Source: Ignavibacteriae bacterium HGW-Ignavibacteriae-4 (GTDB taxonomy: Bacteria > Bacteroidota > Ignavibacteria > Kapaibacteriales > UBA2268). Taken from it: 64,000 nt of DNA. The number at the start of each line of letters is the position of its first letter. Position 1 is the first letter of the stretch. Below the pieces are notes generated by a model that was given only the letters and a program-made list of their open reading frames with translations, was not told the DNA's origin and did no database searches. The position numbers and the translations under genes were made by a program. This document shows positions 1 through 64,000 of this stretch, piece after piece. Location: positions 1-64,000 of the forward strand of contig PGYR01000009.1 of assembly GCA_002839765.1 (NCBI GenBank), given 5' to 3'.

Positions 1-2
1 AA

Positions 3-122
3 GCAGTAGAATTAATAGACGGAGACCAGCCATCAGTTCTAATCCGTAGAATAGTAGGAACTAAAATACTCAAACAAATCGTTGACTTCGTAGATACGTT
101 TATTAATGGGATAACCGGGTGA
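3..122 (+). CDS. C-terminal end of an unidentified protein (partial)
   Basis: An open frame enters from the left edge and ends at TGA 120-122, giving 39 residues without a stop (ending FVDTFINGITG). No start lies inside the window. The tail is too short to place in a family. The next start codons (129 and 164) follow closely on the same strand, so this gene is probably co-transcribed with the HNH gene. The open frame could also be chance, but its spacing and direction fit a real gene end. Confidence 0.4.
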   Translation, partial: AVELIDGDQPSVLIRRIVGTKILKQIVDFVDTFINGITG

Positions 123-128
123 GGTGGT

Positions 129-167
129 ATGGGATTAAGCTTTAAACATTCAATTTCTAATTTATGA
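129..167 (+). CDS. Possible 12-residue leader ORF before the HNH gene
   Basis: An ATG at 129 follows a purine-rich GAGGTGG stretch (121-127) and reads 12 codons (MGLSFKHSISNL) to TGA 165-167. That stop overlaps the HNH start codon in an ATGA arrangement. The partial upstream frame stops at 120-122, inside the ribosome-binding stretch. The layout would couple translation of the upstream gene to the HNH gene. A 12-codon ORF can arise by chance, so only the geometry supports it. Confidence 0.25.
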   Translation: MGLSFKHSISNL

Positions 168-928
168 GTATATCAGCAAAAACTAGAAAATCGCTTTGGG
201 CAAAGTCTGGAAATAGATGTGCAATCTGTAGACTAGAGCTAGTACAAGACGTAGTAGAAAGTAATAATTTGATTCTTGGTGAAGAATGTCATATCATTTC
301 GTCTAAATCAAACGGTCCCCGTGGGGATAATAAATTACATTGTTATGATTATGATGATTATGAAAACCTACTTCTGTTATGTGCAAATGATCATAAAAGG
401 GTTGACACATTAGTTGAGACGTACACTGTTGAGAAACTTATAAAGCTTAAAAAAACACATTCTCAATGGGTAAAAACGACTTTATCATTAGACCCAATTG
501 CATTTACAAACGATGAATTTAAGACTATTAGTTTAAAAAGGATTAAAACAGGAAAAGAGATAATTAATGTGATTGATGTTGTTCACACATTTTCATTTGA
601 AAATGATGAGTTGATAGAAAAAGAAGAGATAGAGCTAATACCACCATTTTTTGATTTATTAAAAGAATATGTCGATATTCTAGATATGATGAGTTTTAAA
701 CAAATTGCACATCTAAGTCTTGAAATAAATAGTACTATAAATACTATCGAAGAAAAAGGCTTTAAAGTATTTGGACTTAGAAGAAGTGCGAAAATACTAA
801 ATAGTAAAAAAGAAGATATGGGAATATGGGATAAGGCAACTATAGTAATAGTTCGTAATGATAATCCTGGAATAGTTGGCGAACACCTTATTATGAAGAC
901 TCCTAAATCTTTCAAATTAAAAGTTTAA
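164..928 (+). CDS. HNH endonuclease with unknown C-terminal domain
   Basis: Residues 1-100 form an HNH nuclease domain. A zinc pair C19-x2-C22 and second pair C73-x3-H77 bracket the catalytic stretch ECHIIS (H43) and the motif NLLLLC (N68). This arrangement is shared by HNH domains of restriction and anti-phage effectors. Residues 110-254 carry no domain I recognise; they are lysine- and glutamate-rich, and may sense a ligand or bind a partner. The start at 164 is forced, since an in-frame stop lies at 158-160. The gene converges on the MBL cassette and sits in the integrase-bearing island. It probably cleaves DNA; the target is unknown. It has no intron context that would suggest homing. Confidence 0.75.
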   Translation: MSISAKTRKSLWAKSGNRCAICRLELVQDVVESNNLILGEECHIISSKSNGPRGDNKLHCYDYDDYENLLLLCANDHKRVDTLVETYTVEKLIKLKKTHSQWVKTTLSLDPIAFTNDEFKTISLKRIKTGKEIINVIDVVHTFSFENDELIEKEEIELIPPFFDLLKEYVDILDMMSFKQIAHLSLEINSTINTIEEKGFKVFGLRRSAKILNSKKEDMGIWDKATIVIVRNDNPGIVGEHLIMKTPKSFKLKV

Positions 929-1020
929 TTTCATAGGCTGTAGAATGTATTTCTTAGCTACAAAAAATATTAGCTTTTCTAGAAAAATGTTCATTGCTGA
1001 AGAAATAAATTTAATATTTG

Positions 1021-1983
1021 CTAATGAATAATTGCATCTCCAAATAATTCCTCACTATATTTTTGATTTATTATTTCAAAAACTGTTTTGATATAGCCGT
1101 ATCCTGTTTGTCCGTCACCAGTTGAGCTAAATGTATCCACATATTTTTTATACCGTTCTATTAAATCAATATCAGGTAGTTTATGTTTTTTAAAAGTCGT
1201 TGAAACAGCACAGGGTATTATTTTGTTGTCGTATATTTTTTCAATTTTGTCTATGAGTTTGGTTGAAGATTTAGAAGTATGATGTGGTGTTTTTATATAA
1301 GAAAGACCTTCAAAATAAAAATCAGGAATTCTATGTATAGTTTGATTCTCAATATCACCACTAAATAATAAACTTAACTCTCCTACTTTAAAAATTGTGG
1401 CAATTGATAAGTCATTCTTCTTCTTAACATTTCCATCTGCCCATTTTCGTCTAACAAGTGCAGAAATAGGTGCAATTCCAATTATTTCAAATACAAATTT
1501 AGTAGAAGTTTTAGATTCAACAATAATTTTCCTTAGTATTTGCGTATGTCCTTCAACACAGCAGGTAAGAGTGTGAACATTGTAATTACCACCTTGGTTG
1601 AAAGCGTTTATTTTGTCAAAACACTCTTTAACTTCAAGATTATAATCTATAAAGTCATTTTCATTTCCTGCTACACCTTCAGGTAAATAAAATTGTGTTT
1701 CCTTATTGCAAAATGTATCGATTATATAGTTAATCCCCATGGAATGGTCTTCATCAGTATGAGTCCATATAAAGTAATTAAGGTTTGTAATGTTTTTTTG
1801 AATTAAAATGTCATGTGTGAGGTTTGCATTATTTGCAGAATAGCAATCAATAACGAATGATAAAATACATTTTGAATTTACATTGTCGTAAAGAAGAACA
1901 ACTTGACTTTCGCCTTTTTCAGTATAGCCAATTGTATATACTTCTAATGTAATTTTTTTTATATCATCAACAAATATGTTCAT
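1021..1983 (-). CDS. Metallo-beta-lactamase-fold hydrolase, ComEC-type
   Basis: A 320-residue stand-alone MBL-fold enzyme. The metal motif HTDEDH (75-80) has Asp in place of the second His, as in ComEC-type domains. Also visible are NDLSIA (190-195), FSGDIE (207-212) and KTPHHTSKS (231-239), equivalents of the N-x-S, T-G-D and L-K-x-x-H-H-G-S signatures of that subgroup. There are no membrane segments, so it is cytosolic and not a DNA-uptake channel. Many proteins of this subgroup act on nucleic acids or nucleotides; its own substrate is unknown. The start codon overlaps the stop of the 51-residue ORF (ATGA), so it is probably translated by coupling from the TIGR04255-like gene upstream. A role in defence is inferred from context only. 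Confidence 0.75.
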   Translation of the reverse strand: MNIFVDDIKKITLEVYTIGYTEKGESQVVLLYDNVNSKCILSFVIDCYSANNANLTHDILIQKNITNLNYFIWTHTDEDHSMGINYIIDTFCNKETQFYLPEGVAGNENDFIDYNLEVKECFDKINAFNQGGNYNVHTLTCCVEGHTQILRKIIVESKTSTKFVFEIIGIAPISALVRRKWADGNVKKKNDLSIATIFKVGELSLLFSGDIENQTIHRIPDFYFEGLSYIKTPHHTSKSSTKLIDKIEKIYDNKIIPCAVSTTFKKHKLPDIDLIERYKKYVDTFSSTGDGQTGYGYIKTVFEIINQKYSEELFGDAIIH

Positions 1984-2135
1984 TTTTTTGTTAAAAGCTT
2001 TGTTGATCGAGAAGAATGGCTAATCATAATATTTTTAGTTAATGAAGATTTTCTAATAATTGGTGTGAAAACCATTTTTTTAGTTTTAGTATCCTTTTCA
2101 GTTTGGAAGTTTTTATCTATAGTGATTTTACTCAT
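1980..2135 (-). CDS. 51-residue ORF overlapping both neighbours
   Basis: A short frame of 51 codons (begins MSKITIDKNF, ends STKLLTKK) fills the gap between the TIGR04255-like gene and the MBL gene. Its ATG (2133-2135) lies inside the last codons of the upstream gene, preceded by an AAGG-like site. Its TGA (1980-1982) overlaps the MBL start as ATGA. Both overlaps are typical of translational coupling inside an operon. The product would be basic and rich in Lys, Thr and Ser, with no hydrophobic segment. No family is recognised. It could be a chance frame, but the double overlap argues for a real gene. Confidence 0.5.
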   Translation of the reverse strand: MSKITIDKNFQTEKDTKTKKMVFTPIIRKSSLTKNIMISHSSRSTKLLTKK

Positions 2136-2958
2136 TTGAATTCGCCTTTAAGAATGCTTCAGTAACACTCATTTTAAATATTTTAAACAGATGTTCATTG
2201 TTAGTACTTGTTAACACTTGTTTCGCCATCCCTTTTTTAAATTTAATTTTTTCAAGAATAAAATCGGAATAATACGCATCAATATCTAATAAAACTTGAA
2301 AAGCACTTTTATAAATATTTGTTTCATTATCATGATAATTACCTGCCTCAAATGAACGAACATAATTTATTATTGGACTTTTATCATCTAACTTTAATAC
2401 ATCTATATGTCTACTTCTAAATGAGTTATAGGGAGTATCTATAAAATTAAAATTGAAATATTTTTGCTCAAAATCTCTATAAATTTCTTTTTCATCAAAA
2501 TAAATTTCACCACCAATTTTTCTTAAACCGATTCGTTTAATTTGTAAGTATTCGCTATTTTCAAATAGAAAATCAATAAAAGAAGAAAAAAAATCTAAGT
2601 ATTCATCAATGCCTTCGTATTCTTGACAATTCACTGTAAGTACTGTGAAATATTTACTTATATCAAGAGTTAACTCGTCATTACCGAATGTATTATCTGT
2701 AAACCTATATATTTCTTGTTTCTGAATTTCTTTTATAGGAATAGACAATGTGTCACTAATATCTTCTATATTATTAATGTCAAAATCAATTTTACTATGA
2801 AAAGTTGTTTGAAATATTTTGAACTTGTCTTTAAAATTATCTTTAAAAGATTTGATTATGTCTTCGGAATTTATAATTCCTTGATAATCAATTCTGAATA
2901 TGACATTCTTCATCATATTCTTTTTCAGTTGTTTTCTTCTTATTAAGTCTTTACTCAT
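2128..2958 (-). CDS. TIGR04255-like protein, first gene of MBL cassette
   Basis: A 276-residue protein that resembles the sporadically distributed TIGR04255 family in size, in its opening (I-F-R-I-D-Y after a basic leader) and in the central stretch QIKRIGLRKIGGEIYF (139-154), where the family carries a conserved R-x-G-L-R/RY-x-N-like motif. Function of that family is unknown; it turns up patchily in accessory regions. Residues 1-15 are basic (RRKQLKK) and the true start may be Met15 or Met16 (about 2913). It heads a unit with the 51-residue ORF and the MBL hydrolase. No catalytic motif or membrane segment is visible, which would suit a sensor or scaffold partner. Family assignment is by eye. 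Confidence 0.5.
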   Translation of the reverse strand: MSKDLIRRKQLKKNMMKNVIFRIDYQGIINSEDIIKSFKDNFKDKFKIFQTTFHSKIDFDINNIEDISDTLSIPIKEIQKQEIYRFTDNTFGNDELTLDISKYFTVLTVNCQEYEGIDEYLDFFSSFIDFLFENSEYLQIKRIGLRKIGGEIYFDEKEIYRDFEQKYFNFNFIDTPYNSFRSRHIDVLKLDDKSPIINYVRSFEAGNYHDNETNIYKSAFQVLLDIDAYYSDFILEKIKFKKGMAKQVLTSTNNEHLFKIFKMSVTEAFLKANSNE

Positions 2959-3057
2959 TTTGTTTCAATTTTCATCTATTATATATATACGTATTTCTGA
3001 CTATTATAGTTCTTAATGCTTATGATACATTCCAATTTAACAAAATATCAAATATAT

Positions 3058-3086
3058 TCAATAATACTGTCATACAAATTCAAATA
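3058..3086. repeat. Diverged direct repeat, copy A
   Basis: Twenty-nine bases match copy B (3660-3688) at 26 positions; the core GTCATACA-A/G-ATTCAAATA is nearly identical. Read on the minus strand, both copies can be translated in the same frame as LL-(D/N)-x-YLNLYD-(S/N)-(I/V)-IE, so they may be relics of a duplicated coding segment. Confidence 0.5.
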
Positions 3087-3659
3087 CATATCAAGTAGAA
3101 ACAACTGATCATTTTATTTAGAACAGTCCGAATAAGACTTTCATAAGAAATAAAGAAAAACTTCCACGAAAGTTATAAATATAAACGAACATCAAAGTAG
3201 TATTGTAGAATTGATTACATAATTAACACTAAAACAATACTTTCTGACTCTAAAACTACACTTTTTCACTCTATATATTATTGATTCAACTATGAATTGA
3301 CTTCAGAATAATAGCATATCTATTGAATTATATGGGGTTATGAGATTTGTAACCCCTAATAGATGTCATTTCCATATTTAACCGATTTCTCTTAAATTTA
3401 CTGACCGTCATAAAGCCCTCAGAATCAATTTTTATTTGGTTAAGCATAGATAACCATGCCTTATTGATCGGACAAGTGGGGTTATATTTATATTTGTGTA
3501 CTTTTGGAGGTTATAAAGTGTCTTTTCATTAACTGCGGATAGAATTATTATAATAACTAAAATTTAGTATGATTGCCTTTGAATCAAAAAATCTTTTTCC
3601 CATATTTTAACACCACAATCAAACGGCTGGTAATATTGAACAATATTTTCATTGATTTC

Positions 3660-3688
3660 TCAATAACATTGTCATACAGATTCAAATA
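3660..3688. repeat. Diverged direct repeat, copy B
   Basis: Partner of copy A, 602 bases away in direct orientation. The minus-strand frame through this copy stays open a little longer (from a stop just upstream, through YLNLYDNVIEKSMK and on for about 20 residues) before a stop, which fits a decayed gene remnant. It could also be a duplicated regulatory element. Confidence 0.5.
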
Positions 3689-4102
3689 TCCGTTTAGTAA
3701 AACTTATAAATAGTTTAACAGACACAACTAATCTATAATTGCTGTTTAGCAATATATATAAACCGTCTAACATTTCCATTTTCTCGTCTAAATAGCTCGA
3801 TTTTTCATCAGAATTTCGATTAAATGACGTTTATGACGATATTAGAGGATAAAACACGACCAATAGTGTTATACAAAAGACAAAGCATAAGTTGTAACAG
3901 ATAGACGAAGTCAACCAAACGCCATCCAAACGCAAGACAGTTGCGAATTAGTAGGATGTTGAGGGGTAATTTCAATAAAATTGGTGCTATTTGTACAAAT
4001 AAGTGGGAGATTTATTAAAATACAGCAGTCAATTACCCATGTAGGCAAGTAGTAAAGCCATTATAAAGGGTAAACTAACAGTATTTTTATAGTACTGACC
4101 TA

Positions 4103-4381
4103 TTACTGTGCTTTTCTTAGTTCCATCATTCGATTAAATCTATCAAGCTCTTTGTTATATTCAACATCAAAGACTGATTCACCAATCTGATCTACCATAT
4201 AACCTACAATAAGCACTATATCACGTGGTTTTATTCTATGTTCGCTAAATCTACCACTTAAATAGTTAGGATGGTTATTAGGGTATATATTGGCTGAAAT
4301 TTCAACTAGTTTAAATCCAAGATTGTAGATTGTTTCTAGTAGTATCTCTGGGTTATGAGTAACTATGATTGAATTATCCAT
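4103..4381 (-). CDS. Small protein of unknown function
   Basis: A 92-residue protein starting MDNSIIVTHNPEILL. No domain is recognised. It has one moderately hydrophobic stretch (PRDIVLIVGYMV) that is too short and polar at the edges to call a membrane helix, and a charged C-terminal helix rich in Arg, Glu and Met. It stands alone between the gene-free stretch and a divergently read GNAT-like gene. Coding potential rests on length, a clean ATG and protein-like composition. Confidence 0.5.
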   Translation of the reverse strand: MDNSIIVTHNPEILLETIYNLGFKLVEISANIYPNNHPNYLSGRFSEHRIKPRDIVLIVGYMVDQIGESVFDVEYNKELDRFNRMMELRKAQ

Positions 4382-4620
4382 TTTTTGACCTGTTTATTTA
4401 TTGATGAAGAAAATTATTCTACTTTAAAAACTCTTATAGTCAGATTTTATTATTCAAAACTTAGCAATATCAAAAGTATTTATATTGTTGAGTTAATGAG
4501 TGTTAATGTGAGAGAATAGGGGTTAAACAATTATGAATTATGCTCTCTCAATGTAGGTAGTAGAAGATTTAAAATAATCTCTATTTAAAACAGTTATAAT
4601 ATTAAAAAATATCCAACGAT

Positions 4621-5310
4621 ATGACAAATATAATTTTAAAAGAATACATAGATGTATTAAATTCAAATGAAATAGTGGATTCTATTTACAGAAGACAAAT
4701 TAGTAGTAATGTCGAGATAGCAAAAGACTGGAGAAAAAAGTTTTCTATAACTGATAAGATAATAGTTGATAAATTCTCATATAAATATTTCTTTATTAAA
4801 GATGAAAATGGGAGATATATCGGAATAGTAATGGATATGGGTTTTGATCTGTATTGGTATGTATTAAAAGAGTTTAGAAATAAAGGGTATATGTCTAAAG
4901 CTTTAAAAGAGTCCATAATTCCATACTTTTTCAACAAAGAAAATAGAAGTAGTCTTACAATATCAATTGATAGAATACATTTAAAAAAAGAGTGTTACAA
5001 AAGCTCTAAAAATATGGCTCTGAATCTTGGTTTTAAACTTATTAAAGGAAATAGGAAATACTTTGAACTAATGAAGTCAGACTTTAATTTTGATAATAAT
5101 AAACTTAGTGAACAAAATTCGATGGTAAGTAATAAAAGACTTAATGAACTAAGAGAAGAAGTATTTTACGCACATAAAATACTATCTAAAGTTAGTGATG
5201 AATTATTAATGGCATACGGTGATGATTCTGCCTTAGCTGAAATTTCGGAATATGTAAAAGAATATAAAGATATTATTAAAGAGAAATATATAATTTGGAA
5301 CGAAGAATAA
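4621..5310 (+). CDS. GNAT-like N-acetyltransferase with helical C-terminal extension
   Basis: Residues 50-150 follow the GNAT fold. A beta strand pair ends in YIGIVMDM (67-74), then the acetyl-CoA loop R86-N-K-G89-Y-M with the following helix (SKALKESIIPYFF), and finally SSKNMALNLGFKLI (128-141), the usual helix plus G-F at the end of the domain. The substrate cannot be told. Residues 155-229 are a predicted helical, charged extension absent from minimal GNAT enzymes. The gene stands alone in the island and converges on the integrase, with 14 bases between the stop codons. It may be island cargo such as a toxin-like or antibiotic acetyltransferase; that is speculation. Confidence 0.6.
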   Translation: MTNIILKEYIDVLNSNEIVDSIYRRQISSNVEIAKDWRKKFSITDKIIVDKFSYKYFFIKDENGRYIGIVMDMGFDLYWYVLKEFRNKGYMSKALKESIIPYFFNKENRSSLTISIDRIHLKKECYKSSKNMALNLGFKLIKGNRKYFELMKSDFNFDNNKLSEQNSMVSNKRLNELREEVFYAHKILSKVSDELLMAYGDDSALAEISEYVKEYKDIIKEKYIIWNEE

Positions 5311-5324
5311 TAGAATAATATGTA

Positions 5325-6608
5325 TCACATCTCATCTAGTATATTCTTTATATTGCTAACAGCTTCAGCATTATCAATTTTTGTGTAACGCCGTAAAATT
5401 AAATCGTTTGAATGACCTGTAACTTTTATTATTTCTGAATCGGAGATACTCCTTTGTCTGAGCCTTGTTATGAAGGTTCTTCTGGCAGTATGAGAAGAAA
5501 CCAACTTATATTTAGGTTTGTATTCTTCTATTCGTTTATTGTTTTTATAACTAGTTTCAACAACTAAATCCACAATACCTGCTTCTTTACATAAGTCTTT
5601 GAGTGCAACAGAATATGATGATAGTAGTGATTCCTTAAATTGAGTAACATCAAATTGATCTAAGATAATTTTCATTTGCTTACTTATCGGAATAGTAATA
5701 TCTGAATCCCCTTTCTTTGTAATTAATTTAATTAATCCGTTTTCTAAATCAATTTTTTCTTTAGTTAAATTAATAAAGTCTGAGATTCTTATACCTGAGT
5801 AAATATTAAAAAGAAAGTAGTACCTCGTATGTATTAGTTTTCTCCTTTGGGGGATATAATTAATAATTTTTAAAACATCTGAATCAGTTAACGCAATTTC
5901 AGTAGTAGTTCTGTTCTTAACCATAACATCACGATAATCCTGATTATCAATATATTTTTTTTTGAAGGCATAATTTAAGATTATGTTTTTAATTTTTAGT
6001 CTATGGTGAACTGTACCATCTTTATAGTCATAATGTTCATATAAGAACATTTTAAAACTCAGTAAAAGTTCATTATTTATATCATTAACTGTTATGACTT
6101 TCTTTCTGTTTAATTCAAAATCTTCAATGTTTTTACGAAATCCATTATAAGTTCTTATCGTATTACCTCTTATTCCTGATGATTTGATACTAAATTCAAT
6201 AAATTCATCAATTAATGTTAAAAAAGTAAATTTCTTAACTTTTCCATGCTTATGGTACTCTTTGGATTTTACTTTTAGCTTATCAAGATTTACTTCATCA
6301 AATTGCTCGTATTGTTTAACACATTCACTTTCTAAGAAATCTTGGAATTTGTTAAGAGTCTTATTGACATAAACAGAATTGAAATATGTTGGTTTTGCTC
6401 TTTGTTTTTTAGAATCCCAATATTTTGATTCAATAGATAGTTTTGAAGTAATTTTTACTCTTTTACCTCTATTGCTGATACTTAATATAATATTAGTTTG
6501 TTCCTTGTTCTTATGAGCCAAATATCTGTTTATTTTTACCAAATTGAGACCATTATTGAAATGTAAATAAAGACAGTTCCAATATACCATAAAATAACAA
6601 TAGGACAA
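5325..6608 (-). CDS. Tyrosine recombinase (phage-type integrase)
   Basis: A Bacteroidota-style site-specific integrase. An arm-binding domain (about 24-95), a core-binding helical domain (about 125-225) and a catalytic domain (about 235-425) follow in order. The catalytic set is complete: R274 (SGIR), K298/K299 in the beta hairpin, H373-x2-R376 (SHTARRTF), H399 (TGHS) and nucleophile Y408 (RRYTK). The longest frame begins MSYCYFMVYW, an odd start for this family. A TTG at 6540-6542 would give MVKINRYLA, which looks like a natural N terminus. It lies at the border between the accessory genes to the left and housekeeping-like genes to the right, so it probably moved this island. No tRNA target is seen beside it. 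Confidence 0.93.
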   Translation of the reverse strand: MSYCYFMVYWNCLYLHFNNGLNLVKINRYLAHKNKEQTNIILSISNRGKRVKITSKLSIESKYWDSKKQRAKPTYFNSVYVNKTLNKFQDFLESECVKQYEQFDEVNLDKLKVKSKEYHKHGKVKKFTFLTLIDEFIEFSIKSSGIRGNTIRTYNGFRKNIEDFELNRKKVITVNDINNELLLSFKMFLYEHYDYKDGTVHHRLKIKNIILNYAFKKKYIDNQDYRDVMVKNRTTTEIALTDSDVLKIINYIPQRRKLIHTRYYFLFNIYSGIRISDFINLTKEKIDLENGLIKLITKKGDSDITIPISKQMKIILDQFDVTQFKESLLSSYSVALKDLCKEAGIVDLVVETSYKNNKRIEEYKPKYKLVSSHTARRTFITRLRQRSISDSEIIKVTGHSNDLILRRYTKIDNAEAVSNIKNILDEM

Positions 6609-6622
6609 AATTTAGGACAAAA
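6601..6622. repeat. Tandem TAGGACAAAA repeats at the integrase 5' end
   Basis: TAGGACAAAA occurs at 6601-6610 and again at 6613-6622, a 12-base period, overlapping the outermost possible integrase start. Short direct repeats beside the integrase gene are the usual form of arm-type recombinase-binding sites, so this may be part of the attachment region. The core crossover site is not identified. Confidence 0.4.
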
Positions 6623-6912
6623 ATGCTTAATTTATATTGATTCTATGGGTTTTGTTGAAATTCTAAAAGTGATGAATCTGCCTTGTGGTGCTTGATTAGG
6701 AAGGGTAGAGGTTAATTGATGTAAATGGGAGTTAAGGATGTTATATTATTTACCGTAATCATCTTATTTTATTCTTATTTAGTTTTTTGAATAGTTACAA
6801 ACTTAATACTTTTAGCGACTATAATGAAGTAAAAAATTACAAACATTAAAATTATAAAAAAAGGCTACTTATATAAGCAGCCTTTTGTCATAATTATTGT
6901 GTCTAAATTTAA
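6609..6912. other. Island border region without genes
   Basis: About 300 bases between the integrase and the M2 peptidase gene. It begins inside the TAGGACAAAA repeats and ends with the terminator hairpin at 6859-6886. No tRNA-like, tmRNA-like or coding sequence is seen between them. This is where the right attachment site would be expected if the integrase lies at the end of its element. Confidence 0.45.
6857..6890 (-). terminator. Hairpin terminator of the M2 peptidase transcript
   Basis: AAAAGGCT (6859-6866) pairs with AGCCTTTT (6879-6886); one A-C mismatch follows and CTTATATAAG closes the stem top. Runs of A on one side and T on the other make it usable from both directions. It lies about 25 bases past the stop of the minus-strand M2 gene. 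Confidence 0.75.
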
Positions 6913-8742
6913 TTATTTAGATACTGTTTCAGGTAAAGTATATGTTCTTCCTTTGTTCTGTTCTTTCAACCAAGTATATAATGGATTGAAATATTCTAAC
7001 ATAGCTTTAGCACTTATTTCTTCACCTAATTCATCTTTCATTAGTTTTCTCCAATCCACAGTAGCACCTGGAGTTAGTATTTTAGAAAGGAATTTACCGG
7101 TCTCTTTGCTTCCCCAATAATTAGTATTATGAGGGTCTTGTTTTAATATTTTCTTTGCAATATGATCATGCAATTGGAATAGTGTTACAATTGATAAAGC
7201 ATAGTCATAATATTGAGCTGGATCATTATTGATGTGTGTTTTAGTACAAGCATCGCAATATTCCTCACCTCTCTCATTTGGAGGAACAATACCTTGATAT
7301 TTCTTTTTGATTTCCCACCATTTGCTATTGAATTGGTCAACAGGTAGGTTCTTTGCATAAAGTGAATATTCGAACTCAGTCATTACTCCTGCACCCCAAG
7401 GGATAAGAACAACTTGCTCTAGTGCTTCTTTTAGTAACAATTTGATTTCATCTAGTTTTACATCTTTTGCTAAAAGACCTCTTTCTTGTAAGAATGGTTT
7501 TTGCATAGCCGCTAATCCTAGCATAGATCCAACACCCTCGTGGAATGCTCTATTAGCCCCACCACGTAGTATATAAGGAACATCTGGGTTAGAATATAGC
7601 ATATAGTAATAAATATGCCCTAACTCGTGTAATGTTGTTCCCCACCATTTAGTATTTGCTTCTACGCTCATTAGTGAACGAACATCATCATCTAAGTTCA
7701 TGTGCCATGCAGAAGCGTGATTATTTTTCATAAATCCTGCATCTGCAGCAACTGGATATAAACTTGATTTTTCATAAAATGATTTTGGTAAAGAGGGAAG
7801 ACCCATACTCATATAGAACTCTTCACCCGTTTTTACAATCCACTCTGGAGATTTCTGACCTAGAATAACATCTAAATCGAATCCTTCCACTTCTACTATT
7901 GAATTCCATTCTTGTCCCCATCTATTAGGTAACCAATGAGCTGGTAAGTACTCGGGTACTTTTTCACCATACTTATTAGCTAATTCATACCTAGTCCAAG
8001 TATGCAATTCTCTGTATAGAGGCCAAATATCATTTATTACTTTATGTAATAAATCTCTCATTTCCTCTACTTCCATTCCATAGTCCGAGATTTGGTAGTC
8101 TATATAATTATCATAACCTAACGGCATTACAGATTTATTTCTTAAATCTCTAAGAGTACTGATACCCCCTTTCAGTGTCTTTCCTATATCTTTACTTGCG
8201 TTCCATGCTGCTAATTTTTGAGCTGGTTTTTTGTCACTTGAAAGAATCTTGTCAATATCATTTGTAGATATCTCTTTACCATTAAGTTTGTATTTATAGC
8301 CATATAACAATTTAGTTTGGTTTGCTTCGGCTGCAATCTTATCATCTATTAAGGTTCCCAATGTTGCAGGGTTGCCAGCAGCAGCATATTTAATAGCATT
8401 AAGCTGCTTTACTTGAAGTGGTGTAAGTTTATCCTTAACTTTCAGAAATCCATCTGTAGTATTGATGTTTTCTTCACTTCCAGTATAATCTGCCATTGCT
8501 TTCGATGCAATTTTCACTTCGTGCTCAGCTAGTGTATCTCCTTCTACAATATGCGTATTAAGTACCCATTCTGCTTCCGAAGCAGCATAATATAAATCTT
8601 TGTACTTGTTGTTGTAAACATCCAAATACTTCTGAACGGAGTCTTGTAAACCTTTGTTGGCTTCAGATTCAATGTCTTTAGAATCTGAACATGCTACTAA
8701 TAGTACCATTGAAACAAATATTAGGGAAGAAATTATCTTCAT
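6913..8742 (-). CDS. M2-family peptidyl-dipeptidase lipoprotein (ACE-like)
   Basis: A 609-residue zinc metallopeptidase of the angiotensin-converting-enzyme family (M2). The zinc site is HELGH at 372-376, with the third ligand E402 in HEGVGS. A lipoprotein signal ends at C18 (VLLVAC), so the enzyme is exported and membrane-anchored, probably in the outer membrane or periplasm, where it would trim dipeptides from peptide C termini. Length matches one ACE domain. The gene starts 27 bases after the giant T9SS gene, same strand, so they probably share a transcript ending at the 6859-6886 hairpin. The link between the two products is unknown. Confidence 0.93.
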   Translation of the reverse strand: MKIISSLIFVSMVLLVACSDSKDIESEANKGLQDSVQKYLDVYNNKYKDLYYAASEAEWVLNTHIVEGDTLAEHEVKIASKAMADYTGSEENINTTDGFLKVKDKLTPLQVKQLNAIKYAAAGNPATLGTLIDDKIAAEANQTKLLYGYKYKLNGKEISTNDIDKILSSDKKPAQKLAAWNASKDIGKTLKGGISTLRDLRNKSVMPLGYDNYIDYQISDYGMEVEEMRDLLHKVINDIWPLYRELHTWTRYELANKYGEKVPEYLPAHWLPNRWGQEWNSIVEVEGFDLDVILGQKSPEWIVKTGEEFYMSMGLPSLPKSFYEKSSLYPVAADAGFMKNNHASAWHMNLDDDVRSLMSVEANTKWWGTTLHELGHIYYYMLYSNPDVPYILRGGANRAFHEGVGSMLGLAAMQKPFLQERGLLAKDVKLDEIKLLLKEALEQVVLIPWGAGVMTEFEYSLYAKNLPVDQFNSKWWEIKKKYQGIVPPNERGEEYCDACTKTHINNDPAQYYDYALSIVTLFQLHDHIAKKILKQDPHNTNYWGSKETGKFLSKILTPGATVDWRKLMKDELGEEISAKAMLEYFNPLYTWLKEQNKGRTYTLPETVSK

Positions 8743-8769
8743 TTTATATTACCTCTATTGATTGTTAAT

Positions 8770-11700
8770 TTATCGAATGATTGTCATTTTCTTAATTATC
8801 TCCATCGAAGGAGTTTCTAATTTATACAAATAATTACCAGAAGATAAGTTTTGTGGACTTATTTCAATTGAGTATTCACCAGGTTCATGGTATTTGTTTA
8901 CTAATTCTTCTATTTTATTACCTAATATATCGTATATGGTTATACTAACATTTGTAAATTCTATAACTCTATATTCTATTTTTGAAATTCCTTCTACTGG
9001 ACTTGGAATTGTTTCTGACATATATGCTCTGCCATTATCTTGTATATATCTATCAGTTGGAGTTGTCACTATATTTGTAACAGTTATACTACCTTTTTCA
9101 ATATCTTCAATGTAAAAACCATTTTCCAAATGAGTTGATTCAACTAATCTAATCTCCGAATAAGAAGTGTCACCCAATGTTACTCTCATAGGAATCTTAT
9201 ACAACACTGTCTCATCTGTAAGTGGAATCTTAAGTTCTATTATTCTCTCACCATTAATTATCGTTCCAAAATGTTTTGCATCAACTGGAGCCACTATACT
9301 TGAGCTAAGTATTAACTTAGTGCTAATTGTATCATTCAGAGGTAAATCTATACCAGAATTATTAGTAAACATGATTGTTAAATCAACGTTGGACCCTGTA
9401 GTTGCAATTATTGATTCTGGACGTATTGATATATAATCACTACCGCCTACATCGGCAATTAAATTAATTGGGTACTCACTTTCACAGTCATCAGAAATTA
9501 TTATAATTCCAGTATATTGTGTGTTAATCTCACCACCGAGGAAGCTGAGATAAACAGTTGCTGATTCATCTGGGGCTAAAGTTCTAGGGTTAATAGAATC
9601 AACTTCAAAAAACTCATCGCTTAGGGAGTCAATGTTGATTATTGTATTACCAATATTTTTTACAGTTAATTCTCTCGAATACCTTCTATTACTTCGCAAG
9701 CCTTCGAATTCAATCGTATTATTTGATAGTAATAACAATGTTCTATTTTGGAATGCATTTATTCTAATAGTATTAAGATTGGCAATACTATTACTAGCAT
9801 TTGATCTAATAACTAAATCAGAGCTAATATTTCCAAGCTCATTAGGATTATAAATTATTTCAATAGTAATACTGTCATTTGGTAAAACATTATAATCATC
9901 TTTTAAGTCATTCACTCGGAATTTTTTATTATCAACACCATCAAAATAAAGACTATCAATTATAAGATTATTAGAACCAACATTATATAGCTTGATATCA
10001 AAAATCAATTCTGTAGAACAATTTATTATACCTAAATCTTTCAGATTGTTAAACCCAATAATTGGAATCCCATTTGAGACAATAACTGAAAGTGGCACTT
10101 TAAAATCAGAATTACAACCCAAACCATAATTGAAATCGAATTCAATAGTCGTATCTCTATCATTCCCAGTAAATTCAAATGTTACTTCCGAAGTATCACC
10201 TTTACCAATGGTCTTAGGTATTGCACTAGTTAACTTAAACTTATCTTTTGTTAATGGAAAATCAAATGTAAAATCTATATTAGAGTTATTCAGTATTTTT
10301 ATTGTTTTTATACTATTTGTATTAGTTCCAATAGTTCCAAAGTCTAGTCTATTGCCTGTTAATGCTAGATTAACAGTATCTCTTTGCCCAATTATATCAA
10401 TACTTAGTTTATTATCATCACCAGTTAGGTTGGTGATAAATTCAAGTGTAGATTGAAAAGTACCAACACCAGAATTAACAAATTTAATATTAACAGGAAT
10501 AGAATCTTTCGATTGAATTACAAATGGTAAATCTACATCAATTTGATAACTATCTCCATTGATCAAATTACTATCAAGTATCTCAATTGAACTCTCACTG
10601 AAATTCCTAATATAGATAGTTGTATCATGTTCCATTACACAGTCAATAAAACCAAAATCAACTTTTTCAATTAACTGTATATTAGATTTTACAGCATTAC
10701 CAATTAACTCAACAAATAAAGGGGAGCATAGCTTGTCTGATGTCAACTTTATCAAACCACTATAATATCCGGTTGACTTAGGTTGAAAATTAACTTCAAC
10801 AAATAGTTTCCCACCAATATTGACACCTGAAAGATTATCGTCAACTATTGAGAAAACATCACCACCTAAAATGAATTCGGCATCGTCAAAAATCATTATA
10901 GAATTTGAATTGTTAATCAGTATTTCCTTATTAATTGAATTACTAGAGTTTACTAGAGTATTTGTAAACTCAATTTCGGTATTGATTATTGAAACATCAG
11001 AATTTATAATATTACTACTTACTGTGATAGTATCAACTTTATTTCCATAATATATAAACAACATATAATTATGAATCCCTGAGCTAATAGGCGAGTAGCT
11101 CAATTTTAATACAAACGAATTATTTACACCTAACTCAGTTGGAAATATATTTATAATTCGTATTTCATTAGATAATGAGTTAATTGAATCAATCGTAATA
11201 ACAGGGGCATTTTTGTTGATAAAGACATTGTCAAATTCGAAATAGTTGTTTTCAGCGAAACATAAATTTCCCAAATCAATATTGTTCACTTCAACTATTT
11301 TCTTTTTTATAGACCAAGTTTTATCTGAAATATCTGAATCTAAAGTCCGATATTGAAAGGGATAATCATCAATATTCCAAACCAATGCTGTATTAGTATC
11401 GATTGATGAAATAATCATTCTTCCGTTGGCGTAAGAACTGTTTACGGCTTTTTTATGGATATCTATATCTTTAATCTTGGTGTTATCTGTATTCCAATGT
11501 TCTAATATATTACTTGAAACGGATTGAAGTAAAACGGAGCTATTAGACGTCCATTCAGCATTAGTCAGATTAGTAGATTGGTTTCTAACAATACGAGGAT
11601 CTTGAGTTAGTTTGTAATTACCATTCTGCCCAGTGATTGAAAATAATCTCAAATCTCTGAAATCATACACTGCAAATATTTTTGTACCACTATTATTCCA

Positions 11701-13701
11701 TTCCAAATCGAAAATACCATTAATCGAAATTGAATCTAATCTGTTACCAGTAATACCTGTTAAATAAAGCATATGATCTGTCGATAAACCTATAGCATCC
11801 TTTGCATGATTTATAGAAATTGAAAATATTGCACTGGGAAAGGTTGCTAATAAATTGACTTTATTATCAGCAATATCCCAATTTACTAAGTTACCATTTG
11901 AAAGAGCCATATATAGAGTTGTTCCATCATCAGACCATTCTATATCATTTACTTTGCTGTTAAATGATCTTGAATAAGTATTTGTTGGGTCTTCAGCATC
12001 CCAAATTACAATGTTATATTCCTCGTTTTTTCCAAATGCTGCAGCTATTAGTGAAGTATTAACTCCAAACTCAATATCTGAGGTACTTATGTCTAGATTT
12101 TTATCTCTAAGTTGTGTTTCTATCTTTCCATTCTCTAAATTCCAAGTGAAAATACTACCGTCTAAAAATGAAACTGCAGCAAATTTATTATCATAAGAGA
12201 GTACTGCCTTTTTAATTTTTTTAGATTTGTCATTTTCAGTTACATAACTTACTTTGTCATATTGAATGCTTCCACTAGGTATCCCGACTCTGAGCAACAA
12301 CTCATCTGAATCAATTTCAGGTACTAACCATTTATGCTTTTTATTTATACCTTCTTCAGATATTGTATTCCAATTAGACCCATTATTAGAACTAAATTCT
12401 AATAAAACTTGCTGAGTACTTATGACTCCATCCCATAGTAAATCTATATACTGACCTGGATAATAGATTTCATCTCCATTCGGTGAAATTACGTTTAAAT
12501 CAGTTTCTTGACTATTGCCATCTTTTTTTCCATTAAATACATCGATTAATGTTGGAAAGCAAGCATCAGAAATAACTTCTATTTTTGAATAATGATAATC
12601 AGTAGAATTAGATTTCAGTTTTAGATTAAATACATTTGGCGAACTATTCTGAAGTATTCTATTCTTATAGTTTTTCGGAGTAATTTCATATAATGATTCG
12701 TCATAGCTAATGTCTTTTAACAATACATTAGAATTTCTAGCTATTAAAGTTAAAAAAGTGCTGTCTTGTTTGCCTGGTTCAACTACACCGAAATCAATTG
12801 GATTAGGGAATACTTCTATATATGGGAATAGATTATTGGAATATTGAACATTATAATTATCTTTAATTAAAACATTATAAATCAATTCTAAAGTATTAAG
12901 AGGATCACAATTAGTATAGTTGTAATTCAATCTATAAGGTATAACGCCTGCTTCTATAAAAATAGCATATAGTAAATGAGAATAAAACATTTCTTCATCA
13001 TCTACAGTAAAGTATTTACCAGCAGTTTTACTCGAAATACTATTTAGATTCTTAGAAATATCAGTACTAAATACATAATTATAGATAGCAACTCCATAAT
13101 CATTAGCTTTACTACTGATACTATTACTATCTCCAATAGAATTACCACTAGTCAGATTTAGTACAAGTGACTTTCTATTTGTTCTATTTGCAATCTCTAA
13201 GCTTCCAGTGGTTTTGTTAAGAAAAGCTGTATTATAGTTACTTACTGACCTCACGGACATGTTATTTAAAGCCCTTTCCAATTTGGTGGCATCTTTAGTG
13301 AAATCTTGAAGTAAAAATGATGAGGAATTATAAGATTGAAGTGCAATATCGACTTCGTTATTTAATATATTTTTTGACAATTTCTTTAATACTTTTTTGA
13401 TTAACTCCATGTTCTTTTCATTTTGGAGTGAATTATCAATACTGATTACAACTGAAATAGGGTTGAAATTTATTACATTTGGAGCTATAAGATTAAAATC
13501 ATTTATTTTATTACCATCAACTTCGAATTCTAACAAAGATTTATCCAAATTAAGAATTGGTTTACTCTCATCACTCAGGAAGTAAATTTCTGTTGTTCTT
13601 TCGGGATACTCTTTGATACTAGAATTTACAATTCGTACATCGGTCGAATATAGATTGATTGCCGAAAAGATTAATATTAAATATGTAATTGTCAACTTCA
13701 T
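8770..13701 (-). CDS. Giant T9SS-secreted protein with VWA-, WD40- and ASH-like domains
   Basis: A 1643-residue exported protein. An N-terminal signal peptide (MKLTITYLILIFSAINLYS) is followed by a VWA-like segment (about 65-255, with ISVVISIDNS), a short Ig-like insert, a WD40-like propeller (about 490-800, repeated W-D/W-N endings) and a long array of Ig/ASH-like repeats of the choice-of-anchor-D type (about 810-1540). The end (about 1560-1643, VSITIYDILGNKIEEL then SSGNYLYKLE and final KKMTIIR) is a type A T9SS sorting domain, so it should pass the outer membrane by T9SS and be fixed to the surface. Function is unknown; the build suits adhesion or a cell-surface scaffold. Confidence 0.85.
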   Translation of the reverse strand: MKLTITYLILIFSAINLYSTDVRIVNSSIKEYPERTTEIYFLSDESKPILNLDKSLLEFEVDGNKINDFNLIAPNVINFNPISVVISIDNSLQNEKNMELIKKVLKKLSKNILNNEVDIALQSYNSSSFLLQDFTKDATKLERALNNMSVRSVSNYNTAFLNKTTGSLEIANRTNRKSLVLNLTSGNSIGDSNSISSKANDYGVAIYNYVFSTDISKNLNSISSKTAGKYFTVDDEEMFYSHLLYAIFIEAGVIPYRLNYNYTNCDPLNTLELIYNVLIKDNYNVQYSNNLFPYIEVFPNPIDFGVVEPGKQDSTFLTLIARNSNVLLKDISYDESLYEITPKNYKNRILQNSSPNVFNLKLKSNSTDYHYSKIEVISDACFPTLIDVFNGKKDGNSQETDLNVISPNGDEIYYPGQYIDLLWDGVISTQQVLLEFSSNNGSNWNTISEEGINKKHKWLVPEIDSDELLLRVGIPSGSIQYDKVSYVTENDKSKKIKKAVLSYDNKFAAVSFLDGSIFTWNLENGKIETQLRDKNLDISTSDIEFGVNTSLIAAAFGKNEEYNIVIWDAEDPTNTYSRSFNSKVNDIEWSDDGTTLYMALSNGNLVNWDIADNKVNLLATFPSAIFSISINHAKDAIGLSTDHMLYLTGITGNRLDSISINGIFDLEWNNSGTKIFAVYDFRDLRLFSITGQNGNYKLTQDPRIVRNQSTNLTNAEWTSNSSVLLQSVSSNILEHWNTDNTKIKDIDIHKKAVNSSYANGRMIISSIDTNTALVWNIDDYPFQYRTLDSDISDKTWSIKKKIVEVNNIDLGNLCFAENNYFEFDNVFINKNAPVITIDSINSLSNEIRIINIFPTELGVNNSFVLKLSYSPISSGIHNYMLFIYYGNKVDTITVSSNIINSDVSIINTEIEFTNTLVNSSNSINKEILINNSNSIMIFDDAEFILGGDVFSIVDDNLSGVNIGGKLFVEVNFQPKSTGYYSGLIKLTSDKLCSPLFVELIGNAVKSNIQLIEKVDFGFIDCVMEHDTTIYIRNFSESSIEILDSNLINGDSYQIDVDLPFVIQSKDSIPVNIKFVNSGVGTFQSTLEFITNLTGDDNKLSIDIIGQRDTVNLALTGNRLDFGTIGTNTNSIKTIKILNNSNIDFTFDFPLTKDKFKLTSAIPKTIGKGDTSEVTFEFTGNDRDTTIEFDFNYGLGCNSDFKVPLSVIVSNGIPIIGFNNLKDLGIINCSTELIFDIKLYNVGSNNLIIDSLYFDGVDNKKFRVNDLKDDYNVLPNDSITIEIIYNPNELGNISSDLVIRSNASNSIANLNTIRINAFQNRTLLLLSNNTIEFEGLRSNRRYSRELTVKNIGNTIINIDSLSDEFFEVDSINPRTLAPDESATVYLSFLGGEINTQYTGIIIISDDCESEYPINLIADVGGSDYISIRPESIIATTGSNVDLTIMFTNNSGIDLPLNDTISTKLILSSSIVAPVDAKHFGTIINGERIIELKIPLTDETVLYKIPMRVTLGDTSYSEIRLVESTHLENGFYIEDIEKGSITVTNIVTTPTDRYIQDNGRAYMSETIPSPVEGISKIEYRVIEFTNVSITIYDILGNKIEELVNKYHEPGEYSIEISPQNLSSGNYLYKLETPSMEIIKKMTIIR

Positions 13702-13740
13702 AAAAGTAATAATAGTTCAAAGCCATATTTGTTACTATTT

Positions 13741-14022
13741 TTATTCAATTATTTCAACTCCTTTCCAAAAAGCCACCATATTTTTTATATTTTTAGCAGC
13801 AACTTTTGGTTCTGGATAATACCAAGCAGCATCTTTATTCAATTGTCCGTTTACATTTATATCGAAATACGAAGCCTCTCCTTTCCAAACGCAAGTAGTA
13901 TGAGTTCGACTTTCATCAAAATATTCCATCTTTATAGTATTTCTTGGGAAGTAATGATTGCCTTCTACAATCTGTGTATTATCAGATTCGGCAATTATTA
14001 TATCATTCCATTTTGCTCTCAT
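13741..14022 (-). CDS. DUF427 family protein
   Basis: A 93-residue protein with the features of the DUF427 fold: opening R-A-x-W-N-D-x-I-I-A-E-S, central TTCVWKGEASYFD, and late AAWYYPEPKVAAKNIKNMVAFW. Members are widespread single-domain proteins with no firmly known reaction. The start overlaps the stop of the TSUP permease gene by four bases (ATGA), so both are one translational unit. The following T9SS gene starts 39 bases on. Confidence 0.88.
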   Translation of the reverse strand: MRAKWNDIIIAESDNTQIVEGNHYFPRNTIKMEYFDESRTHTTCVWKGEASYFDINVNGQLNKDAAWYYPEPKVAAKNIKNMVAFWKGVEIIE

Positions 14023-14783
14023 ATTATACCCATTTTACTTAATAATTTAATAGCCATTGCAGTAATTGCAATAAAAAGCATCAATTTAACAAATTTTTCA
14101 TCCATTTTCAAAGATAGCTTTGCAGACCACCATGCACCTAAACTAGTACCAAAAGATAGAATGATTCCAGTTACCCAATCAACATTATCTGTTATAATGA
14201 AAATAATCAATGTTGGAATAGTATTAATGAACACGATAAATACTTTGTGCATATTAACTCTTTTCATATTTAGGTTTAATACTACACTTAATATAGCCAT
14301 AATTAGAAACCCAATCCCTACTTGAATAAATCCCGCATAGAAGCCTAGTAATAGCATCAATGGATATGCTATGAAGGGCAGTTTTTTAATCGTATCTACA
14401 TATTCTTTTTTCTTTGATTTTGGGATAAATAGACTAATCGCAACTCCAACCATTACTATTACTACAATGATTTGAAATGATTCCTCATCAATTTGAGTAG
14501 AATAAAAAGCCCCTAGTACTGCTCCAGGTACTGTTAGCATTGCTAATTTAAAACTAAGATTTGTATCTTTAAATTTTGATTTCCTAAATGACAAACTAGC
14601 AGCCATAGTTTGAGTTAGTATGCCTATTCTATTAGTACCATTTGCTACGGAAGTATCCATACCCATTAGTATAAGAAAGGGAAGTGTTAAAGTAGAACCA
14701 CCACCAGCTACAACATTTATAAAGCCAGCAAAATTTCCAAATAGAAATAAAAGGATATAATCTGTGAATTGATATTCGAACAA
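14019..14783 (-). CDS. TSUP (TauE/SafE) family permease
   Basis: A 254-residue integral membrane protein with seven to eight hydrophobic segments. The family signature is seen near the start (FAGFINVVAGGGSTLTLPFL, residues 19-38) and again mid-chain (YAGFIQVGIGFLIM), which reflects the internal duplication of this family. Members export or import sulfite, sulfoacetate or related anions; the substrate here cannot be told. The start codon is TTG at 14781-14783; an in-frame stop lies upstream and no ATG precedes the first hydrophobic segment. It heads the minus-strand unit that runs to the M2 peptidase. Confidence 0.9.
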   Translation of the reverse strand: MFEYQFTDYILLFLFGNFAGFINVVAGGGSTLTLPFLILMGMDTSVANGTNRIGILTQTMAASLSFRKSKFKDTNLSFKLAMLTVPGAVLGAFYSTQIDEESFQIIVVIVMVGVAISLFIPKSKKKEYVDTIKKLPFIAYPLMLLLGFYAGFIQVGIGFLIMAILSVVLNLNMKRVNMHKVFIVFINTIPTLIIFIITDNVDWVTGIILSFGTSLGAWWSAKLSLKMDEKFVKLMLFIAITAMAIKLLSKMGII

Positions 14784-14846
14784 TTGGAGTAGATTCTAGT
14801 TAATTATAAAAAAAATACATCACTTTTGTTCACAAGATAAAATAAA

Positions 14847-14869
14847 TTGAACACAATTCTTTATATTTG
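14847..14869 (+). promoter_or_regulatory. Possible promoter of cdaA
   Basis: TATATTTG at 14862-14869 fits the Bacteroidota -7 box TAnnTTTG. A TTG lies at 14847-14849 but only 12 bases upstream, shorter than the usual gap of about 20, so the -33 element is doubtful. Transcription would begin within a few bases of the cdaA ATG (14878), leaving almost no leader. Confidence 0.3.
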
Positions 14870-14877
14870 TTTTATCT

Positions 14878-15669
14878 ATGGAACTTTTTAGAATAGGATT
14901 TTTAAGTGTTACGCTCATAGACCTAGCTGATATTGCTTTAGTTGCTATTATCTTCTATTGGGTTTATAAAGCTATGCGCGATACTATAGCTGTTCAAATA
15001 CTGTTTGGACTAGTTATTCTTATTGGCCTCCAATTCATAACGGAAGCCGTTAACTTGTCATCTATCAATTGGATACTAGAGACAATACAAGATGTTTGGA
15101 TACTCGCATTTATAATATTGTTCCAACCTGAACTTAGGAAAATGCTCCTTCTTCTTACTCGAACACCATTTTTCATGTTCTTTATGAAAACGAAAGTTTC
15201 GGAATCCTTTGATACCGTCTTTGAGGCAGTTTCTGAAATGTCTGATAAACACATTGGAGCATTACTTGTATTCCCACGTTCACAAAATGTAAAAATGACT
15301 ATAGATACAGGAATTCCTCTTCAAGCGACACTTAGCACAGAGCTATTACTATCTATATTCTCAACAAAATCACCATTACATGATGGTGCAATTGTAATAG
15401 ACGGTAATATAATTGCTGCTGCAAGATGTGTGCTTCCTCTATCTTCTGAAACAAAATATGATGGAAGGAACTTAGGAACTAGACATCGGGCAGCTCTTGG
15501 ATTAACTGAACAAATAGATGCAGTTGTACTTATTGTCTCTGAAGAAACGGGTTGGATATCAATCGCTGATAGTGGTGAACTTACTCTTAATGTACCGAAA
15601 GATAAATTAATAAAAACTTTAAAAAATAAATTAGAAGATGAGCAGGAAAATAATCCTACCAAAAAATAG
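14878..15669 (+). CDS. cdaA: Diadenylate cyclase CdaA
   Basis: Makes cyclic di-AMP from two ATP. Three N-terminal membrane segments (about 10-30, 38-56, 70-88) anchor a cytosolic DAC domain. Its active-site motifs are present: D169-G170-A171 (HDGAIV) and R202-H203-R204 (GTRHRAALG). Length (263) is normal for CdaA. In many bacteria cdaA sits with cell-wall genes; here miaA, dacB and an ABC permease follow, with a 32-base overlap into miaA, so a link to wall and osmotic balance is plausible. No cdaR or phosphodiesterase gene is in the window. Confidence 0.95.
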   Translation: MELFRIGFLSVTLIDLADIALVAIIFYWVYKAMRDTIAVQILFGLVILIGLQFITEAVNLSSINWILETIQDVWILAFIILFQPELRKMLLLLTRTPFFMFFMKTKVSESFDTVFEAVSEMSDKHIGALLVFPRSQNVKMTIDTGIPLQATLSTELLLSIFSTKSPLHDGAIVIDGNIIAAARCVLPLSSETKYDGRNLGTRHRAALGLTEQIDAVVLIVSEETGWISIADSGELTLNVPKDKLIKTLKNKLEDEQENNPTKK

Positions 15670-16576
15670 TGTTATTGTTATAACAGGTCCAACAGCTTCT
15701 GGTAAAACATCTCTTTCTATTGAATTAGCTCATTCTTTGAAAAGTGAGATTATATCTGCAGATTCAAGACAAGTTTATAAATTAATGGACATCTGTACAG
15801 CAAAACCTAGTCAGGTTGAATTAAATACTGTTAAACACCATCTAATTGATTTTCTTGATCCAAATATTGAATATAGTGCGGGTAAGTTTGCAGATGATGC
15901 TACTAAAGTAATTAAAAAATTATACGAATCTGATATTATCCCAATAGTCTGTGGTGGTTCTGCGTTCTATATTAAAGCATTATTCGATGGATTATTTGAC
16001 GAAGAAAATAAGAGTAAACCAGAAATAAGAATTAAATTAAACCAAGAATTAGAAAATTTTGGTATTGGCTATCTTCAAGAGCAGTTAGAGAAAGTTGATT
16101 ATAAGTCATATACTATAATAGAATTAGATAATCCGCGTAGAGTTATAAGAGCTTTAGAATATTATTATTCAACTTGTGAACCAATTAGTGTAGCTTATGA
16201 AAAAAGAAGTACTATCAAGTCAGAATTCCAACCTATATATTTTGCTATTGATTATCCTCGTGAAGAGTTATATGATAGAATAAATCAACGTTGTGAACAA
16301 ATGTGGAATAATGGTCTTGTGAATGAATACAAAAGTTTGATAAGTTTGGGATATGATGAAAATCTAAACTCATTAAATACTGTTGGATATAAAGAATCAA
16401 GAGATTATTTAAAAGGTATTTATAGTAAGGAAGAAGCTTTAGAAGAATTCAAAAAAAATACTAGAAGATTTGCAAAAAGACAATTAACTTGGTTCCGTAA
16501 GAATAAAGATATTAATTGGTTAGAAGGTAAATCAGAGAGTAAATTAGATCAAATAAACGACATAATAAAAGCATGA
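15638..16576 (+). CDS. miaA: tRNA dimethylallyltransferase MiaA
   Basis: Adds a dimethylallyl group to A37 of tRNAs reading codons that begin with U. The P-loop GPTASGKT (17-24), the substrate motif DSRQVYK (42-48) and the C-terminal arginine-rich RRFAKRQLTWFRK segment are all present. Length (312) is typical. The start overlaps the end of cdaA by 32 bases; no later in-frame ATG before the P-loop is available, so MSRKIIL is kept. It overlaps dacB by four bases (ATGA), making a tight operon. Confidence 0.97.
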   Translation: MSRKIILPKNSVIVITGPTASGKTSLSIELAHSLKSEIISADSRQVYKLMDICTAKPSQVELNTVKHHLIDFLDPNIEYSAGKFADDATKVIKKLYESDIIPIVCGGSAFYIKALFDGLFDEENKSKPEIRIKLNQELENFGIGYLQEQLEKVDYKSYTIIELDNPRRVIRALEYYYSTCEPISVAYEKRSTIKSEFQPIYFAIDYPREELYDRINQRCEQMWNNGLVNEYKSLISLGYDENLNSLNTVGYKESRDYLKGIYSKEEALEEFKKNTRRFAKRQLTWFRKNKDINWLEGKSESKLDQINDIIKA

Positions 16577-18183
16577 AATTAAGATTACTATATACAATTC
16601 TATTAATTGCAATTACATCAAATCTATTCTCACAAAAGAAGAATAGCAAGATAGAAAAGACAGTTGTGATAGAAGAAACATTCCTTCCACTCATAAGTAA
16701 GTCAGATTCAGCACATTCTATAAAAGCACTTACAAGGGATATAGATAATATAATTCAGCGTGGTGGGTTAAATAATACTGATTATAGTGTTGCTGTTTAT
16801 TCTCTAGATGAAGGTAAGTTTCTATATAAAAAGAATGAAAATAAATCTTTAACCCCAGCATCTACAACCAAATTAGTAACTTCATTTGTTGTCCTAAATT
16901 TATTAAAAAATCAACAAATACATACTCCTATCTATCACAATGGTAAAATTGAAAAGAATACTCTGTACGGTGATTTGATTATATATGGGAAAGGCGATCC
17001 TTTATTAAGCCAAAGAGATTTTGATTCAATTGCGGTTGTAATTAAGAATCGTGGTATAAAAACTGTAACTGGTAATATATATGTAGATGATTCATATTTT
17101 GATGATAATACTAGTCGTTTCAAATATTCAAGAGATGCAGATGAAGTTGAAGCTTTAGCTCCAATTACCCCATTAAGTATTGAAAGGAATAAAGCTTTGG
17201 TTACTGTACGTGGAGGTAGTTCTGGGTCTTATCTTGATTGCGACGTTTACCCTAATTCAGAATCTTTGAAATATCTTGTTTATGGTAAAACCACTGGGTA
17301 CATAGAAGAAAAAGAAAAAGGGAATAGAAATTATGTTGAGCCTTTAATAAAGCAGCAATATGGTGATGCATTTAATTTTGAAGATACTGATAATGATGCA
17401 TATAGGGTGTCAATCAGTAGTAGTATGAATGATGAAAACGAACAGATATTTATAATTCGCGGTAATTTACGAAAAGGTAGAAGTAGAGCATATAGATACT
17501 ATCTTAAGGATCCAGCTATTGCTACAGCTGGTGTACTTAAATCTAGCTTATCTAAAGCTGGAGTGAAGGTTCTTGGTGGAATAGAAAAATGTTCGGAAAA
17601 TCAAAAAAGCTTTGATTCAAAAAATACACTAGGAATTATCAAGAGGGATTTATTTGAAGTTTTAGATGTTTTGAATAAAAATAGTGATAACTACATAGCT
17701 GAAAATCTATTCAAAATCATAGGTGCACATAACCCATTATTTGATGACAATTACTATGGTGCACAAGACTTAACTTATAAAATACTTAAAAATCAAAAAA
17801 TCCCAAGCAAGGGATTGTATATTAATGATGGTTCAGGATTATCAAGAAGAAATCTGGTAACAACAGAAGCATTGGTAAAGATAATAGAGAATATAAGTAA
17901 ACAAAGTTATGGCGAAAGATTTATACAGTGCCTTGCAATAGCAGGATCAGATGGTACACTTAGAAAAAGAATGAAGAATACTGCTGCTGAGGATATACTT
18001 ATTGGTAAAACTGGGACTTTACGTAATGTTAGTGCTCTAACTGGTGTTACTACTACATTAGATGGTGAGAAGTTAGCTTACGCCTTTATTTTTAATGGTA
18101 ATAACGTCGGCAAATATAAATCAGTTGAGAATGAATTAGGAGAACTAATTTCCCAATTCTTTTACTTTAATGAAGAGCATTAA
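16573..18183 (+). CDS. dacB: D-alanyl-D-alanine carboxypeptidase/endopeptidase (PBP4, S13)
   Basis: A periplasmic low-mass penicillin-binding protein that trims or cuts peptidoglycan cross-links. A signal peptide (ends near NLFSQ, residue 21) precedes the domain. The three serine-enzyme motifs are in order: S97-T-T-K100, S371-D-N373 and K479-T-G481. The large insert between the first two motifs is typical of class C enzymes (S13). The gene is fused to miaA by an ATGA overlap and followed after two bases by the ABC permease, so wall remodelling may be tied to c-di-AMP output from cdaA upstream. Confidence 0.95.
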   Translation: MKLRLLYTILLIAITSNLFSQKKNSKIEKTVVIEETFLPLISKSDSAHSIKALTRDIDNIIQRGGLNNTDYSVAVYSLDEGKFLYKKNENKSLTPASTTKLVTSFVVLNLLKNQQIHTPIYHNGKIEKNTLYGDLIIYGKGDPLLSQRDFDSIAVVIKNRGIKTVTGNIYVDDSYFDDNTSRFKYSRDADEVEALAPITPLSIERNKALVTVRGGSSGSYLDCDVYPNSESLKYLVYGKTTGYIEEKEKGNRNYVEPLIKQQYGDAFNFEDTDNDAYRVSISSSMNDENEQIFIIRGNLRKGRSRAYRYYLKDPAIATAGVLKSSLSKAGVKVLGGIEKCSENQKSFDSKNTLGIIKRDLFEVLDVLNKNSDNYIAENLFKIIGAHNPLFDDNYYGAQDLTYKILKNQKIPSKGLYINDGSGLSRRNLVTTEALVKIIENISKQSYGERFIQCLAIAGSDGTLRKRMKNTAAEDILIGKTGTLRNVSALTGVTTTLDGEKLAYAFIFNGNNVGKYKSVENELGELISQFFYFNEEH

Positions 18184-18185
18184 TA

Positions 18186-18998
18186 TTGATAAAGAAATAT
18201 CTAATATATTCTTTGCTCATAATAGTTGCAGTCGGAATGGCATTTCCTATTGTCTGGATGCTTATACTATCCCTAAAAACAAATCCAGAAACATTAGATA
18301 ACACTTCAAAACTGCTATTTTCTGATTATAATCTTAATAATTATAAAGAAGCAATAACTTCGGACTCTTTTGATAAGTATTTATTCAATTCATTATTTGT
18401 GTCAATTATCGTTACGATTGGAAATATTTTCTTCTGCACAATAACAGGATATGTACTTGCACGAAAAAAGTTTAGAGGTAATAAATTAATTCTAATTTCT
18501 ATAATAGGTGTAATGATGATACCTCCACATGTTATAATGATACCATTATATAGGACAATGGTAAATTTTGACTGGATTAACTCATATCAATCATTAATTA
18601 TACCATGGCTTATTACCCCATTTGGTGTATTTCTAGTAAAGCAATATTTATCTAATATACCCGAAGCTATTGAGCAAGCTGCTATAATAGATGGTGCAAG
18701 TCAATTACAATTATTGTTTAAGATTATATTTCCTCTAGCTAAGCCAATTATTATTGTCCTTGCTGTTTATGTATTCTTAATGAACTGGAATTCTTTTTTG
18801 TTCCCATTTCTATTTACGAATAATTCTGATTATTGGACACTTCCAGTGGGACTTACATTCTATTTAGGTAAGCAATCTATTGACTGGGGTCACCTAATGT
18901 CTGGTGCTTCTATGTCTGCAATACCTATTATTGTTCTATTCATGATCTTTCAAAAACAAATAATTAAAGGATTAACTGCTGGTGCAATAAAAGAGTAG
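18186..18998 (+). CDS. Carbohydrate-type ABC transporter permease (MalG/UgpE-like)
   Basis: A 270-residue inner-membrane permease with six hydrophobic segments. The cytoplasmic EAA loop is clear (EAIEQAAIIDGASQLQL, about 160-176, then IIFPLAKP). It resembles MalG/UgpE proteins of sugar and polyol importers. The start codon is TTG at 18186, two bases after the dacB stop; an in-frame TGA lies at 18171 and no ATG precedes the first membrane segment. No binding protein, second permease or ATPase gene lies nearby, which is unusual for this class. Its partners must be encoded elsewhere. Confidence 0.9.
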   Translation: MIKKYLIYSLLIIVAVGMAFPIVWMLILSLKTNPETLDNTSKLLFSDYNLNNYKEAITSDSFDKYLFNSLFVSIIVTIGNIFFCTITGYVLARKKFRGNKLILISIIGVMMIPPHVIMIPLYRTMVNFDWINSYQSLIIPWLITPFGVFLVKQYLSNIPEAIEQAAIIDGASQLQLLFKIIFPLAKPIIIVLAVYVFLMNWNSFLFPFLFTNNSDYWTLPVGLTFYLGKQSIDWGHLMSGASMSAIPIIVLFMIFQKQIIKGLTAGAIKE

Positions 18999-19022
18999 TT
19001 AATGCTTCAAAGGTTTTTCAAC

Positions 19023-19038
19023 TAGTAATTAATTACTA
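19023..19038. other. 16-base perfect palindrome before the SPFH gene
   Basis: TAGTAATTAATTACTA reads the same on both strands, in the 82-base gap between the ABC permease and the SPFH gene. It could be an operator, though AT-rich palindromes also occur by chance. Confidence 0.25.
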
Positions 19039-19080
19039 AATTGAACTATTCTAAATTGTTATTATAAAAAAGGTACATTA

Positions 19081-19983
19081 ATGGGTTTGCTAATATTCGG
19101 AATAATTATACTAGTCATAGGACTAACATTACAAAAAGATGCTCTACCATTAGGTAAATTCAAGAGCTTAATTTCGACTATTGGTGTTGTTATTATGGTT
19201 TTGGGTCTACTTACTACGACTATCAAAGTTGTAGATGCAGGACATATCGGAGTAAAGAAGTTATTTGGTGAAGTTCAATCAGATGTACTAAATGAAGGAT
19301 TAAATTTTGTGAATCCATTTATAGATGTTTTAGTATTGTCAACTCAGACACAGAATTATACTATGTCATCTACTTCAAGTGAAGGAGAAAAAGCTGGAGA
19401 TGATGCTGTCTCAGTTTTAAGTAAAGATGGTTTACAAGTAATAATTGATCTAACTGTTTTATATAAAACTAAAGCAGAAGATGCACCACAAATTATTAAA
19501 AAAATTGGTCAAGATTTTAAAGATAAAATTATAAGACCTATTGTAAGGTCACAGATTAGAGAAAGTGCAGTAGACTACACGGCCATTGAGCTTTATTCTG
19601 AACAAAGGGGTGGATTCGAGAAGCAAGTTAAAGATGCGATATCAGCCACTCTTAATGAACGCGGATTCGAACTTGAAGATATGCTCGTTAGGAAAATTGA
19701 TTTGCCAATGAGTGTAAAACAAAGTATTGAAAGAAAGATAACAGCAATTCAGGAAGACCAGAGAATGGTTTATGTCCTGGAAAAAGAGATAAAAGAAGCT
19801 CAACGTAAAAGAGAAGAAGCTGCTGGTGTAGCTGATGCACAGAAAATTATAAACTCTGGTCTGTCTAATAAATTAATTGAATTCGAAAGAATAAAAGTAA
19901 TGCAAGAATTAGTAAAGTCAAGTAATTCTAAAGTTATTGTATTAGGCAATGGAGACACACCAATTATTTTAGATGGGAAATAA
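19081..19983 (+). CDS. SPFH/Band 7 (prohibitin-like) membrane protein
   Basis: Two N-terminal hydrophobic segments (about 2-17 and 31-48) precede an SPFH domain that begins VDAGHIGVKKLFGEV and runs to about 215. A charged coiled-coil region follows (about 215-260, EKEIKEAQRKREEAAG), then a short end. The closest match is the prohibitin subgroup, which forms large membrane rings and often modulates AAA proteases. The start has an AAGG site about eight bases upstream. Its stop directly precedes the ATG of the aminotransferase gene, so the two are co-transcribed; no functional link is known. Confidence 0.9.
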   Translation: MGLLIFGIIILVIGLTLQKDALPLGKFKSLISTIGVVIMVLGLLTTTIKVVDAGHIGVKKLFGEVQSDVLNEGLNFVNPFIDVLVLSTQTQNYTMSSTSSEGEKAGDDAVSVLSKDGLQVIIDLTVLYKTKAEDAPQIIKKIGQDFKDKIIRPIVRSQIRESAVDYTAIELYSEQRGGFEKQVKDAISATLNERGFELEDMLVRKIDLPMSVKQSIERKITAIQEDQRMVYVLEKEIKEAQRKREEAAGVADAQKIINSGLSNKLIEFERIKVMQELVKSSNSKVIVLGNGDTPIILDGK

Positions 19984-21162
19984 ATGTCATTGAATCTTGT
20001 TGAAAGAGAAAGTGAGGCAATACTTCAGACTTACGGGAGATTGCCTGTTGAGATAGATTATGCAAATGGTTGTTATATTTATGATACAGATGGTAACGAG
20101 TATCTAGACTTTCTAGGTGGAATTGCGGTTAATGTTTTAGGTCATTCGCACCAAGAAATTATTGAAGCAATAGTAGAGCAATCAAATAAGTATCTTCATG
20201 TTTCTAATTTCTTCTTTCAAAAACCACAAATTGAATTAGCCGAAATGCTTAAATATATAACAGGATTTGATAAAGTATTTTATTCAAATTCTGGAGCAGA
20301 GTCAACAGAAGGTGCTTTGAAGTTTGCTAGAAAGTGGGGAGCAATACATAACAAGAAAGATGTGATTGCATTCACTGGAGGTTTCCATGGACGAACTTAT
20401 GGTGCTTTATCCCTTATGGAAGGCGAGAATTATAAGAAAGATATGGGGCCTTTCATTGATGATGTTAAGATTCTAGAGTTTAATTCTGTAGAGCAATTGG
20501 AAAATCTAATAGATGGTAATACTGCTGCAGTATTTATAGAATTTATACAAGGTTCTGGAGGTCTAACTGTAGCAGATCCAGAATGGGTTAGTAAAATAAC
20601 TGAACTTCAAGAAAAATATAATTTTCTTGTTATTGCGGACGAAGTGCAATCAGGTTTAGGTAGAACAGGAAAGTTCTTTAGCTATGAGCATTTTGATGTT
20701 AAGCCAGATATTGTTACTATCGCTAAAGGTTTGGGAGGAGGAATTCCTATTGGTGCAATTCTTCTTAATGAAAAAACTTCAAATCTATTAGGAGCAGGTC
20801 AGCACGGTACTACATTTGGTGGTAATGCTCTAGCTTGTGCAACAGGGTTGGTAGTACTAAAAAAGTTAAATGAAGGTCTTCAGACCGATATAAATAGAAT
20901 TGCCGCATATCTGAAAAAGAAATTGCAAGAGTTAATTCTAAAATATCCTGATAAAATAAAGACTTACAAAGGACTTGGATTAATGTGTGGACTGGAATTT
21001 TATTCACCTGCTAAACCAATTGTATTAGAGCTGTTAAACAGGAAAATAATAGCTAACTCCACATCGAATACTGTATTAAGATTAGTTCCACCTTATATAA
21101 TCGATAAAACTATGGTAGATAGGTTAATTAGTGAATTAGATTCTATTCTTAAGGAGTTATAG
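19984..21162 (+). CDS. argD: Class III aminotransferase, acetylornithine aminotransferase-like
   Basis: A PLP enzyme of the ArgD/RocD class. Visible are the cofactor phosphate loop NSGAEST (102-108), TGGFHGRTYGAL (131-142), D219-E220-V-Q222 and the Schiff-base lysine K248 (TIAKGLGGGIP). Length (392) is typical for ArgD. The usual QGEGG loop reads IQGSGG (188-193), a substitution seen in some relatives, so acetylornithine as substrate is likely but not certain. The gene follows the SPFH gene with no gap, and its last six bases overlap the convergent GT2-TPR gene. Confidence 0.85.
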   Translation: MSLNLVERESEAILQTYGRLPVEIDYANGCYIYDTDGNEYLDFLGGIAVNVLGHSHQEIIEAIVEQSNKYLHVSNFFFQKPQIELAEMLKYITGFDKVFYSNSGAESTEGALKFARKWGAIHNKKDVIAFTGGFHGRTYGALSLMEGENYKKDMGPFIDDVKILEFNSVEQLENLIDGNTAAVFIEFIQGSGGLTVADPEWVSKITELQEKYNFLVIADEVQSGLGRTGKFFSYEHFDVKPDIVTIAKGLGGGIPIGAILLNEKTSNLLGAGQHGTTFGGNALACATGLVVLKKLNEGLQTDINRIAAYLKKKLQELILKYPDKIKTYKGLGLMCGLEFYSPAKPIVLELLNRKIIANSTSNTVLRLVPPYIIDKTMVDRLISELDSILKEL

Positions 21163-23463
21163 TTTAGGATAGATTTTATTCCTTGCTTTTCTTAGACCAT
21201 CTTCTATTACTGACTTTGGTATATCAACGTCATAACCAGAAGTCGGTGGATTATTATAGAATTTACTTTTTAACTCTAGGGTCTTTTCAAATTCTTTTTC
21301 GGCTTCTTCAAACTTACCAAGATGTAAAAGTGAGTATGCTCGTAAATTCATTGCATATAAGCTATTGGGGGTTAGTTCTAATGACTTATTTGACCATTTC
21401 AATGCTTCATCAAATCGTTTATCATTTCCAGTAAATTGTGCTAAACTTGCAGATGCACTAGCTTCAATCATAGGGGAGAGGTTCCCACATTTTAAAGCAA
21501 ATTTTATCGTTTCTTCTGCTTCTTTTTTCAGATTCATGTGCCCCAGCGTCTGTCCTAGCTGATACCAAGCGTATCCATTTGTTGGTTCTTCTCTTACATG
21601 CTGTAATAACATCCTATAGTTTCTTTCGATTTTACCTTCCATAATCTCTCGAGATTGGTCATAACCTAAGTGGTAAATAATAATGTCAGATTGTAGAAGT
21701 TGCAGATTATTCTCTTTTAATGAAGGTGAGATTTGCTCGTGTACTCTACCCTGGAACTTCACTTTGTCTAATCCCAAATTTCTGAATATTCGTGGGTAAC
21801 TCCCTCTATGAACATCTGAATCTCCACCACTTAGTTTGGCATGCGGCGATTCGATAGTACATATTAAACCTCCTGAATTTTCAGGTAATTCACTAAGAGA
21901 CTTTCGAAACTTATCAATTTCAAATTGAGATATACGCTCATCAGCATCTAAATAAAGTATCCATTTGCCGTTAGAGTGTTTTAGTGATTCATTCCTAGCG
22001 GCTGCAAAATCATCAATCCAATCAAAATGATAGATTTTTGCCCCAAACTCTTTAGCAATTTCAATAGTTCTATCGGTAGAACCAGTATCAACTATTACTA
22101 TTTCATCTACTACTTTCTCAACAGATTCTAAACAACCTCGAAGCATTTTTTCTTCATTTTTTACAATCATCGAAAGTGAGATGAGAGGTTTTTTATTATT
22201 CTCATTAATATTCGTTATTTGAGAAGTTTTGATATGGTTAGTATTCTGAATACTCTGCAAAACAACATTAATATAACTCTCTATTTCCTTTCTTTGGGGG
22301 GCTACTTGTTTTGCCTTTCTTAAGAAAATTAGTGCATTCTCATAGTCAGTTTCTTTATAGAGTATATCAGCTATTCCAACAAGACAATTTATATCACTTT
22401 CATTATGCTCAATACCCCTTTTGAAACTATCTATTGCCTCTTTAAATTGTCCAATTGCTAAGTTAGATCTTCCAATCCGGAAATAGATTTGTGAAGTAGG
22501 TAATCTATAATCACCAATTATATTCGCTTTTAAATCTTCATTTTGATAAGCTTTTAACATTGCATTATAGTTTTCTAATGCTTTCTTATGAAGATGTTTA
22601 TCGTAATTACATTCACCTATAATATAATTAGCAAAACCTTGGTTAGGTTGTAATTCAAGAGAATTCTCTGCTCTTTGCAGCGCTAATTCTTTTTGGTTGT
22701 TTTTATAAGCTATTAATGCACCATAATTTAGTGCTTGTGGTTTTACAGAATCATCATTTATTGATAAATCAATTGCTTTAGCTATATCTTTTTCTGCATT
22801 TTCCAAGTCATTGAGAGCTAAATATGTTCTCGCTAATTGAAATAAATTATAAGCATTATTAGGATCAGCTTTGGTTTGTCTTATAAGTAAATCAAGATTT
22901 CGTTTCTGTTTTTTTCTCATTGTCACAGCATCATGATTATAACCCTCATGTATAAACTCAATTTCTGAATCTGATAATTTAAACCCTGCTTCTATTATAG
23001 AGTTTAATACTTGTTCATGAATTATTCCTTCGAATCTAATTCGAGGATTATTTCTAAAAACCCTAACCATTTTAGAATTAAATATATCCTTACCTTCATT
23101 CTTATCATTGTAAGAGACTACTTTTACCATTATCCCACCAATATTGTCGCTAATATGAGACAATTTAGTTTTCAATATTTCAGGGTTGATTAATCTTTCG
23201 TCACAATCAATTGATAATATAAAGTCATTCTTTGCATGGTCTAAGCAAAAATTACGAGCAGCTGCAAAGTCATCATTCCATTCATAATTTAATACTTTAC
23301 TTGTATATTCAAGTGCGATTGATTTTGTGTTATCTGTTGAACCTGTATCAACCACAATTATATCATTAGAGATATTAATTACTGATTCTAAGCAATCTCT
23401 TATCATGCTTTCTTCATTTTTTGCAATTATGCAGACAGATAGGTAGTTTTTAATGCTATTCAT
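21157..23463 (-). CDS. Double GT2 glycosyltransferase with TPR repeats
   Basis: A 768-residue cytosolic protein made of two similar halves. Half one: GT2 domain (1-180, VVDTGSTDNT at 37-46, metal motif D86-x-D88) then TPR helices (about 200-405). Half two: GT2 domain (about 427-600, VDTGSTDRT, D506-x-D508) then TPR helices (about 625-755). Both GT2 domains share the stretch DDFAAARN and the D-x-D-E-R motif, so both look intact. This matches SunS-like TPR glycosyltransferases, but two active copies in one chain are uncommon. It may modify proteins or surface glycans. It overlaps the argD-like gene by six bases at the 3' end. Confidence 0.9.
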   Translation of the reverse strand: MNSIKNYLSVCIIAKNEESMIRDCLESVINISNDIIVVDTGSTDNTKSIALEYTSKVLNYEWNDDFAAARNFCLDHAKNDFILSIDCDERLINPEILKTKLSHISDNIGGIMVKVVSYNDKNEGKDIFNSKMVRVFRNNPRIRFEGIIHEQVLNSIIEAGFKLSDSEIEFIHEGYNHDAVTMRKKQKRNLDLLIRQTKADPNNAYNLFQLARTYLALNDLENAEKDIAKAIDLSINDDSVKPQALNYGALIAYKNNQKELALQRAENSLELQPNQGFANYIIGECNYDKHLHKKALENYNAMLKAYQNEDLKANIIGDYRLPTSQIYFRIGRSNLAIGQFKEAIDSFKRGIEHNESDINCLVGIADILYKETDYENALIFLRKAKQVAPQRKEIESYINVVLQSIQNTNHIKTSQITNINENNKKPLISLSMIVKNEEKMLRGCLESVEKVVDEIVIVDTGSTDRTIEIAKEFGAKIYHFDWIDDFAAARNESLKHSNGKWILYLDADERISQFEIDKFRKSLSELPENSGGLICTIESPHAKLSGGDSDVHRGSYPRIFRNLGLDKVKFQGRVHEQISPSLKENNLQLLQSDIIIYHLGYDQSREIMEGKIERNYRMLLQHVREEPTNGYAWYQLGQTLGHMNLKKEAEETIKFALKCGNLSPMIEASASASLAQFTGNDKRFDEALKWSNKSLELTPNSLYAMNLRAYSLLHLGKFEEAEKEFEKTLELKSKFYNNPPTSGYDVDIPKSVIEDGLRKARNKIYPKL

Positions 23464-23657
23464 TGTAACGTTATCAATAGTTGAAGTGTCTATAAAATCT
23501 AATATAAATAAAATAACGAATATAATTTAGAAATATGAAAAATATTAAAGTGTACTATTCCACAAGGTTATTAATTTTACATTTTATTTCGTAACTTAAA
23601 GATTATATTTTTATAGATTTATTAAAAAAAACAGTAACATTAAAACTCGGTTTAATT

Positions 23658-26600
23658 ATGAATAGAATTATTGTATTCCTCTCTATCTCTTTTATTTCAT
23701 TTAACCTGTCTTTTGCACAGCAACATAAATTACCGTTGATTCCAAAATTGGAAACGAATAATTTCAACGAAATTTCTAAAGAGTACAATCAATACTACGA
23801 AGAAATGAAAGAATTGAACCCAAACATCGAAAATCCGCTTAAGGGTCAAGGTTTCAAACCATTTAAAAGATGGGAATATTTTTGGTCTTCAAGAGTAGAT
23901 ACAAATGGAAATTTGCCAAGTAGAAAAGAATTAAGAGAAAGTTATAATAATTTTAAATCAACTTACCTCTATAGTAAGGAAAATAAAATTCAGGCTGCAA
24001 ATAATTGGAAGCCTCTAGGTCCATATAATTGGACTGGTACTGGTGTAGGAAGAATAAATGCAATAGCAGTTAATCCTTCGAATACAAACATCATATATGT
24101 CGGAGCAGCAACAGGTGGAATCTGGAAATCAACTAATGGTGGTAGTAACTGGGCTGAATCTGTTACTCCAGATGTTTACTCTTTGGGTATATCAGATATA
24201 GCAATTTGTAAAACTAAACCAAATGTTATACTCGCAGCAACAGGTGATGCAAATGGTGTAGGTGCAGCTGCAGGTTATGGAGCATTTAGTTCTGGGTTGT
24301 TGCTATCTATTGATGACGGAAACTCTTGGAATGAAGTAAATATAGATGCTATTAAATCAAATTTACAGCAATCAGATGGCATAGTGATTTACAGCGTATT
24401 GATAAATCATAGTAATTCATCAAAATTTATAATAGCAACAAATGCTGGTGTATATCATAGTGATAATAGTGGTTCTACATGGACTAGATCTCAAACTTCT
24501 TCTTGTAGAGATTTGAAAATGCATCCTACTAATCCAGATATATTATATGGTGCATTTAACACAGCTAACTATGAATATACAGTCATGCGTTATGTTAATG
24601 GCTCTTGGTTCACTAATGGAGCATACGTTGTAAGTAATTGTAATAGAGTTGAACTTGCAGTAAATGATGCACACCCAGGTGTATGTTATGGGTTAAGTAC
24701 TGATCCTAATGGTGGTTTCAGAAATGTATTCAAATCAGAAAATTCTGGACAATCTTGGAACGAGGTAACTTCATCAAGTGGACGTCCTAATTATCTATAT
24801 TATACTTTTGATGGTTTAGATAATGGTCAGATTCCGCAAGGAGGTCAAGGTTGGTACGATTTGGCAATTGCTATTTCACCTAAAAGTAAAAGTACTGTTA
24901 CAATTGGTGGTATAAATAATTGGAAAACTACTGATGGAGGAAACAATTATAATATTAAAACATACCAGCAAGCATTTCAGGATGTGGATGAAGTTCATTC
25001 AGATCAACATACTTTAGTCTATGATTCAAAAGGTACACTTTACGTTGGGAATGATGGTGGAATATATAAATCAACCGATGATGGAGAAAACTGGACTAAT
25101 ATATCAGCAGGTCTGAATATAACTCAATATTACAAGTTTGGACAAGCAACAGACAACAAAGAAAGAATTCTAGCTGGAGCACAAGATAATGGAACTATGT
25201 TGAAATATACTGAATCATTGTGGGCCGCAGTTTTAGGTGGAGATGGTTTTGATTGTGATATTGATCCGAATAACTCAAATTTAATGTATGGTTCTAACTA
25301 TAATCAAAGAACAGGTGTATTCTATAAATCTACAAATGGTGGGCAAAACTGGGGTCAACAACCAATATTATATCCTTTTAATCCAACTATTAACGAAAAT
25401 TCAGCATGGGTTAGTCCACTTACAATAGATGAAAATAACTCAAATTTATACGTTGGGTATCAAAATGTATATAAGAGTTTAAACCAAGGTACTAGTTGGA
25501 CTAAAATCAGCAATTTTGGTCTGCCAGCTTATATTACAATAACTGAGATAGCATTAGCACCTTCTAATTCAAATTATATATATGTTGCTGTTTCTAATCA
25601 AGTTTTCAGATCTACAAATGGTGGGCAAGCTTGGACTAGTGTTTTCACTTCTATAAATCAAGTACCTGTACGCAATATGACAGTCAACCCAACTAAACCT
25701 GATGAAATATATGTTGTCGTTGGTGGTTATCAGAGTGGAAATAAAGTATTCAAAGTGGTTGGGACTAGTTCTACAAACATAACAGGTGATTTACCAAATT
25801 TCCCCGTTAATTGCATTACTTATCAAAAAGGTTCTAATGACCGAGTTTACATCGGAACTGATATTGGTGTTTTCTCGAAAGATGCTGCTACCCCGTGGAA
25901 ATACATGGAAGAAGGAATGCCTCAGGTTATAGTTTCAGAACTTAAAATACATTATCCAAGTGGAATGTTACGTGCAGCTACTTACGGTAGAGGAATGTGG
26001 GAAATCCCGGTAAATGACTGTGCTTTGGATATTCCAAATATTACATCTAATGTTGAAATTTTGAATAATCAAATTAGAGTATGTAAAGGTGAAAACTTAG
26101 AGCTAGCATTAGAAAATGGAAACTATGATACATACGAATGGTCAACTGGTCAAAAAACTAGAAAAATTAATCCTAAAACAAATGGAGTTTACTTCGTTTC
26201 AGTTTTCGATAAGACTGGATGTGAAGTCAAATCTGTTGAATTGAACGTTCAATTTATTGATGTTAAGGAAATTGTTATTACTGATTCTGATTTGAAAGAA
26301 ATCACTAGTACTTCTTTCTGTGAAGGAGACAGCGTTGAAATAAAATATTCAGGAATCTATAGTGGTACAGAATGGTCTAATGGTGAAAAGGGTAAAAGAA
26401 TTCTTTGGGTGACAAAGGCAGGAACTTACTCAGTTAGTGGCTTTACTAGTGATGGTTGTGCTACTAAATCTCAAAGTGTAACAATAACTATGATGCCTTC
26501 ACCACCCAAACCAGATATAAGTGCTGATAATGATGGTTACTTAATTACAAAAACCCAAGCGGATAAATACAAATGGTATCAAGATGGTAATTTGTTATTT

Positions 26601-26978
26601 GGTGAGGAAGAAAGTAAATATAAACCTATAGAAGAAGGTGATTACTTCGTAGAAACAATAATAAATGGTATGGAATGTACTGGTAAATCTGATTCTTATT
26701 CGTTTGTATTTACAAGTGTACCTATTTTAGAGAATAATGGATTGTTTAGGATTTCTCCAAATCCATTTGATGATTTACTTACTATTTCTAATATTGAATC
26801 AATATTCGTTAAAAATATCAAGGTTATAGATTTGGATGGTAGAACAGTAAAGACTTTCAATAGCTTAAACAAAACTGGTAATATAGATTTGAATTTAAAT
26901 GTTTTATCAGTTGGTACGTATATATTACAGATAGAGACAAAAAACAGTATTGTCACACAAAAAATTATAAAAAATTAA
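23658..26978 (+). CDS. T9SS-secreted Asp-box beta-propeller protein, first copy
   Basis: A 1106-residue exported protein. After a signal peptide (ends FNLSFAQ) the region 110-790 holds about nine Asp-box motifs (for example STNGGSNWAE, SIDDGNSWNE, STDDGENWTN), the mark of sortilin/sialidase-like beta-propellers. Two Ig-like modules follow (about 800-1020, each with C-x-G-E/D and WSTGQ/WSNGE). Residues about 1030-1106 (RISPNPFDD to TQKIIKN) are a type A T9SS sorting domain. Conserved catalytic residues of BNR glycosidases are not evident, so a binding or structural role is as likely as an enzymatic one. It is followed after ten bases by its paralogue. Confidence 0.88.
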   Translation: MNRIIVFLSISFISFNLSFAQQHKLPLIPKLETNNFNEISKEYNQYYEEMKELNPNIENPLKGQGFKPFKRWEYFWSSRVDTNGNLPSRKELRESYNNFKSTYLYSKENKIQAANNWKPLGPYNWTGTGVGRINAIAVNPSNTNIIYVGAATGGIWKSTNGGSNWAESVTPDVYSLGISDIAICKTKPNVILAATGDANGVGAAAGYGAFSSGLLLSIDDGNSWNEVNIDAIKSNLQQSDGIVIYSVLINHSNSSKFIIATNAGVYHSDNSGSTWTRSQTSSCRDLKMHPTNPDILYGAFNTANYEYTVMRYVNGSWFTNGAYVVSNCNRVELAVNDAHPGVCYGLSTDPNGGFRNVFKSENSGQSWNEVTSSSGRPNYLYYTFDGLDNGQIPQGGQGWYDLAIAISPKSKSTVTIGGINNWKTTDGGNNYNIKTYQQAFQDVDEVHSDQHTLVYDSKGTLYVGNDGGIYKSTDDGENWTNISAGLNITQYYKFGQATDNKERILAGAQDNGTMLKYTESLWAAVLGGDGFDCDIDPNNSNLMYGSNYNQRTGVFYKSTNGGQNWGQQPILYPFNPTINENSAWVSPLTIDENNSNLYVGYQNVYKSLNQGTSWTKISNFGLPAYITITEIALAPSNSNYIYVAVSNQVFRSTNGGQAWTSVFTSINQVPVRNMTVNPTKPDEIYVVVGGYQSGNKVFKVVGTSSTNITGDLPNFPVNCITYQKGSNDRVYIGTDIGVFSKDAATPWKYMEEGMPQVIVSELKIHYPSGMLRAATYGRGMWEIPVNDCALDIPNITSNVEILNNQIRVCKGENLELALENGNYDTYEWSTGQKTRKINPKTNGVYFVSVFDKTGCEVKSVELNVQFIDVKEIVITDSDLKEITSTSFCEGDSVEIKYSGIYSGTEWSNGEKGKRILWVTKAGTYSVSGFTSDGCATKSQSVTITMMPSPPKPDISADNDGYLITKTQADKYKWYQDGNLLFGEEESKYKPIEEGDYFVETIINGMECTGKSDSYSFVFTSVPILENNGLFRISPNPFDDLLTISNIESIFVKNIKVIDLDGRTVKTFNSLNKTGNIDLNLNVLSVGTYILQIETKNSIVTQKIIKN

Positions 26979-26988
26979 TAGAAACTGA

Positions 26989-29900
26989 ATGAAAAAAATA
27001 ATTGTCATATTACTCCTAAGTGTATTTGTACTAAAATCACAGAAGTTTGAAGATTTACAAGTAAAAAATCTGAAATTCAATCAAATTCAATCTGTATTCC
27101 AAAATGAATTGATTGGCAAAGGTGATACAGATACTTTGAAAGGATGGAAACAATTCAAGAGATGGGAATGGTTTTGGGAACAACGATTACGAGGAGAAGC
27201 TGATATTCCTAATGCAATGAATATCAAAAAATTGGCAGAATTTTATAAAGTTTTAGAAAAAACAAAGAATAGTTCTGTCCAATCTGTTACTTGGGAAAAA
27301 TATGGCCCTTTTAAAACACCTCAAAGTACAGGTAGATCACAAGGGGTTGGTAGAATTAACGATTTAGCTATTTCACCAACCAATGAAAACTATTTGATAG
27401 CTGGTTCCGCTTCTGGAGGAGCATGGAGATCAAGCGATGCAGGTAAATCTTGGATAGAAATAGATATGACTGACCAACTTTCTTTAGGAATATCTGATAT
27501 TGAGTTTGCACCATCTGACCCCAAAATAGTTTATTTGGCTACTGGTGACCCGGATGGGACATTAGGTTCAAATGCTTCATATTATTCAGTTGGACTTTTA
27601 AAATCCACAGATGCAGGTGTTACATTCAATGAAACAAGCATTTATTATGAATTAAGAGACAGTAAAATTATAAATCGTGTTTTAATCCATCCTTCGAATC
27701 CAAATATTGTATTGATATCTTCTCAAGAAGGAATTTTTAAATCTATAGATGGTGCTAAAACATGGGTTAAAGTCTTTAGTACAACAACAATTAATGATAT
27801 GCAATTCCACCCTACAAACCCAAGTATAATTTATGCCAGCTCTATGAATTTTTCGGGTATTAATGGTATTTATAAGTCAACAAATAGTGGTGATTCATGG
27901 GATTTGATTCATCAAGTTAGTAGTACTCTTAGAACACAAATAGCTGTTACTCCAGATGCTCCTAATAATGTGTACTTACTATCATGTGCAATGCATAGAG
28001 GGTTCTTAAATTTTGAACTTTCAACTAATGAAGGTAATACTTTTAGTGAAATAGCGACGCAGGCTTCAGTTGGAAATTTGCTTGGATGGTATAATGGAAC
28101 TGACTATAACAAAGGTCAAGGAACCTATGATCTAGCAATAGCTGTAAACCCAAAGAATAAAAATGAAATTTATATTGGTGGTGTTGATATTTGGAAATCA
28201 CTTAACGGCGGACTGAGCTGGAATCTACATACAAGTTGGTATGGAGGTTATAACCGACCTGAAATACACGCTGACCAGCATCATTTAATCTTTTCTAAGA
28301 CTGGAGATAAACTTTACGCTTCGAATGATGGTGGAGCTTATAGAAATTCAGTAGGTACAGATTCTTGGGATGAACTCAATAATGGAATGGATATCACTCA
28401 GTTTTATAGACTTGGAGTATCGCAATCTTCTCCTTTTGATGTAATATCGGGGAGTCAAGATAATGGAACTTCTCGATTTGACAGTCAAAATTGGAGTAAG
28501 TCTCATGCAGGTGACGGAATGGAATGTGCTATTGACCCGACAAATGATAAATATGTATATGTCTCATTGCCCCTTGGAGATTTGAGAAGATCCACCAATG
28601 GTGGAAACAGCTTTTCAGATATGTTTAACACGGATTTATCTGAAGCTTATGGTTCAAGAGAAAGAGGTGGGTGGGTTACTCCCTATGTTATAAGTTACTC
28701 AAACCCAAAAAATATTTATGCAGGTTATTTGAATGTCTGGAAAAATACTAATTATGGGAATAAAAATAGTTGGACCAAAATCTCTGATTTCGGAAAAGAC
28801 TCTACTTTGACTTTGGTCGCTTTAGCTGTCTCTGTAAAAGATGAAAATTTCATTTACGCTGCTACTAATGGTGTACTAAGACGTACTACAAATGGAGGTA
28901 AAGATTGGGAAGTAATAAATCTATCTTCTAATTCAATTACTTATATCGCAATAAATCCTGATAATCCATATCAGATTTACATTACAAAATCTGGTTTTAA
29001 GAACAATGATAAAGTACTTTTCTATAATGGAATAGAATGGAAAGATATTAGTGGTAATTTACCAGCAGTTCCTATTAATACGGTTGTTATAGAAAATCCT
29101 AATAAAAACTCTATTTACGTTGGTACGGATTTAGGAGTATTCTATTCTGACTTGAATTCGGGTTATTGGAAAAAACTAGAAGGTGAAATGCCAAACACAG
29201 TAGTTAATGAATTAGAAATACATAAGAATTCTGGAAAGCTTTATGCTGCAACTTATGGTAGGGGTCTATGGCGTACTGATTTGCTTGGGTGTGAATCTGT
29301 CAATTTACCTATTACTATAATTGGTGATTTAGAGTTTTGCGAAGGGGATTCTGTAATAATTGAATCAAAAAATAATCAGTCCGCATATCTTTGGAATACA
29401 GGTGAAACAACTAAACGTATAGTGGTCAAAGAATCTGGCAATTATGTACTTACTAATCCAACAGGAAGCTATTGCGTAGATAAATCAAATATTGTAAATG
29501 TAAATGTTCTTTATAAAGATGAATCAATAATATCTATACCTGATGGAAACACTATCTGTAGTAATAAGGAATCAGTAAGACTTTCAGCACCATTTAATTA
29601 TAGTAATATAGAATGGTCAACAGGGCAAAAAGTAAAATTTATTAGTGTTACAGAATCTGGTAAATTTGCAATAGTAGCTACTAATAATAAAGGTTGTGAA
29701 GTAAGAGATACAATAGAAATATTCAAATCGTCACTTAAAAACGATATTGAAATCTTCCAATCTGGTGATATTTTGACTGTTCCAGAAGGATATAAATATT
29801 TTTGGTTCTTGAATGATACTTTAATTGAAAATAGTACAACTAATAAAATTAACATTACTAAATCTGGAATTTATAAAGTTGAAATCACTGATGAATATGG

Positions 29901-30201
29901 TTGTAAAGTAATTCCCAAAGTAGTGGAAGTACTAAGCAGTGTAAAATCAATTTCAGATAATAAGAATATAAAAATCTATCCAACTGAAACAAATGGTATA
30001 GTAAATATTATTTTTAATGATCCTTCATTATATAATGCTAATATTGAATTATACAATATACTTGGTGTTAAGTTAATTGAATTGACTAATAGTAACTCTT
30101 CTATAAATAAATTAGATTTAACTAATTATTCTAGGGGAGCCTATATCATAAAAATAATTGATGAGAATAGTTCTTATTTCCAAAAAATAATATTGAAATA
30201 A
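26989..30201 (+). CDS. T9SS-secreted Asp-box beta-propeller protein, second copy
   Basis: A 1070-residue paralogue of the preceding gene with the same order: signal peptide (MKKIIVILLLSVFVLKSQ), a W-x-x-F-K-R-W-E-W-F-W box shared with the first copy, an Asp-box propeller (STNSGDSWDL, SLNGGLSWNL, STNGGNSFSD and others), two Ig-like modules and a C-terminal sorting domain ending SSYFQKIILK. The pair arose by tandem duplication and has since diverged widely. Its TAA overlaps the ruvA ATG by one base, so secreted-protein and DNA-repair genes share a transcript. Confidence 0.88.
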   Translation: MKKIIVILLLSVFVLKSQKFEDLQVKNLKFNQIQSVFQNELIGKGDTDTLKGWKQFKRWEWFWEQRLRGEADIPNAMNIKKLAEFYKVLEKTKNSSVQSVTWEKYGPFKTPQSTGRSQGVGRINDLAISPTNENYLIAGSASGGAWRSSDAGKSWIEIDMTDQLSLGISDIEFAPSDPKIVYLATGDPDGTLGSNASYYSVGLLKSTDAGVTFNETSIYYELRDSKIINRVLIHPSNPNIVLISSQEGIFKSIDGAKTWVKVFSTTTINDMQFHPTNPSIIYASSMNFSGINGIYKSTNSGDSWDLIHQVSSTLRTQIAVTPDAPNNVYLLSCAMHRGFLNFELSTNEGNTFSEIATQASVGNLLGWYNGTDYNKGQGTYDLAIAVNPKNKNEIYIGGVDIWKSLNGGLSWNLHTSWYGGYNRPEIHADQHHLIFSKTGDKLYASNDGGAYRNSVGTDSWDELNNGMDITQFYRLGVSQSSPFDVISGSQDNGTSRFDSQNWSKSHAGDGMECAIDPTNDKYVYVSLPLGDLRRSTNGGNSFSDMFNTDLSEAYGSRERGGWVTPYVISYSNPKNIYAGYLNVWKNTNYGNKNSWTKISDFGKDSTLTLVALAVSVKDENFIYAATNGVLRRTTNGGKDWEVINLSSNSITYIAINPDNPYQIYITKSGFKNNDKVLFYNGIEWKDISGNLPAVPINTVVIENPNKNSIYVGTDLGVFYSDLNSGYWKKLEGEMPNTVVNELEIHKNSGKLYAATYGRGLWRTDLLGCESVNLPITIIGDLEFCEGDSVIIESKNNQSAYLWNTGETTKRIVVKESGNYVLTNPTGSYCVDKSNIVNVNVLYKDESIISIPDGNTICSNKESVRLSAPFNYSNIEWSTGQKVKFISVTESGKFAIVATNNKGCEVRDTIEIFKSSLKNDIEIFQSGDILTVPEGYKYFWFLNDTLIENSTTNKINITKSGIYKVEITDEYGCKVIPKVVEVLSSVKSISDNKNIKIYPTETNGIVNIIFNDPSLYNANIELYNILGVKLIELTNSNSSINKLDLTNYSRGAYIIKIIDENSSYFQKIILK

Positions 30202-30797
30202 TGATTACTTGTATTAAAGGAAAACTAATCCAAAAATCACCAACATTTATTGTTATAGATGTTGGTGGTATAGGATATTTCTTAAATATATCGATGAATA
30301 CTTTTGAAAACCTACCATTGCTAGAAAAGGATGTATTCATTTATACAGAGATGATAGTCAGAGAAGATAGTATTACACTATATGGATTTCACTCAGAGAG
30401 CGAGAGACAATTATTTAGATTGTTAATCTCGGTTTCTGGAATAGGTCCTAAAAGTGGAATTGGAATTCTATCAGGTGTATCTCTAAATGAATTCAAATCT
30501 GCAATACTAACCGCAAATACGACATTGTTACAGAAATTACCAGGTATTGGTAAGAAGACAGCTGAGAGACTAATAGTAGAGTTAAAAGATAAATTTGCTA
30601 AGTTATCAATTCATGAAGAAGGTAGTATTTTACCAAGAAATGATTCAGTTGAAGAAGCAACACTTGCATTAGAAAGTCTTGGGTATAATAAATCTATGGC
30701 TAACAAGGCAGTTAATTCCGCATTAAAACAAATTGATAGTGATAATTACTCATCTGAGGATTTGATAAAATTAGCACTGAAATTCACTTTAAAATGA
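30201..30797 (+). CDS. ruvA: Holliday junction branch-migration protein RuvA
   Basis: Binds four-way DNA junctions and loads the RuvB helicase. The N-terminal OB fold starts MITCIKGKLIQKSPTFIVID. Two helix-hairpin-helix motifs are seen at SVSGIGPKSGIGI (about 74-86) and LPGIGKKTAERLI (about 111-123). The small C-terminal domain that contacts RuvB runs from about 150 to 198. Length is normal. ruvB and ruvC are not in the window. The stop overlaps the start of the HisA-like gene by four bases. Confidence 0.97.
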   Translation: MITCIKGKLIQKSPTFIVIDVGGIGYFLNISMNTFENLPLLEKDVFIYTEMIVREDSITLYGFHSESERQLFRLLISVSGIGPKSGIGILSGVSLNEFKSAILTANTTLLQKLPGIGKKTAERLIVELKDKFAKLSIHEEGSILPRNDSVEEATLALESLGYNKSMANKAVNSALKQIDSDNYSSEDLIKLALKFTLK

Positions 30798-31408
30798 TAT
30801 TAGCTATTCCTACAATTTACCTAGAGAAGGGTAAATCTAAATATTCTATCAGTGGATTACCTGGATTCGAAAAACTCGATTCAAGATTCAAAAATAATCC
30901 AATGGATTTAGCAAAACTATTTAGAGAAGAGAATAATAAGTCTATTTTAATTCAAATTGATGAAAGTGAAGAATCGCTAAATATGGTATTACAAGTGCGT
31001 GATTTGCTTGATATACCAATCCAATTGATAACAAAATCCAATAACAAATCGCTATTAAAAGAAATTTCAGAAGTAAATATTAGAAGGGTATTTGTACCAA
31101 TCGATAGCATATATACAATCCAATATTCTATTCCAACAATAAAATTATCTACAATTTCTGAATATGATTTGAATGAATACTCTAGAGTTATGATAGACTT
31201 CGAAAATACTCGACTTGAGAATATTGAGTATAAAGGGAAGGCAAAAATTTCAATTATTAACTCAATCTGTAATACCAAAGATTTAATACGAATGAATACT
31301 ATGAATACAAATATTGATAGCGTTTATCTCGGAAAAGAGTATTATGGAATTCATTTTGCTGGTCAATTGCTATGGAGAATAGCCGAAAAAGCACAATTTG
31401 CAATATAA
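30794..31408 (+). CDS. HisA/HisF-like TIM-barrel protein lacking the catalytic base
   Basis: A 204-residue protein that follows HisA in outline. It opens AIPTIYLEKGK (4-14) where HisA has PAID-L-x-x-G-K. Later pieces match in order: NPMDLAKLF (35-43), PIQLI (75-79), RRVFVPIDS (97-105) and, near the end, DSVYLGKEYYG where HisA has the second phosphate loop. The catalytic Asp of the first strand is Tyr9 and the GGGIR loop is lost (ITKSNNK, 79-85); D135 may correspond to the second catalytic Asp. About 40 residues are missing compared with HisA. It is unlikely to be the histidine-pathway isomerase. The ATGA overlap ties it to ruvA. Confidence 0.55.
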   Translation: MILAIPTIYLEKGKSKYSISGLPGFEKLDSRFKNNPMDLAKLFREENNKSILIQIDESEESLNMVLQVRDLLDIPIQLITKSNNKSLLKEISEVNIRRVFVPIDSIYTIQYSIPTIKLSTISEYDLNEYSRVMIDFENTRLENIEYKGKAKISIINSICNTKDLIRMNTMNTNIDSVYLGKEYYGIHFAGQLLWRIAEKAQFAI

Positions 31409-31453
31409 ATTCTGAACAATTCTATAAAATTTCAAAAAAAATTGTATTTTGCA

Positions 31454-31482
31454 AAGGTTTTATAACAATATTTTAAAACCTT
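31454..31482. other. Inverted repeat upstream of nuoG
   Basis: AAGGTTTTA (31454-31462) and TAAAACCTT (31474-31482) form a perfect nine-base inverted repeat around an 11-base loop. It lies between the HisA-like gene and nuoG. There is no T run after it, so it is a poor terminator; an operator or leader hairpin of the nuo genes is as likely. Confidence 0.4.
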
Positions 31483-31510
31483 AATAATTATATAATCTGG
31501 AGAAGGTAAA

Positions 31511-33310
31511 ATGCCTCAATTTGAATTTGATGGCCAGCTTATAGAAACAAAGCCCGGAAAAACAATAATCGAAGCGGCTTATGACAATGGGATTGATGTT
31601 CCACATTTCTGTTGGCATCCTGAATTATCAGTTGCTGGTAATTGTCGTATGTGCTTAGTTCAGGTTGGGATGCCTGCTAGAGATAGGGAAGGGAATTTTG
31701 AATTTGATGAAAATGGTAATAAAAAAATAAACTTTATTCCTAAGTTACAAATAGCTTGTGGGTCACCTGTCCAAGACGGTATGGTTGTAAAATCTATTTC
31801 TGATGAAGCAATAGAAGGTCAAGAAGCTGTAATGGAATTCTTGCTTATTAATCATCCGCTTGATTGTCCAATATGTGACGAGGCTGGAGAATGTAAATTA
31901 CAAGAATACTCATTCAAGCACTCATCTGGGCAAAGTAGATTCGAAGAAGAGAAGAATCATAAACCTAAGCGTCAAGTTTGGGGTCCGAATGTAGTTTTCG
32001 ATGCTGAAAGATGTATTTCTTGTTCAAGATGTATAAGATTTGCACAAGAAGTTGCAAAACAAGATGTACTAACATTTGTTCAAAGAGGCGACCATGTAAC
32101 AATTGAATTGTTCGATGGTACTACATTTGACTCTCCTTATTCTATGAATGTCATTGATATATGTCCTGTAGGAGCTTTAACTAGTCCTGATTTTAGATTC
32201 GAAGCTAGAGTATGGGAGCTTTCTTCAAATGAAAGTATCTCTCACTTCGATGGTACAGGTACTAATATAAACCTAGGTGTACGTAATAATGAAATTATGC
32301 GAATAACTCCACGTAACAATATGTATGTGAATAAATATTGGGTTAGAGATGATGCTAGATTGAGTTATGATTTCGTTAACAAGAACCGTGTTACAACTCC
32401 ATTAATTAATAAAGATGGTATATTAGAAGAAGTAGAATGGGAAGAAGCTATTAAATTTTCTGCTAGCAAATTAGATAATTTCAAAGGTGATCAGATAGTT
32501 TTTGTTGCGTCTTCTAAAGCAACAAATGAAGATAATTATATATTCAATAAGTTTGCTTCTGAAATAGCTAATACTCAGAATGTAATTTACTTTGCACATA
32601 GTGACGATTCTCGTAAAGATGATTTATTAGGTGTTTCAGATATGACTCCTAATACAAAAGGTGTTGAAGAGCTAGGTTTAGGTAAAGAATCTAATATCAA
32701 AGCAGAAGAATTAGCATCTAAATTGAAAAATGGCGAAATTCGTGCTATGTATGTAATGGAAGAAGACTTTGAAGATTATCCAGAAATATTAGAACAATTG
32801 GGTAATTTAAGTTTCCTTGCAGTACATTCTTATAACTCAAATAAGAAAATTAATAGTTTTGCTGATGTGGTACTTCCAGCATCAACTTTTGCTGAAATAG
32901 AAGGTACTTATACTAATCTAAAAGGTAGAGTCCAACATTTTACTCCAGCATTAGTTACTAAAGAGAACTACAGATTTATGGGTATGAAGATGAGTAGGTT
33001 AGACAAATTTGGTGCAGATAATGACCGTTGGACTAATCACGAAATTAGAGACTCAAAACAAAGCTGGAAAATACTCCAAAAAATAGCTAGAGAATTGGGT
33101 AATGATTGGAACTACACTAAATCATCTCAAGTTTTTGATGAATTAGTAGGAGTTTACACTAATTTCAATGATATGGATTATAATAAACTTGATGAATTTC
33201 AAGGTTTAGTATTAGGAAAAGGAAACAATCCTGATCCTAAAGAAGTAAATTATATTTCACATTATTTGAAACCACAACAAACACAAAAAATAGTTAAATA
33301 TAAAGGCTAA
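31511..33310 (+). CDS. nuoG: NADH-quinone oxidoreductase subunit G
   Basis: Iron-sulfur subunit of respiratory complex I. Cluster ligands seen: C34, C45, C48, C83 (2Fe-2S); H115, C119, C122, C128 (the His-Cys3 4Fe-4S cluster); C168, C171, C174, C218 (4Fe-4S). The molybdopterin-like domain after residue 225 has no extra cysteine motif and is short: total length 599 against roughly 700-900 in many bacteria. An unusually good ribosome-binding site, GGAGAAGG (31499-31506), precedes the ATG. nuoH follows after seven bases. The other nuo genes are not nearby, so the operon is split in this genome. Confidence 0.95.
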   Translation: MPQFEFDGQLIETKPGKTIIEAAYDNGIDVPHFCWHPELSVAGNCRMCLVQVGMPARDREGNFEFDENGNKKINFIPKLQIACGSPVQDGMVVKSISDEAIEGQEAVMEFLLINHPLDCPICDEAGECKLQEYSFKHSSGQSRFEEEKNHKPKRQVWGPNVVFDAERCISCSRCIRFAQEVAKQDVLTFVQRGDHVTIELFDGTTFDSPYSMNVIDICPVGALTSPDFRFEARVWELSSNESISHFDGTGTNINLGVRNNEIMRITPRNNMYVNKYWVRDDARLSYDFVNKNRVTTPLINKDGILEEVEWEEAIKFSASKLDNFKGDQIVFVASSKATNEDNYIFNKFASEIANTQNVIYFAHSDDSRKDDLLGVSDMTPNTKGVEELGLGKESNIKAEELASKLKNGEIRAMYVMEEDFEDYPEILEQLGNLSFLAVHSYNSNKKINSFADVVLPASTFAEIEGTYTNLKGRVQHFTPALVTKENYRFMGMKMSRLDKFGADNDRWTNHEIRDSKQSWKILQKIARELGNDWNYTKSSQVFDELVGVYTNFNDMDYNKLDEFQGLVLGKGNNPDPKEVNYISHYLKPQQTQKIVKYKG

Positions 33311-33317
33311 ATAGAAT

Positions 33318-34382
33318 ATGAGCGATTTAACGTTTACACTAGTTGAATTTGGAATAAAAGCGGCTATTATTATTAATATAGTATTAGTAATGGCATCCGT
33401 AGAAGTTTATTTAGAAAGGAAAATTTCGGCTTGGATTCAAAATCGAGTTGGTCCGAATAGAGTTGGACCTTTTGGACTTTTACAACCAATAGCTGATGTT
33501 ATAAAGCTATTCATGAAAGAGGATTTAGTTCCTAAAGCCGCTCATCAAGGTTTTCACCGTTTAGCACCATTGCTTACTCTTGCGGTAGCTATTGGTGTAT
33601 ATGCTGTTATTCCTTACGCTCACTATGTAACAATAGGGGAGAGAACAGTTTACTGGGGTATAGCACCAAATATTAATATTGGTGTTCTCTTTATTTTGGC
33701 TATGACTTCGATAGGTGTATATGGAATTACACTTGCTGGTTGGGCATCTAACTCTAAGTATTCTCTACTTGGTGGATTACGTTCTGCCGCTCAAATGATT
33801 TCTTACGAACTTTCGATGGGATTATCATTAATAGGAGTAATCCTAATTACTGGTACACTTAATTTGAATGAAATTATTATATTCCAACGAGATGCTTGGT
33901 TTGGTCTTAGATGGTTAGTTTTCTTACAGCCATTAGGATTCATAATATTCTTAGTTGCATCATTTGCTGAAACTAACAGAACTCCTTTCGATTTGCCAGA
34001 AGCCGAGCCAGAACTTGTTGGCGGTTACAATACTGAGTATAGTGGAATGAAATTCGGTATGTTTTTCCTTGCCGAGTATGCTAATATGGCAACGGCATCA
34101 GCATTTATTGCGTTACTGTATTTTGGTGGATGGAGTTTACCTTTTCCTGAATTTTGGGATTCACTTGGATTAATAGAAGGAACATGGACTAGAGCTATAT
34201 TACAATTCGGTTCATTCTTTACGAAACTAATGTTCTTTATTGTTTTCTTTATTTGGGTACGATGGACTGTACCTAGATTCAGATATGATCAACTTATGAA
34301 TTTGGGGTGGAAAGTATTATTACCACTTTCAATCATTAACTTATTTGTAACAGCAGCAGTTATTATATTCTTCGGTTTATAA
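33318..34382 (+). CDS. nuoH: NADH-quinone oxidoreductase subunit H
   Basis: Membrane subunit of complex I that forms part of the quinone site. About eight hydrophobic segments are present. The family's loop motifs are intact: NRVGPNRVGPFGLLQP (about 42-57) and ETNRTPFDLPEAEPELVGGY (about 219-238). Length (354) is typical. It lies between nuoG (seven bases) and nuoI (22 bases) on the same strand. Confidence 0.97.
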   Translation: MSDLTFTLVEFGIKAAIIINIVLVMASVEVYLERKISAWIQNRVGPNRVGPFGLLQPIADVIKLFMKEDLVPKAAHQGFHRLAPLLTLAVAIGVYAVIPYAHYVTIGERTVYWGIAPNINIGVLFILAMTSIGVYGITLAGWASNSKYSLLGGLRSAAQMISYELSMGLSLIGVILITGTLNLNEIIIFQRDAWFGLRWLVFLQPLGFIIFLVASFAETNRTPFDLPEAEPELVGGYNTEYSGMKFGMFFLAEYANMATASAFIALLYFGGWSLPFPEFWDSLGLIEGTWTRAILQFGSFFTKLMFFIVFFIWVRWTVPRFRYDQLMNLGWKVLLPLSIINLFVTAAVIIFFGL

Positions 34383-34404
34383 TCTAAATTAAAAAAGTGA
34401 TAAA

Positions 34405-34905
34405 ATGAATAACACAAAAAATACAGAAGCAGAAAGACTAACATTTTGGGAAAAAATGTATATCCCAGAAATTGCTCGTGGTCTTGGTATTACACTTAGA
34501 CAAATGTTTAAACCGAAAGACTTCGTCAGACAGTATCCTGAACAAAGATGGGAACCAACAGGCTCATTTAGAGGTAGACCAGTATTGGTTGAGGAAGATG
34601 GGGGAGAACGTTGTGTTGCGTGTGGACTTTGTGCGAGAGTTTGCCCAGCATTGGCTATAGAAGTACAAGCAGGTGAAACACCTTTAGAAAAGGAAAGATA
34701 CCCAGAAAAATTTGAGATAAATATGCTTCGTTGTATATTCTGTGCATTTTGTGAAGAAGTATGCCCTGAAGAAGCAATTGTAATGAGCAAGGACTACGAA
34801 ATAGTTTATACTAGTCCTCAAGAAGCAATATTGGGCAAAGAAGAACTTCTTGTACCCAAAGCAAAACTTCAAGATAGACTTGAGTTTTTAAGACAATATA
34901 AATAG
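34405..34905 (+). CDS. nuoI: NADH-quinone oxidoreductase subunit I
   Basis: Carries the two 4Fe-4S clusters (N6a, N6b) of complex I. Ligands are C70, C73, C76, C80 ([15 protein letters not shown]) and C110, C113, C116, C120 ([14 protein letters not shown]). Length (166) is normal. It ends the nuo segment; a Lon-like protease gene rather than nuoJ comes next, after ten bases. Confidence 0.97.
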
Positions 34906-34915
34906 TGCAGATGAA

Positions 34916-37366
34916 GTGGTTAAACCTAAAGCAATAAAATTGAAACCTGCCCAATTGAAGTGGCAAATTGATTTAAAGAAACTAAATTTTCGTTCTACTA
35001 AAGAAGTAGAGCCTCTAGACCGAATAGTAGGTCAACCAAGAGCTATTCAAGCAATAGAGTTAGGAGCAGATTTACGAGGTAGCCGCGGTTACAATATATT
35101 TGTAACTGGTCTTTCTGGTACTGGCCGTATGACGACTGTTAAACGAATGCTCGAAAAATCTCAACGCAAAGGGAATTGTCCCGAACTTTTTGATTATTGT
35201 TATGTAAATAATTTTGAAGACGAATCCCGTCCTAAATTACTACAATTTGAAAAAGGTGGTGCTTCTAGCTTTTCAAAGAAAATGCACGAGTCTATAACAC
35301 ATCTATTAGAAAGGTTAACTAGTGTATTCGAAGAAGATCCTTATACTTCAAAAAGAAAAAAAGTAATTGAATCTTATCAAGAATCTGAAAAGAACTTGAT
35401 TGAAGATTTTGACGAAAAACTTAAGAAAAAAGGTTTCGTTAGAGGTCAAATTGAGAATACGAAAGGTAGCCCAGAACCAGATATTTTTATTTTAATCAAT
35501 GAAAAAGCATTTAAAATTGAATCTCTTGAATCATTGGTAAAGGAAAAAAAATTAACTGAAAAGCAAGCAACTCAAATTGCTGAAGATTATAATAAACTCC
35601 ATGAAGAATTAATAGAATTAGCCGAATCCGCTAATGAAATGGTTAACACATTCCATGAAGAAATTATTAGTTTTGACAGAAAAACTGCAGAGACAATTAT
35701 AAATGCTAGTTTTAAAGATTTGATAAAAACTTATAGAAAGCACTTAGCAATTCAAGAATATCTAGAAAATGGTAAAGAATTTATACTTAATAATATAAAA
35801 CATTTTTTACCCTCATCTGAACAATCAAAGAACCCTCAATCTAGATCTAAAAATATAGATATAGAAACTCAAGTGAATGATAAATTCACTGTTAATATAA
35901 TCTTAGATAATTCAGAAACAGTTTGTGCACCAGTTGTTATTGAACATAATCCGACTTACGGTAATCTGTTCGGTTCTTTTGAAAAAATAATAGATACAAA
36001 AGGATATTGGAGAACAGATTTTTCTAAAGTGAAGGCAGGTTCTATATTACAAGCAGATCAAGGATATTTGATAGTAAGTGCTAATGATTTATTTTCTGAA
36101 GCTGTATCTTGGAAAGCAATTAAAAATGTTTTGCTTTATGATAAATTAGATATCCAACCTTATGCGACTTATCTTCAAGTAAGCGAAAGCCAAATGAAGC
36201 CAGAGCCAATAAAAGTAAATGTAAAAGTAATTATTGTTGGTGGCCAATCACTTTATAATTATCTATATAGATATGAAAAAGGATTCAAGAAAATTTTCAA
36301 AATTCTTGCTCAATTTGACTATGAAACTGCTAAAACTGATGAATTACTCGATAGTATAGTGAGTTTTATAGCATCTCAATGTGAAGAAGAAAACCTTTTA
36401 CATTTCAAACCCAAAGCAGTAGCTGAGGTTTTGGAGTGGTCTGTTGCACATGCAGGTTCACAAGATAGAATTACTTTGAGATTTTCTGATATTGCTGATT
36501 TACTACGAGAAGCTTCATATTTTGCTGAACAAGATAATAAGAAGTTGGTTACAGAAGTATATGTGAAAGAAGCTTTAAAACAAAGGAACTTCCGAAACAA
36601 TCTTATAGACCAGAAAATAACTGATCATATATTACAAGGTAGTACTCTAATAGACACCGAAGGTAGTAGAGTTGGTCAAATAAATGGTCTAACAGTTATG
36701 AGTACTGGTATAGCTTCATTTGGGAAGCCAGCAAGAATTACCGCTGCTATAGGTGCTGGAAACAGAGGAATCATAAATATAGAAAGAGAAGCTCAATTAA
36801 GTGGTTCTATTCATAATAAGGGTATTTTAATAATACAAGGTTTCTTCCTTGAGAGATTTGCTCAAAAAAATCCATTATCTTTATCTGCCTCTATTGCGTT
36901 TGAGCAAAACTATGGAGGTATAGATGGAGATTCCGCTTCTGCAGCAGAAATTTATGTATTATTATCAGCAATTTCTCATACTCCTATTACTCAACAGATT
37001 GCTATAACTGGATCTATGAACCAAAAAGGTGATATCCAGCCGATAGGTGGAGTAAATGATAAGATTACAGGTTATTATGAAATTTGTAAAGCAAGAGGAT
37101 TCGCTGGTAATCAAGGGGTGATTATTCCTGAACAGAATGTGAATGATCTAATGCTAAGTGAAGACATAATAGAATCAGTCAGAAAAAATGAATTTAGCAT
37201 ACATTCAATAAAAAATATTGAAGATGGATCTAAGTTGCTAATGGGTAAAGAATTTGGTATTCCTGATGAAGATGGTAATTATAAAAAAGGAACACTTCTT
37301 TATGATGTACATAGAAAGTTAAACGAACTTTACACTAATTCTAAACCTGCTATCAAAAGTAAATAA
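34916..37366 (+). CDS. Lon-like ATP-dependent protease (AAA_32/LonB-type)
   Basis: An 816-residue soluble Lon relative. The N-terminal part opens LKPAQLKWQIDLKKLNF and leads to a nucleotide-binding loop VTGLSGTGRMTT (about 62-73) in which Arg stands where a classical P-loop has Lys. A long coiled-coil insert follows (about 130-260). The C-terminal Lon protease domain has the dyad S673 (GDSAS) and K716 (GGVNDK). Start is GTG at 34916; an in-frame stop lies just upstream. It joins the nuo genes (ten bases) and rpe (one-base overlap). Targets are unknown; a quality-control role for misfolded protein is likely. Confidence 0.88.
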   Translation: MVKPKAIKLKPAQLKWQIDLKKLNFRSTKEVEPLDRIVGQPRAIQAIELGADLRGSRGYNIFVTGLSGTGRMTTVKRMLEKSQRKGNCPELFDYCYVNNFEDESRPKLLQFEKGGASSFSKKMHESITHLLERLTSVFEEDPYTSKRKKVIESYQESEKNLIEDFDEKLKKKGFVRGQIENTKGSPEPDIFILINEKAFKIESLESLVKEKKLTEKQATQIAEDYNKLHEELIELAESANEMVNTFHEEIISFDRKTAETIINASFKDLIKTYRKHLAIQEYLENGKEFILNNIKHFLPSSEQSKNPQSRSKNIDIETQVNDKFTVNIILDNSETVCAPVVIEHNPTYGNLFGSFEKIIDTKGYWRTDFSKVKAGSILQADQGYLIVSANDLFSEAVSWKAIKNVLLYDKLDIQPYATYLQVSESQMKPEPIKVNVKVIIVGGQSLYNYLYRYEKGFKKIFKILAQFDYETAKTDELLDSIVSFIASQCEEENLLHFKPKAVAEVLEWSVAHAGSQDRITLRFSDIADLLREASYFAEQDNKKLVTEVYVKEALKQRNFRNNLIDQKITDHILQGSTLIDTEGSRVGQINGLTVMSTGIASFGKPARITAAIGAGNRGIINIEREAQLSGSIHNKGILIIQGFFLERFAQKNPLSLSASIAFEQNYGGIDGDSASAAEIYVLLSAISHTPITQQIAITGSMNQKGDIQPIGGVNDKITGYYEICKARGFAGNQGVIIPEQNVNDLMLSEDIIESVRKNEFSIHSIKNIEDGSKLLMGKEFGIPDEDGNYKKGTLLYDVHRKLNELYTNSKPAIKSK

Positions 37367-38037
37367 TGATTCATCAATTAAAAATAGCACCTTCTTTACT
37401 ATCTTGTGATTTTTCTAACTTAGAGACAGAAGTTAAAAAATGTGAAAAATTTGGGGCAGATATACTTCATGTTGATGTTATGGATGGTCATTTTGTTCCC
37501 AACATAACGATTGGACCGCTCATAGTTAAAGCTATTAGACCGCATTCTGATCTTCCAATTGATTGTCACCTTATGATAAGCAATCCAGATAATTACATTG
37601 ACGATTTCGCAGACGCAGGCGCAGATTATATTTCAGTACATGCTGAAACTTGTAATCATCTTCACAGAACTTTATCAAAAATAAAAGAAAGAAATTGTAA
37701 AGCTGGAGTTGTCTTAAATCCAATTACACCATTACAATATGCCTATGATGCAGCTGAATATTGCGATTTTATACTTTTGATGTCAGTTAACCCAGGTTTT
37801 GGTGGTCAGAGTTTTATAACTAGTTTTTTAGATAAATGTAGAAAACTTAGAAACTATCTTGATTCAAACGGACTTTCTCATGTCGAAATCGAAGTAGATG
37901 GGGGAGTAAAGGTTGATAATATAAAGGAAGTTGTTGATGCTGGTGCTAATATGATAGTCTCAGGTTCTGGACTTTTCAAAGGTAACTTTGAACAAAATAT
38001 TATAGATATGAAATCAGCAGCTATTTCAGGTCAATAA
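37366..38037 (+). CDS. rpe: Ribulose-phosphate 3-epimerase
   Basis: Interconverts ribulose 5-phosphate and xylulose 5-phosphate in the pentose phosphate pathway. Metal ligands and active-site residues are visible: H35 and D37 (LHVDVMDGHFVPN), H68 (DCHLM) and the IEVDGGV strand. The phosphate loop is near VSGSGLFK. Length (223) is typical. Its ATG overlaps the stop of the Lon-like gene, and its last 17 bases overlap the convergent porV-like gene. Transketolase, the next enzyme in the pathway, is encoded about 10 kb away. Confidence 0.97.
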   Translation: MIHQLKIAPSLLSCDFSNLETEVKKCEKFGADILHVDVMDGHFVPNITIGPLIVKAIRPHSDLPIDCHLMISNPDNYIDDFADAGADYISVHAETCNHLHRTLSKIKERNCKAGVVLNPITPLQYAYDAAEYCDFILLMSVNPGFGGQSFITSFLDKCRKLRNYLDSNGLSHVEIEVDGGVKVDNIKEVVDAGANMIVSGSGLFKGNFEQNIIDMKSAAISGQ

Positions 38038-39067
38038 TTATTGAAATATGGTGTGTAACACCACTACCTAATATATATTCATTAGATACAGAATAATCTA
38101 TATTCAAATCAAAAGCCGTATTTTGTAAATCAGGTCTTAAACTTAAACCAGCACCCCAAATATTAAGAGGTAAAAGAGTTGGTATTCCATTATCTTCACC
38201 ATAAACATTAACTCCGGCACGAATAGCTAATAACTCAGTAGGTACAATTTCTGCACCTAATACGAAGCTAGGAGCGATGTCAGTTTCTCTAAAAATAGCA
38301 TCAAAACTTAATAAAAAATACTTAGTTGCAGGAATATATAATGTATCTATTTCGCCAGTAATTGAGGTTCTTTGTTCCACTGATTGGTCATTCAACCCAA
38401 ACTCTACTGCAACACCAGTTCTTACAGTTAGTGGTAATTCATCAACAGTACTATTTGGTGTGTTCCATTTCAATGAAGCACCAACATTCTGTATTGCAGC
38501 ACCAAAAGAAAACAAATCAGCAACATTAAATTTCGTTCCTAAATCGAATGCAAAACCTTTTGCACTTGTTCCACTTCCTTGTAAATCACGACCGAGATAC
38601 TTGAATGTTCCTCCAAAACTATAGTCCTCACTAGAATAAGCAGCTGATAAATTCATTGAGTATTGCCAATCACGCATACTATTAGTAGGATTCCCCATTA
38701 TATCACGACCTTGGAATTGACCAGAAGTGAATGAATTAATTCCAAGACCTACACCAAAGTGATCTCCAAATCCTTGACCGTAAGCCAAACTAGAGTGTAC
38801 TCTTCCTATTCCTGGCATACTAACTGAAGAGACAAACATAGGTTTGTTCAGTAAAAAGCCGATACCAGCGGGATTGATAAAAACTGAGTTAGGATCATTC
38901 ACTACTGCTGTATATGCACCAGCCATAGCATTTATTCTAGAAGAAGTATTTCTATTTAGGTAAGATGAGCTATACGAACCATTCATTTGTTGGGAGTAAG
39001 CTTCATTTACGAAAGTTAAAGTAATACTTATTAGTATTACTAAGCGCAATGCTGATATTCTAGACAT
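38021..39067 (-). CDS. PorV/PorQ-family outer-membrane protein
   Basis: A 348-residue predicted beta-barrel with a signal peptide ending EAYSQQ (about 27). The family hallmark after the signal is seen: SSRINAMAGAYTAVVNDPNSVFINPAG, quoted here in two parts, SRINAMAGAYTAVVND and PNSVFINPAG. PorV shuttles T9SS cargo from the outer-membrane translocon to the surface attachment complex; other members of this family have less certain roles. It is the last gene of the nine-gene unit that starts at flhF, three bases after a small protein bearing a T9SS sorting domain, a likely client. Confidence 0.85.
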   Translation of the reverse strand: MSRISALRLVILISITLTFVNEAYSQQMNGSYSSSYLNRNTSSRINAMAGAYTAVVNDPNSVFINPAGIGFLLNKPMFVSSVSMPGIGRVHSSLAYGQGFGDHFGVGLGINSFTSGQFQGRDIMGNPTNSMRDWQYSMNLSAAYSSEDYSFGGTFKYLGRDLQGSGTSAKGFAFDLGTKFNVADLFSFGAAIQNVGASLKWNTPNSTVDELPLTVRTGVAVEFGLNDQSVEQRTSITGEIDTLYIPATKYFLLSFDAIFRETDIAPSFVLGAEIVPTELLAIRAGVNVYGEDNGIPTLLPLNIWGAGLSLRPDLQNTAFDLNIDYSVSNEYILGSGVTHHISIIIDLK

Positions 39068-39070
39068 TTG

Positions 39071-39538
39071 TTACCTTGATATTGTAAACTTTTCAGCATC
39101 ACGGAAGTTAGGACCTTGCAGAATACATAAGTAGAATCCATTTGGCAGATTTGAAGCATCGAATGGATACTCAACATCTTTAATAGCTGCACCGCTATAT
39201 ACTTCTTCTACTAAGTTCCCTAACATATTATACACTTGTATTTTTATAGGGATTATATATTCTTTTAATTTGATTCTTACATAGAATTTCAAATTGTCAC
39301 TAGTATAGATTTTCAATATTTCATTTTTAATACTTGAAGTATCTTGGTCTATACTTGCCGTTTTGCTTAACTGTTTACTATCAATTATTATGCCACCAGA
39401 AGTTTGACTTGACTGAAGCAAAGAGGTATTAGAGGTTATTTTTTGATTATTTCGAGTATTAAGGTCAATAGTCTGCGAATTGCTATAATTAAATGCAATT
39501 AACAATGTTGTAGATATTAATAGTAAAAATAATTTCAT
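39071..39538 (-). CDS. Small secreted protein that is mostly a T9SS sorting domain
   Basis: A 155-residue protein: a signal peptide (MKLFLLLISTTLLIAFNYSNS), about 50 polar residues rich in Ser, Thr and Gln, then a C-terminal type A sorting domain (about 75-155, IQVYNMLGNLVEEV, NLPNGFYLCIL, final EKFTISR). There is almost no passenger domain. It sits seven bases from the AMIN/TPR-like gene and three bases from the porV-like gene. It might be a processed surface peptide, or act in the secretion machine itself. Confidence 0.8.
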   Translation of the reverse strand: MKLFLLLISTTLLIAFNYSNSQTIDLNTRNNQKITSNTSLLQSSQTSGGIIIDSKQLSKTASIDQDTSSIKNEILKIYTSDNLKFYVRIKLKEYIIPIKIQVYNMLGNLVEEVYSGAAIKDVEYPFDASNLPNGFYLCILQGPNFRDAEKFTISR

Positions 39539-39545
39539 TTATATT

Positions 39546-40871
39546 TTATTGATTGTTTCTACTACTATCAACGTTGAACTTGCTATAAAGTTTTGATTTT
39601 AGTTCATTATTATCCAACTCAGGATTGTTTGGACTAATATTGATATTTGAAGATCTAATATCATTGATAGCTGAAAGTAATTCTTTCGCTTCTATTTTCT
39701 TATCAGTATCAGTAGATTTTATATTAGATTCTTTAGTCAACTTACCACTTTGAGTTTCTTTTTTCTTTACATCGACCTTAGGTTTGTAATTTTCAGATAC
39801 GTCTGTTCTATCCACTACAATACCACCATCATTTTTAACTTTAGAAGTAATTTGTTTCAACTCTTGTTCGAAGCTATTTTTTGCATCTTTATTCTGAATA
39901 GCTACCCTAGTCTTACGCCATTTCAAATATAATGAGATAATAAATAGTATTAATATTAGTAAACCAATTATTATATATTTTAAGAAGTTTTTCATTCCTA
40001 AAAAGGCATCTTCGTTTTCTAATTGATTCTTAGCAACAGATTCTGTTTTCTTTCTATCAGCATCTTCATCAAACAAATTTGAAAATCGCTCATTATTTGC
40101 AACTACTTCCAAATCAACATCCGAAGTATCTACAAATTCATCTAATTTCAAGCTATCCATGTTTGATTTGGTAAATATTAATTGTGGATATTGATAATTA
40201 GAATCTCTAATAGAAAGACTTGTTAAAAATTTACTTTTAAAATATTGTGCTTTTGTCAGACTACCCTTTTCAGAATATATTTGGCTCAGAGCTGCGTAAA
40301 CATCAGGAATTGTTGAATTATTGCGGGCAGCGATTGTTAGTTGATTAAATGATGCTTCCAAGCTATCTTCTAATAAATAAACTATACCTAACATAGAACG
40401 AGCTGTATTCAATTGCCCTTTTGATTCATTAAATAGATTAATTGACTGTTTGTATAGGCTGCTTTCATAGGCAAATAATCCACTTCGATACTTATCTTCT
40501 ACTGCAGATACTTTGTTCCAATCGAATACATCTATTATTATTGAGTTTGAATAGGGGAGTTGGAATGTATTAAACCCAGAATTAGTCTTTAACATTATAT
40601 TAACAAGCAAATTACTATTCTTTGTAGTAACAAATATTTCCTTGATTAATTCGGAATCAAATCGGACACTATTTTTTCCTATTTGGTTTTTGGTCTTTTT
40701 TATTTCTAATGATATATTTTTTTTATCATCTGATAGACTTGTAGAATAAATAGCTCTATCACTAAATCTAAGTAGAATTGTGTTATTATCTATTTTTATA
40801 GCATCTAGCAATTCCGTAGAATAAACTACGGTACTAGTAAATAATAATAATATAAATATGAAGGTTTTCAT
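39546..40871 (-). CDS. Exported AMIN/TPR-like protein with one membrane helix
   Basis: A 441-residue protein: signal peptide (ends TVVYS), a beta-rich AMIN-like region (about 20-120, with repeated short strands and SNSIIIDVFDW), TPR-like helices (about 125-215), a single hydrophobic helix (about 296-315, YIIIGLLILILFIISLYLKW) and a charged tail. The layout places the first part in the periplasm and the tail in the cytoplasm. This recalls FimV/HubP-like polar scaffold proteins in general design, though no LysM domain is seen. Position between regulators and T9SS genes suggests an envelope scaffold; that is inference. Confidence 0.6.
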   Translation of the reverse strand: MKTFIFILLLFTSTVVYSTELLDAIKIDNNTILLRFSDRAIYSTSLSDDKKNISLEIKKTKNQIGKNSVRFDSELIKEIFVTTKNSNLLVNIMLKTNSGFNTFQLPYSNSIIIDVFDWNKVSAVEDKYRSGLFAYESSLYKQSINLFNESKGQLNTARSMLGIVYLLEDSLEASFNQLTIAARNNSTIPDVYAALSQIYSEKGSLTKAQYFKSKFLTSLSIRDSNYQYPQLIFTKSNMDSLKLDEFVDTSDVDLEVVANNERFSNLFDEDADRKKTESVAKNQLENEDAFLGMKNFLKYIIIGLLILILFIISLYLKWRKTRVAIQNKDAKNSFEQELKQITSKVKNDGGIVVDRTDVSENYKPKVDVKKKETQSGKLTKESNIKSTDTDKKIEAKELLSAINDIRSSNINISPNNPELDNNELKSKLYSKFNVDSSRNNQ

Positions 40872-42055
40872 TTAACTAAAATATTGAAAAAATACCCTAA
40901 TTCCTCAACATATACTATTTCGAGTCTGGAATTAATACTATTTAATAGCTTTTTAGTTATTTCTAGTTCTTTTGGTATCGGTACTTCCACTGGGGAATCT
41001 AAAGTCATATTATTTGTAAAAGAATAATTCTCTACACCTAGGTAAAAGGAAATATTAGCCCTATTATTAACTGTCTTATAGTATATATTAAGCACTTTGA
41101 ACTGTTCGGCTTGATTAAGTATATGTACAAGTAGATTAATAATTGCTGATCTAATTTTACCTTTAGAAGTGCTAATATAGAACTTTTCTGTAGATTCAAT
41201 AAAACTGATATCTAAGTTAGTATTCAAAAAGTCATGATTCATAACCTCAAGTATTTCATTGATTATCTCATCTAAACTAAGTTTACTGCTCATATTGTCT
41301 AGATTATCACCAATTTCCTCGGTTAACTTAGAATTCAATTCAGAAATATTATCAATTTCACTTGTGATTTTATTTAATCTAGTATAAAAAGTCTCTGAAT
41401 CATTATCAATTAAATCCAAATTGCTTTTTACAATTGAAAGGGATTGATTTATCTTTTCAGAAGTACTTTCAACTATTAGTTTACCATCAAGATAATTAAC
41501 ACTACTAAGAATGATTTTTTCGTAATATTCTAGACTACTAGCCATAGATTTCATCTTTAGCTCATAATAAAGTGATATTAATTTAGAGTTAAAAAGTAAC
41601 ACTAATCTATCAATATTATTGATTTGCACATCATCAAATAATAGTCTATTGTTCTTACTTAGTGCTAGGTAGAATCCTATATGTATTTCTTTGTTGAATA
41701 GTGGGGTTATTATCACAGCAGCTTTACCGTAAGAATAAAAAGGAGAAGGTACGATTTGGGTTTTACCAGTTGATTTTACCCAATCTAATATTCCTTCTTC
41801 ACTCAGATAAGTAGTTTCTTTTTCTAAGTACTTCTTTTTATCTAAAGAAGATTCGAATATTTCTATGTAATCTTGGTTTTCAAGCTCTATTTTTGATTCG
41901 ATTATACTAAAACGTTTATCTAATTCTTTTTCAATTACCAACAAGAGTGAACGGAAGTCTTTGGAATTTACAATCTCGAATAAAGAATCCATCTTATCTT
42001 CCATTTGGAGGATTTTTCTGATGTACTTTCTATGTCCAATTTTGCTTTTTCTCAT
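40868..42055 (-). CDS. GAF/histidine-kinase-like protein without phospho-acceptor His
   Basis: A 395-residue soluble protein. Residues 25-160 fit a GAF sensor domain. Residues 195-250 resemble a kinase dimerisation helix pair: STSEKINQSLSIVKSNLDLI lines up with the usual H-E-x-x-N-P-L-x-I-I pattern but has Ser199 where the phosphorylated His should be. Residues 255-395 resemble the ATPase domain at its N box (RSAIINLLVHILNQAE), but no D-x-G-x-G box is seen. It is probably not an active kinase. It follows HDOD with no gap and overlaps the next gene by four bases. Confidence 0.6.
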   Translation of the reverse strand: MRKSKIGHRKYIRKILQMEDKMDSLFEIVNSKDFRSLLLVIEKELDKRFSIIESKIELENQDYIEIFESSLDKKKYLEKETTYLSEEGILDWVKSTGKTQIVPSPFYSYGKAAVIITPLFNKEIHIGFYLALSKNNRLLFDDVQINNIDRLVLLFNSKLISLYYELKMKSMASSLEYYEKIILSSVNYLDGKLIVESTSEKINQSLSIVKSNLDLIDNDSETFYTRLNKITSEIDNISELNSKLTEEIGDNLDNMSSKLSLDEIINEILEVMNHDFLNTNLDISFIESTEKFYISTSKGKIRSAIINLLVHILNQAEQFKVLNIYYKTVNNRANISFYLGVENYSFTNNMTLDSPVEVPIPKELEITKKLLNSINSRLEIVYVEELGYFFNILVK

Positions 42056-42952
42056 CTACATCTCTGTAAAGAAACTGTATTTGTCAAATTCCTTCAATAA
42101 ATCTTGTTTAATCAATGATATTGAACTATTTGCGTCAAACATAGTATCATCATTTGAAGTGAAAATCTCTGGGCCAACAAAAAGCTTAGAATCTGTCATT
42201 TCATTGTTCCAAGTCATAAACCCTAATTCTTTTGCAAAGTACTCGGATAGTGCAACGGCCACAGTAAGTGGTTGTTCGTTTATCACGTCTTTAACATCTA
42301 CATTGCTAAAATAGTAATGATGGTTTTTAAGTGCAATACAAATTTTAGATGGTAAATTCCACTTATCTGCTAACCAAGAAGCTACTTCAGCATGATTAGT
42401 TTGCAATATCTTTTGCTCAGCTTGTACTAGCGAATACCTTTGATCCATCTCTAGTTGGATTAGTACTTCTTTGTATTCGTGAGAAAAATAGGTACTCAAC
42501 AATAAAACACCCATATCGTGCATAAGCCCTGTTACAAATGATTCACCTAGTGGTCTGTATTTCAATTTACCAGCGAAATACTTTGTTGCTCCAGCACAGA
42601 ATATACTATATTTCCAATATGAATCTAAATCAATTACAGACTTATGAGTATTTACAAAAATTCGTTTAACCATAATACCCGTTACTATATCACGGATTGT
42701 ATTTATACCTATCAGTGCTATAGCTAGCTCTATAGTTGATATCTTTCTAGTAAATCCATAGTATGGCGAATTAGCTACCCTTAAAACTCGAGTAGTTAAC
42801 ATTTGGTCTCTTTCTATTGTCTCTGCTAGATTTTTTGATTTTAGATTTTCGTCATCCAACATTGTCATTATTTCTGTTAAGACAATGGGAATAGAAGGTA
42901 AATCTTCAATCCTAGAAAGACGTTTTATAATATTATTACTAAGCATTCTCAT
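42056..42952 (-). CDS. HDOD-domain signalling protein
   Basis: A 298-residue protein with one HDOD domain (about 12-215). The domain opens LPSIPIVLTEIMTMLDDE and includes DQMLTTRVLRVANSPYYG and an MHDMG segment. HDOD proteins are HD-like but usually non-catalytic, and commonly sit in motility and signalling pathways. A short extra region (215-298) is unassigned. It overlaps fliA by 14 bases; a second start at Met3 would reduce that little. The operon position supports a role in flagellar control. Confidence 0.88.
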   Translation of the reverse strand: MRMLSNNIIKRLSRIEDLPSIPIVLTEIMTMLDDENLKSKNLAETIERDQMLTTRVLRVANSPYYGFTRKISTIELAIALIGINTIRDIVTGIMVKRIFVNTHKSVIDLDSYWKYSIFCAGATKYFAGKLKYRPLGESFVTGLMHDMGVLLLSTYFSHEYKEVLIQLEMDQRYSLVQAEQKILQTNHAEVASWLADKWNLPSKICIALKNHHYYFSNVDVKDVINEQPLTVAVALSEYFAKELGFMTWNNEMTDSKLFVGPEIFTSNDDTMFDANSSISLIKQDLLKEFDKYSFFTEM

Positions 42953-43700
42953 ATCTATTTATTTTAACCTTTAATTCTTTAATGACTTCTGAGTGAATTT
43001 GACTTACTCTACCTTCAGTCACATCAATCAGCTTGCCAATTTCTTTAAATGTTAAATTTTCGTAATAATAAAGAGCTATTACTAGTCTTTTTTTCTCAGG
43101 TAATTCTTTCAAATAGTTTGTTAAAAAATCTATTTTTTCTGTTTCAATCAAATCATCTAATTGATTTACATCATTATCATAAGTGATATTATCTACTAAA
43201 GAATAGCCTTCATTATCAGTATCAACACTGCTGTCTATGAAAGAAAGTGTGTTGCGTGAAGCTTCCATTGCTTGCAAGTAGCTATTATATTGATCGCTAG
43301 TTAGCTCTAATTTCTTGATAATCTCTTCGTCTGAGACCTCTATTCCATTTTCTTTTAAGGTCTTTTCTTTTATTTCGTTTATACTGTTTACTTTCTTTCT
43401 TGCAGTACGAGATAACCAATCGAGTTTTCTTAACTCATCTTGTATAGTACCTTTGACTCTAGTTATTGCATAACTTTCGAATTTCACATTCTTTTCTAAA
43501 TCAAATCTATCTATAGATTGACTGAGCCCAATCATTCCAATATTTACTAGATCTCCTCTCTCTAAGATTGAGTTATCAGGTACTTTGAGTTTACTCAATA
43601 CATAGTTAACTATCCAAGAATATTGAACAAATAATTTGCCTCTCAATTCTTGATTAGGGTCTAGTTTGTATTCTAACCATATATTTTCTGAAATATTCAT
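42939..43700 (-). CDS. fliA: Flagellar sigma factor FliA (sigma-28)
   Basis: An alternative sigma factor of the FliA/WhiG group. Region 2 is clear (GDLVNIGMIGLSQSIDRFD, then FESYAITRVKGTIQDELRK, about 48-95), followed by a region 3 helix (SRTARKKVNSI) and region 4 (LTFKEIGKLIDVTEGRVSQI, about 216-236). Length (253) is typical. It would direct transcription of late flagellar genes. FliA is usually held by FlgM, which is not seen here. It is the fourth gene of the flhF unit. Confidence 0.93.
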   Translation of the reverse strand: MNISENIWLEYKLDPNQELRGKLFVQYSWIVNYVLSKLKVPDNSILERGDLVNIGMIGLSQSIDRFDLEKNVKFESYAITRVKGTIQDELRKLDWLSRTARKKVNSINEIKEKTLKENGIEVSDEEIIKKLELTSDQYNSYLQAMEASRNTLSFIDSSVDTDNEGYSLVDNITYDNDVNQLDDLIETEKIDFLTNYLKELPEKKRLVIALYYYENLTFKEIGKLIDVTEGRVSQIHSEVIKELKVKINRYENA

Positions 43701-43725
43701 TTATATATAAATAATTGGGATATGA

Positions 43726-44154
43726 TTATTCGTTTTCTTGTATTGATTCATTCATTATTCTATCCATTTCGTCTTCTTCGTAATCAAAGTTCTGATTAGA
43801 ACTTTTCTCATTCTCTTTTTTCGATTCGTTGACTTTAATTCTATAAAGTGAATAAAAGAATATTAGAACAATCAAGCCAATTCCAACATATATTGTAGAA
43901 AATATCAGAAATGCACGATAGCTACTCTCAACTATGTCAAATTCTGAGCCGAAATAGAATACTAAGAAACCTATTATAGTGAACATAAGTGCAGCAAGTA
44001 ATAAACTTTTGAAAGGAGATATTACAATTGCATTAGCTTTTTTTTGTTCTTCTTTCTGACGTTTCTTTAGCTCTTTTTCTTTTTCTTTTTGTGCTTTTGT
44101 ATCAGCTTCTTTTGATTTTGCTAACTCTTTCTCATCCATACTATCTATTCTCAT
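43726..44154 (-). CDS. Small membrane protein in the flagellar operon
   Basis: A 142-residue protein with a highly charged Lys/Glu coiled-coil start (about 7-42), two hydrophobic helices (about 46-70 and 80-105) and an acidic tail (YEEDEMDRIMNES). No family is recognised. Either Met1 (overlapping flhG by 14 bases) or Met6 (one base after the flhG stop) could be the start. Its place between flhG and fliA suggests a role in placing or controlling the flagellum. Confidence 0.65.
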   Translation of the reverse strand: MRIDSMDEKELAKSKEADTKAQKEKEKELKKRQKEEQKKANAIVISPFKSLLLAALMFTIIGFLVFYFGSEFDIVESSYRAFLIFSTIYVGIGLIVLIFFYSLYRIKVNESKKENEKSSNQNFDYEEDEMDRIMNESIQENE

Positions 44155-44914
44155 TAATCAGATTTTTAGATTTCAAATACTGTTCTATTCGTCCGCAAAT
44201 ATCGTGCAAGTTTTTTGAAACAGGTAAATTATTATTACTTATAGTTATTAATTCTTGAGTTTGTATAGATTTTCTTACTTCTCGATCATAAGGAATGAAC
44301 CCAACATTATTGAAATTTACGCCCAAAAACTTATTGGTCGTAAGATTTATCTTACTAATTATCTCATCGTAATCTTCTTCATCTATTACATTATTAACTA
44401 ATATTCCTATTTTGTCTGACTCTACAAATGGTAAAATAAGTTTAAGTAGCCCATAAGAATCAACTATAGTTGTGGGTTCATCCGTTATTAATACTATAGA
44501 CAAGTCTGACAAAATACACGATTCGAGGACTAACTCACCTGCCCCAGGCATAGTGTCTATCACAACATAGTCATACGTATCTAATGATTTAATCTCTTGA
44601 TAAATTTCATAAAATTTCTCGCTATGCTCACTATCAAGTCTATCACTGAGAGGACTATCTATTATTAAGTCGAAATCCTGCTCTACTTTAAATATAGTAT
44701 CTTTAAACTTTACATTTGAACTGATATAGTCATTTAATCTAAGAGGTGGATCAACTCCTAAAATCAAATGTAAATTTGGAAAGTTTAAATTTGAATCCCA
44801 AAGTAGTGTCTTACCTTTTTGTGAAAGAAGATGTGCCAGATTAGCAGCAACGAAGCTTTTACCAACTCCACCTTTACCACTGCAAATAGTTATGAATTTT
44901 GTTGGTTTATCCAT
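44141..44914 (-). CDS. flhG: MinD-like ATPase FlhG (FleN)
   Basis: A 257-residue MinD/ParA-class ATPase. The deviant Walker A motif is SGKGGVGKS (12-20) with both signature lysines; a second motif LWDSNLNFPNLHLILG and VVIDTMPGAGEL follow. Adjacency to flhF identifies it as FlhG, which sets flagellar number and stimulates FlhF. It overlaps flhF by eight bases. The N-terminal FlhF-activating extension of longer FlhG proteins is missing: only about ten residues precede the P-loop. Confidence 0.9.
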   Translation of the reverse strand: MDKPTKFITICSGKGGVGKSFVAANLAHLLSQKGKTLLWDSNLNFPNLHLILGVDPPLRLNDYISSNVKFKDTIFKVEQDFDLIIDSPLSDRLDSEHSEKFYEIYQEIKSLDTYDYVVIDTMPGAGELVLESCILSDLSIVLITDEPTTIVDSYGLLKLILPFVESDKIGILVNNVIDEEDYDEIISKINLTTNKFLGVNFNNVGFIPYDREVRKSIQTQELITISNNNLPVSKNLHDICGRIEQYLKSKNLINENR

Positions 44915-45896
44915 TGCTAAGTATCATCTTTTTAATTCCACTTACATCTGCAAGCTCAATATCATCCGGTATATTTGAGCCATTTGTATAAAAGCATAAG
45001 GTTAGATTTTTATTTATCAAAAGCTCGACAATTGGTTGAATTTCAAAATTTTCATCTAATCCTGAAAGCCCTATGAAACTACTGCTATAGATATTCAATT
45101 GTTTTGATAAATAATTTGGAGACCCATTTACAGGTAAGATAAGGATATTCTCAAGTGATGAATTCGTATATTTTGATTTACTATCAAAGTCAATTAAAAT
45201 CAAATCATAAGCTTTTTTGTTGTCTATTAGACGATTAAGCTCTTCTTCTGATCCAGCTTTCTCAAAATTCAAATCTAATACTTTACAATATGCTGCTAAT
45301 AAATCATTAGCACCGAAATTGTGATTGTTAGCACCAATTACCAGAACATTAGACGAGTTCATAAGTTTGTGGATAACTGCAAACTTCAAGAGAGTTGAAG
45401 ATTTACCTACACCCGATGGGCCAACAAAACCATAAACTTTTCGTGAAATCCGTTTTTGAAATAGATTATCAATTTTTATTCTACTTATGATAGAGTTGAG
45501 TAAATCATGTTCGGAAATATCAAGATTATTTGATTTAGAAATAGATTGTAATGTAGGTCCAATAAACGTTTCTTCGAAACCTAATTTTTTAAGATAAATA
45601 TATTTTGCTGCTAGATTTTTATCTAAGTAGCTGAGAAATGGATAATTAATAGATTCAATTAGGTTTTCAATTTTACTATTATCTATTTCTTGGACTTCTG
45701 ATCTTGATTTAGATACTGCTTTAGGTACGTTTTTTATTTTTTCATCGATAGCTGCTACTATCTCAATAGTGTCCTTACCGGTTTCACTATTCTTAATATT
45801 TCTAGTAGAAAGTATTATTGCATCTTCTCCAAGTTCTTTTTTTATTAGAACTTTACCTTCACTTAGGTTCTCAGCAATTATCTTCTTTATTCTCAT
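44907..45896 (-). CDS. flhF: Flagellar SRP-type GTPase FlhF, degenerate active site
   Basis: FlhF places the flagellum at the pole. The N-terminal segment MRIKKIIAENLSEGKVLIKK with ELGEDAIILSTR is characteristic, and the P-loop GPSGVGKS (159-166) is intact. Later motifs of the GTPase are changed: DTAG-type sequence reads DFDSKSK (236-242), TKLD reads SGLD (278-281), and the strand after the P-loop reads GANNHNFGAND where D-x-Y-R is expected. The end TNGSNIPDDIELAD (304-317) keeps the usual GQ-x-VP-x-DIE shape. It may bind but not hydrolyse nucleotide. It heads the nine-gene unit. Confidence 0.85.
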   Translation of the reverse strand: MRIKKIIAENLSEGKVLIKKELGEDAIILSTRNIKNSETGKDTIEIVAAIDEKIKNVPKAVSKSRSEVQEIDNSKIENLIESINYPFLSYLDKNLAAKYIYLKKLGFEETFIGPTLQSISKSNNLDISEHDLLNSIISRIKIDNLFQKRISRKVYGFVGPSGVGKSSTLLKFAVIHKLMNSSNVLVIGANNHNFGANDLLAAYCKVLDLNFEKAGSEEELNRLIDNKKAYDLILIDFDSKSKYTNSSLENILILPVNGSPNYLSKQLNIYSSSFIGLSGLDENFEIQPIVELLINKNLTLCFYTNGSNIPDDIELADVSGIKKMILSNG

Positions 45897-46000
45897 CTAT
45901 TCAATTACCAATTTATGCAGATATACAGATTTATGTGATGTAAAAATATAAATGATTTTTACAATAAAATAAGTATTAATATAAATTATTAATTAGTAAT

Positions 46001-48448
46001 TTAAAAATGAAAATATTTTAACGGGAAGCTATTTCCTATTCTAGTGTTTCTAATAAAATATAAACCTTTATTTTTGAGCAAGGTATTAAGGTCTATATTT
46101 TGTCCATCATCTAAAATAAAATTACTTATTATTTCCTTCCCTTCGTAATTATATATTGAAATTATTGCGCTTGAATTAGAGTGAAGTATCGATTCATTAA
46201 TTTCCAAATCATCTTTCCAATCAAACTCTATTACACGGAGACCGTGTACACATATATCAACGTTCACGGTATCACTTTTACTTCCGTAATAACAATTATT
46301 ACCACTTTTACTATATAATAAAAATTCAGGAGTAAATATTGAATCTTTGTTGAGTAAAGATCGAAGTAATATAACTACAGAATTACCACCAGTTATATGA
46401 CTCCTTGGTAGATCATAAGTTAATGAATAGTAGATAGTATCGTTTATTGTAGTGTCAATCAATTGACTCATTACAGACTCATCAAGTATTTCAAAATCTA
46501 ACAATTCAAACCATTCTCGATTAAACTTAAATAAGATGGTATAATTATTAAGAAATGTAAGTGTATCTTTTGCTTGATTAAGTGAGATTGTAAAATAAAT
46601 CTCATCACCAGGTGTAATTTTAGAAATAGTTGGTTTATTTAAAGGAATAGATTCATTGAATCTAAAGTAAACAGTATCATAAAAAACTTTACCAGTTTCT
46701 GAAGTTGCCGTAATAATGAACTTGGATTCGAATGGATTATTAGTTAAAAAGCCATTGAAGTTCACTACCATGCTATCAGTAGAAAAATTGTAATTATAAG
46801 TCATTCCTTCAGAAGAGATTACATTAAAATCTAAAAATTTATAATTTTTTGAAATGTATCCTTGATTGCCTTCTGCACCGAATGTACTTTTTATACGATA
46901 ATCTATGTTGAATGAATCACAATCGAAATAATTTGATTTTGAAACAAGTGTATCAATCAAAGGTAAATTCCCTATTGCTGTTTGCATACCATAAGAGTCA
47001 GCTGTACCAAAACCATAAAGGAATGCAGCTAACCTAACTTCTGAATTGATACTATGTACTCCAGGTTTTATTTCAAATCTTAACCAATAGTAACTAGTAT
47101 TTCCAATTCTATTATTCTTAATACTGGGATTAGCAATATAGATAGGCATACCATCTAATTCAATAGATTCTAATTGATTACTTATGTTTTTGGTTAGATC
47201 TACATTGACAATCATATTAATATTATGTTTATCAAAATCATTATAAGAAGGAACTAGAAATCTAACATTATTTGTGAACTGTTCTTCATTAATCAAATTT
47301 AGCATGAATGGATCGTAGTTGTCATTTCTTGTATTACTCCTATTCTTTTCCCAATCCTGAGAATATGCATATTGAGTTACAAGTATTGGGCCATCTGCCT
47401 CCCATATTGTTGATCCTTTTATTCCAATTAAGCTTTGGCTATTATAACTATTGATTTTTGCATTATTAAACTCATAAAATCCACCACCTGTGTTGATGGT
47501 TACTTTTTCAGTTTTTGTAAGGTTTCCATTCTCATTATAATTGGTAATTGTAAGTTGTGTATTATCTTTTAGAGGTAATACACGAAAAAAGTCTCCCATT
47601 TTACGTCCAAAATCAATCGAAATATATTTATTTCTCCAATTCGAAAGTGGCTGCATCATCTCTATAAGATGATCAAACCCATTGTCTGGATTGTCTTGAG
47701 GTATTAACGTTCTCTCATGAAAGGAAATAAGCCCAATAGGATTATTTCCAATAATAAGTGAACCTGATATATCAAAAGTATTATTGAAATCAGACTGAGT
47801 TTTTATTGTATAAGATTCATTTTTATTCAACTTCAAATAAAGTGTATCACCTAATTCATGATTACCTGATTTAGTACTACCTTTCAAATATCCTTTACCT
47901 TTAAGTACTACTTTGATAAGTGTATTGTCTTCCTGAGATAATATAGTAAAGCCAGAAGAACGAGATTCTCTATTACGATAATGATGATAGAAAGAATTAT
48001 GTATATAATTATGACCCCATTCTGAAACAGGGTATGCAAGATAGCCATCGGAAGTATTATTTTTAGAATTTATCACAAAGACTGAAATTGGATTATTAGA
48101 TAATATTTCGATTACTTTATTACTAACTTGACCATCAGAAGTTTCTTCAATCTCATTCTGTTTTCCTAATTCAAAATTATCTAAAGATAATATTTCATCC
48201 TTATTAATAGTACGAGTTACAGTTTTGTTGTTATATTGATTTCTTAAGGTAACTGTAGCGCCATCAGAACAACTAATATATATAGCCAACTTAACATTAT
48301 TATCAAAATCACTACTATTCGTACGTTCATTTTGAGGGAATGCTATTAGAAACCGTGTTCCTTCGCTGGCATTTTCCTGAGAATATATTGTAATTACATT
48401 TAGAATGATAAATAATGTAATTACTATTTTATTTATATATGTTTTCAT
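46001..48448 (-). CDS. Secreted protein with IgGFc-binding-like domain
   Basis: An 815-residue exported protein (signal peptide ends NVITIYSQ, about 23). Residues 25-480 resemble the IgGFc_binding domain common in large surface proteins of this phylum: GTRFLIAFPQNE, NPISVFVINSKN, WGHNYI and ILVTQYAYSQ are visible. Beta-rich regions follow to about 740. The end (SAIISIYNYEGKEI to NKGLYFIRN) looks like a short T9SS sorting domain. The domain name does not imply antibody binding here. The likely role is adhesion or matrix contact. Confidence 0.75.
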   Translation of the reverse strand: MKTYINKIVITLFIILNVITIYSQENASEGTRFLIAFPQNERTNSSDFDNNVKLAIYISCSDGATVTLRNQYNNKTVTRTINKDEILSLDNFELGKQNEIEETSDGQVSNKVIEILSNNPISVFVINSKNNTSDGYLAYPVSEWGHNYIHNSFYHHYRNRESRSSGFTILSQEDNTLIKVVLKGKGYLKGSTKSGNHELGDTLYLKLNKNESYTIKTQSDFNNTFDISGSLIIGNNPIGLISFHERTLIPQDNPDNGFDHLIEMMQPLSNWRNKYISIDFGRKMGDFFRVLPLKDNTQLTITNYNENGNLTKTEKVTINTGGGFYEFNNAKINSYNSQSLIGIKGSTIWEADGPILVTQYAYSQDWEKNRSNTRNDNYDPFMLNLINEEQFTNNVRFLVPSYNDFDKHNINMIVNVDLTKNISNQLESIELDGMPIYIANPSIKNNRIGNTSYYWLRFEIKPGVHSINSEVRLAAFLYGFGTADSYGMQTAIGNLPLIDTLVSKSNYFDCDSFNIDYRIKSTFGAEGNQGYISKNYKFLDFNVISSEGMTYNYNFSTDSMVVNFNGFLTNNPFESKFIITATSETGKVFYDTVYFRFNESIPLNKPTISKITPGDEIYFTISLNQAKDTLTFLNNYTILFKFNREWFELLDFEILDESVMSQLIDTTINDTIYYSLTYDLPRSHITGGNSVVILLRSLLNKDSIFTPEFLLYSKSGNNCYYGSKSDTVNVDICVHGLRVIEFDWKDDLEINESILHSNSSAIISIYNYEGKEIISNFILDDGQNIDLNTLLKNKGLYFIRNTRIGNSFPLKYFHF

Positions 48449-48500
48449 AATAACATTAACACCTGAAACTTAAAAAGGTAACAATTGTTGATAATTCGCT

Positions 48501-48508
48501 CAAAACTA
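48501..48508 (-). promoter_or_regulatory. Possible -7 box of the IgGFc-binding-like gene
   Basis: On the minus strand this reads TAGTTTTG, a full match to TAnnTTTG, about 53 bases ahead of the start codon. No clear TTG lies at the right distance upstream, so support is partial. Confidence 0.25.
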
Positions 48509-48545
48509 ATATACCTATATTTTAAGAATTAGAATAATATTTTCT

Positions 48546-48553
48546 TAATTTTG
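48546..48553 (+). promoter_or_regulatory. Possible -7 box of the transketolase unit
   Basis: TAATTTTG fits TAnnTTTG and lies 26 bases before the transketolase ATG (48580). The -33 position has no TTG. The divergent gene has a matching box at 48501-48508, so both transcripts may start from this shared 131-base gap. Confidence 0.3.
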
Positions 48554-48579
48554 AACATATTAATAAATGAAAATATAAA

Positions 48580-49455
48580 ATGAGTCTGGAAATCAATTTT
48601 TCTACAAAAATATTTGATAATAAGGTAAGAGAGCATAACGAATATGACGAAATTGCTCTTACTATTAGACAAGATATAATAAAGAGTTTAGTTTTAGCGA
48701 AGTCTGGTCATCCCGGTGGTCCACTTGGTATAACTGATGTCATGTCAGTTTTATTTTTTGGTGGCATAATGAAATATGATTCATCAAGTCCTGATTGGTC
48801 AGGTAGAGATAGGTTTGTACTTTCAGCTGGACACATGGCACCAGTCCTATATTCTACTTTAGCTAGAGCAGGTTACTTCCCCACTGAGGAATTGAAATCA
48901 TTAAGAAAATATGGTTCTAGATTACAAGGACATCCAGGATTAGATATGAACTTACCTGGTATAGAAACATCTTCTGGTTCATTAGGTCAAGGCGTTTCTA
49001 TTGCTGTAGGAATGGCAATGTCGGATTGGATAATTGACAAGAATGATAAAAAAGTATTCTGTATCACGGGTGATGGTGAATTACAAGAAGGTGCTTGTTG
49101 GGAAGCGGCCATGGCGGCAGGTAGTCATAAGTTAAGCAATTTCTGTTGGATAGTTGACAATAATGACTGTCAAATAGATGGAAGAGTTAAGGATATAATG
49201 TCGGTTTACCCAATTAAGGAAAAATTTGAGTCATTTAATTTTGATGTAATTGAAATAGATGGACATGACTATAATCAAATAAAAGAAGCCTTTGATAAAT
49301 TCGAAGAAAATTATAAGAATAAAGGATTGCCAACTTGTATTGTAGCAAAAACATATATGGGTAAAGGCGTATCATTTATGAACGATGAATACAAATGGCA
49401 TGGTAATCCACCAAATGAAGAACAGGCTGAAATAGCATTGTCAGAACTACATTAA
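48580..49455 (+). CDS. Transketolase, N-terminal subunit
   Basis: The thiamine-diphosphate-binding half of a split transketolase. Motifs: SGHPGGPLG (47-55), the diphosphate/metal motif GDGELQEGACWEAA with IVDNND. The 291-residue length is normal for this half-size form. The partner half is encoded at 50082-51098, separated by a lipoprotein gene whose ATG overlaps this stop (TAATG). With rpe elsewhere in the window, it serves the non-oxidative pentose phosphate pathway. Confidence 0.95.
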   Translation: MSLEINFSTKIFDNKVREHNEYDEIALTIRQDIIKSLVLAKSGHPGGPLGITDVMSVLFFGGIMKYDSSSPDWSGRDRFVLSAGHMAPVLYSTLARAGYFPTEELKSLRKYGSRLQGHPGLDMNLPGIETSSGSLGQGVSIAVGMAMSDWIIDKNDKKVFCITGDGELQEGACWEAAMAAGSHKLSNFCWIVDNNDCQIDGRVKDIMSVYPIKEKFESFNFDVIEIDGHDYNQIKEAFDKFEENYKNKGLPTCIVAKTYMGKGVSFMNDEYKWHGNPPNEEQAEIALSELH

Positions 49456-50066
49456 TGAAAAAGTTAACCATCATAACGTTTTTATTGTTAATTCTGATTT
49501 CTTGTGAATCAAATAAACCAGAAGAAGTAGGGATTATAAAAGATAGTACTTCGACAAGTTCTGGTGTAACTGAATTTAAGTTTAATGAAGATGTGGTTCA
49601 TAAAATTAGTAAAGAAAAGACTATTAAAGTCGAAGGTAAAGAGCTAGTTACTCCAAATAGATTGTTTGATTTTTACCCAAGTTCTATTAAAAATATTAAG
49701 CTTGAGAAATCATCATCTGGACAAACTCGCTCTGGTTTGGGACGTTATACTACCTCTACAGGTGTATATGAGGCAAAAGGAAAGTTAATAAAAGTAAGAA
49801 TTGCTGATTATTATAGTAAAGAATTTTTCCCTGATTATCAATTACTTATTGATTTACCAAGTGAGGATCCCGGTTTTAAACTTACGAGATTAGATCTGAA
49901 AGATGGGTATATTGGTTTTATGCGTTGGGAAGAAACTTATAAATATGGATATATTAGTTTGTTCGTACAAAACAGATTCCACGTATTAATTGACATCGAA
50001 GGATTCCCTGATTTGAAAGATAATTACAAAGATTTAGTTTATAAATTCAATTTTGAAAATAAATAA
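49455..50066 (+). CDS. Lipoprotein of unknown function between transketolase halves
   Basis: A 203-residue predicted lipoprotein: signal MKKLTIITFLLLILISC with the lipid-bearing cysteine at 17. After a Ser/Thr-rich linker, residues 50-203 form a folded-looking beta-rich domain (RLFDFYPSSIKNIKLEKSS, FPDYQLLIDLPS). No family is recognised. It is coupled to the first transketolase half by a one-base overlap and is followed after 15 bases by the second half, so all three are made together. Confidence 0.8.
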   Translation: MKKLTIITFLLLILISCESNKPEEVGIIKDSTSTSSGVTEFKFNEDVVHKISKEKTIKVEGKELVTPNRLFDFYPSSIKNIKLEKSSSGQTRSGLGRYTTSTGVYEAKGKLIKVRIADYYSKEFFPDYQLLIDLPSEDPGFKLTRLDLKDGYIGFMRWEETYKYGYISLFVQNRFHVLIDIEGFPDLKDNYKDLVYKFNFENK

Positions 50067-50081
50067 GATAAAGTATAAATA

Positions 50082-51098
50082 ATGACAAGAATAGAAAGCT
50101 ACGGAAATAAGCCAACGAGAGATGGATTCGGATTAGGATTAGTTGAGTTAGGAGAAAAAGATGAAAGAATCGTTGTTATCGGTGCAGATGTATCTGGATC
50201 TGTGAAAACTTCATACTTCCAAGATAGATTTCCTGAAAGATTTATTTCAGTAGGTGTCGCAGAACAAAACGCTACGACTGTTGCTGTTGGGTTAGCTTTG
50301 TCCGGTAAAGTCCCATTTTTCTCTAGTTACAGTGCTTTTGCCGCTTTTAGGAATGCTGATCAAATTCGTGTATCAATTTGTTATAATGAAGCAAATGTAA
50401 AAATTGGTGGAGGACACTCGGGGCTAACAGTTGGACCTGATGGTGCTACTCATCAATCATTAGAAGAAGTAGCATTCTTAAGAACTTTACCTAATATGAC
50501 ACTAATTTGCCCAGCAGATTACGAACAAGCCAAAAAAGCGACTATAGCCATCGGCGAAATGGTAGGTCCTGCATATTTAAGATTCGGTAGACCTTCTGTT
50601 CCAATGTTCACAAAACCAGAAGATGAGTTTATTATCGGAAAGGCTGATTTGCTTAGAGAAGGTTCTGATGTTTCAATTGTTGCAAATGGAATTATGGTGT
50701 GGGAAGCTCTTAAAGCAGCTGAAGCTCTTAAAGAAAAACATAATATAAATGCCGAAGTAATAAATTGCCACACAATCAAACCAATAGATGAACATGCTCT
50801 TGTGAATTCTGCAAAGAAATGCGGAGCTATGGTAACTGCTGAAGAGCATCAAGTACATGGTGGTCTGAGTGGAGCAGTTGCGGAAGTTTTAGTTAAGAAT
50901 TATCCTATACCAATGGAATTCGTAGGAGTTAAAGATACTTTTGGTGGCAGTGGAGAACCATTTGAATTAACCGAATTATTTGGGTTGACTTGGAAGGAAA
51001 TATATGCTTCAGCTTTATTGGCTATTGATAGAAAGAACAATGGTTCTAGTGTAATCAGAAAAGTAAAAGATGTTGCTGTCTATACAGATGGAATGTAA
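50082..51098 (+). CDS. Transketolase, C-terminal subunit
   Basis: The pyrimidine-binding and C-terminal half of split transketolase. GVAEQNATTVAVGLAL contains the Glu that activates thiamine diphosphate. Residues about 200-310 form the transketolase C domain (NCHTIKPID, TAEEHQVHGGLSGAVAE). Length (338) is usual for this half. A terminator hairpin follows at 51122-51148. Confidence 0.95.
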   Translation: MTRIESYGNKPTRDGFGLGLVELGEKDERIVVIGADVSGSVKTSYFQDRFPERFISVGVAEQNATTVAVGLALSGKVPFFSSYSAFAAFRNADQIRVSICYNEANVKIGGGHSGLTVGPDGATHQSLEEVAFLRTLPNMTLICPADYEQAKKATIAIGEMVGPAYLRFGRPSVPMFTKPEDEFIIGKADLLREGSDVSIVANGIMVWEALKAAEALKEKHNINAEVINCHTIKPIDEHALVNSAKKCGAMVTAEEHQVHGGLSGAVAEVLVKNYPIPMEFVGVKDTFGGSGEPFELTELFGLTWKEIYASALLAIDRKNNGSSVIRKVKDVAVYTDGM

Positions 51099-51121
51099 TC
51101 ATAAATAAAATTTGAGAATAT

Positions 51122-51148
51122 AGGCGATTCTAAGAATCGCCTTTTTTT
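51122..51148 (+). terminator. Hairpin terminator directly abutting the cca start
   Basis: AGGCGATTCT (51122-51131) and AGAATCGCCT (51133-51142) form a strong stem, realistically eight pairs with a short loop, followed by six T (51143-51148). The cca ATG begins at the very next base (51149). It should end the transketolase transcript. Confidence 0.85.
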
Positions 51149-52561
51149 ATGAAAATAGAAATACAAGATAACGTACTTAAGCAGATAGGCGAAATTGCAG
51201 ATTCTCATAACTATGAGATTTATGTTGTTGGTGGTTATGTCCGTGATAGAATATTGGGATTTACCAAATCAGACTATGATATTACTGTTGTAGGAGACGC
51301 TATTGAATTTGCTAATATAGTGGCTAAAGTGCTAAACTCTCATGTAATAGAATATGCAAGATTCAGAACAGCATTAGTACCTTATCAAAAAATCCAAATC
51401 GAATTTGTAGGTACTCGAACAGAGAAATATACCGAAGGTTCGAGAAAACCAGAAGTAAAAGCAGGTACCCTTGAAGATGATATAAAAAGAAGGGATTTCA
51501 CTATTAATACAATGGTCGCTTCGCTAAATAAAAATACATTCGGTGAAGTCCTTGACTTATTCAATGGTATGAAAGACCTTAAAAATAGAATATTAGTTAC
51601 CCCTCTCGATCCAATTATCACTTACAAAGATGATCCACTTAGAATGATGAGGGCAGCAAGGTTCGCCTCTCAATTGGGATTTGAAATAGAAACAGAATCA
51701 TTCGAAGCAATTAAACAATTACACAAAGAAATAAAGAAAATCTCTCAAGAGCGTATTACAGATGAGTTTTTAAAAATTCTCAAAACAAATAAACCTAGTA
51801 TTGGTTTGAATATACTTATGGATACTGGTCTTCTTGAGATTATTTTCCCCGAAGTATATAATTTACGTGGAGTAGATAAAGTTGAGAAAAATGGAAGAGT
51901 GTACGCACATAAAGATGTGTTTTACCACACTTTAGAAGTAGTAGATAATATTTGTGGAATGACTGATAATATTTGGTTACGGTTTGTTGCACTTATGCAT
52001 GATATAGCCAAGCCGGTTACTAAGCGATTTCACCCGATTTCAGGGTGGACATTCCACGGACATGAGGAAATAGGAGCTAAATGGCAAAAAGGGATTTTCC
52101 GTGACCTCAAATTACCTATGGAACATCATCCTTATGTAGAGAAGTTAGTTAGACTACACCAAAGACCAATGGCACTTGTAGATGGAGAAACTACAGATAG
52201 TGCATATCGTAGATTAGCAGCTTTTGCTGGTGATGATTTAGAAGATTTATTTATACATTGCAAAGCAGATATAACTACTAAGAATTCAAATAAAATGGAA
52301 CAGTATCTTAAGAATTATGAAGTAGTTTTTGCAAGAATAAAAGAAGTTCAAGAGAACGATCACCTTCGTTCTTTCCAATCGCCAGTTAGGGGAGAGGAGA
52401 TAATGGAAATATGCAATATCAAGCCATCAAGGCTTGTTGGTCATATAAAAAATGAAATTGAAGAAGCAATATTAGAAGGCATTATACCTAATGAATACGA
52501 TATAGCTAAGTTATATTTCATTGAAAATAAAGACAAATGGATAAAGGAATTTAATACCTAA
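51149..52561 (+). CDS. cca: CCA-adding tRNA nucleotidyltransferase with HD domain
   Basis: A 470-residue class II nucleotidyltransferase. The signature GGYVRDRILG (28-37), the metal pair D42-x-D44 (SDYDITVVG) and RRDFTIN are present. An HD domain follows (about 255-375, with HTLEVVDN and MHDIAKP), as in CCA enzymes with phosphohydrolase activity. It adds or repairs the 3' CCA of tRNAs; a poly(A) polymerase role is a lesser alternative. The start lies immediately after a terminator T run. The stop overlaps the convergent AddB-like gene by four bases. Confidence 0.92.
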   Translation: MKIEIQDNVLKQIGEIADSHNYEIYVVGGYVRDRILGFTKSDYDITVVGDAIEFANIVAKVLNSHVIEYARFRTALVPYQKIQIEFVGTRTEKYTEGSRKPEVKAGTLEDDIKRRDFTINTMVASLNKNTFGEVLDLFNGMKDLKNRILVTPLDPIITYKDDPLRMMRAARFASQLGFEIETESFEAIKQLHKEIKKISQERITDEFLKILKTNKPSIGLNILMDTGLLEIIFPEVYNLRGVDKVEKNGRVYAHKDVFYHTLEVVDNICGMTDNIWLRFVALMHDIAKPVTKRFHPISGWTFHGHEEIGAKWQKGIFRDLKLPMEHHPYVEKLVRLHQRPMALVDGETTDSAYRRLAAFAGDDLEDLFIHCKADITTKNSNKMEQYLKNYEVVFARIKEVQENDHLRSFQSPVRGEEIMEICNIKPSRLVGHIKNEIEEAILEGIIPNEYDIAKLYFIENKDKWIKEFNT

Positions 52562-55500
52562 TCACGTTTCAATAGTTTTATTTCTTTTGAATCGTATTTA
52601 CTATTATTGTTCTTACCTTTAACCCCACTAAAATCTAATATATATAATTGTTCGATAATACTTATAGCTTTGGCTAAGAGCTTATTAATCTCATCATCAA
52701 CTGTTCCTTTTACCTTATACTTTTCTATTATATCGTGGTAGCCAAGTAGGTTCTTAGAATCAGATTTATAACGAAATGAATCATAAATTAACCCATCTGG
52801 CTCAACCTCTAACCCATATCCATTTTTAAATATATTCTGTAATATTCTGGCATAAATCGCCAATTGTAATCCATCTCTTTCTGTCTCACTAGTCTTATAA
52901 TCAATTATTCTATAAGACTTGAAATCCTTTGAAATATCTATTCTGTCTATTTTACCTTTGAAAAAGGGATTGATTCCAATGGTATCTAGTTTCTCTTTAT
53001 AAAACGGGAACTCGACAGCCGTGATGTAGAAATCATCACTAATATGTCTATCAATTATATTCTCAAACCACTTTATCATAATTCCGTCATTTTCTTCGTC
53101 TCCTAAAAGTAATAATTGGTCAAGATTAAAAAATTGATGTTGTGATTTAAATATACTTAATTTTTCTTTTACAGTCGTTTTAAATAGTTTAATTAAATCC
53201 ACTTTATCAGTTTGCTTCAATTCTACTAAATCGAGTTCTGAGTATTTATTATCTATAGACTTAATACTACCAATTATACATTCTTTATGAGCTGACTTAT
53301 AAACAGTAAAAGTATCTTCTATCGACTTGTGAATCAAATTACCTAACTCTAATTTGGAGAGAAAAATCTCAATATTTTCTGGGATTTCTAAATTAACTAT
53401 ATTAGAATAAAAGAAATCATACGTATAATTTTTGAAGCTTTCTATTCTGGATACCGAAAACTCTTCATGATTAATCTGCTCTGCTATCATTTCTATTTCC
53501 AATCCAGAATCTACTTCCAAATCAGTACGCTTTCTATACTCTTCCATTCGTGTACTCACCTCCTCAAAAGGAGATTCTAATCCAGCTAGTATTAATTCTC
53601 TTCTATTTATAATTGCTTGTTGCCACTCTAAGTTAGAATCTTCATTGTAATTACCAATTCCATTAATCGTTTCTAGTGGTGTTACAAATTGACTTACTAA
53701 TTTTGCTTCATCATTATCTTCTAAATGAGAGAAAATATAAAAGCTTGCATCATTATTCATAAATTCATGGAATTGCGCATATTCTTGGTAAAAATGTCTT
53801 CGTTCCGAATCTTGAATGATTTTACCCACAAGCTTATCTGTTTTGAATGGAACTGGCATCATACCTTCTATTGCACCAGCCATAATACGTATTTTGTAGT
53901 TCATTCCTCTTGTTTGTTCGATAGAAGTAACCTCTACTCCATAACCTTTCTTTTCTCTGATCTGGTATCTAGTTATAGATACGATTCCTTTAAGTTTGTT
54001 TATCAGTTCTTCGAGTGAGTATTTTCTTTGAGGGTCAAATCCAAGTTCCAATTGATTCAGTTTTGCTAGCAATTCCATAAATTTGAATAATGCACGAGCG
54101 TCTTTTTCAACCCTTTCTGTGTAAAAAACTTTATCATTAAATGTTAATTCTGCAACATTTATCCAGTCAGTTAGTTCTTGAATTTTATTTTTAATTGAAA
54201 ATGTATGAATTATATTATTGATTAATGTAATAAAGTCTTCAATGCTATATTGTTTTGAAACATCAATAGTTTCAAATTTTTGTTCTAACAATTTGAATTT
54301 AGTTGATGCTTTTTCTAGATCTTTTAATTGCTTATTATACTTTCTACTGTGATATAGATTACCATTATTCTCATTGATTGCTGTTTTTATACTATTCAAT
54401 CTCGTAGTTAATTGTGTTAAGAAATTCGTAATCCCCATTCCCGGGATACCACCAATAAGTTTGTATTTTTTTGCTAAATGAAGTAACTCTTTTGGGCTCT
54501 CAATACCAACATCTAAATATGCTGAATTAAATACTTCTTGTAAAGAACTCAATCTATAATTATTTATTGGTGATTCTAAAATATGAAATATACCATTTAT
54601 TACAGGAGATTTAGACAATTCGTATCTATCTGTAATATTAGTGGGTATTTGATTATCTGCAAAAAACTCTCTTAGTAATAACGAGTAAGAACCTACATCT
54701 CGAGAGACTACACAAATATCAGACGGTTTTAGGTTCAATTTTTTATTTAGTAGTAAGTACTTGACTAATTTGGTTATTCCGTAAGATTCTTCTCTAATTG
54801 TACTATATTTATATAATTCAATTTTATTTTTATTATTTTCGGCTACTTTTATAGTTGATTCATCGAAACCTAAATCAGTTTCAAGCAATTTGATATCAAT
54901 TAATTGTCTTTCATTTGAGTAAGGGATAAATCCAATTTCTAATAAATCATTCACGAAAAAGTTATCATTACCAATGAAAGGTCCTTTCTCTAATGAATAA
55001 TTTGAGTTTATAACTAGCTTGTTATTTGACAAAGAAAGTACTTCTAATAAATCAATGTCAGGTTTTCTGAAGTTAATAAAGTTATTAAACAGCAATTTAT
55101 TATTTGTGAAGGATTTATTGTCTTTTAGAGTAAGAGTCAATATTTCAGTTGCCAAGGGATAGTCATACATCTCTAATATATCTAGTGTATTCTCATAATT
55201 CCTCATTATATCATACAAGTCATTCAATCTATCATTATCATGTTTACCTTTGTCGATATTATCAAGCAAATCTTCTCTAATATTTGATGCACGAATACCG
55301 TCTTCTCTTAAGCCTCTTATGATTGAAGATATCTGAGTTATATAGTTATAGTTGCTTTTTAATGATAATTTTAATGTACTGCTACTTTCAATTGATTTAA
55401 CAATTAGTTCATTTTCAACTAATTCATCTATAATTTCTTTATTAAGTATAGTCTTAGAAAGGTGATTTATAAAATTTCTAAAAGAGAAAATACCAGTTAA

Positions 55501-55665
55501 ATGAAAAGCCTTACCAGACTCTCTAAGTAAAGCTACATTCCATTTTTGTGAGAGTTTCTCAGTAGAAGTAATAAGTATCAAATCATCGTTTTCAATTTTT
55601 GATTTGATAAATTGCACTGGACTTAATAAAGTACTATCATTAATAGTAGAATTAGAAAAAATCAT
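52558..55665 (-). CDS. AddB/RexB-like PD-(D/E)XK nuclease, repair or recombination
   Basis: A 1035-residue protein with a C-terminal PD-(D/E)XK nuclease domain. D907 (GKIDRIDI) and D922-Y-K924 (IIDYKT) are the metal-binding and catalytic residues, followed by the LQLAIYARIL helix. The larger N-terminal part is an inactive-helicase type region; no Walker A is seen, and SIEQTRGMNYKIRIMAG resembles the later helicase motifs, as in AddB. The partner helicase AddA is not in the window. The four cysteines of iron-sulfur AddB proteins are not evident. It is coupled to the polyprenyl synthetase gene upstream by a one-base overlap. Confidence 0.85.
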   Translation of the reverse strand: MIFSNSTINDSTLLSPVQFIKSKIENDDLILITSTEKLSQKWNVALLRESGKAFHLTGIFSFRNFINHLSKTILNKEIIDELVENELIVKSIESSSTLKLSLKSNYNYITQISSIIRGLREDGIRASNIREDLLDNIDKGKHDNDRLNDLYDIMRNYENTLDILEMYDYPLATEILTLTLKDNKSFTNNKLLFNNFINFRKPDIDLLEVLSLSNNKLVINSNYSLEKGPFIGNDNFFVNDLLEIGFIPYSNERQLIDIKLLETDLGFDESTIKVAENNKNKIELYKYSTIREESYGITKLVKYLLLNKKLNLKPSDICVVSRDVGSYSLLLREFFADNQIPTNITDRYELSKSPVINGIFHILESPINNYRLSSLQEVFNSAYLDVGIESPKELLHLAKKYKLIGGIPGMGITNFLTQLTTRLNSIKTAINENNGNLYHSRKYNKQLKDLEKASTKFKLLEQKFETIDVSKQYSIEDFITLINNIIHTFSIKNKIQELTDWINVAELTFNDKVFYTERVEKDARALFKFMELLAKLNQLELGFDPQRKYSLEELINKLKGIVSITRYQIREKKGYGVEVTSIEQTRGMNYKIRIMAGAIEGMMPVPFKTDKLVGKIIQDSERRHFYQEYAQFHEFMNNDASFYIFSHLEDNDEAKLVSQFVTPLETINGIGNYNEDSNLEWQQAIINRRELILAGLESPFEEVSTRMEEYRKRTDLEVDSGLEIEMIAEQINHEEFSVSRIESFKNYTYDFFYSNIVNLEIPENIEIFLSKLELGNLIHKSIEDTFTVYKSAHKECIIGSIKSIDNKYSELDLVELKQTDKVDLIKLFKTTVKEKLSIFKSQHQFFNLDQLLLLGDEENDGIMIKWFENIIDRHISDDFYITAVEFPFYKEKLDTIGINPFFKGKIDRIDISKDFKSYRIIDYKTSETERDGLQLAIYARILQNIFKNGYGLEVEPDGLIYDSFRYKSDSKNLLGYHDIIEKYKVKGTVDDEINKLLAKAISIIEQLYILDFSGVKGKNNNSKYDSKEIKLLKRD

Positions 55666-56654
55666 TAAACAGCTCTTGTCTTATATTCATTTAATAAATC
55701 TATGAGAATTTCGGAGTATTCATTATCTCTAATTTCTCTTATCATACTAAAAACAAATTCAAATTTTTCATTTATCAAATTCCTTACATCATCAATTATA
55801 CCTAATTCCTCGAACAATGATTTCATTTTTGGAACTTCTTTTTCGTCCAGACCAGAATTTTTAAAGAATTTATTTAATAATTCTAAATGTTCCTGTTTCT
55901 CTGCTCTCTCTTTTGCCTTGATGATTAGGTAAGTCTTCTTTCCTTCTATTATATCTTGTCCTGTCTTTTTGCCAAATTCTTGTTGTTTACCCATAATATC
56001 TAACAAATCATCTTGTAACTGAAATGCTTTACCTAACTCATAACCAACTATAGATAATTTATCTAATTCTTCATCGGTTGCATTTCCAGTTATTCCACCA
56101 ATGACAAAACTGACTTTGATTAAAGAGCCGGTTTTTCTCTCTATCATCATATCATATTCTTCTAAAGTTATATCATCTCTTGTTTCAAAGTCAAGATCAT
56201 ATCCTTGTCCATCACAAACTTCAACAAGTCCTGAGTTAAATATATTCATCGCTTTCATTCCCTGCATTGGTTCTAAACCAATTTTTAATCTCTTACAAGA
56301 AAGTCCTAATATCAAATCACCTAGTAATATTGCTGTCGTATCATCAAACTTTTGATAGATAGTTTCTTTTCCTCTTCTGAGTGGAGATTTATCCATTATA
56401 TCGTCATGTACTAAAGTGAAGTTATGTAGTAATTCTATTGCTGTACCTTGGTTTACAGCCAATAGATAATCAGAAGTAAACATTGCACAACTTAGTGTAG
56501 TTATGAGAGGTCTGAAACGCTTACCACCATTACTAATTAGATATTTATATGAATCCTTAAGTCTTGCTGTATTAATATCTTTTCCAATTTCCATCAACTT
56601 ATTGTTGACTTCATTGATTATATTCTCTGTAATTTGATTTTTTGTTCTCATCAA
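55665..56654 (-). CDS. Polyprenyl diphosphate synthase
   Basis: Builds isoprenoid diphosphates from IPP and an allylic primer. GGKRFRP (43-49), the first Asp-rich motif DDIMD (84-88), the second DDLLD (215-219), and LRRGKET are present. Length (329) is typical. The residue five before the first motif is Phe (HNFTLVHDD), a pattern common in Bacteroidota enzymes; the chain length cannot be fixed by eye. Its start overlaps the dprA stop by four bases. Confidence 0.93.
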   Translation of the reverse strand: MMRTKNQITENIINEVNNKLMEIGKDINTARLKDSYKYLISNGGKRFRPLITTLSCAMFTSDYLLAVNQGTAIELLHNFTLVHDDIMDKSPLRRGKETIYQKFDDTTAILLGDLILGLSCKRLKIGLEPMQGMKAMNIFNSGLVEVCDGQGYDLDFETRDDITLEEYDMMIERKTGSLIKVSFVIGGITGNATDEELDKLSIVGYELGKAFQLQDDLLDIMGKQQEFGKKTGQDIIEGKKTYLIIKAKERAEKQEHLELLNKFFKNSGLDEKEVPKMKSLFEELGIIDDVRNLINEKFEFVFSMIREIRDNEYSEILIDLLNEYKTRAV

Positions 56655-57736
56655 TCAATATTCCTAATAAATAAATTTCCTGGTAATTGTCTTACCATGG
56701 AACTAAATTCTAAAGTTAATAAATTTACTTGTACATTCATAATTGGCATATCCACTGCATTTGCTATTTCATCAATATGTTTAGGTGAAAAAGATAGATA
56801 TTCAAAGATTCTTTCTTCTTCAGAATTATTGAATGTCAAAGTTTTCTTAGTGCTATTATTAGTTACTTGTAAGAAACCAATATGCTTCAATATTTGATCT
56901 ACACTTAAAGCTGGGATAGCCATTTCCTTCTCAATAAGGGTATTGGTACCTTTACTTTTAGATTCAAATATACTCCCTGGAACAGCAAATAAATCTCTGT
57001 TCTGTTCTACTGCAAACTTAGCTGTCCAAAGTGAACCACCTTTTGCATCACTTTCTATTACTATTGTAGCTTTAGAAATACCACTTATTATTCGATTTCT
57101 ACTAATGAAATAAGGGGGGAGAGCATTCACTCCAAAAGGATATGAACTAATAATACAACCACCTTGTTCTACTATCTTATTAGATAATTTCTTGGCTCTA
57201 TCAGTGCTGATTTTATCTATTCCGGAAGCAATAACAGCGTAAGTTGTACCATTACTTTGTAAAGTCCTATCGTGAGCATAAGAATCTATTCCATAAGCTA
57301 AACCACTTGTAATAATTACTCTGTTTTCAACTAATTGTGTAACAAATTTTTCAACTACTAGTCTTCCATAATTAGTTGCCTTCCTTGTACCAACTATTGA
57401 TACACTAACGTTCTCAGCATCATATAGCTTACCTTTGCAGTAAAGAATCGGTGGAGGGTCTGATATATTCTTTAATAATGCTGGATATTTATCATCTTGA
57501 ATTGATATTATCTCGGAATCGTTTTTATCAGCTAATTCAAGTTGTAGCTCAGCTTTATCTAAGTATTCGTTATTTGAATCAAATAGAGATGCTTTTTCAA
57601 ACTTTTCTTTGAATGTTTTCCCAATCTTAGAATTAATAATATGTTTAATAGATTCAAAATTTTCTATATAAAATAATAATTCTTTATTATTAATCTCTTT
57701 TACTAAACTTAATGCTATTATTTCCTTCTTATCCAT
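56651..57736 (-). CDS. dprA: DNA-processing protein DprA
   Basis: Loads RecA on incoming single-stranded DNA during natural transformation. The Rossmann-like core is clear: SIVGTRKATNYGR (113-125), TSGLAYGIDSYAH, and later SDAKGGSLWTAKFA and VPGSI. The C-terminal winged-helix domain (about 305-361) is present. Length (361) is normal. It heads the unit dprA-polyprenyl synthase-AddB-like, with all junctions overlapping. Confidence 0.95.
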   Translation of the reverse strand: MDKKEIIALSLVKEINNKELLFYIENFESIKHIINSKIGKTFKEKFEKASLFDSNNEYLDKAELQLELADKNDSEIISIQDDKYPALLKNISDPPPILYCKGKLYDAENVSVSIVGTRKATNYGRLVVEKFVTQLVENRVIITSGLAYGIDSYAHDRTLQSNGTTYAVIASGIDKISTDRAKKLSNKIVEQGGCIISSYPFGVNALPPYFISRNRIISGISKATIVIESDAKGGSLWTAKFAVEQNRDLFAVPGSIFESKSKGTNTLIEKEMAIPALSVDQILKHIGFLQVTNNSTKKTLTFNNSEEERIFEYLSFSPKHIDEIANAVDMPIMNVQVNLLTLEFSSMVRQLPGNLFIRNID

Positions 57737-57856
57737 TTTATAAATTAACTATAAATTTAAAAAAAAAACTAAGGTGTGAATAAATAGAATATAAATAATT
57801 CAATTATTTCTCTAAATTCAGTTTGTAAACTCCCAATTAAAAAGAATTTCAATTGC

Positions 57857-58552
57857 ATGACATCAAAATTTCAAAAATACTTATCAGAAATAGTTTACGG
57901 TGGTATAGATGGTAGCGTAACTACATTTGCCGTTGTCGCTGGTGCCGTAGGTGCAGATTTTGGCTCGTCAGTTATACTTATTCTAGGATTTGCAAATTTA
58001 ATGGCTGATGGGTTTTCTATGGCGGTTGGTGCATATCTCTCGTCAAAGGCTACTCACGAAAAATTTCACAAAATAGAAGAGATGGTAGAAAATAGCTATG
58101 AATCACATAGAAATAATGATAGGAAGAAAATAGAAGAAATATACAAATCAAAAGGACTAACTGGTGAATTATTAGAAAAGATAACAATTGAAACTGTATC
58201 AAATAAAAAACTCTATATTGACTTTAAAATGAAAGAAGTTAATGAAATGATTCATCCAGAACTTACTTCATTTAATATAGCAATTGCAACATTTATTTCT
58301 TTTTTTATTATTGGACTAATACCACTTTCGTTTTATGTGTATGAATTTATTGTAGATATAAAGTCAAATGATGATTCGTTCCTAATTTCATGTGTTTTTA
58401 CTTCTGTAGCTTTTATACTTATAGGTTATTTCAAAAGTTATATAACTGATAAAAACAAATTAAAATCAATATTTGAAACATTGTCACTTGGTGCAATTGC
58501 TGCAAGTTTATCTTATATACTAGGTAGTTTCCTAGAGGGTATGATTATTTAA
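57857..58552 (+). CDS. VIT1/CCC1-family metal transporter
   Basis: A 231-residue membrane protein. The family start is unmistakable: GGIDGSVTTFAVVAGAVGA (16-34) then ANLMADGFSMAVGAYLSSK (46-64). A soluble helical insert (about 65-140) and three further hydrophobic segments follow. Family members move iron or manganese out of the cytosol. It is a single gene; its end overlaps convergent motB by eight bases. Confidence 0.88.
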   Translation: MTSKFQKYLSEIVYGGIDGSVTTFAVVAGAVGADFGSSVILILGFANLMADGFSMAVGAYLSSKATHEKFHKIEEMVENSYESHRNNDRKKIEEIYKSKGLTGELLEKITIETVSNKKLYIDFKMKEVNEMIHPELTSFNIAIATFISFFIIGLIPLSFYVYEFIVDIKSNDDSFLISCVFTSVAFILIGYFKSYITDKNKLKSIFETLSLGAIAASLSYILGSFLEGMII

Positions 58553-59471
58553 TAGCTTCTTCTAGACCTTCTATCATTCCTTTTTTCTGGTTTAAGAAGT
58601 CTTTTGATTTTATATACTTTAAGTATATAGTTACTCTTCTATTTTCATTGGCAAAAGGATTGTCTTTATTTACTAATTCTTTGTCTGCGTATCCAGCAAC
58701 TACGCTTATTTGACCATTCCAAAGACCTTTAGATTCCATATATTTACGTGTAGAATTCGCTCTGTCTGATGATAAATCCCAGTTACTATAATCTTTGGAA
58801 TTTCCATATTTACGGCTGTCTGTATGTCCTTGAATCTCTACTGAATTAGGAAGTTTACCAATTTCTTTTGCTAAAAGTGCAATTATTTTCTCGCCTTTTG
58901 GATTAATTTTAGAACTACCCACTTCGAAAAATAGATTTTCATTGTTCTCAACTAATTCAATTTTGAGACCATCTTCAGTAAAAGTAAATTTGACGGATTC
59001 GGAGAAATCTGATAACCCAGAAGTTGAATTAATCAAACCTTCTATAAAGTCTTGTAGTTCCTCAGCGGATGATTTTAAATTTTCAGCAGCTTCAATACTA
59101 TCTCTTATAGACTCGTTCATCAATTGTTTTAAAGATTGAGAGTCGCTATCTATATCATTATCTTCTATATTCCCACCGCCATCTCCAACCATTTCGCCTA
59201 AAATACTACCTGGAATTGGTTTTAGCCCAGATTCTGTAGCTACAGCTCTTTTACCAGTTACGAAGCTAAAAGCTCCAGGGTCATCGAAATATGCTTGAAT
59301 TTGATCTTGAGTTTCTTCACTAGCTGATAGAATCCATAATACAATAAATAATGCCATCATAGCCGTAACGAAATCAGCATAAGCTACTTTCCAAGCTCCA
59401 CCATGATGTCCACCGGCAACTTTATTAATTTTCTTTATTATTATGGGTTGTTTTTCTTCTTCTTCAGCCAT
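58545..59471 (-). CDS. motB: Flagellar motor stator protein MotB
   Basis: One transmembrane helix (about 31-48) carries the proton-path Asp33 (AYADFVTAMM). A plug and linker follow, then an OmpA-like peptidoglycan-binding domain (about 195-290, EIQGHTDSRKYG, SSDRANSTRKYM). Length (308) is typical. With MotA it forms the stator that turns ion flow into rotation. Its ATG overlaps the motA stop by one base. Confidence 0.95.
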   Translation of the reverse strand: MAEEEEKQPIIIKKINKVAGGHHGGAWKVAYADFVTAMMALFIVLWILSASEETQDQIQAYFDDPGAFSFVTGKRAVATESGLKPIPGSILGEMVGDGGGNIEDNDIDSDSQSLKQLMNESIRDSIEAAENLKSSAEELQDFIEGLINSTSGLSDFSESVKFTFTEDGLKIELVENNENLFFEVGSSKINPKGEKIIALLAKEIGKLPNSVEIQGHTDSRKYGNSKDYSNWDLSSDRANSTRKYMESKGLWNGQISVVAGYADKELVNKDNPFANENRRVTIYLKYIKSKDFLNQKKGMIEGLEEAIK

Positions 59472-60319
59472 TATCTTTTCAATGCTCCCTCAGCTTCTTC
59501 AAATGTAGGTCTCATATTAGGTTCAATTACTCTTCTACCATATTCAATCGCTACTGTAGCAGGTAAACCTTTAGAGAAAGCTAGAAGTGAAACTTTGATA
59601 CAACTCATATACGAACTTTCACTTTCTATCATTAAACCTATATTTCTTGCTAATGGGCCAGCGATACCATAAGATAATAATACCCCTAAGAACGTACCAA
59701 CTAAGGCAGCCGCCACGTGTGCACCTACTGTCTCTGCACCCTCACTAACTGAACCCATCGTTATAATTACACCAAGTACAGCAGCAACGATACCAATCGC
59801 AGGGAAGGCATCAGATACTGTATTTAGGGCATGAGCTACTTCATGTTCTTCTTTGTGTAATGCTTCCAAATCTATATCCATCAATTCTTCCAAATCGTAT
59901 GGAGGAATACCACCACTCAAAAGTACTTTTAATGTATCACAAAGAAAGACTTCAGCATGATGATTAGCTAAAAATGTTGGATACTTAGAAAAAATTGAAC
60001 TACTCTTTGGCTCTTCAACATGTTTTTCTAAAGCAATTAAGCCTTCTTTTTTTGCAAATTGGAATGTCTCATAAAGTAATTGGATTAAATCTAAAAATGC
60101 TTCTTTACTTACGTCAGGACCTTTCATCGTTTTCATTACACCAGCAAAAACCCCTTTTACTATATGCATTGGGTTTGCTACAAGCATAGAACCTAACGCA
60201 ACCCCACCAATGATTATAAACTCACTGGGCTGTACAAGGACTAATAGATTACCACCATGCATCATATAACCACCGAGCATGGATGCCATAACTAAAACTA
60301 ATCCAATAATTACATACAT
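59471..60319 (-). CDS. motA: Flagellar motor stator protein MotA
   Basis: A 282-residue stator protein with four membrane helices (about 2-18, 30-48, 165-185, 197-215). The cytosolic loop and the conserved VSDAFPAIGIVAAVLGVI stretch before helix three are present, with TFLGVLLSYGIAGPLA in helix four. The pair resembles proton-driven MotAB. Its ATG overlaps the stop of the TPR lipoprotein by one base. Confidence 0.95.
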   Translation of the reverse strand: MYVIIGLVLVMASMLGGYMMHGGNLLVLVQPSEFIIIGGVALGSMLVANPMHIVKGVFAGVMKTMKGPDVSKEAFLDLIQLLYETFQFAKKEGLIALEKHVEEPKSSSIFSKYPTFLANHHAEVFLCDTLKVLLSGGIPPYDLEELMDIDLEALHKEEHEVAHALNTVSDAFPAIGIVAAVLGVIITMGSVSEGAETVGAHVAAALVGTFLGVLLSYGIAGPLARNIGLMIESESSYMSCIKVSLLAFSKGLPATVAIEYGRRVIEPNMRPTFEEAEGALKR

Positions 60320-61944
60320 TATTTACCTGTCTTGATTTTTATTTTTTCGTCCAAATTGAATCTTCCTGATTCTAATTCTAATGCTTTCTTATACATTTCT
60401 TTGGCTTTTTCTAATTCATTTGTTTCTATATATATGTCACCTAAGTGTTCATAAACTTCAGCTGATACATTACCAATTTCTATTGCTTTAAGTATATATT
60501 TCTTGGCCTCTTTAATATCACCTAGTTTGTATTTAATCCAACCAAATGTATCAAGAAATGCCGAATTATTTGGTGAATCTTTTAAAGTAAGTAAACTCAT
60601 TTTTAATGCTTTATCTAAATCTTTACCGTATTTGGAAAGTGTATAAGCATAATTATTGAGCAAATAAGTATTATTGCTATCTAAATTATAATGCAAATCA
60701 TAATAATAAAGTGCCGAATCTAGATTGCCTTGAGCGTCAAAAGTTTCACCTATCATTGTCAAAGTGACGTAGTTATTATAACTTTTATCTTTATTAAGTA
60801 TAATTTTATAATTCTCAATAGTTTTATCATACTTCTTCTGCATAAAATAGTTCATACCAGTTAGAGTATAATAATACAGCTCTTGTCTCAAACTATCTGG
60901 ATCTAAAGCTGAAAGTATTTCTAGTGAACGATCATATTCCTTATCAAAATAATAAACTTCAGCTACACCTACTCTTAAATCGGAATTCTCATCTACAATC
61001 TTTAGTAATCTATTGAAAAAAGTGTCTCTTTTAGGATAATTTCCAAAATTAGATGCTAAAAGACCAGCATAATACATTAATTCTGAATTGAAAAGCAATG
61101 TTCCATTTATTCTAGAAAGGAATTTATTAACTAATAAAGTATCAACTATGTTATTCTGCATGATTGATGATGAAAGTAATATATAGTATGTTTCTTGCTC
61201 TTGACCAAAATATAGTGTGTCTATAGTATCCATGAAATCTATAGCTTCTTCTATTTGATTGTTCTCTAGATATATTTGAAAAATTTCTCTTGAGATTTGA
61301 GTGTTGAAAGGTTGATTTTTTAATTCTGTTTTTAAGTTTTCTACAAGACTCTCTATCCTACCTAATTTTTTGAAAAGAACTATTTTCCTTTCATTTATTA
61401 ACTCTCTGTAGTTTGGTGAATTGATAGAATTATAGATTCTTAGTGCTTCTTCGGGATTTTCATTCTCTATAATTAATGCTTTAGTTAGTAGTCTATCAGT
61501 AGTTTCTTCTAAATCTAAGGCTTGACGGTTAGTGATTTTTGCTTTTTCTATATCACCCTTGTATAAGAAAATCTCAGTTAATAAATCATAAGATTGAAGA
61601 AACTTAGGATTTAGCTGTGTAGATTTATATAAATGTTCTTTGGCATTTTCTATTTTTCGAATTTCTAAATAAGATTTTGCAATAGCATATTCGATAGCCG
61701 CAGAACTATCATATCTAAGAGCTTCTTGGAATTCAATAATTGAGGCAGCATATTCTTTTTGCTGTTGTTTTAGTGAACCTGCAATCAAATATGAACGAGC
61801 TTGACTCTCAAAGTAGCTCGTATCAAATTTAGTGACATTGTTCATATCACTTATAACTAATTGATTATACTTCGCTTGGTTCGAATTAAATCCGCTACTA
61901 CAAGCGGATAAAGTTATAATTAGGATTGATAATATTAGACGCAT
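60319..61944 (-). CDS. TPR-repeat lipoprotein, first gene before motA
   Basis: A 541-residue predicted lipoprotein (LIITLSAC, cysteine at 15) built almost wholly of TPR helices (repeated Y-A-x-S-I-x-E-F, A-x-x-Y-x-x-G patterns from 50 to 530). The cargo domain, if any, is not evident. TPR lipoproteins of this kind often assemble envelope machines. It shares a transcript with motA and motB, so it may help stator or flagellar assembly; that is inference. Confidence 0.8.
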   Translation of the reverse strand: MRLILSILIITLSACSSGFNSNQAKYNQLVISDMNNVTKFDTSYFESQARSYLIAGSLKQQQKEYAASIIEFQEALRYDSSAAIEYAIAKSYLEIRKIENAKEHLYKSTQLNPKFLQSYDLLTEIFLYKGDIEKAKITNRQALDLEETTDRLLTKALIIENENPEEALRIYNSINSPNYRELINERKIVLFKKLGRIESLVENLKTELKNQPFNTQISREIFQIYLENNQIEEAIDFMDTIDTLYFGQEQETYYILLSSSIMQNNIVDTLLVNKFLSRINGTLLFNSELMYYAGLLASNFGNYPKRDTFFNRLLKIVDENSDLRVGVAEVYYFDKEYDRSLEILSALDPDSLRQELYYYTLTGMNYFMQKKYDKTIENYKIILNKDKSYNNYVTLTMIGETFDAQGNLDSALYYYDLHYNLDSNNTYLLNNYAYTLSKYGKDLDKALKMSLLTLKDSPNNSAFLDTFGWIKYKLGDIKEAKKYILKAIEIGNVSAEVYEHLGDIYIETNELEKAKEMYKKALELESGRFNLDEKIKIKTGK

Positions 61945-61962
61945 AAACCCTGAAAAAATAAT

Positions 61963-61988
61963 AAAAAAAAACCTCTCAAATTGAGAGG
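61963..61988 (-). terminator. Hairpin terminator of rpmB
   Basis: CCTCTCAA (61972-61979) pairs with TTGAGAGG (61981-61988), one base between the arms. On the minus strand the stem is followed by a run of nine T (61963-61971). It lies eight bases past the rpmB stop and just before the start of the TPR lipoprotein, so it separates the two transcripts. Confidence 0.85.
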
Positions 61989-61995
61989 CTTTAAA

Positions 61996-62220
61996 TTAAG
62001 AATTTTTTAGCTCTTTCATCATTGCATTGTAACCTTTTTTATCTAAAGTTTTCAATGCTTTCGCTGTTGCCTTTACAGTTACCCATTTATTTTCTTCAGG
62101 TATCCATATTCTTTTCTTTTGCAAGTTCGGCATAAATCTTCTTCTAGTCTTATTATGTGCGTGAGATACGTTGTTCCCACTCATTGGCCCTTTGCCTGTT
62201 AGCTCACATATATTAGCCAT
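61996..62220 (-). CDS. rpmB: 50S ribosomal protein L28
   Basis: A 74-residue L28. The sequence [20 protein letters not shown] opens as expected, with the basic stretch [17 protein letters not shown] after it. It has only one cysteine near the start, so it is the zinc-free form. A ribosome-binding stretch AGGTGGG lies just upstream. It is a single gene with its own promoter (62259-62289) and terminator. Confidence 0.97.
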
Positions 62221-62258
62221 TTTCCCACCTATTTTGAGTTTTGTTTTATCAAAGACTA

Positions 62259-62289
62259 CAAATATATTAATAAAATTCTTTTAATACAA
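62259..62289 (-). promoter_or_regulatory. Bacteroidota-type promoter of rpmB
   Basis: On the minus strand: TTG (62287-62289), 20 bases, then TATATTTG (62259-62266). Both elements and the spacing fit the TTG-N~20-TAnnTTTG consensus. Transcription would start near 62252, giving a leader of about 30 bases. Confidence 0.5.
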
Positions 62290-62299
62290 TTAATTATAC

Positions 62300-62330
62300 T
62301 TGAGGGTCTTACAATTTATCCTTAGTTTGG
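62300..62330 (+). promoter_or_regulatory. Possible promoter of the DUF3592 gene
   Basis: TTG (62300-62302), 20 bases, then TAGTTTGG (62323-62330), one mismatch to TAnnTTTG. The start of transcription would fall within a base or two of the ATG at 62335, so the mRNA may have no leader. The box faces the rpmB promoter on the other strand. Confidence 0.35.
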
Positions 62331-62334
62331 CTTT

Positions 62335-62742
62335 ATGTTTAAAACAAAAGATATAATTTCTAAAATAACAATTCTGATTGGAATAATAGCAATTACCTAT
62401 TCTATTTCTGTTTATTCTTCTTATGAGGAGATATTTGATTCTAGTGAAGTAATTGAAGGTAAAGTAATTGACTATCATAAAAATGAATTGGGTCTTAATG
62501 TTCCGATTATAGCTTATATAGTTGGTAAAGATACTTTTGAATTAGATAGTAAAACTGTGATTGGCACATATCCGAAAGAAAATAGAGTCCATATTGAGTA
62601 TAATATTAATAATCCTAAAGAAGCTGTATTATACGAAAGCTATAAAAAATATGGAATACCTATTTCAATAGCTACTATTGGAATTATGATTCTTCTTTTT
62701 GGACTTATAATGCTTTACTTTTCTTGGAAGAAACGAGTTTAG
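62335..62742 (+). CDS. DUF3592 family membrane protein
   Basis: A 135-residue protein with hydrophobic helices at about 8-27 and 106-129 that frame a small beta-rich soluble domain (VIEGKVIDYH, FELDSKTVIG, NRVHIEYNINNPKEAVLY). This layout matches DUF3592, whose role is unknown. The final 38 bases overlap the convergent glycosyltransferase gene. Confidence 0.75.
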   Translation: MFKTKDIISKITILIGIIAITYSISVYSSYEEIFDSSEVIEGKVIDYHKNELGLNVPIIAYIVGKDTFELDSKTVIGTYPKENRVHIEYNINNPKEAVLYESYKKYGIPISIATIGIMILLFGLIMLYFSWKKRV

Positions 62743-63922
62743 TATATTCAACAATCATTATTTTTACATTTGATTTCCACGTATGATTATCCTCGATGAA
62801 CTTTCTTGCTTTCTTCCCAAGTTCAACTCTAAGAACATCATCATCGAATAGTTTACTTATTTCATGTGAATATTCCTCAATTGAATTAGCTCTGATTAAA
62901 CCTTGTGATTCATCAGCATCTATTCCCTCAGCTGACATGTCTGTAGCTACTACTGGTAAACCCATTGACAATGCTTCCAATATCTTGATTCTAATCCCTC
63001 CACCAACAAATAGAGGGGCAATGTAAACTTGAGTTGAATTAAAATATGGCTTTACTTTATCGACATAACCCAATTTATTAGCGCCCAGTTCCGCGTAATT
63101 ATCAAATATAGAGGGTGGATTCTTGCCGATTATTTTTAAAGTTACATTAGGATATTTAGAATTTAAAATTGGTAGTACATTATCCAAAAACCAATGCACG
63201 GCATTTACATTATGAAACCAATTAAAAGTAGTTGCTATAACCAAAGAGAATGGCTCTTTGAAAACCGAGAAATTTGGTTTCCAATCTTCAATATCAACTC
63301 CAGCACTTGCTATAACGACATTTGCTTTTGGTGATAATTCTAGGGCTCTTCTTTTGTCTTCCTTTGTTATAGCAAATGATATATCAGAATCAGATATAAA
63401 CTTTGCTTCTAGTTTTTTTAATAATTTATATTGCTGTCCAATAAATACTCTTTTGGGATTAAATTTGCCTAATCCTTCGAAGAATCTTTTCCAAATCAAA
63501 TACTCAATATTATGAAGTCTTAACCCAACGGGTATTCTATATTTTTCTGATAATTCTAAAGCCACTCGAGCCATATTACTATGATCAGCATGTATTACAT
63601 CAATTAAGCTCATATCAACTAAAGATTCAATCTTATTTATTAAATCGGATGTGTATTGTTTTTCAATATAGAGTGATTTATTTTTGAGGAAGTAACTAAT
63701 AACACGGAATTTAGTGTTCTTTGTATCCATCTCTATGATACTAATATTACCATTCTTTTTATACTTTTCAATTTCACTTTGTTTGATAGGAAATCTAGAC
63801 ATTGACACCATATCAACATCATTTCCTTGCTCAAGAAATTCATAATAAATATTGGCAATACCAATTCTTCCACCATCATCGGGTGGGAAAGGGAATTGGG
63901 GAGTTAGTTGAAGTATTCTCAT
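62705..63922 (-). CDS. Family 4 glycosyltransferase
   Basis: A 405-residue GT-B enzyme. It opens MRILQLTPQFPFPPDDGGRI and has the GT4 nucleotide-sugar site GGGIRIKILEALSMGLPVVA (about 301-320, Glu at 310) and IGKNPPS in the second domain. It probably adds a sugar to a surface polysaccharide or lipid-linked glycan. It overlaps the gene upstream by four bases (ATGA), so it belongs to a locus that runs beyond the right edge. Confidence 0.92.
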   Translation of the reverse strand: MRILQLTPQFPFPPDDGGRIGIANIYYEFLEQGNDVDMVSMSRFPIKQSEIEKYKKNGNISIIEMDTKNTKFRVISYFLKNKSLYIEKQYTSDLINKIESLVDMSLIDVIHADHSNMARVALELSEKYRIPVGLRLHNIEYLIWKRFFEGLGKFNPKRVFIGQQYKLLKKLEAKFISDSDISFAITKEDKRRALELSPKANVVIASAGVDIEDWKPNFSVFKEPFSLVIATTFNWFHNVNAVHWFLDNVLPILNSKYPNVTLKIIGKNPPSIFDNYAELGANKLGYVDKVKPYFNSTQVYIAPLFVGGGIRIKILEALSMGLPVVATDMSAEGIDADESQGLIRANSIEEYSHEISKLFDDDVLRVELGKKARKFIEDNHTWKSNVKIMIVEYTKLVSSKKSKAL

Positions 63923-64000
63923 TTGAATAAATTTTTTATATACGAGAAGAACCCTTTGTAATACTCATTTTTTCCAATTATTCTTTCGAAATCTTTACTA
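63919..64000 (-). CDS. C-terminal end of an upstream gene in the glycosyltransferase locus (partial)
   Basis: On the minus strand an open frame enters from the right edge and ends at TGA (63919-63921). The 26 visible residues end in YKGFFSYIKNLFK. The stop overlaps the GT4 start codon as ATGA, which supports a real gene. The basic, aromatic tail is common in glycosyltransferases, but the family cannot be told. Confidence 0.55.
   Translation of the reverse strand, partial: SKDFERIIGKNEYYKGFFSYIKNLFK

Follow-up and report, generated by a model that had tools for sequence, protein, structure and literature searches.

Gated MBL pro-nucleases have been described in the Hachiman (HamM), AVAST type 1 (Avs1a), Lamassu, DRT and canu (CanC) systems (Tuck et al., 2025; PMC12799240, in the accessible part of the article). 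According to the same part of that article, HamM, Avs1a and CanC possess insertions relative to ComEC that are thought to block the active site until a protease cuts, and the gating protease of these systems is trypsin-like or a caspase (PMC12799240). For E. coli, the accessible part of another article describes phages and satellites that contain hotspots of antiviral systems (PMC9122126). Here we report, in a 64,000-nucleotide stretch of DNA from Ignavibacteriae bacterium HGW-Ignavibacteriae-4 (the window), a three-gene cassette of less than 2 kb that is probably an antiviral defence unit so far undescribed.

The cassette lies on the minus strand. Its first gene (2128-2958) encodes a TIGR04255-like protein of 276 aa (P0003; hereafter, the TIGR-like protein), the middle gene (1980-2135) a strongly basic protein of 51 aa, and the third gene (1021-1983) a stand-alone ComEC-type MBL hydrolase of 320 aa (P0001). 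As the original prediction stated, the three frames overlap end to end, the TIGR-like gene and the 51-aa ORF by 8 bases and the 51-aa ORF and the MBL gene by 4 bases. In 200 dinucleotide shuffles of positions 1001-3000, the longest closed ORF was 107 aa (median, 63 aa), and frames of 276 and 320 codons are therefore far beyond chance.

When 84,980 species genomes were scanned with exact peptide patterns of P0001, which reach close relatives only because they are exact, three relatives were found in Chryseobacterium luquanense (L024), C. vrystaatense (L025) and Aneurinibacillus danicus (L026). A homologue of P0003 was located directly upstream of the MBL gene in each of them (over the local match, 50 % in C. 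luquanense, 53 % in C. vrystaatense and 24 % in A. danicus). Full-length matches were detected in 3 of 173 genomes of the genus Chryseobacterium, namely the two already known and the new Chryseobacterium G419 (L055), which carries all three cassette genes. The order and geometry of the three genes were the same in these three genomes, and the middle ORF of C. luquanense and C. vrystaatense (51 and 53 aa) showed identical overlaps. The window genes were 56-58 % (MBL), 33-47 % (middle) and 49-53 % (TIGR-like) identical to the Chryseobacterium copies. A. danicus possesses a diverged TIGR-like/MBL pair. Thus, the TIGR-like/MBL pairing, which had been predicted to be conserved, was kept in each of the five copies whose MBL gene is intact (the window, C. 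luquanense, C. vrystaatense, G419 and A. danicus).

The length of the 51-aa ORF was unexceptional compared with the shuffled sequences. We took this ORF as real because it is conserved and because dN was 0.15 and dS 0.98 between C. vrystaatense and G419. It was detected by tblastn in C. vrystaatense (E 4.9e-12), C. luquanense (E 5.5e-4) and G419 (E 2.5e-12). Purifying selection acts on all three genes between C. vrystaatense and G419, where dN and dS were 0.12 and 0.86 for the TIGR-like gene and 0.07 and 0.74 for the MBL gene (dN/dS ratios of about 0.14 for the TIGR-like, 0.15 for the middle and 0.09 for the MBL gene). The middle protein of the window has a pI of 10.6 and a charge of about +10; together with its three Chryseobacterium counterparts it spans a pI range of 10.5-11.7, and the TIGR-like and MBL partners of the five copies have pI values of 4.8-6.6. 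The middle ORF is certain in four of the five copies. A. danicus possesses, as a doubtful counterpart, a basic ORF of 57 aa (L026:7823-7996; pI 10.3) that overlaps both neighbours in a different frame. This ORF was not among the profile matches listed. In local pairwise alignment with the 51-aa ORFs, 17 of 2000 shuffles reached the score obtained with C. luquanense, 77 of 2000 the best of the four local scores and 138 of 2000 the summed score, and the global scores were worse.

Strong full-length matches were otherwise confined to the query's own genome, in 1 of 296 genomes sampled from the phylum of the window, 1 of 123 from its order and 1 of 299 from the class of Aneurinibacillus (Aneurinibacillus itself). 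Because strong matches were so few in the sampled genomes, we regard the cassette as rare and patchy. A profile of the TIGR-like protein detected, in 296 genomes of the Chryseobacterium family, the same three copies, one 20-bit match and a fragment in genome G1012. This fragment (L083:5355-7114) comprises 85 N-terminal residues, ends 181 bases before the end of the contig and lies beside a DUF4062 gene. No relative of P0001 or P0003 was found in plasmid searches, none of P0001 in phages, and none in viral contigs with P0001, P0003 or the profiles A1 and A2. We did not count weaker matches as cassettes: the 20-bit match in the Chryseobacterium family was set aside, three weak rows of 20-23 bits were ABC-transporter frames, a 22.5-bit match in the phylum sample was a ComEC-like frame, and the matches in five genomes of the genus Chryseobacterium and 75 genomes of the Aneurinibacillus class were at most 31.5 bits, many of them on frames of 700-966 aa.

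The assignment of the third gene to the ComEC-type MBLs held at the level of the domain. The window protein possesses the metal motifs HTDEDH (residues 75-80), GDIE (209-212) and PHH (233-235). The HxDxDH, GD and PHH motifs were present in all five cassette MBLs, with SDLD in place of GDIE (SD for GD) in A. danicus. There were 59 invariant residues among the five proteins, including H75, D77, D79, H80, D210, H234 and H235, and the metal-site residues were unchanged down to 26 % identity. The best Foldseek match of the structure model (pLDDT 78.5, pTM 0.84; low confidence at residues 101-120 and 171-190) was the ComEC beta-lactamase-like domain (3.4e-9). In VIA, the ComEC domain 9ic4 came first (Z 23.0; 250 residues, 3.1 A), ahead of phosphorylcholine esterase Pce (Z 19.3) and then RNase Z and RNase J (Z about 16). 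The protein does not qualify as a full ComEC competence protein, which is a long membrane protein, being 320 aa long and scoring 32.9 bits with ComEC_Rec2 against an equivalog cut-off of 190.05 bits. It also scored 33.2 bits with blaAHM, 27.1 bits with the ComEC family PRK11539 and 18.3 bits with Pfam Lactamase_B_2, and it was below every curated Pfam and NCBIfam cut-off.

The spacing from HxDxDH to [GS]D was 130-142 residues in all five cassette MBLs, compared with 91-94 residues in nine of 20 other MBL loci, those with both motifs measurable; the nine comparison frames were eight of more than 620 aa (ComEC-like) and one of 433 aa. The cassette MBLs thus have 36-51 extra inter-motif residues relative to nine ComEC-type frames. 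Such an extension might not be peculiar to defence proteins, because 11 of the 20 loci, including stand-alone frames of 283-302 aa, lie outside the spacing count. The inter-motif loops, each of which would carry a conserved cleavage residue in a gated defence nuclease, were variable among the five copies.

The original label of the partner as TIGR04255-like held for the window copy, which matched NCBIfam TIGR04255 at residues 11-271 with 52.8 bits (cut-off 30), but not for the four homologous cassette proteins. The proteins of C. luquanense, C. vrystaatense and A. danicus had no match to this model at E 0.01, and none was listed for these three or G419 at E 10 with the HMMER filters on. When 13 other TIGR04255 proteins were made into a profile (L020, which has a broken frame, and L023, a near-copy of L022, being left out), the window copy scored 17.3 bits and the other cassette copies less than 5 bits. 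Alignment of the cassette proteins with the other TIGR04255 group by hhalign gave E 0.00085 with a probability of only 24 %. Judging from these scores, the cassette TIGR-like proteins are a borderline branch of TIGR04255. The structure model was weak (pLDDT 65) and had no PDB match in Foldseek below E 0.001. Its best VIA rows were AdoMetDC (Z 8.6, 126 residues, 4.0 A), and weak TBP-like rows appeared in the PDB and viral libraries, with eight viral matches at E 0.001 or below and TM of at most 0.36 on the query. Because the model is weak and the fold search indecisive, calling this protein a sensor is a guess. None of the 30 residues invariant among the five TIGR-like proteins is His or Cys, and there was no protease family among the profile matches of the three cassette proteins.

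The cassette was predicted to share an integrase-bearing segment with an HNH nuclease gene, and both the HNH gene (164-928, plus strand, 254 aa) and the integrase gene (5325-6608) were found there by profile matches. Membership of the HNH gene in the unit was also considered. This did not hold: no significant homologue flanked the other four copies, the best tblastn match beside C. luquanense, C. vrystaatense and A. danicus having E 0.09 and none being found at E 1 beside G419. We therefore rejected the HNH gene as a cassette member and treat it as a defence-type neighbour. Over its N-terminal ~110 aa, the HNH protein is similar to the nuclease portion of the SAVED-HNH effectors of CBASS (PADLOC SAVED1--SAVED_HNH, 97.8 bits) and to PDC-M68A (90.3 bits); its C-terminal half has no assignment.

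Defence genes were found near other copies as well. The neighbours in C. luquanense were an Avs3a gene (518 bits, covering the final ~857 positions; the gene is cut by the start of the locus), AbiH (PF14253, 104.8 bits), HipA, an integrase and a PDDEXK_5-like protein (25.8 bits; cut-off 26.1). In G419, they were a resolvase, PDC-M11A (710 bits), PDC-M11B (174 bits) and a PD-Lambda-4_A-like protein (182 bits over part). The resolvase-M11 context is, by eye, common to C. vrystaatense and G419, and these two copies were therefore counted as one context. Of the ten neighbours chosen by hand, 7 had a PADLOC match at E 0.001 and 4 reached at least 100 bits, compared with 2 and 0, respectively, of ten control proteins drawn from two Chryseobacterium genomes (seven arbitrary regions; best control match 39.5 bits, partial); both sets were picked by hand and not blind. 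The Chryseobacterium copies were located beside recombinase and replication genes other than those of the window. Within 8 kb of the A. danicus copy, no defence gene was recognised by eye and the neighbours were metabolic-looking. The cassette thus recurs among defence genes on mobile elements in three of four distinct contexts (the window, C. luquanense, and that of C. vrystaatense and G419), in agreement with the original proposal. PDC-M48, PDC-M11 and PDC-M68 were named in no paper found by a literature search that was thin on subscription papers.

In the window, the cassette appears to ride an integrative element of ~19.7 kb with an integrase, a VapE-like protein and type I restriction genes. 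The window contig (C67) opens within the 3' end of hsdR (3-122, plus strand), of which 39 codons are 95 % identical to residues 912-950 of HsdR from a congener. Another contig of the same genome, C55, breaks off within a gene that is 98 % identical to residues 1-905 of the congener HsdR and stops six alignment residues earlier, which suggests that C55 and C67 adjoin. The length of the element follows from 12,908 and 6,762 bases plus a short gap. Inward from its outer end, C55 carries a gene recognised by eye as ABC-F-like, followed by those of a CI-type repressor, an HTH_17 protein, the VapE-like protein (PF05272, 110 bits) and an M78/HTH protein, some ORFs without an assignment and the restriction genes. 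A perfect 23-bp repeat, the longest exact match between C55:1501-1750 and positions 6621-6800 of the window, lies at 6740-6762, where this right copy is taken to mark the island boundary, and at C55:1555-1577, over the start of the ABC-F-like gene. Beyond the boundary is a peptidase gene (6913-8742; M2-like by eye). In the congeners G769 and G768, the ABC-F-like gene adjoins the peptidase gene and the integration site is uninterrupted; since the genes flanking both island ends here are neighbours there, these genomes show the empty site. Between the cassette and the boundary are a 92-aa ORF (4103-4381) that matched nothing in Pfam, PADLOC or NCBIfam, a gene whose product weakly resembles a GNAT acetyltransferase (4621-5310; 19.9 bits, cut-off 25.4) and the integrase, a tyrosine recombinase on the minus strand (PF00589, 69.6 bits). 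Further HsdR-like genes of the genome are located at G000:C76:40768-43638 (63 %) and C65:24705-26564 (27-43 %), compared with the congener HsdR.

The congener G770 possesses the same restriction system (type I methyltransferase, 549 bits; specificity subunit, 264 bits; restriction enzyme, 1039 bits) and a counterpart of the integrase around different cargo. Positions 1-119 of the window are 93 % identical to L070:6286-6404 of G770, and a block without a long ORF (3077-3539) is 82 % identical to L070:8732-9194. These two stretches bracket a slot (120-3076) that holds the HNH gene and the cassette in the window and other genes in G770. The latter (L070:6414-8670) encode proteins of 453 and 279 aa for which neither PADLOC nor Pfam gave a match at E 0.01. 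The 463-bp block at 3077-3539, kept at 82 % while the adjoining genes differ, is a possible regulatory or recombination site.

TIGR04255 matches were found in 16 of 296 genomes, one of which was the window's, and flanks of up to 1.5 kb were inspected in the other 15. A pairing of TIGR04255 genes in general with MBL genes was rejected: no HxDxDH-type motif was present in any ORF in the flanks of these 15 loci. A short opposite-strand ORF without the motif (L019:3329-3517) matched the MBL profile with 12.7 bits (E 0.00099). The next same-strand ORF overlaps the TIGR04255 gene or begins within 12 bases in the 15 loci, with an exact 4-base overlap in 8 of 15 (start codons were chosen mechanically, and L020 is broken). 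The third gene of L011 encodes a PemK/MazF toxin (PF02452, 49.9 bits; cut-off 23.1); by similarity, PemK is present in three loci of one genus (L011-L013), one of them scored by profile. A HEPN-like gene was found in L008 (PADLOC HEPN_IX, 24.7 bits; Pfam HEPN, 17.7 bits, below the cut-off of 22). The 51-aa ORF showed no significant relatedness to ORFs of these loci. Some middle proteins among L008-L023 contain, by eye, an NWDGYGA-like motif. These operons hint that the effectors accompanying TIGR04255 proteins vary.

The cassette is most economically read as a defence or conflict unit because it is conserved, selected, mobile and mostly located in defence islands. Specifically, we consider it slightly better than an even chance that the cassette is a mobile anti-phage unit of the abortive-infection type, in which a gated MBL nuclease is held back or set off by the TIGR-like protein and the small basic protein. 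The cassette would move horizontally on a satellite-like integrative element, whose cargo can be exchanged. By analogy with HamM, Avs1a and CanC, the MBL protein is a predicted gated nuclease and would be the effector, with the inter-motif insertions holding its active site closed. The TIGR-like protein would be a restraining or infection-sensing partner, and the ~50-aa basic protein either a small adaptor bridging the two acidic proteins or a plug of the nuclease. Infection would lift the restraint, upon which the MBL protein would degrade DNA and phage growth would stop or the cell die. The defence reading is weakened by the metabolic-looking surroundings of the A. danicus copy and by the failure to find in the cassette a protease, which the gated nucleases of PMC12799240 require. 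From the original proposal of a defence system, the conserved pair, the defence neighbours and the ComEC-type MBL survive; neither a general TIGR04255-MBL pairing nor membership of the HNH gene is supported.

The same tight, overlapping operon with a last gene of toxic type would also suit an addiction (toxin-antitoxin-like) unit of the element, in which the MBL toxin is neutralised by the TIGR-like protein, the small protein or both, and defence is incidental. Other TIGR04255 operons can indeed have a PemK/MazF or HEPN-like third gene. However, in the PemK operon a short, overlapping middle gene is itself a candidate antitoxin, the cassette TIGR-like proteins are borderline TIGR04255, and the cassettes lie beside defence genes with no plasmid copy found; we consider this reading possible but unlikely. 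Alternatively, the MBL protein could hydrolyse a nucleotide, a cyclic signal or another small phosphodiester instead of DNA, given that Pce is the second-best fold match and that small phosphodiesterases match too. The ComEC domain matches best, however, most of the VIA rows that follow are chains of RNase Z and J, and among defence models the MBL proteins of the AVAST, Lamassu and DRT systems come closest, so that we regard a small-molecule substrate as distinctly improbable. ComEC functions in DNA uptake, and this role, together with the location on an integrase-bearing element, would fit an accessory of the element itself, acting in DNA uptake, transfer or island replication and not in defence. 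But the cassette occupies a slot that is filled by other genes in G770, and the Chryseobacterium copies adjoin different recombinase and replication genes, and we give this explanation hardly any weight.

Compared with known systems, an anti-phage defence cassette of this kind would be close to 6A-MBL (NF058524) in having an MBL-fold protein as a component, but its MBL scored 25.3 bits against the 6A-MBL cut-off of 220, and no paper naming 6A-MBL was found (the search being thin on subscription papers). The cassette resembles the 15 sampled TIGR04255 loci in their closely following same-strand ORFs, whereas the downstream genes there are PemK, HEPN-like or other genes and carry no MBL motif. 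When the A. danicus MBL was used as a query, a single plasmid match, in Adhaeribacter swui, led to A-B-MBL triads on the plasmids NZ_CP055155 of A. swui (L069:3691-6041) and NZ_CP134760 of Pantoea agglomerans (L073:3417-6068), the latter triad lying between two integrases. A, B and MBL are related between the two plasmids (blastp E 1e-5, 4e-5 and 2e-37, respectively). Like the cassette, the triads have a related MBL gene (profile E 5e-13 and 2e-10) closely after two genes, but A and B have no detectable relation to TIGR04255 or the cassette TIGR-like protein. The first gene had by eye been taken as TIGR04255-like, which HMM searches and hhalign did not support.

The gated MBL nucleases, as far as they are set out in the accessible part of the article, share with the cassette a stand-alone ComEC-type MBL among defence genes and extra residues between the metal motifs; canu further resembles it in having three genes with the nuclease downstream of its partner. 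The scores of the cassette MBL with the models of these systems are remote (Avs1a NF041809, 24.5 bits against a cut-off of 420; PADLOC LmuA, 30.7 bits; PADLOC RTasMBL, 32.8 bits). The insertions relative to the ComEC domain fall in loops modelled with low confidence, and blockage of the site by them is a prediction. In contrast to the gated nucleases described there, no protease was detected alongside among the three cassette proteins, and no His or Cys of the TIGR-like partner is shared by all five copies. A doubtful extension is that TIGR04255 is the control part of a whole class of three-gene conflict operons with swappable toxic third genes, PemK-type and HEPN-like RNases in other loci and a gated MBL nuclease in the cassette, and that the nuclease here is opened without proteolysis, by release of the ~50-aa basic plug or adaptor. 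The cassette itself would provide a first testable role for the TIGR04255 family, which, under that name or as "sporadically distributed protein", was named in no paper found by the same literature search, thin on subscription papers. The type of effector is already known and the mode of control would be new: another way of controlling gated MBL nucleases, without a protease, compared with the opening by a protease described in the accessible part of PMC12799240.
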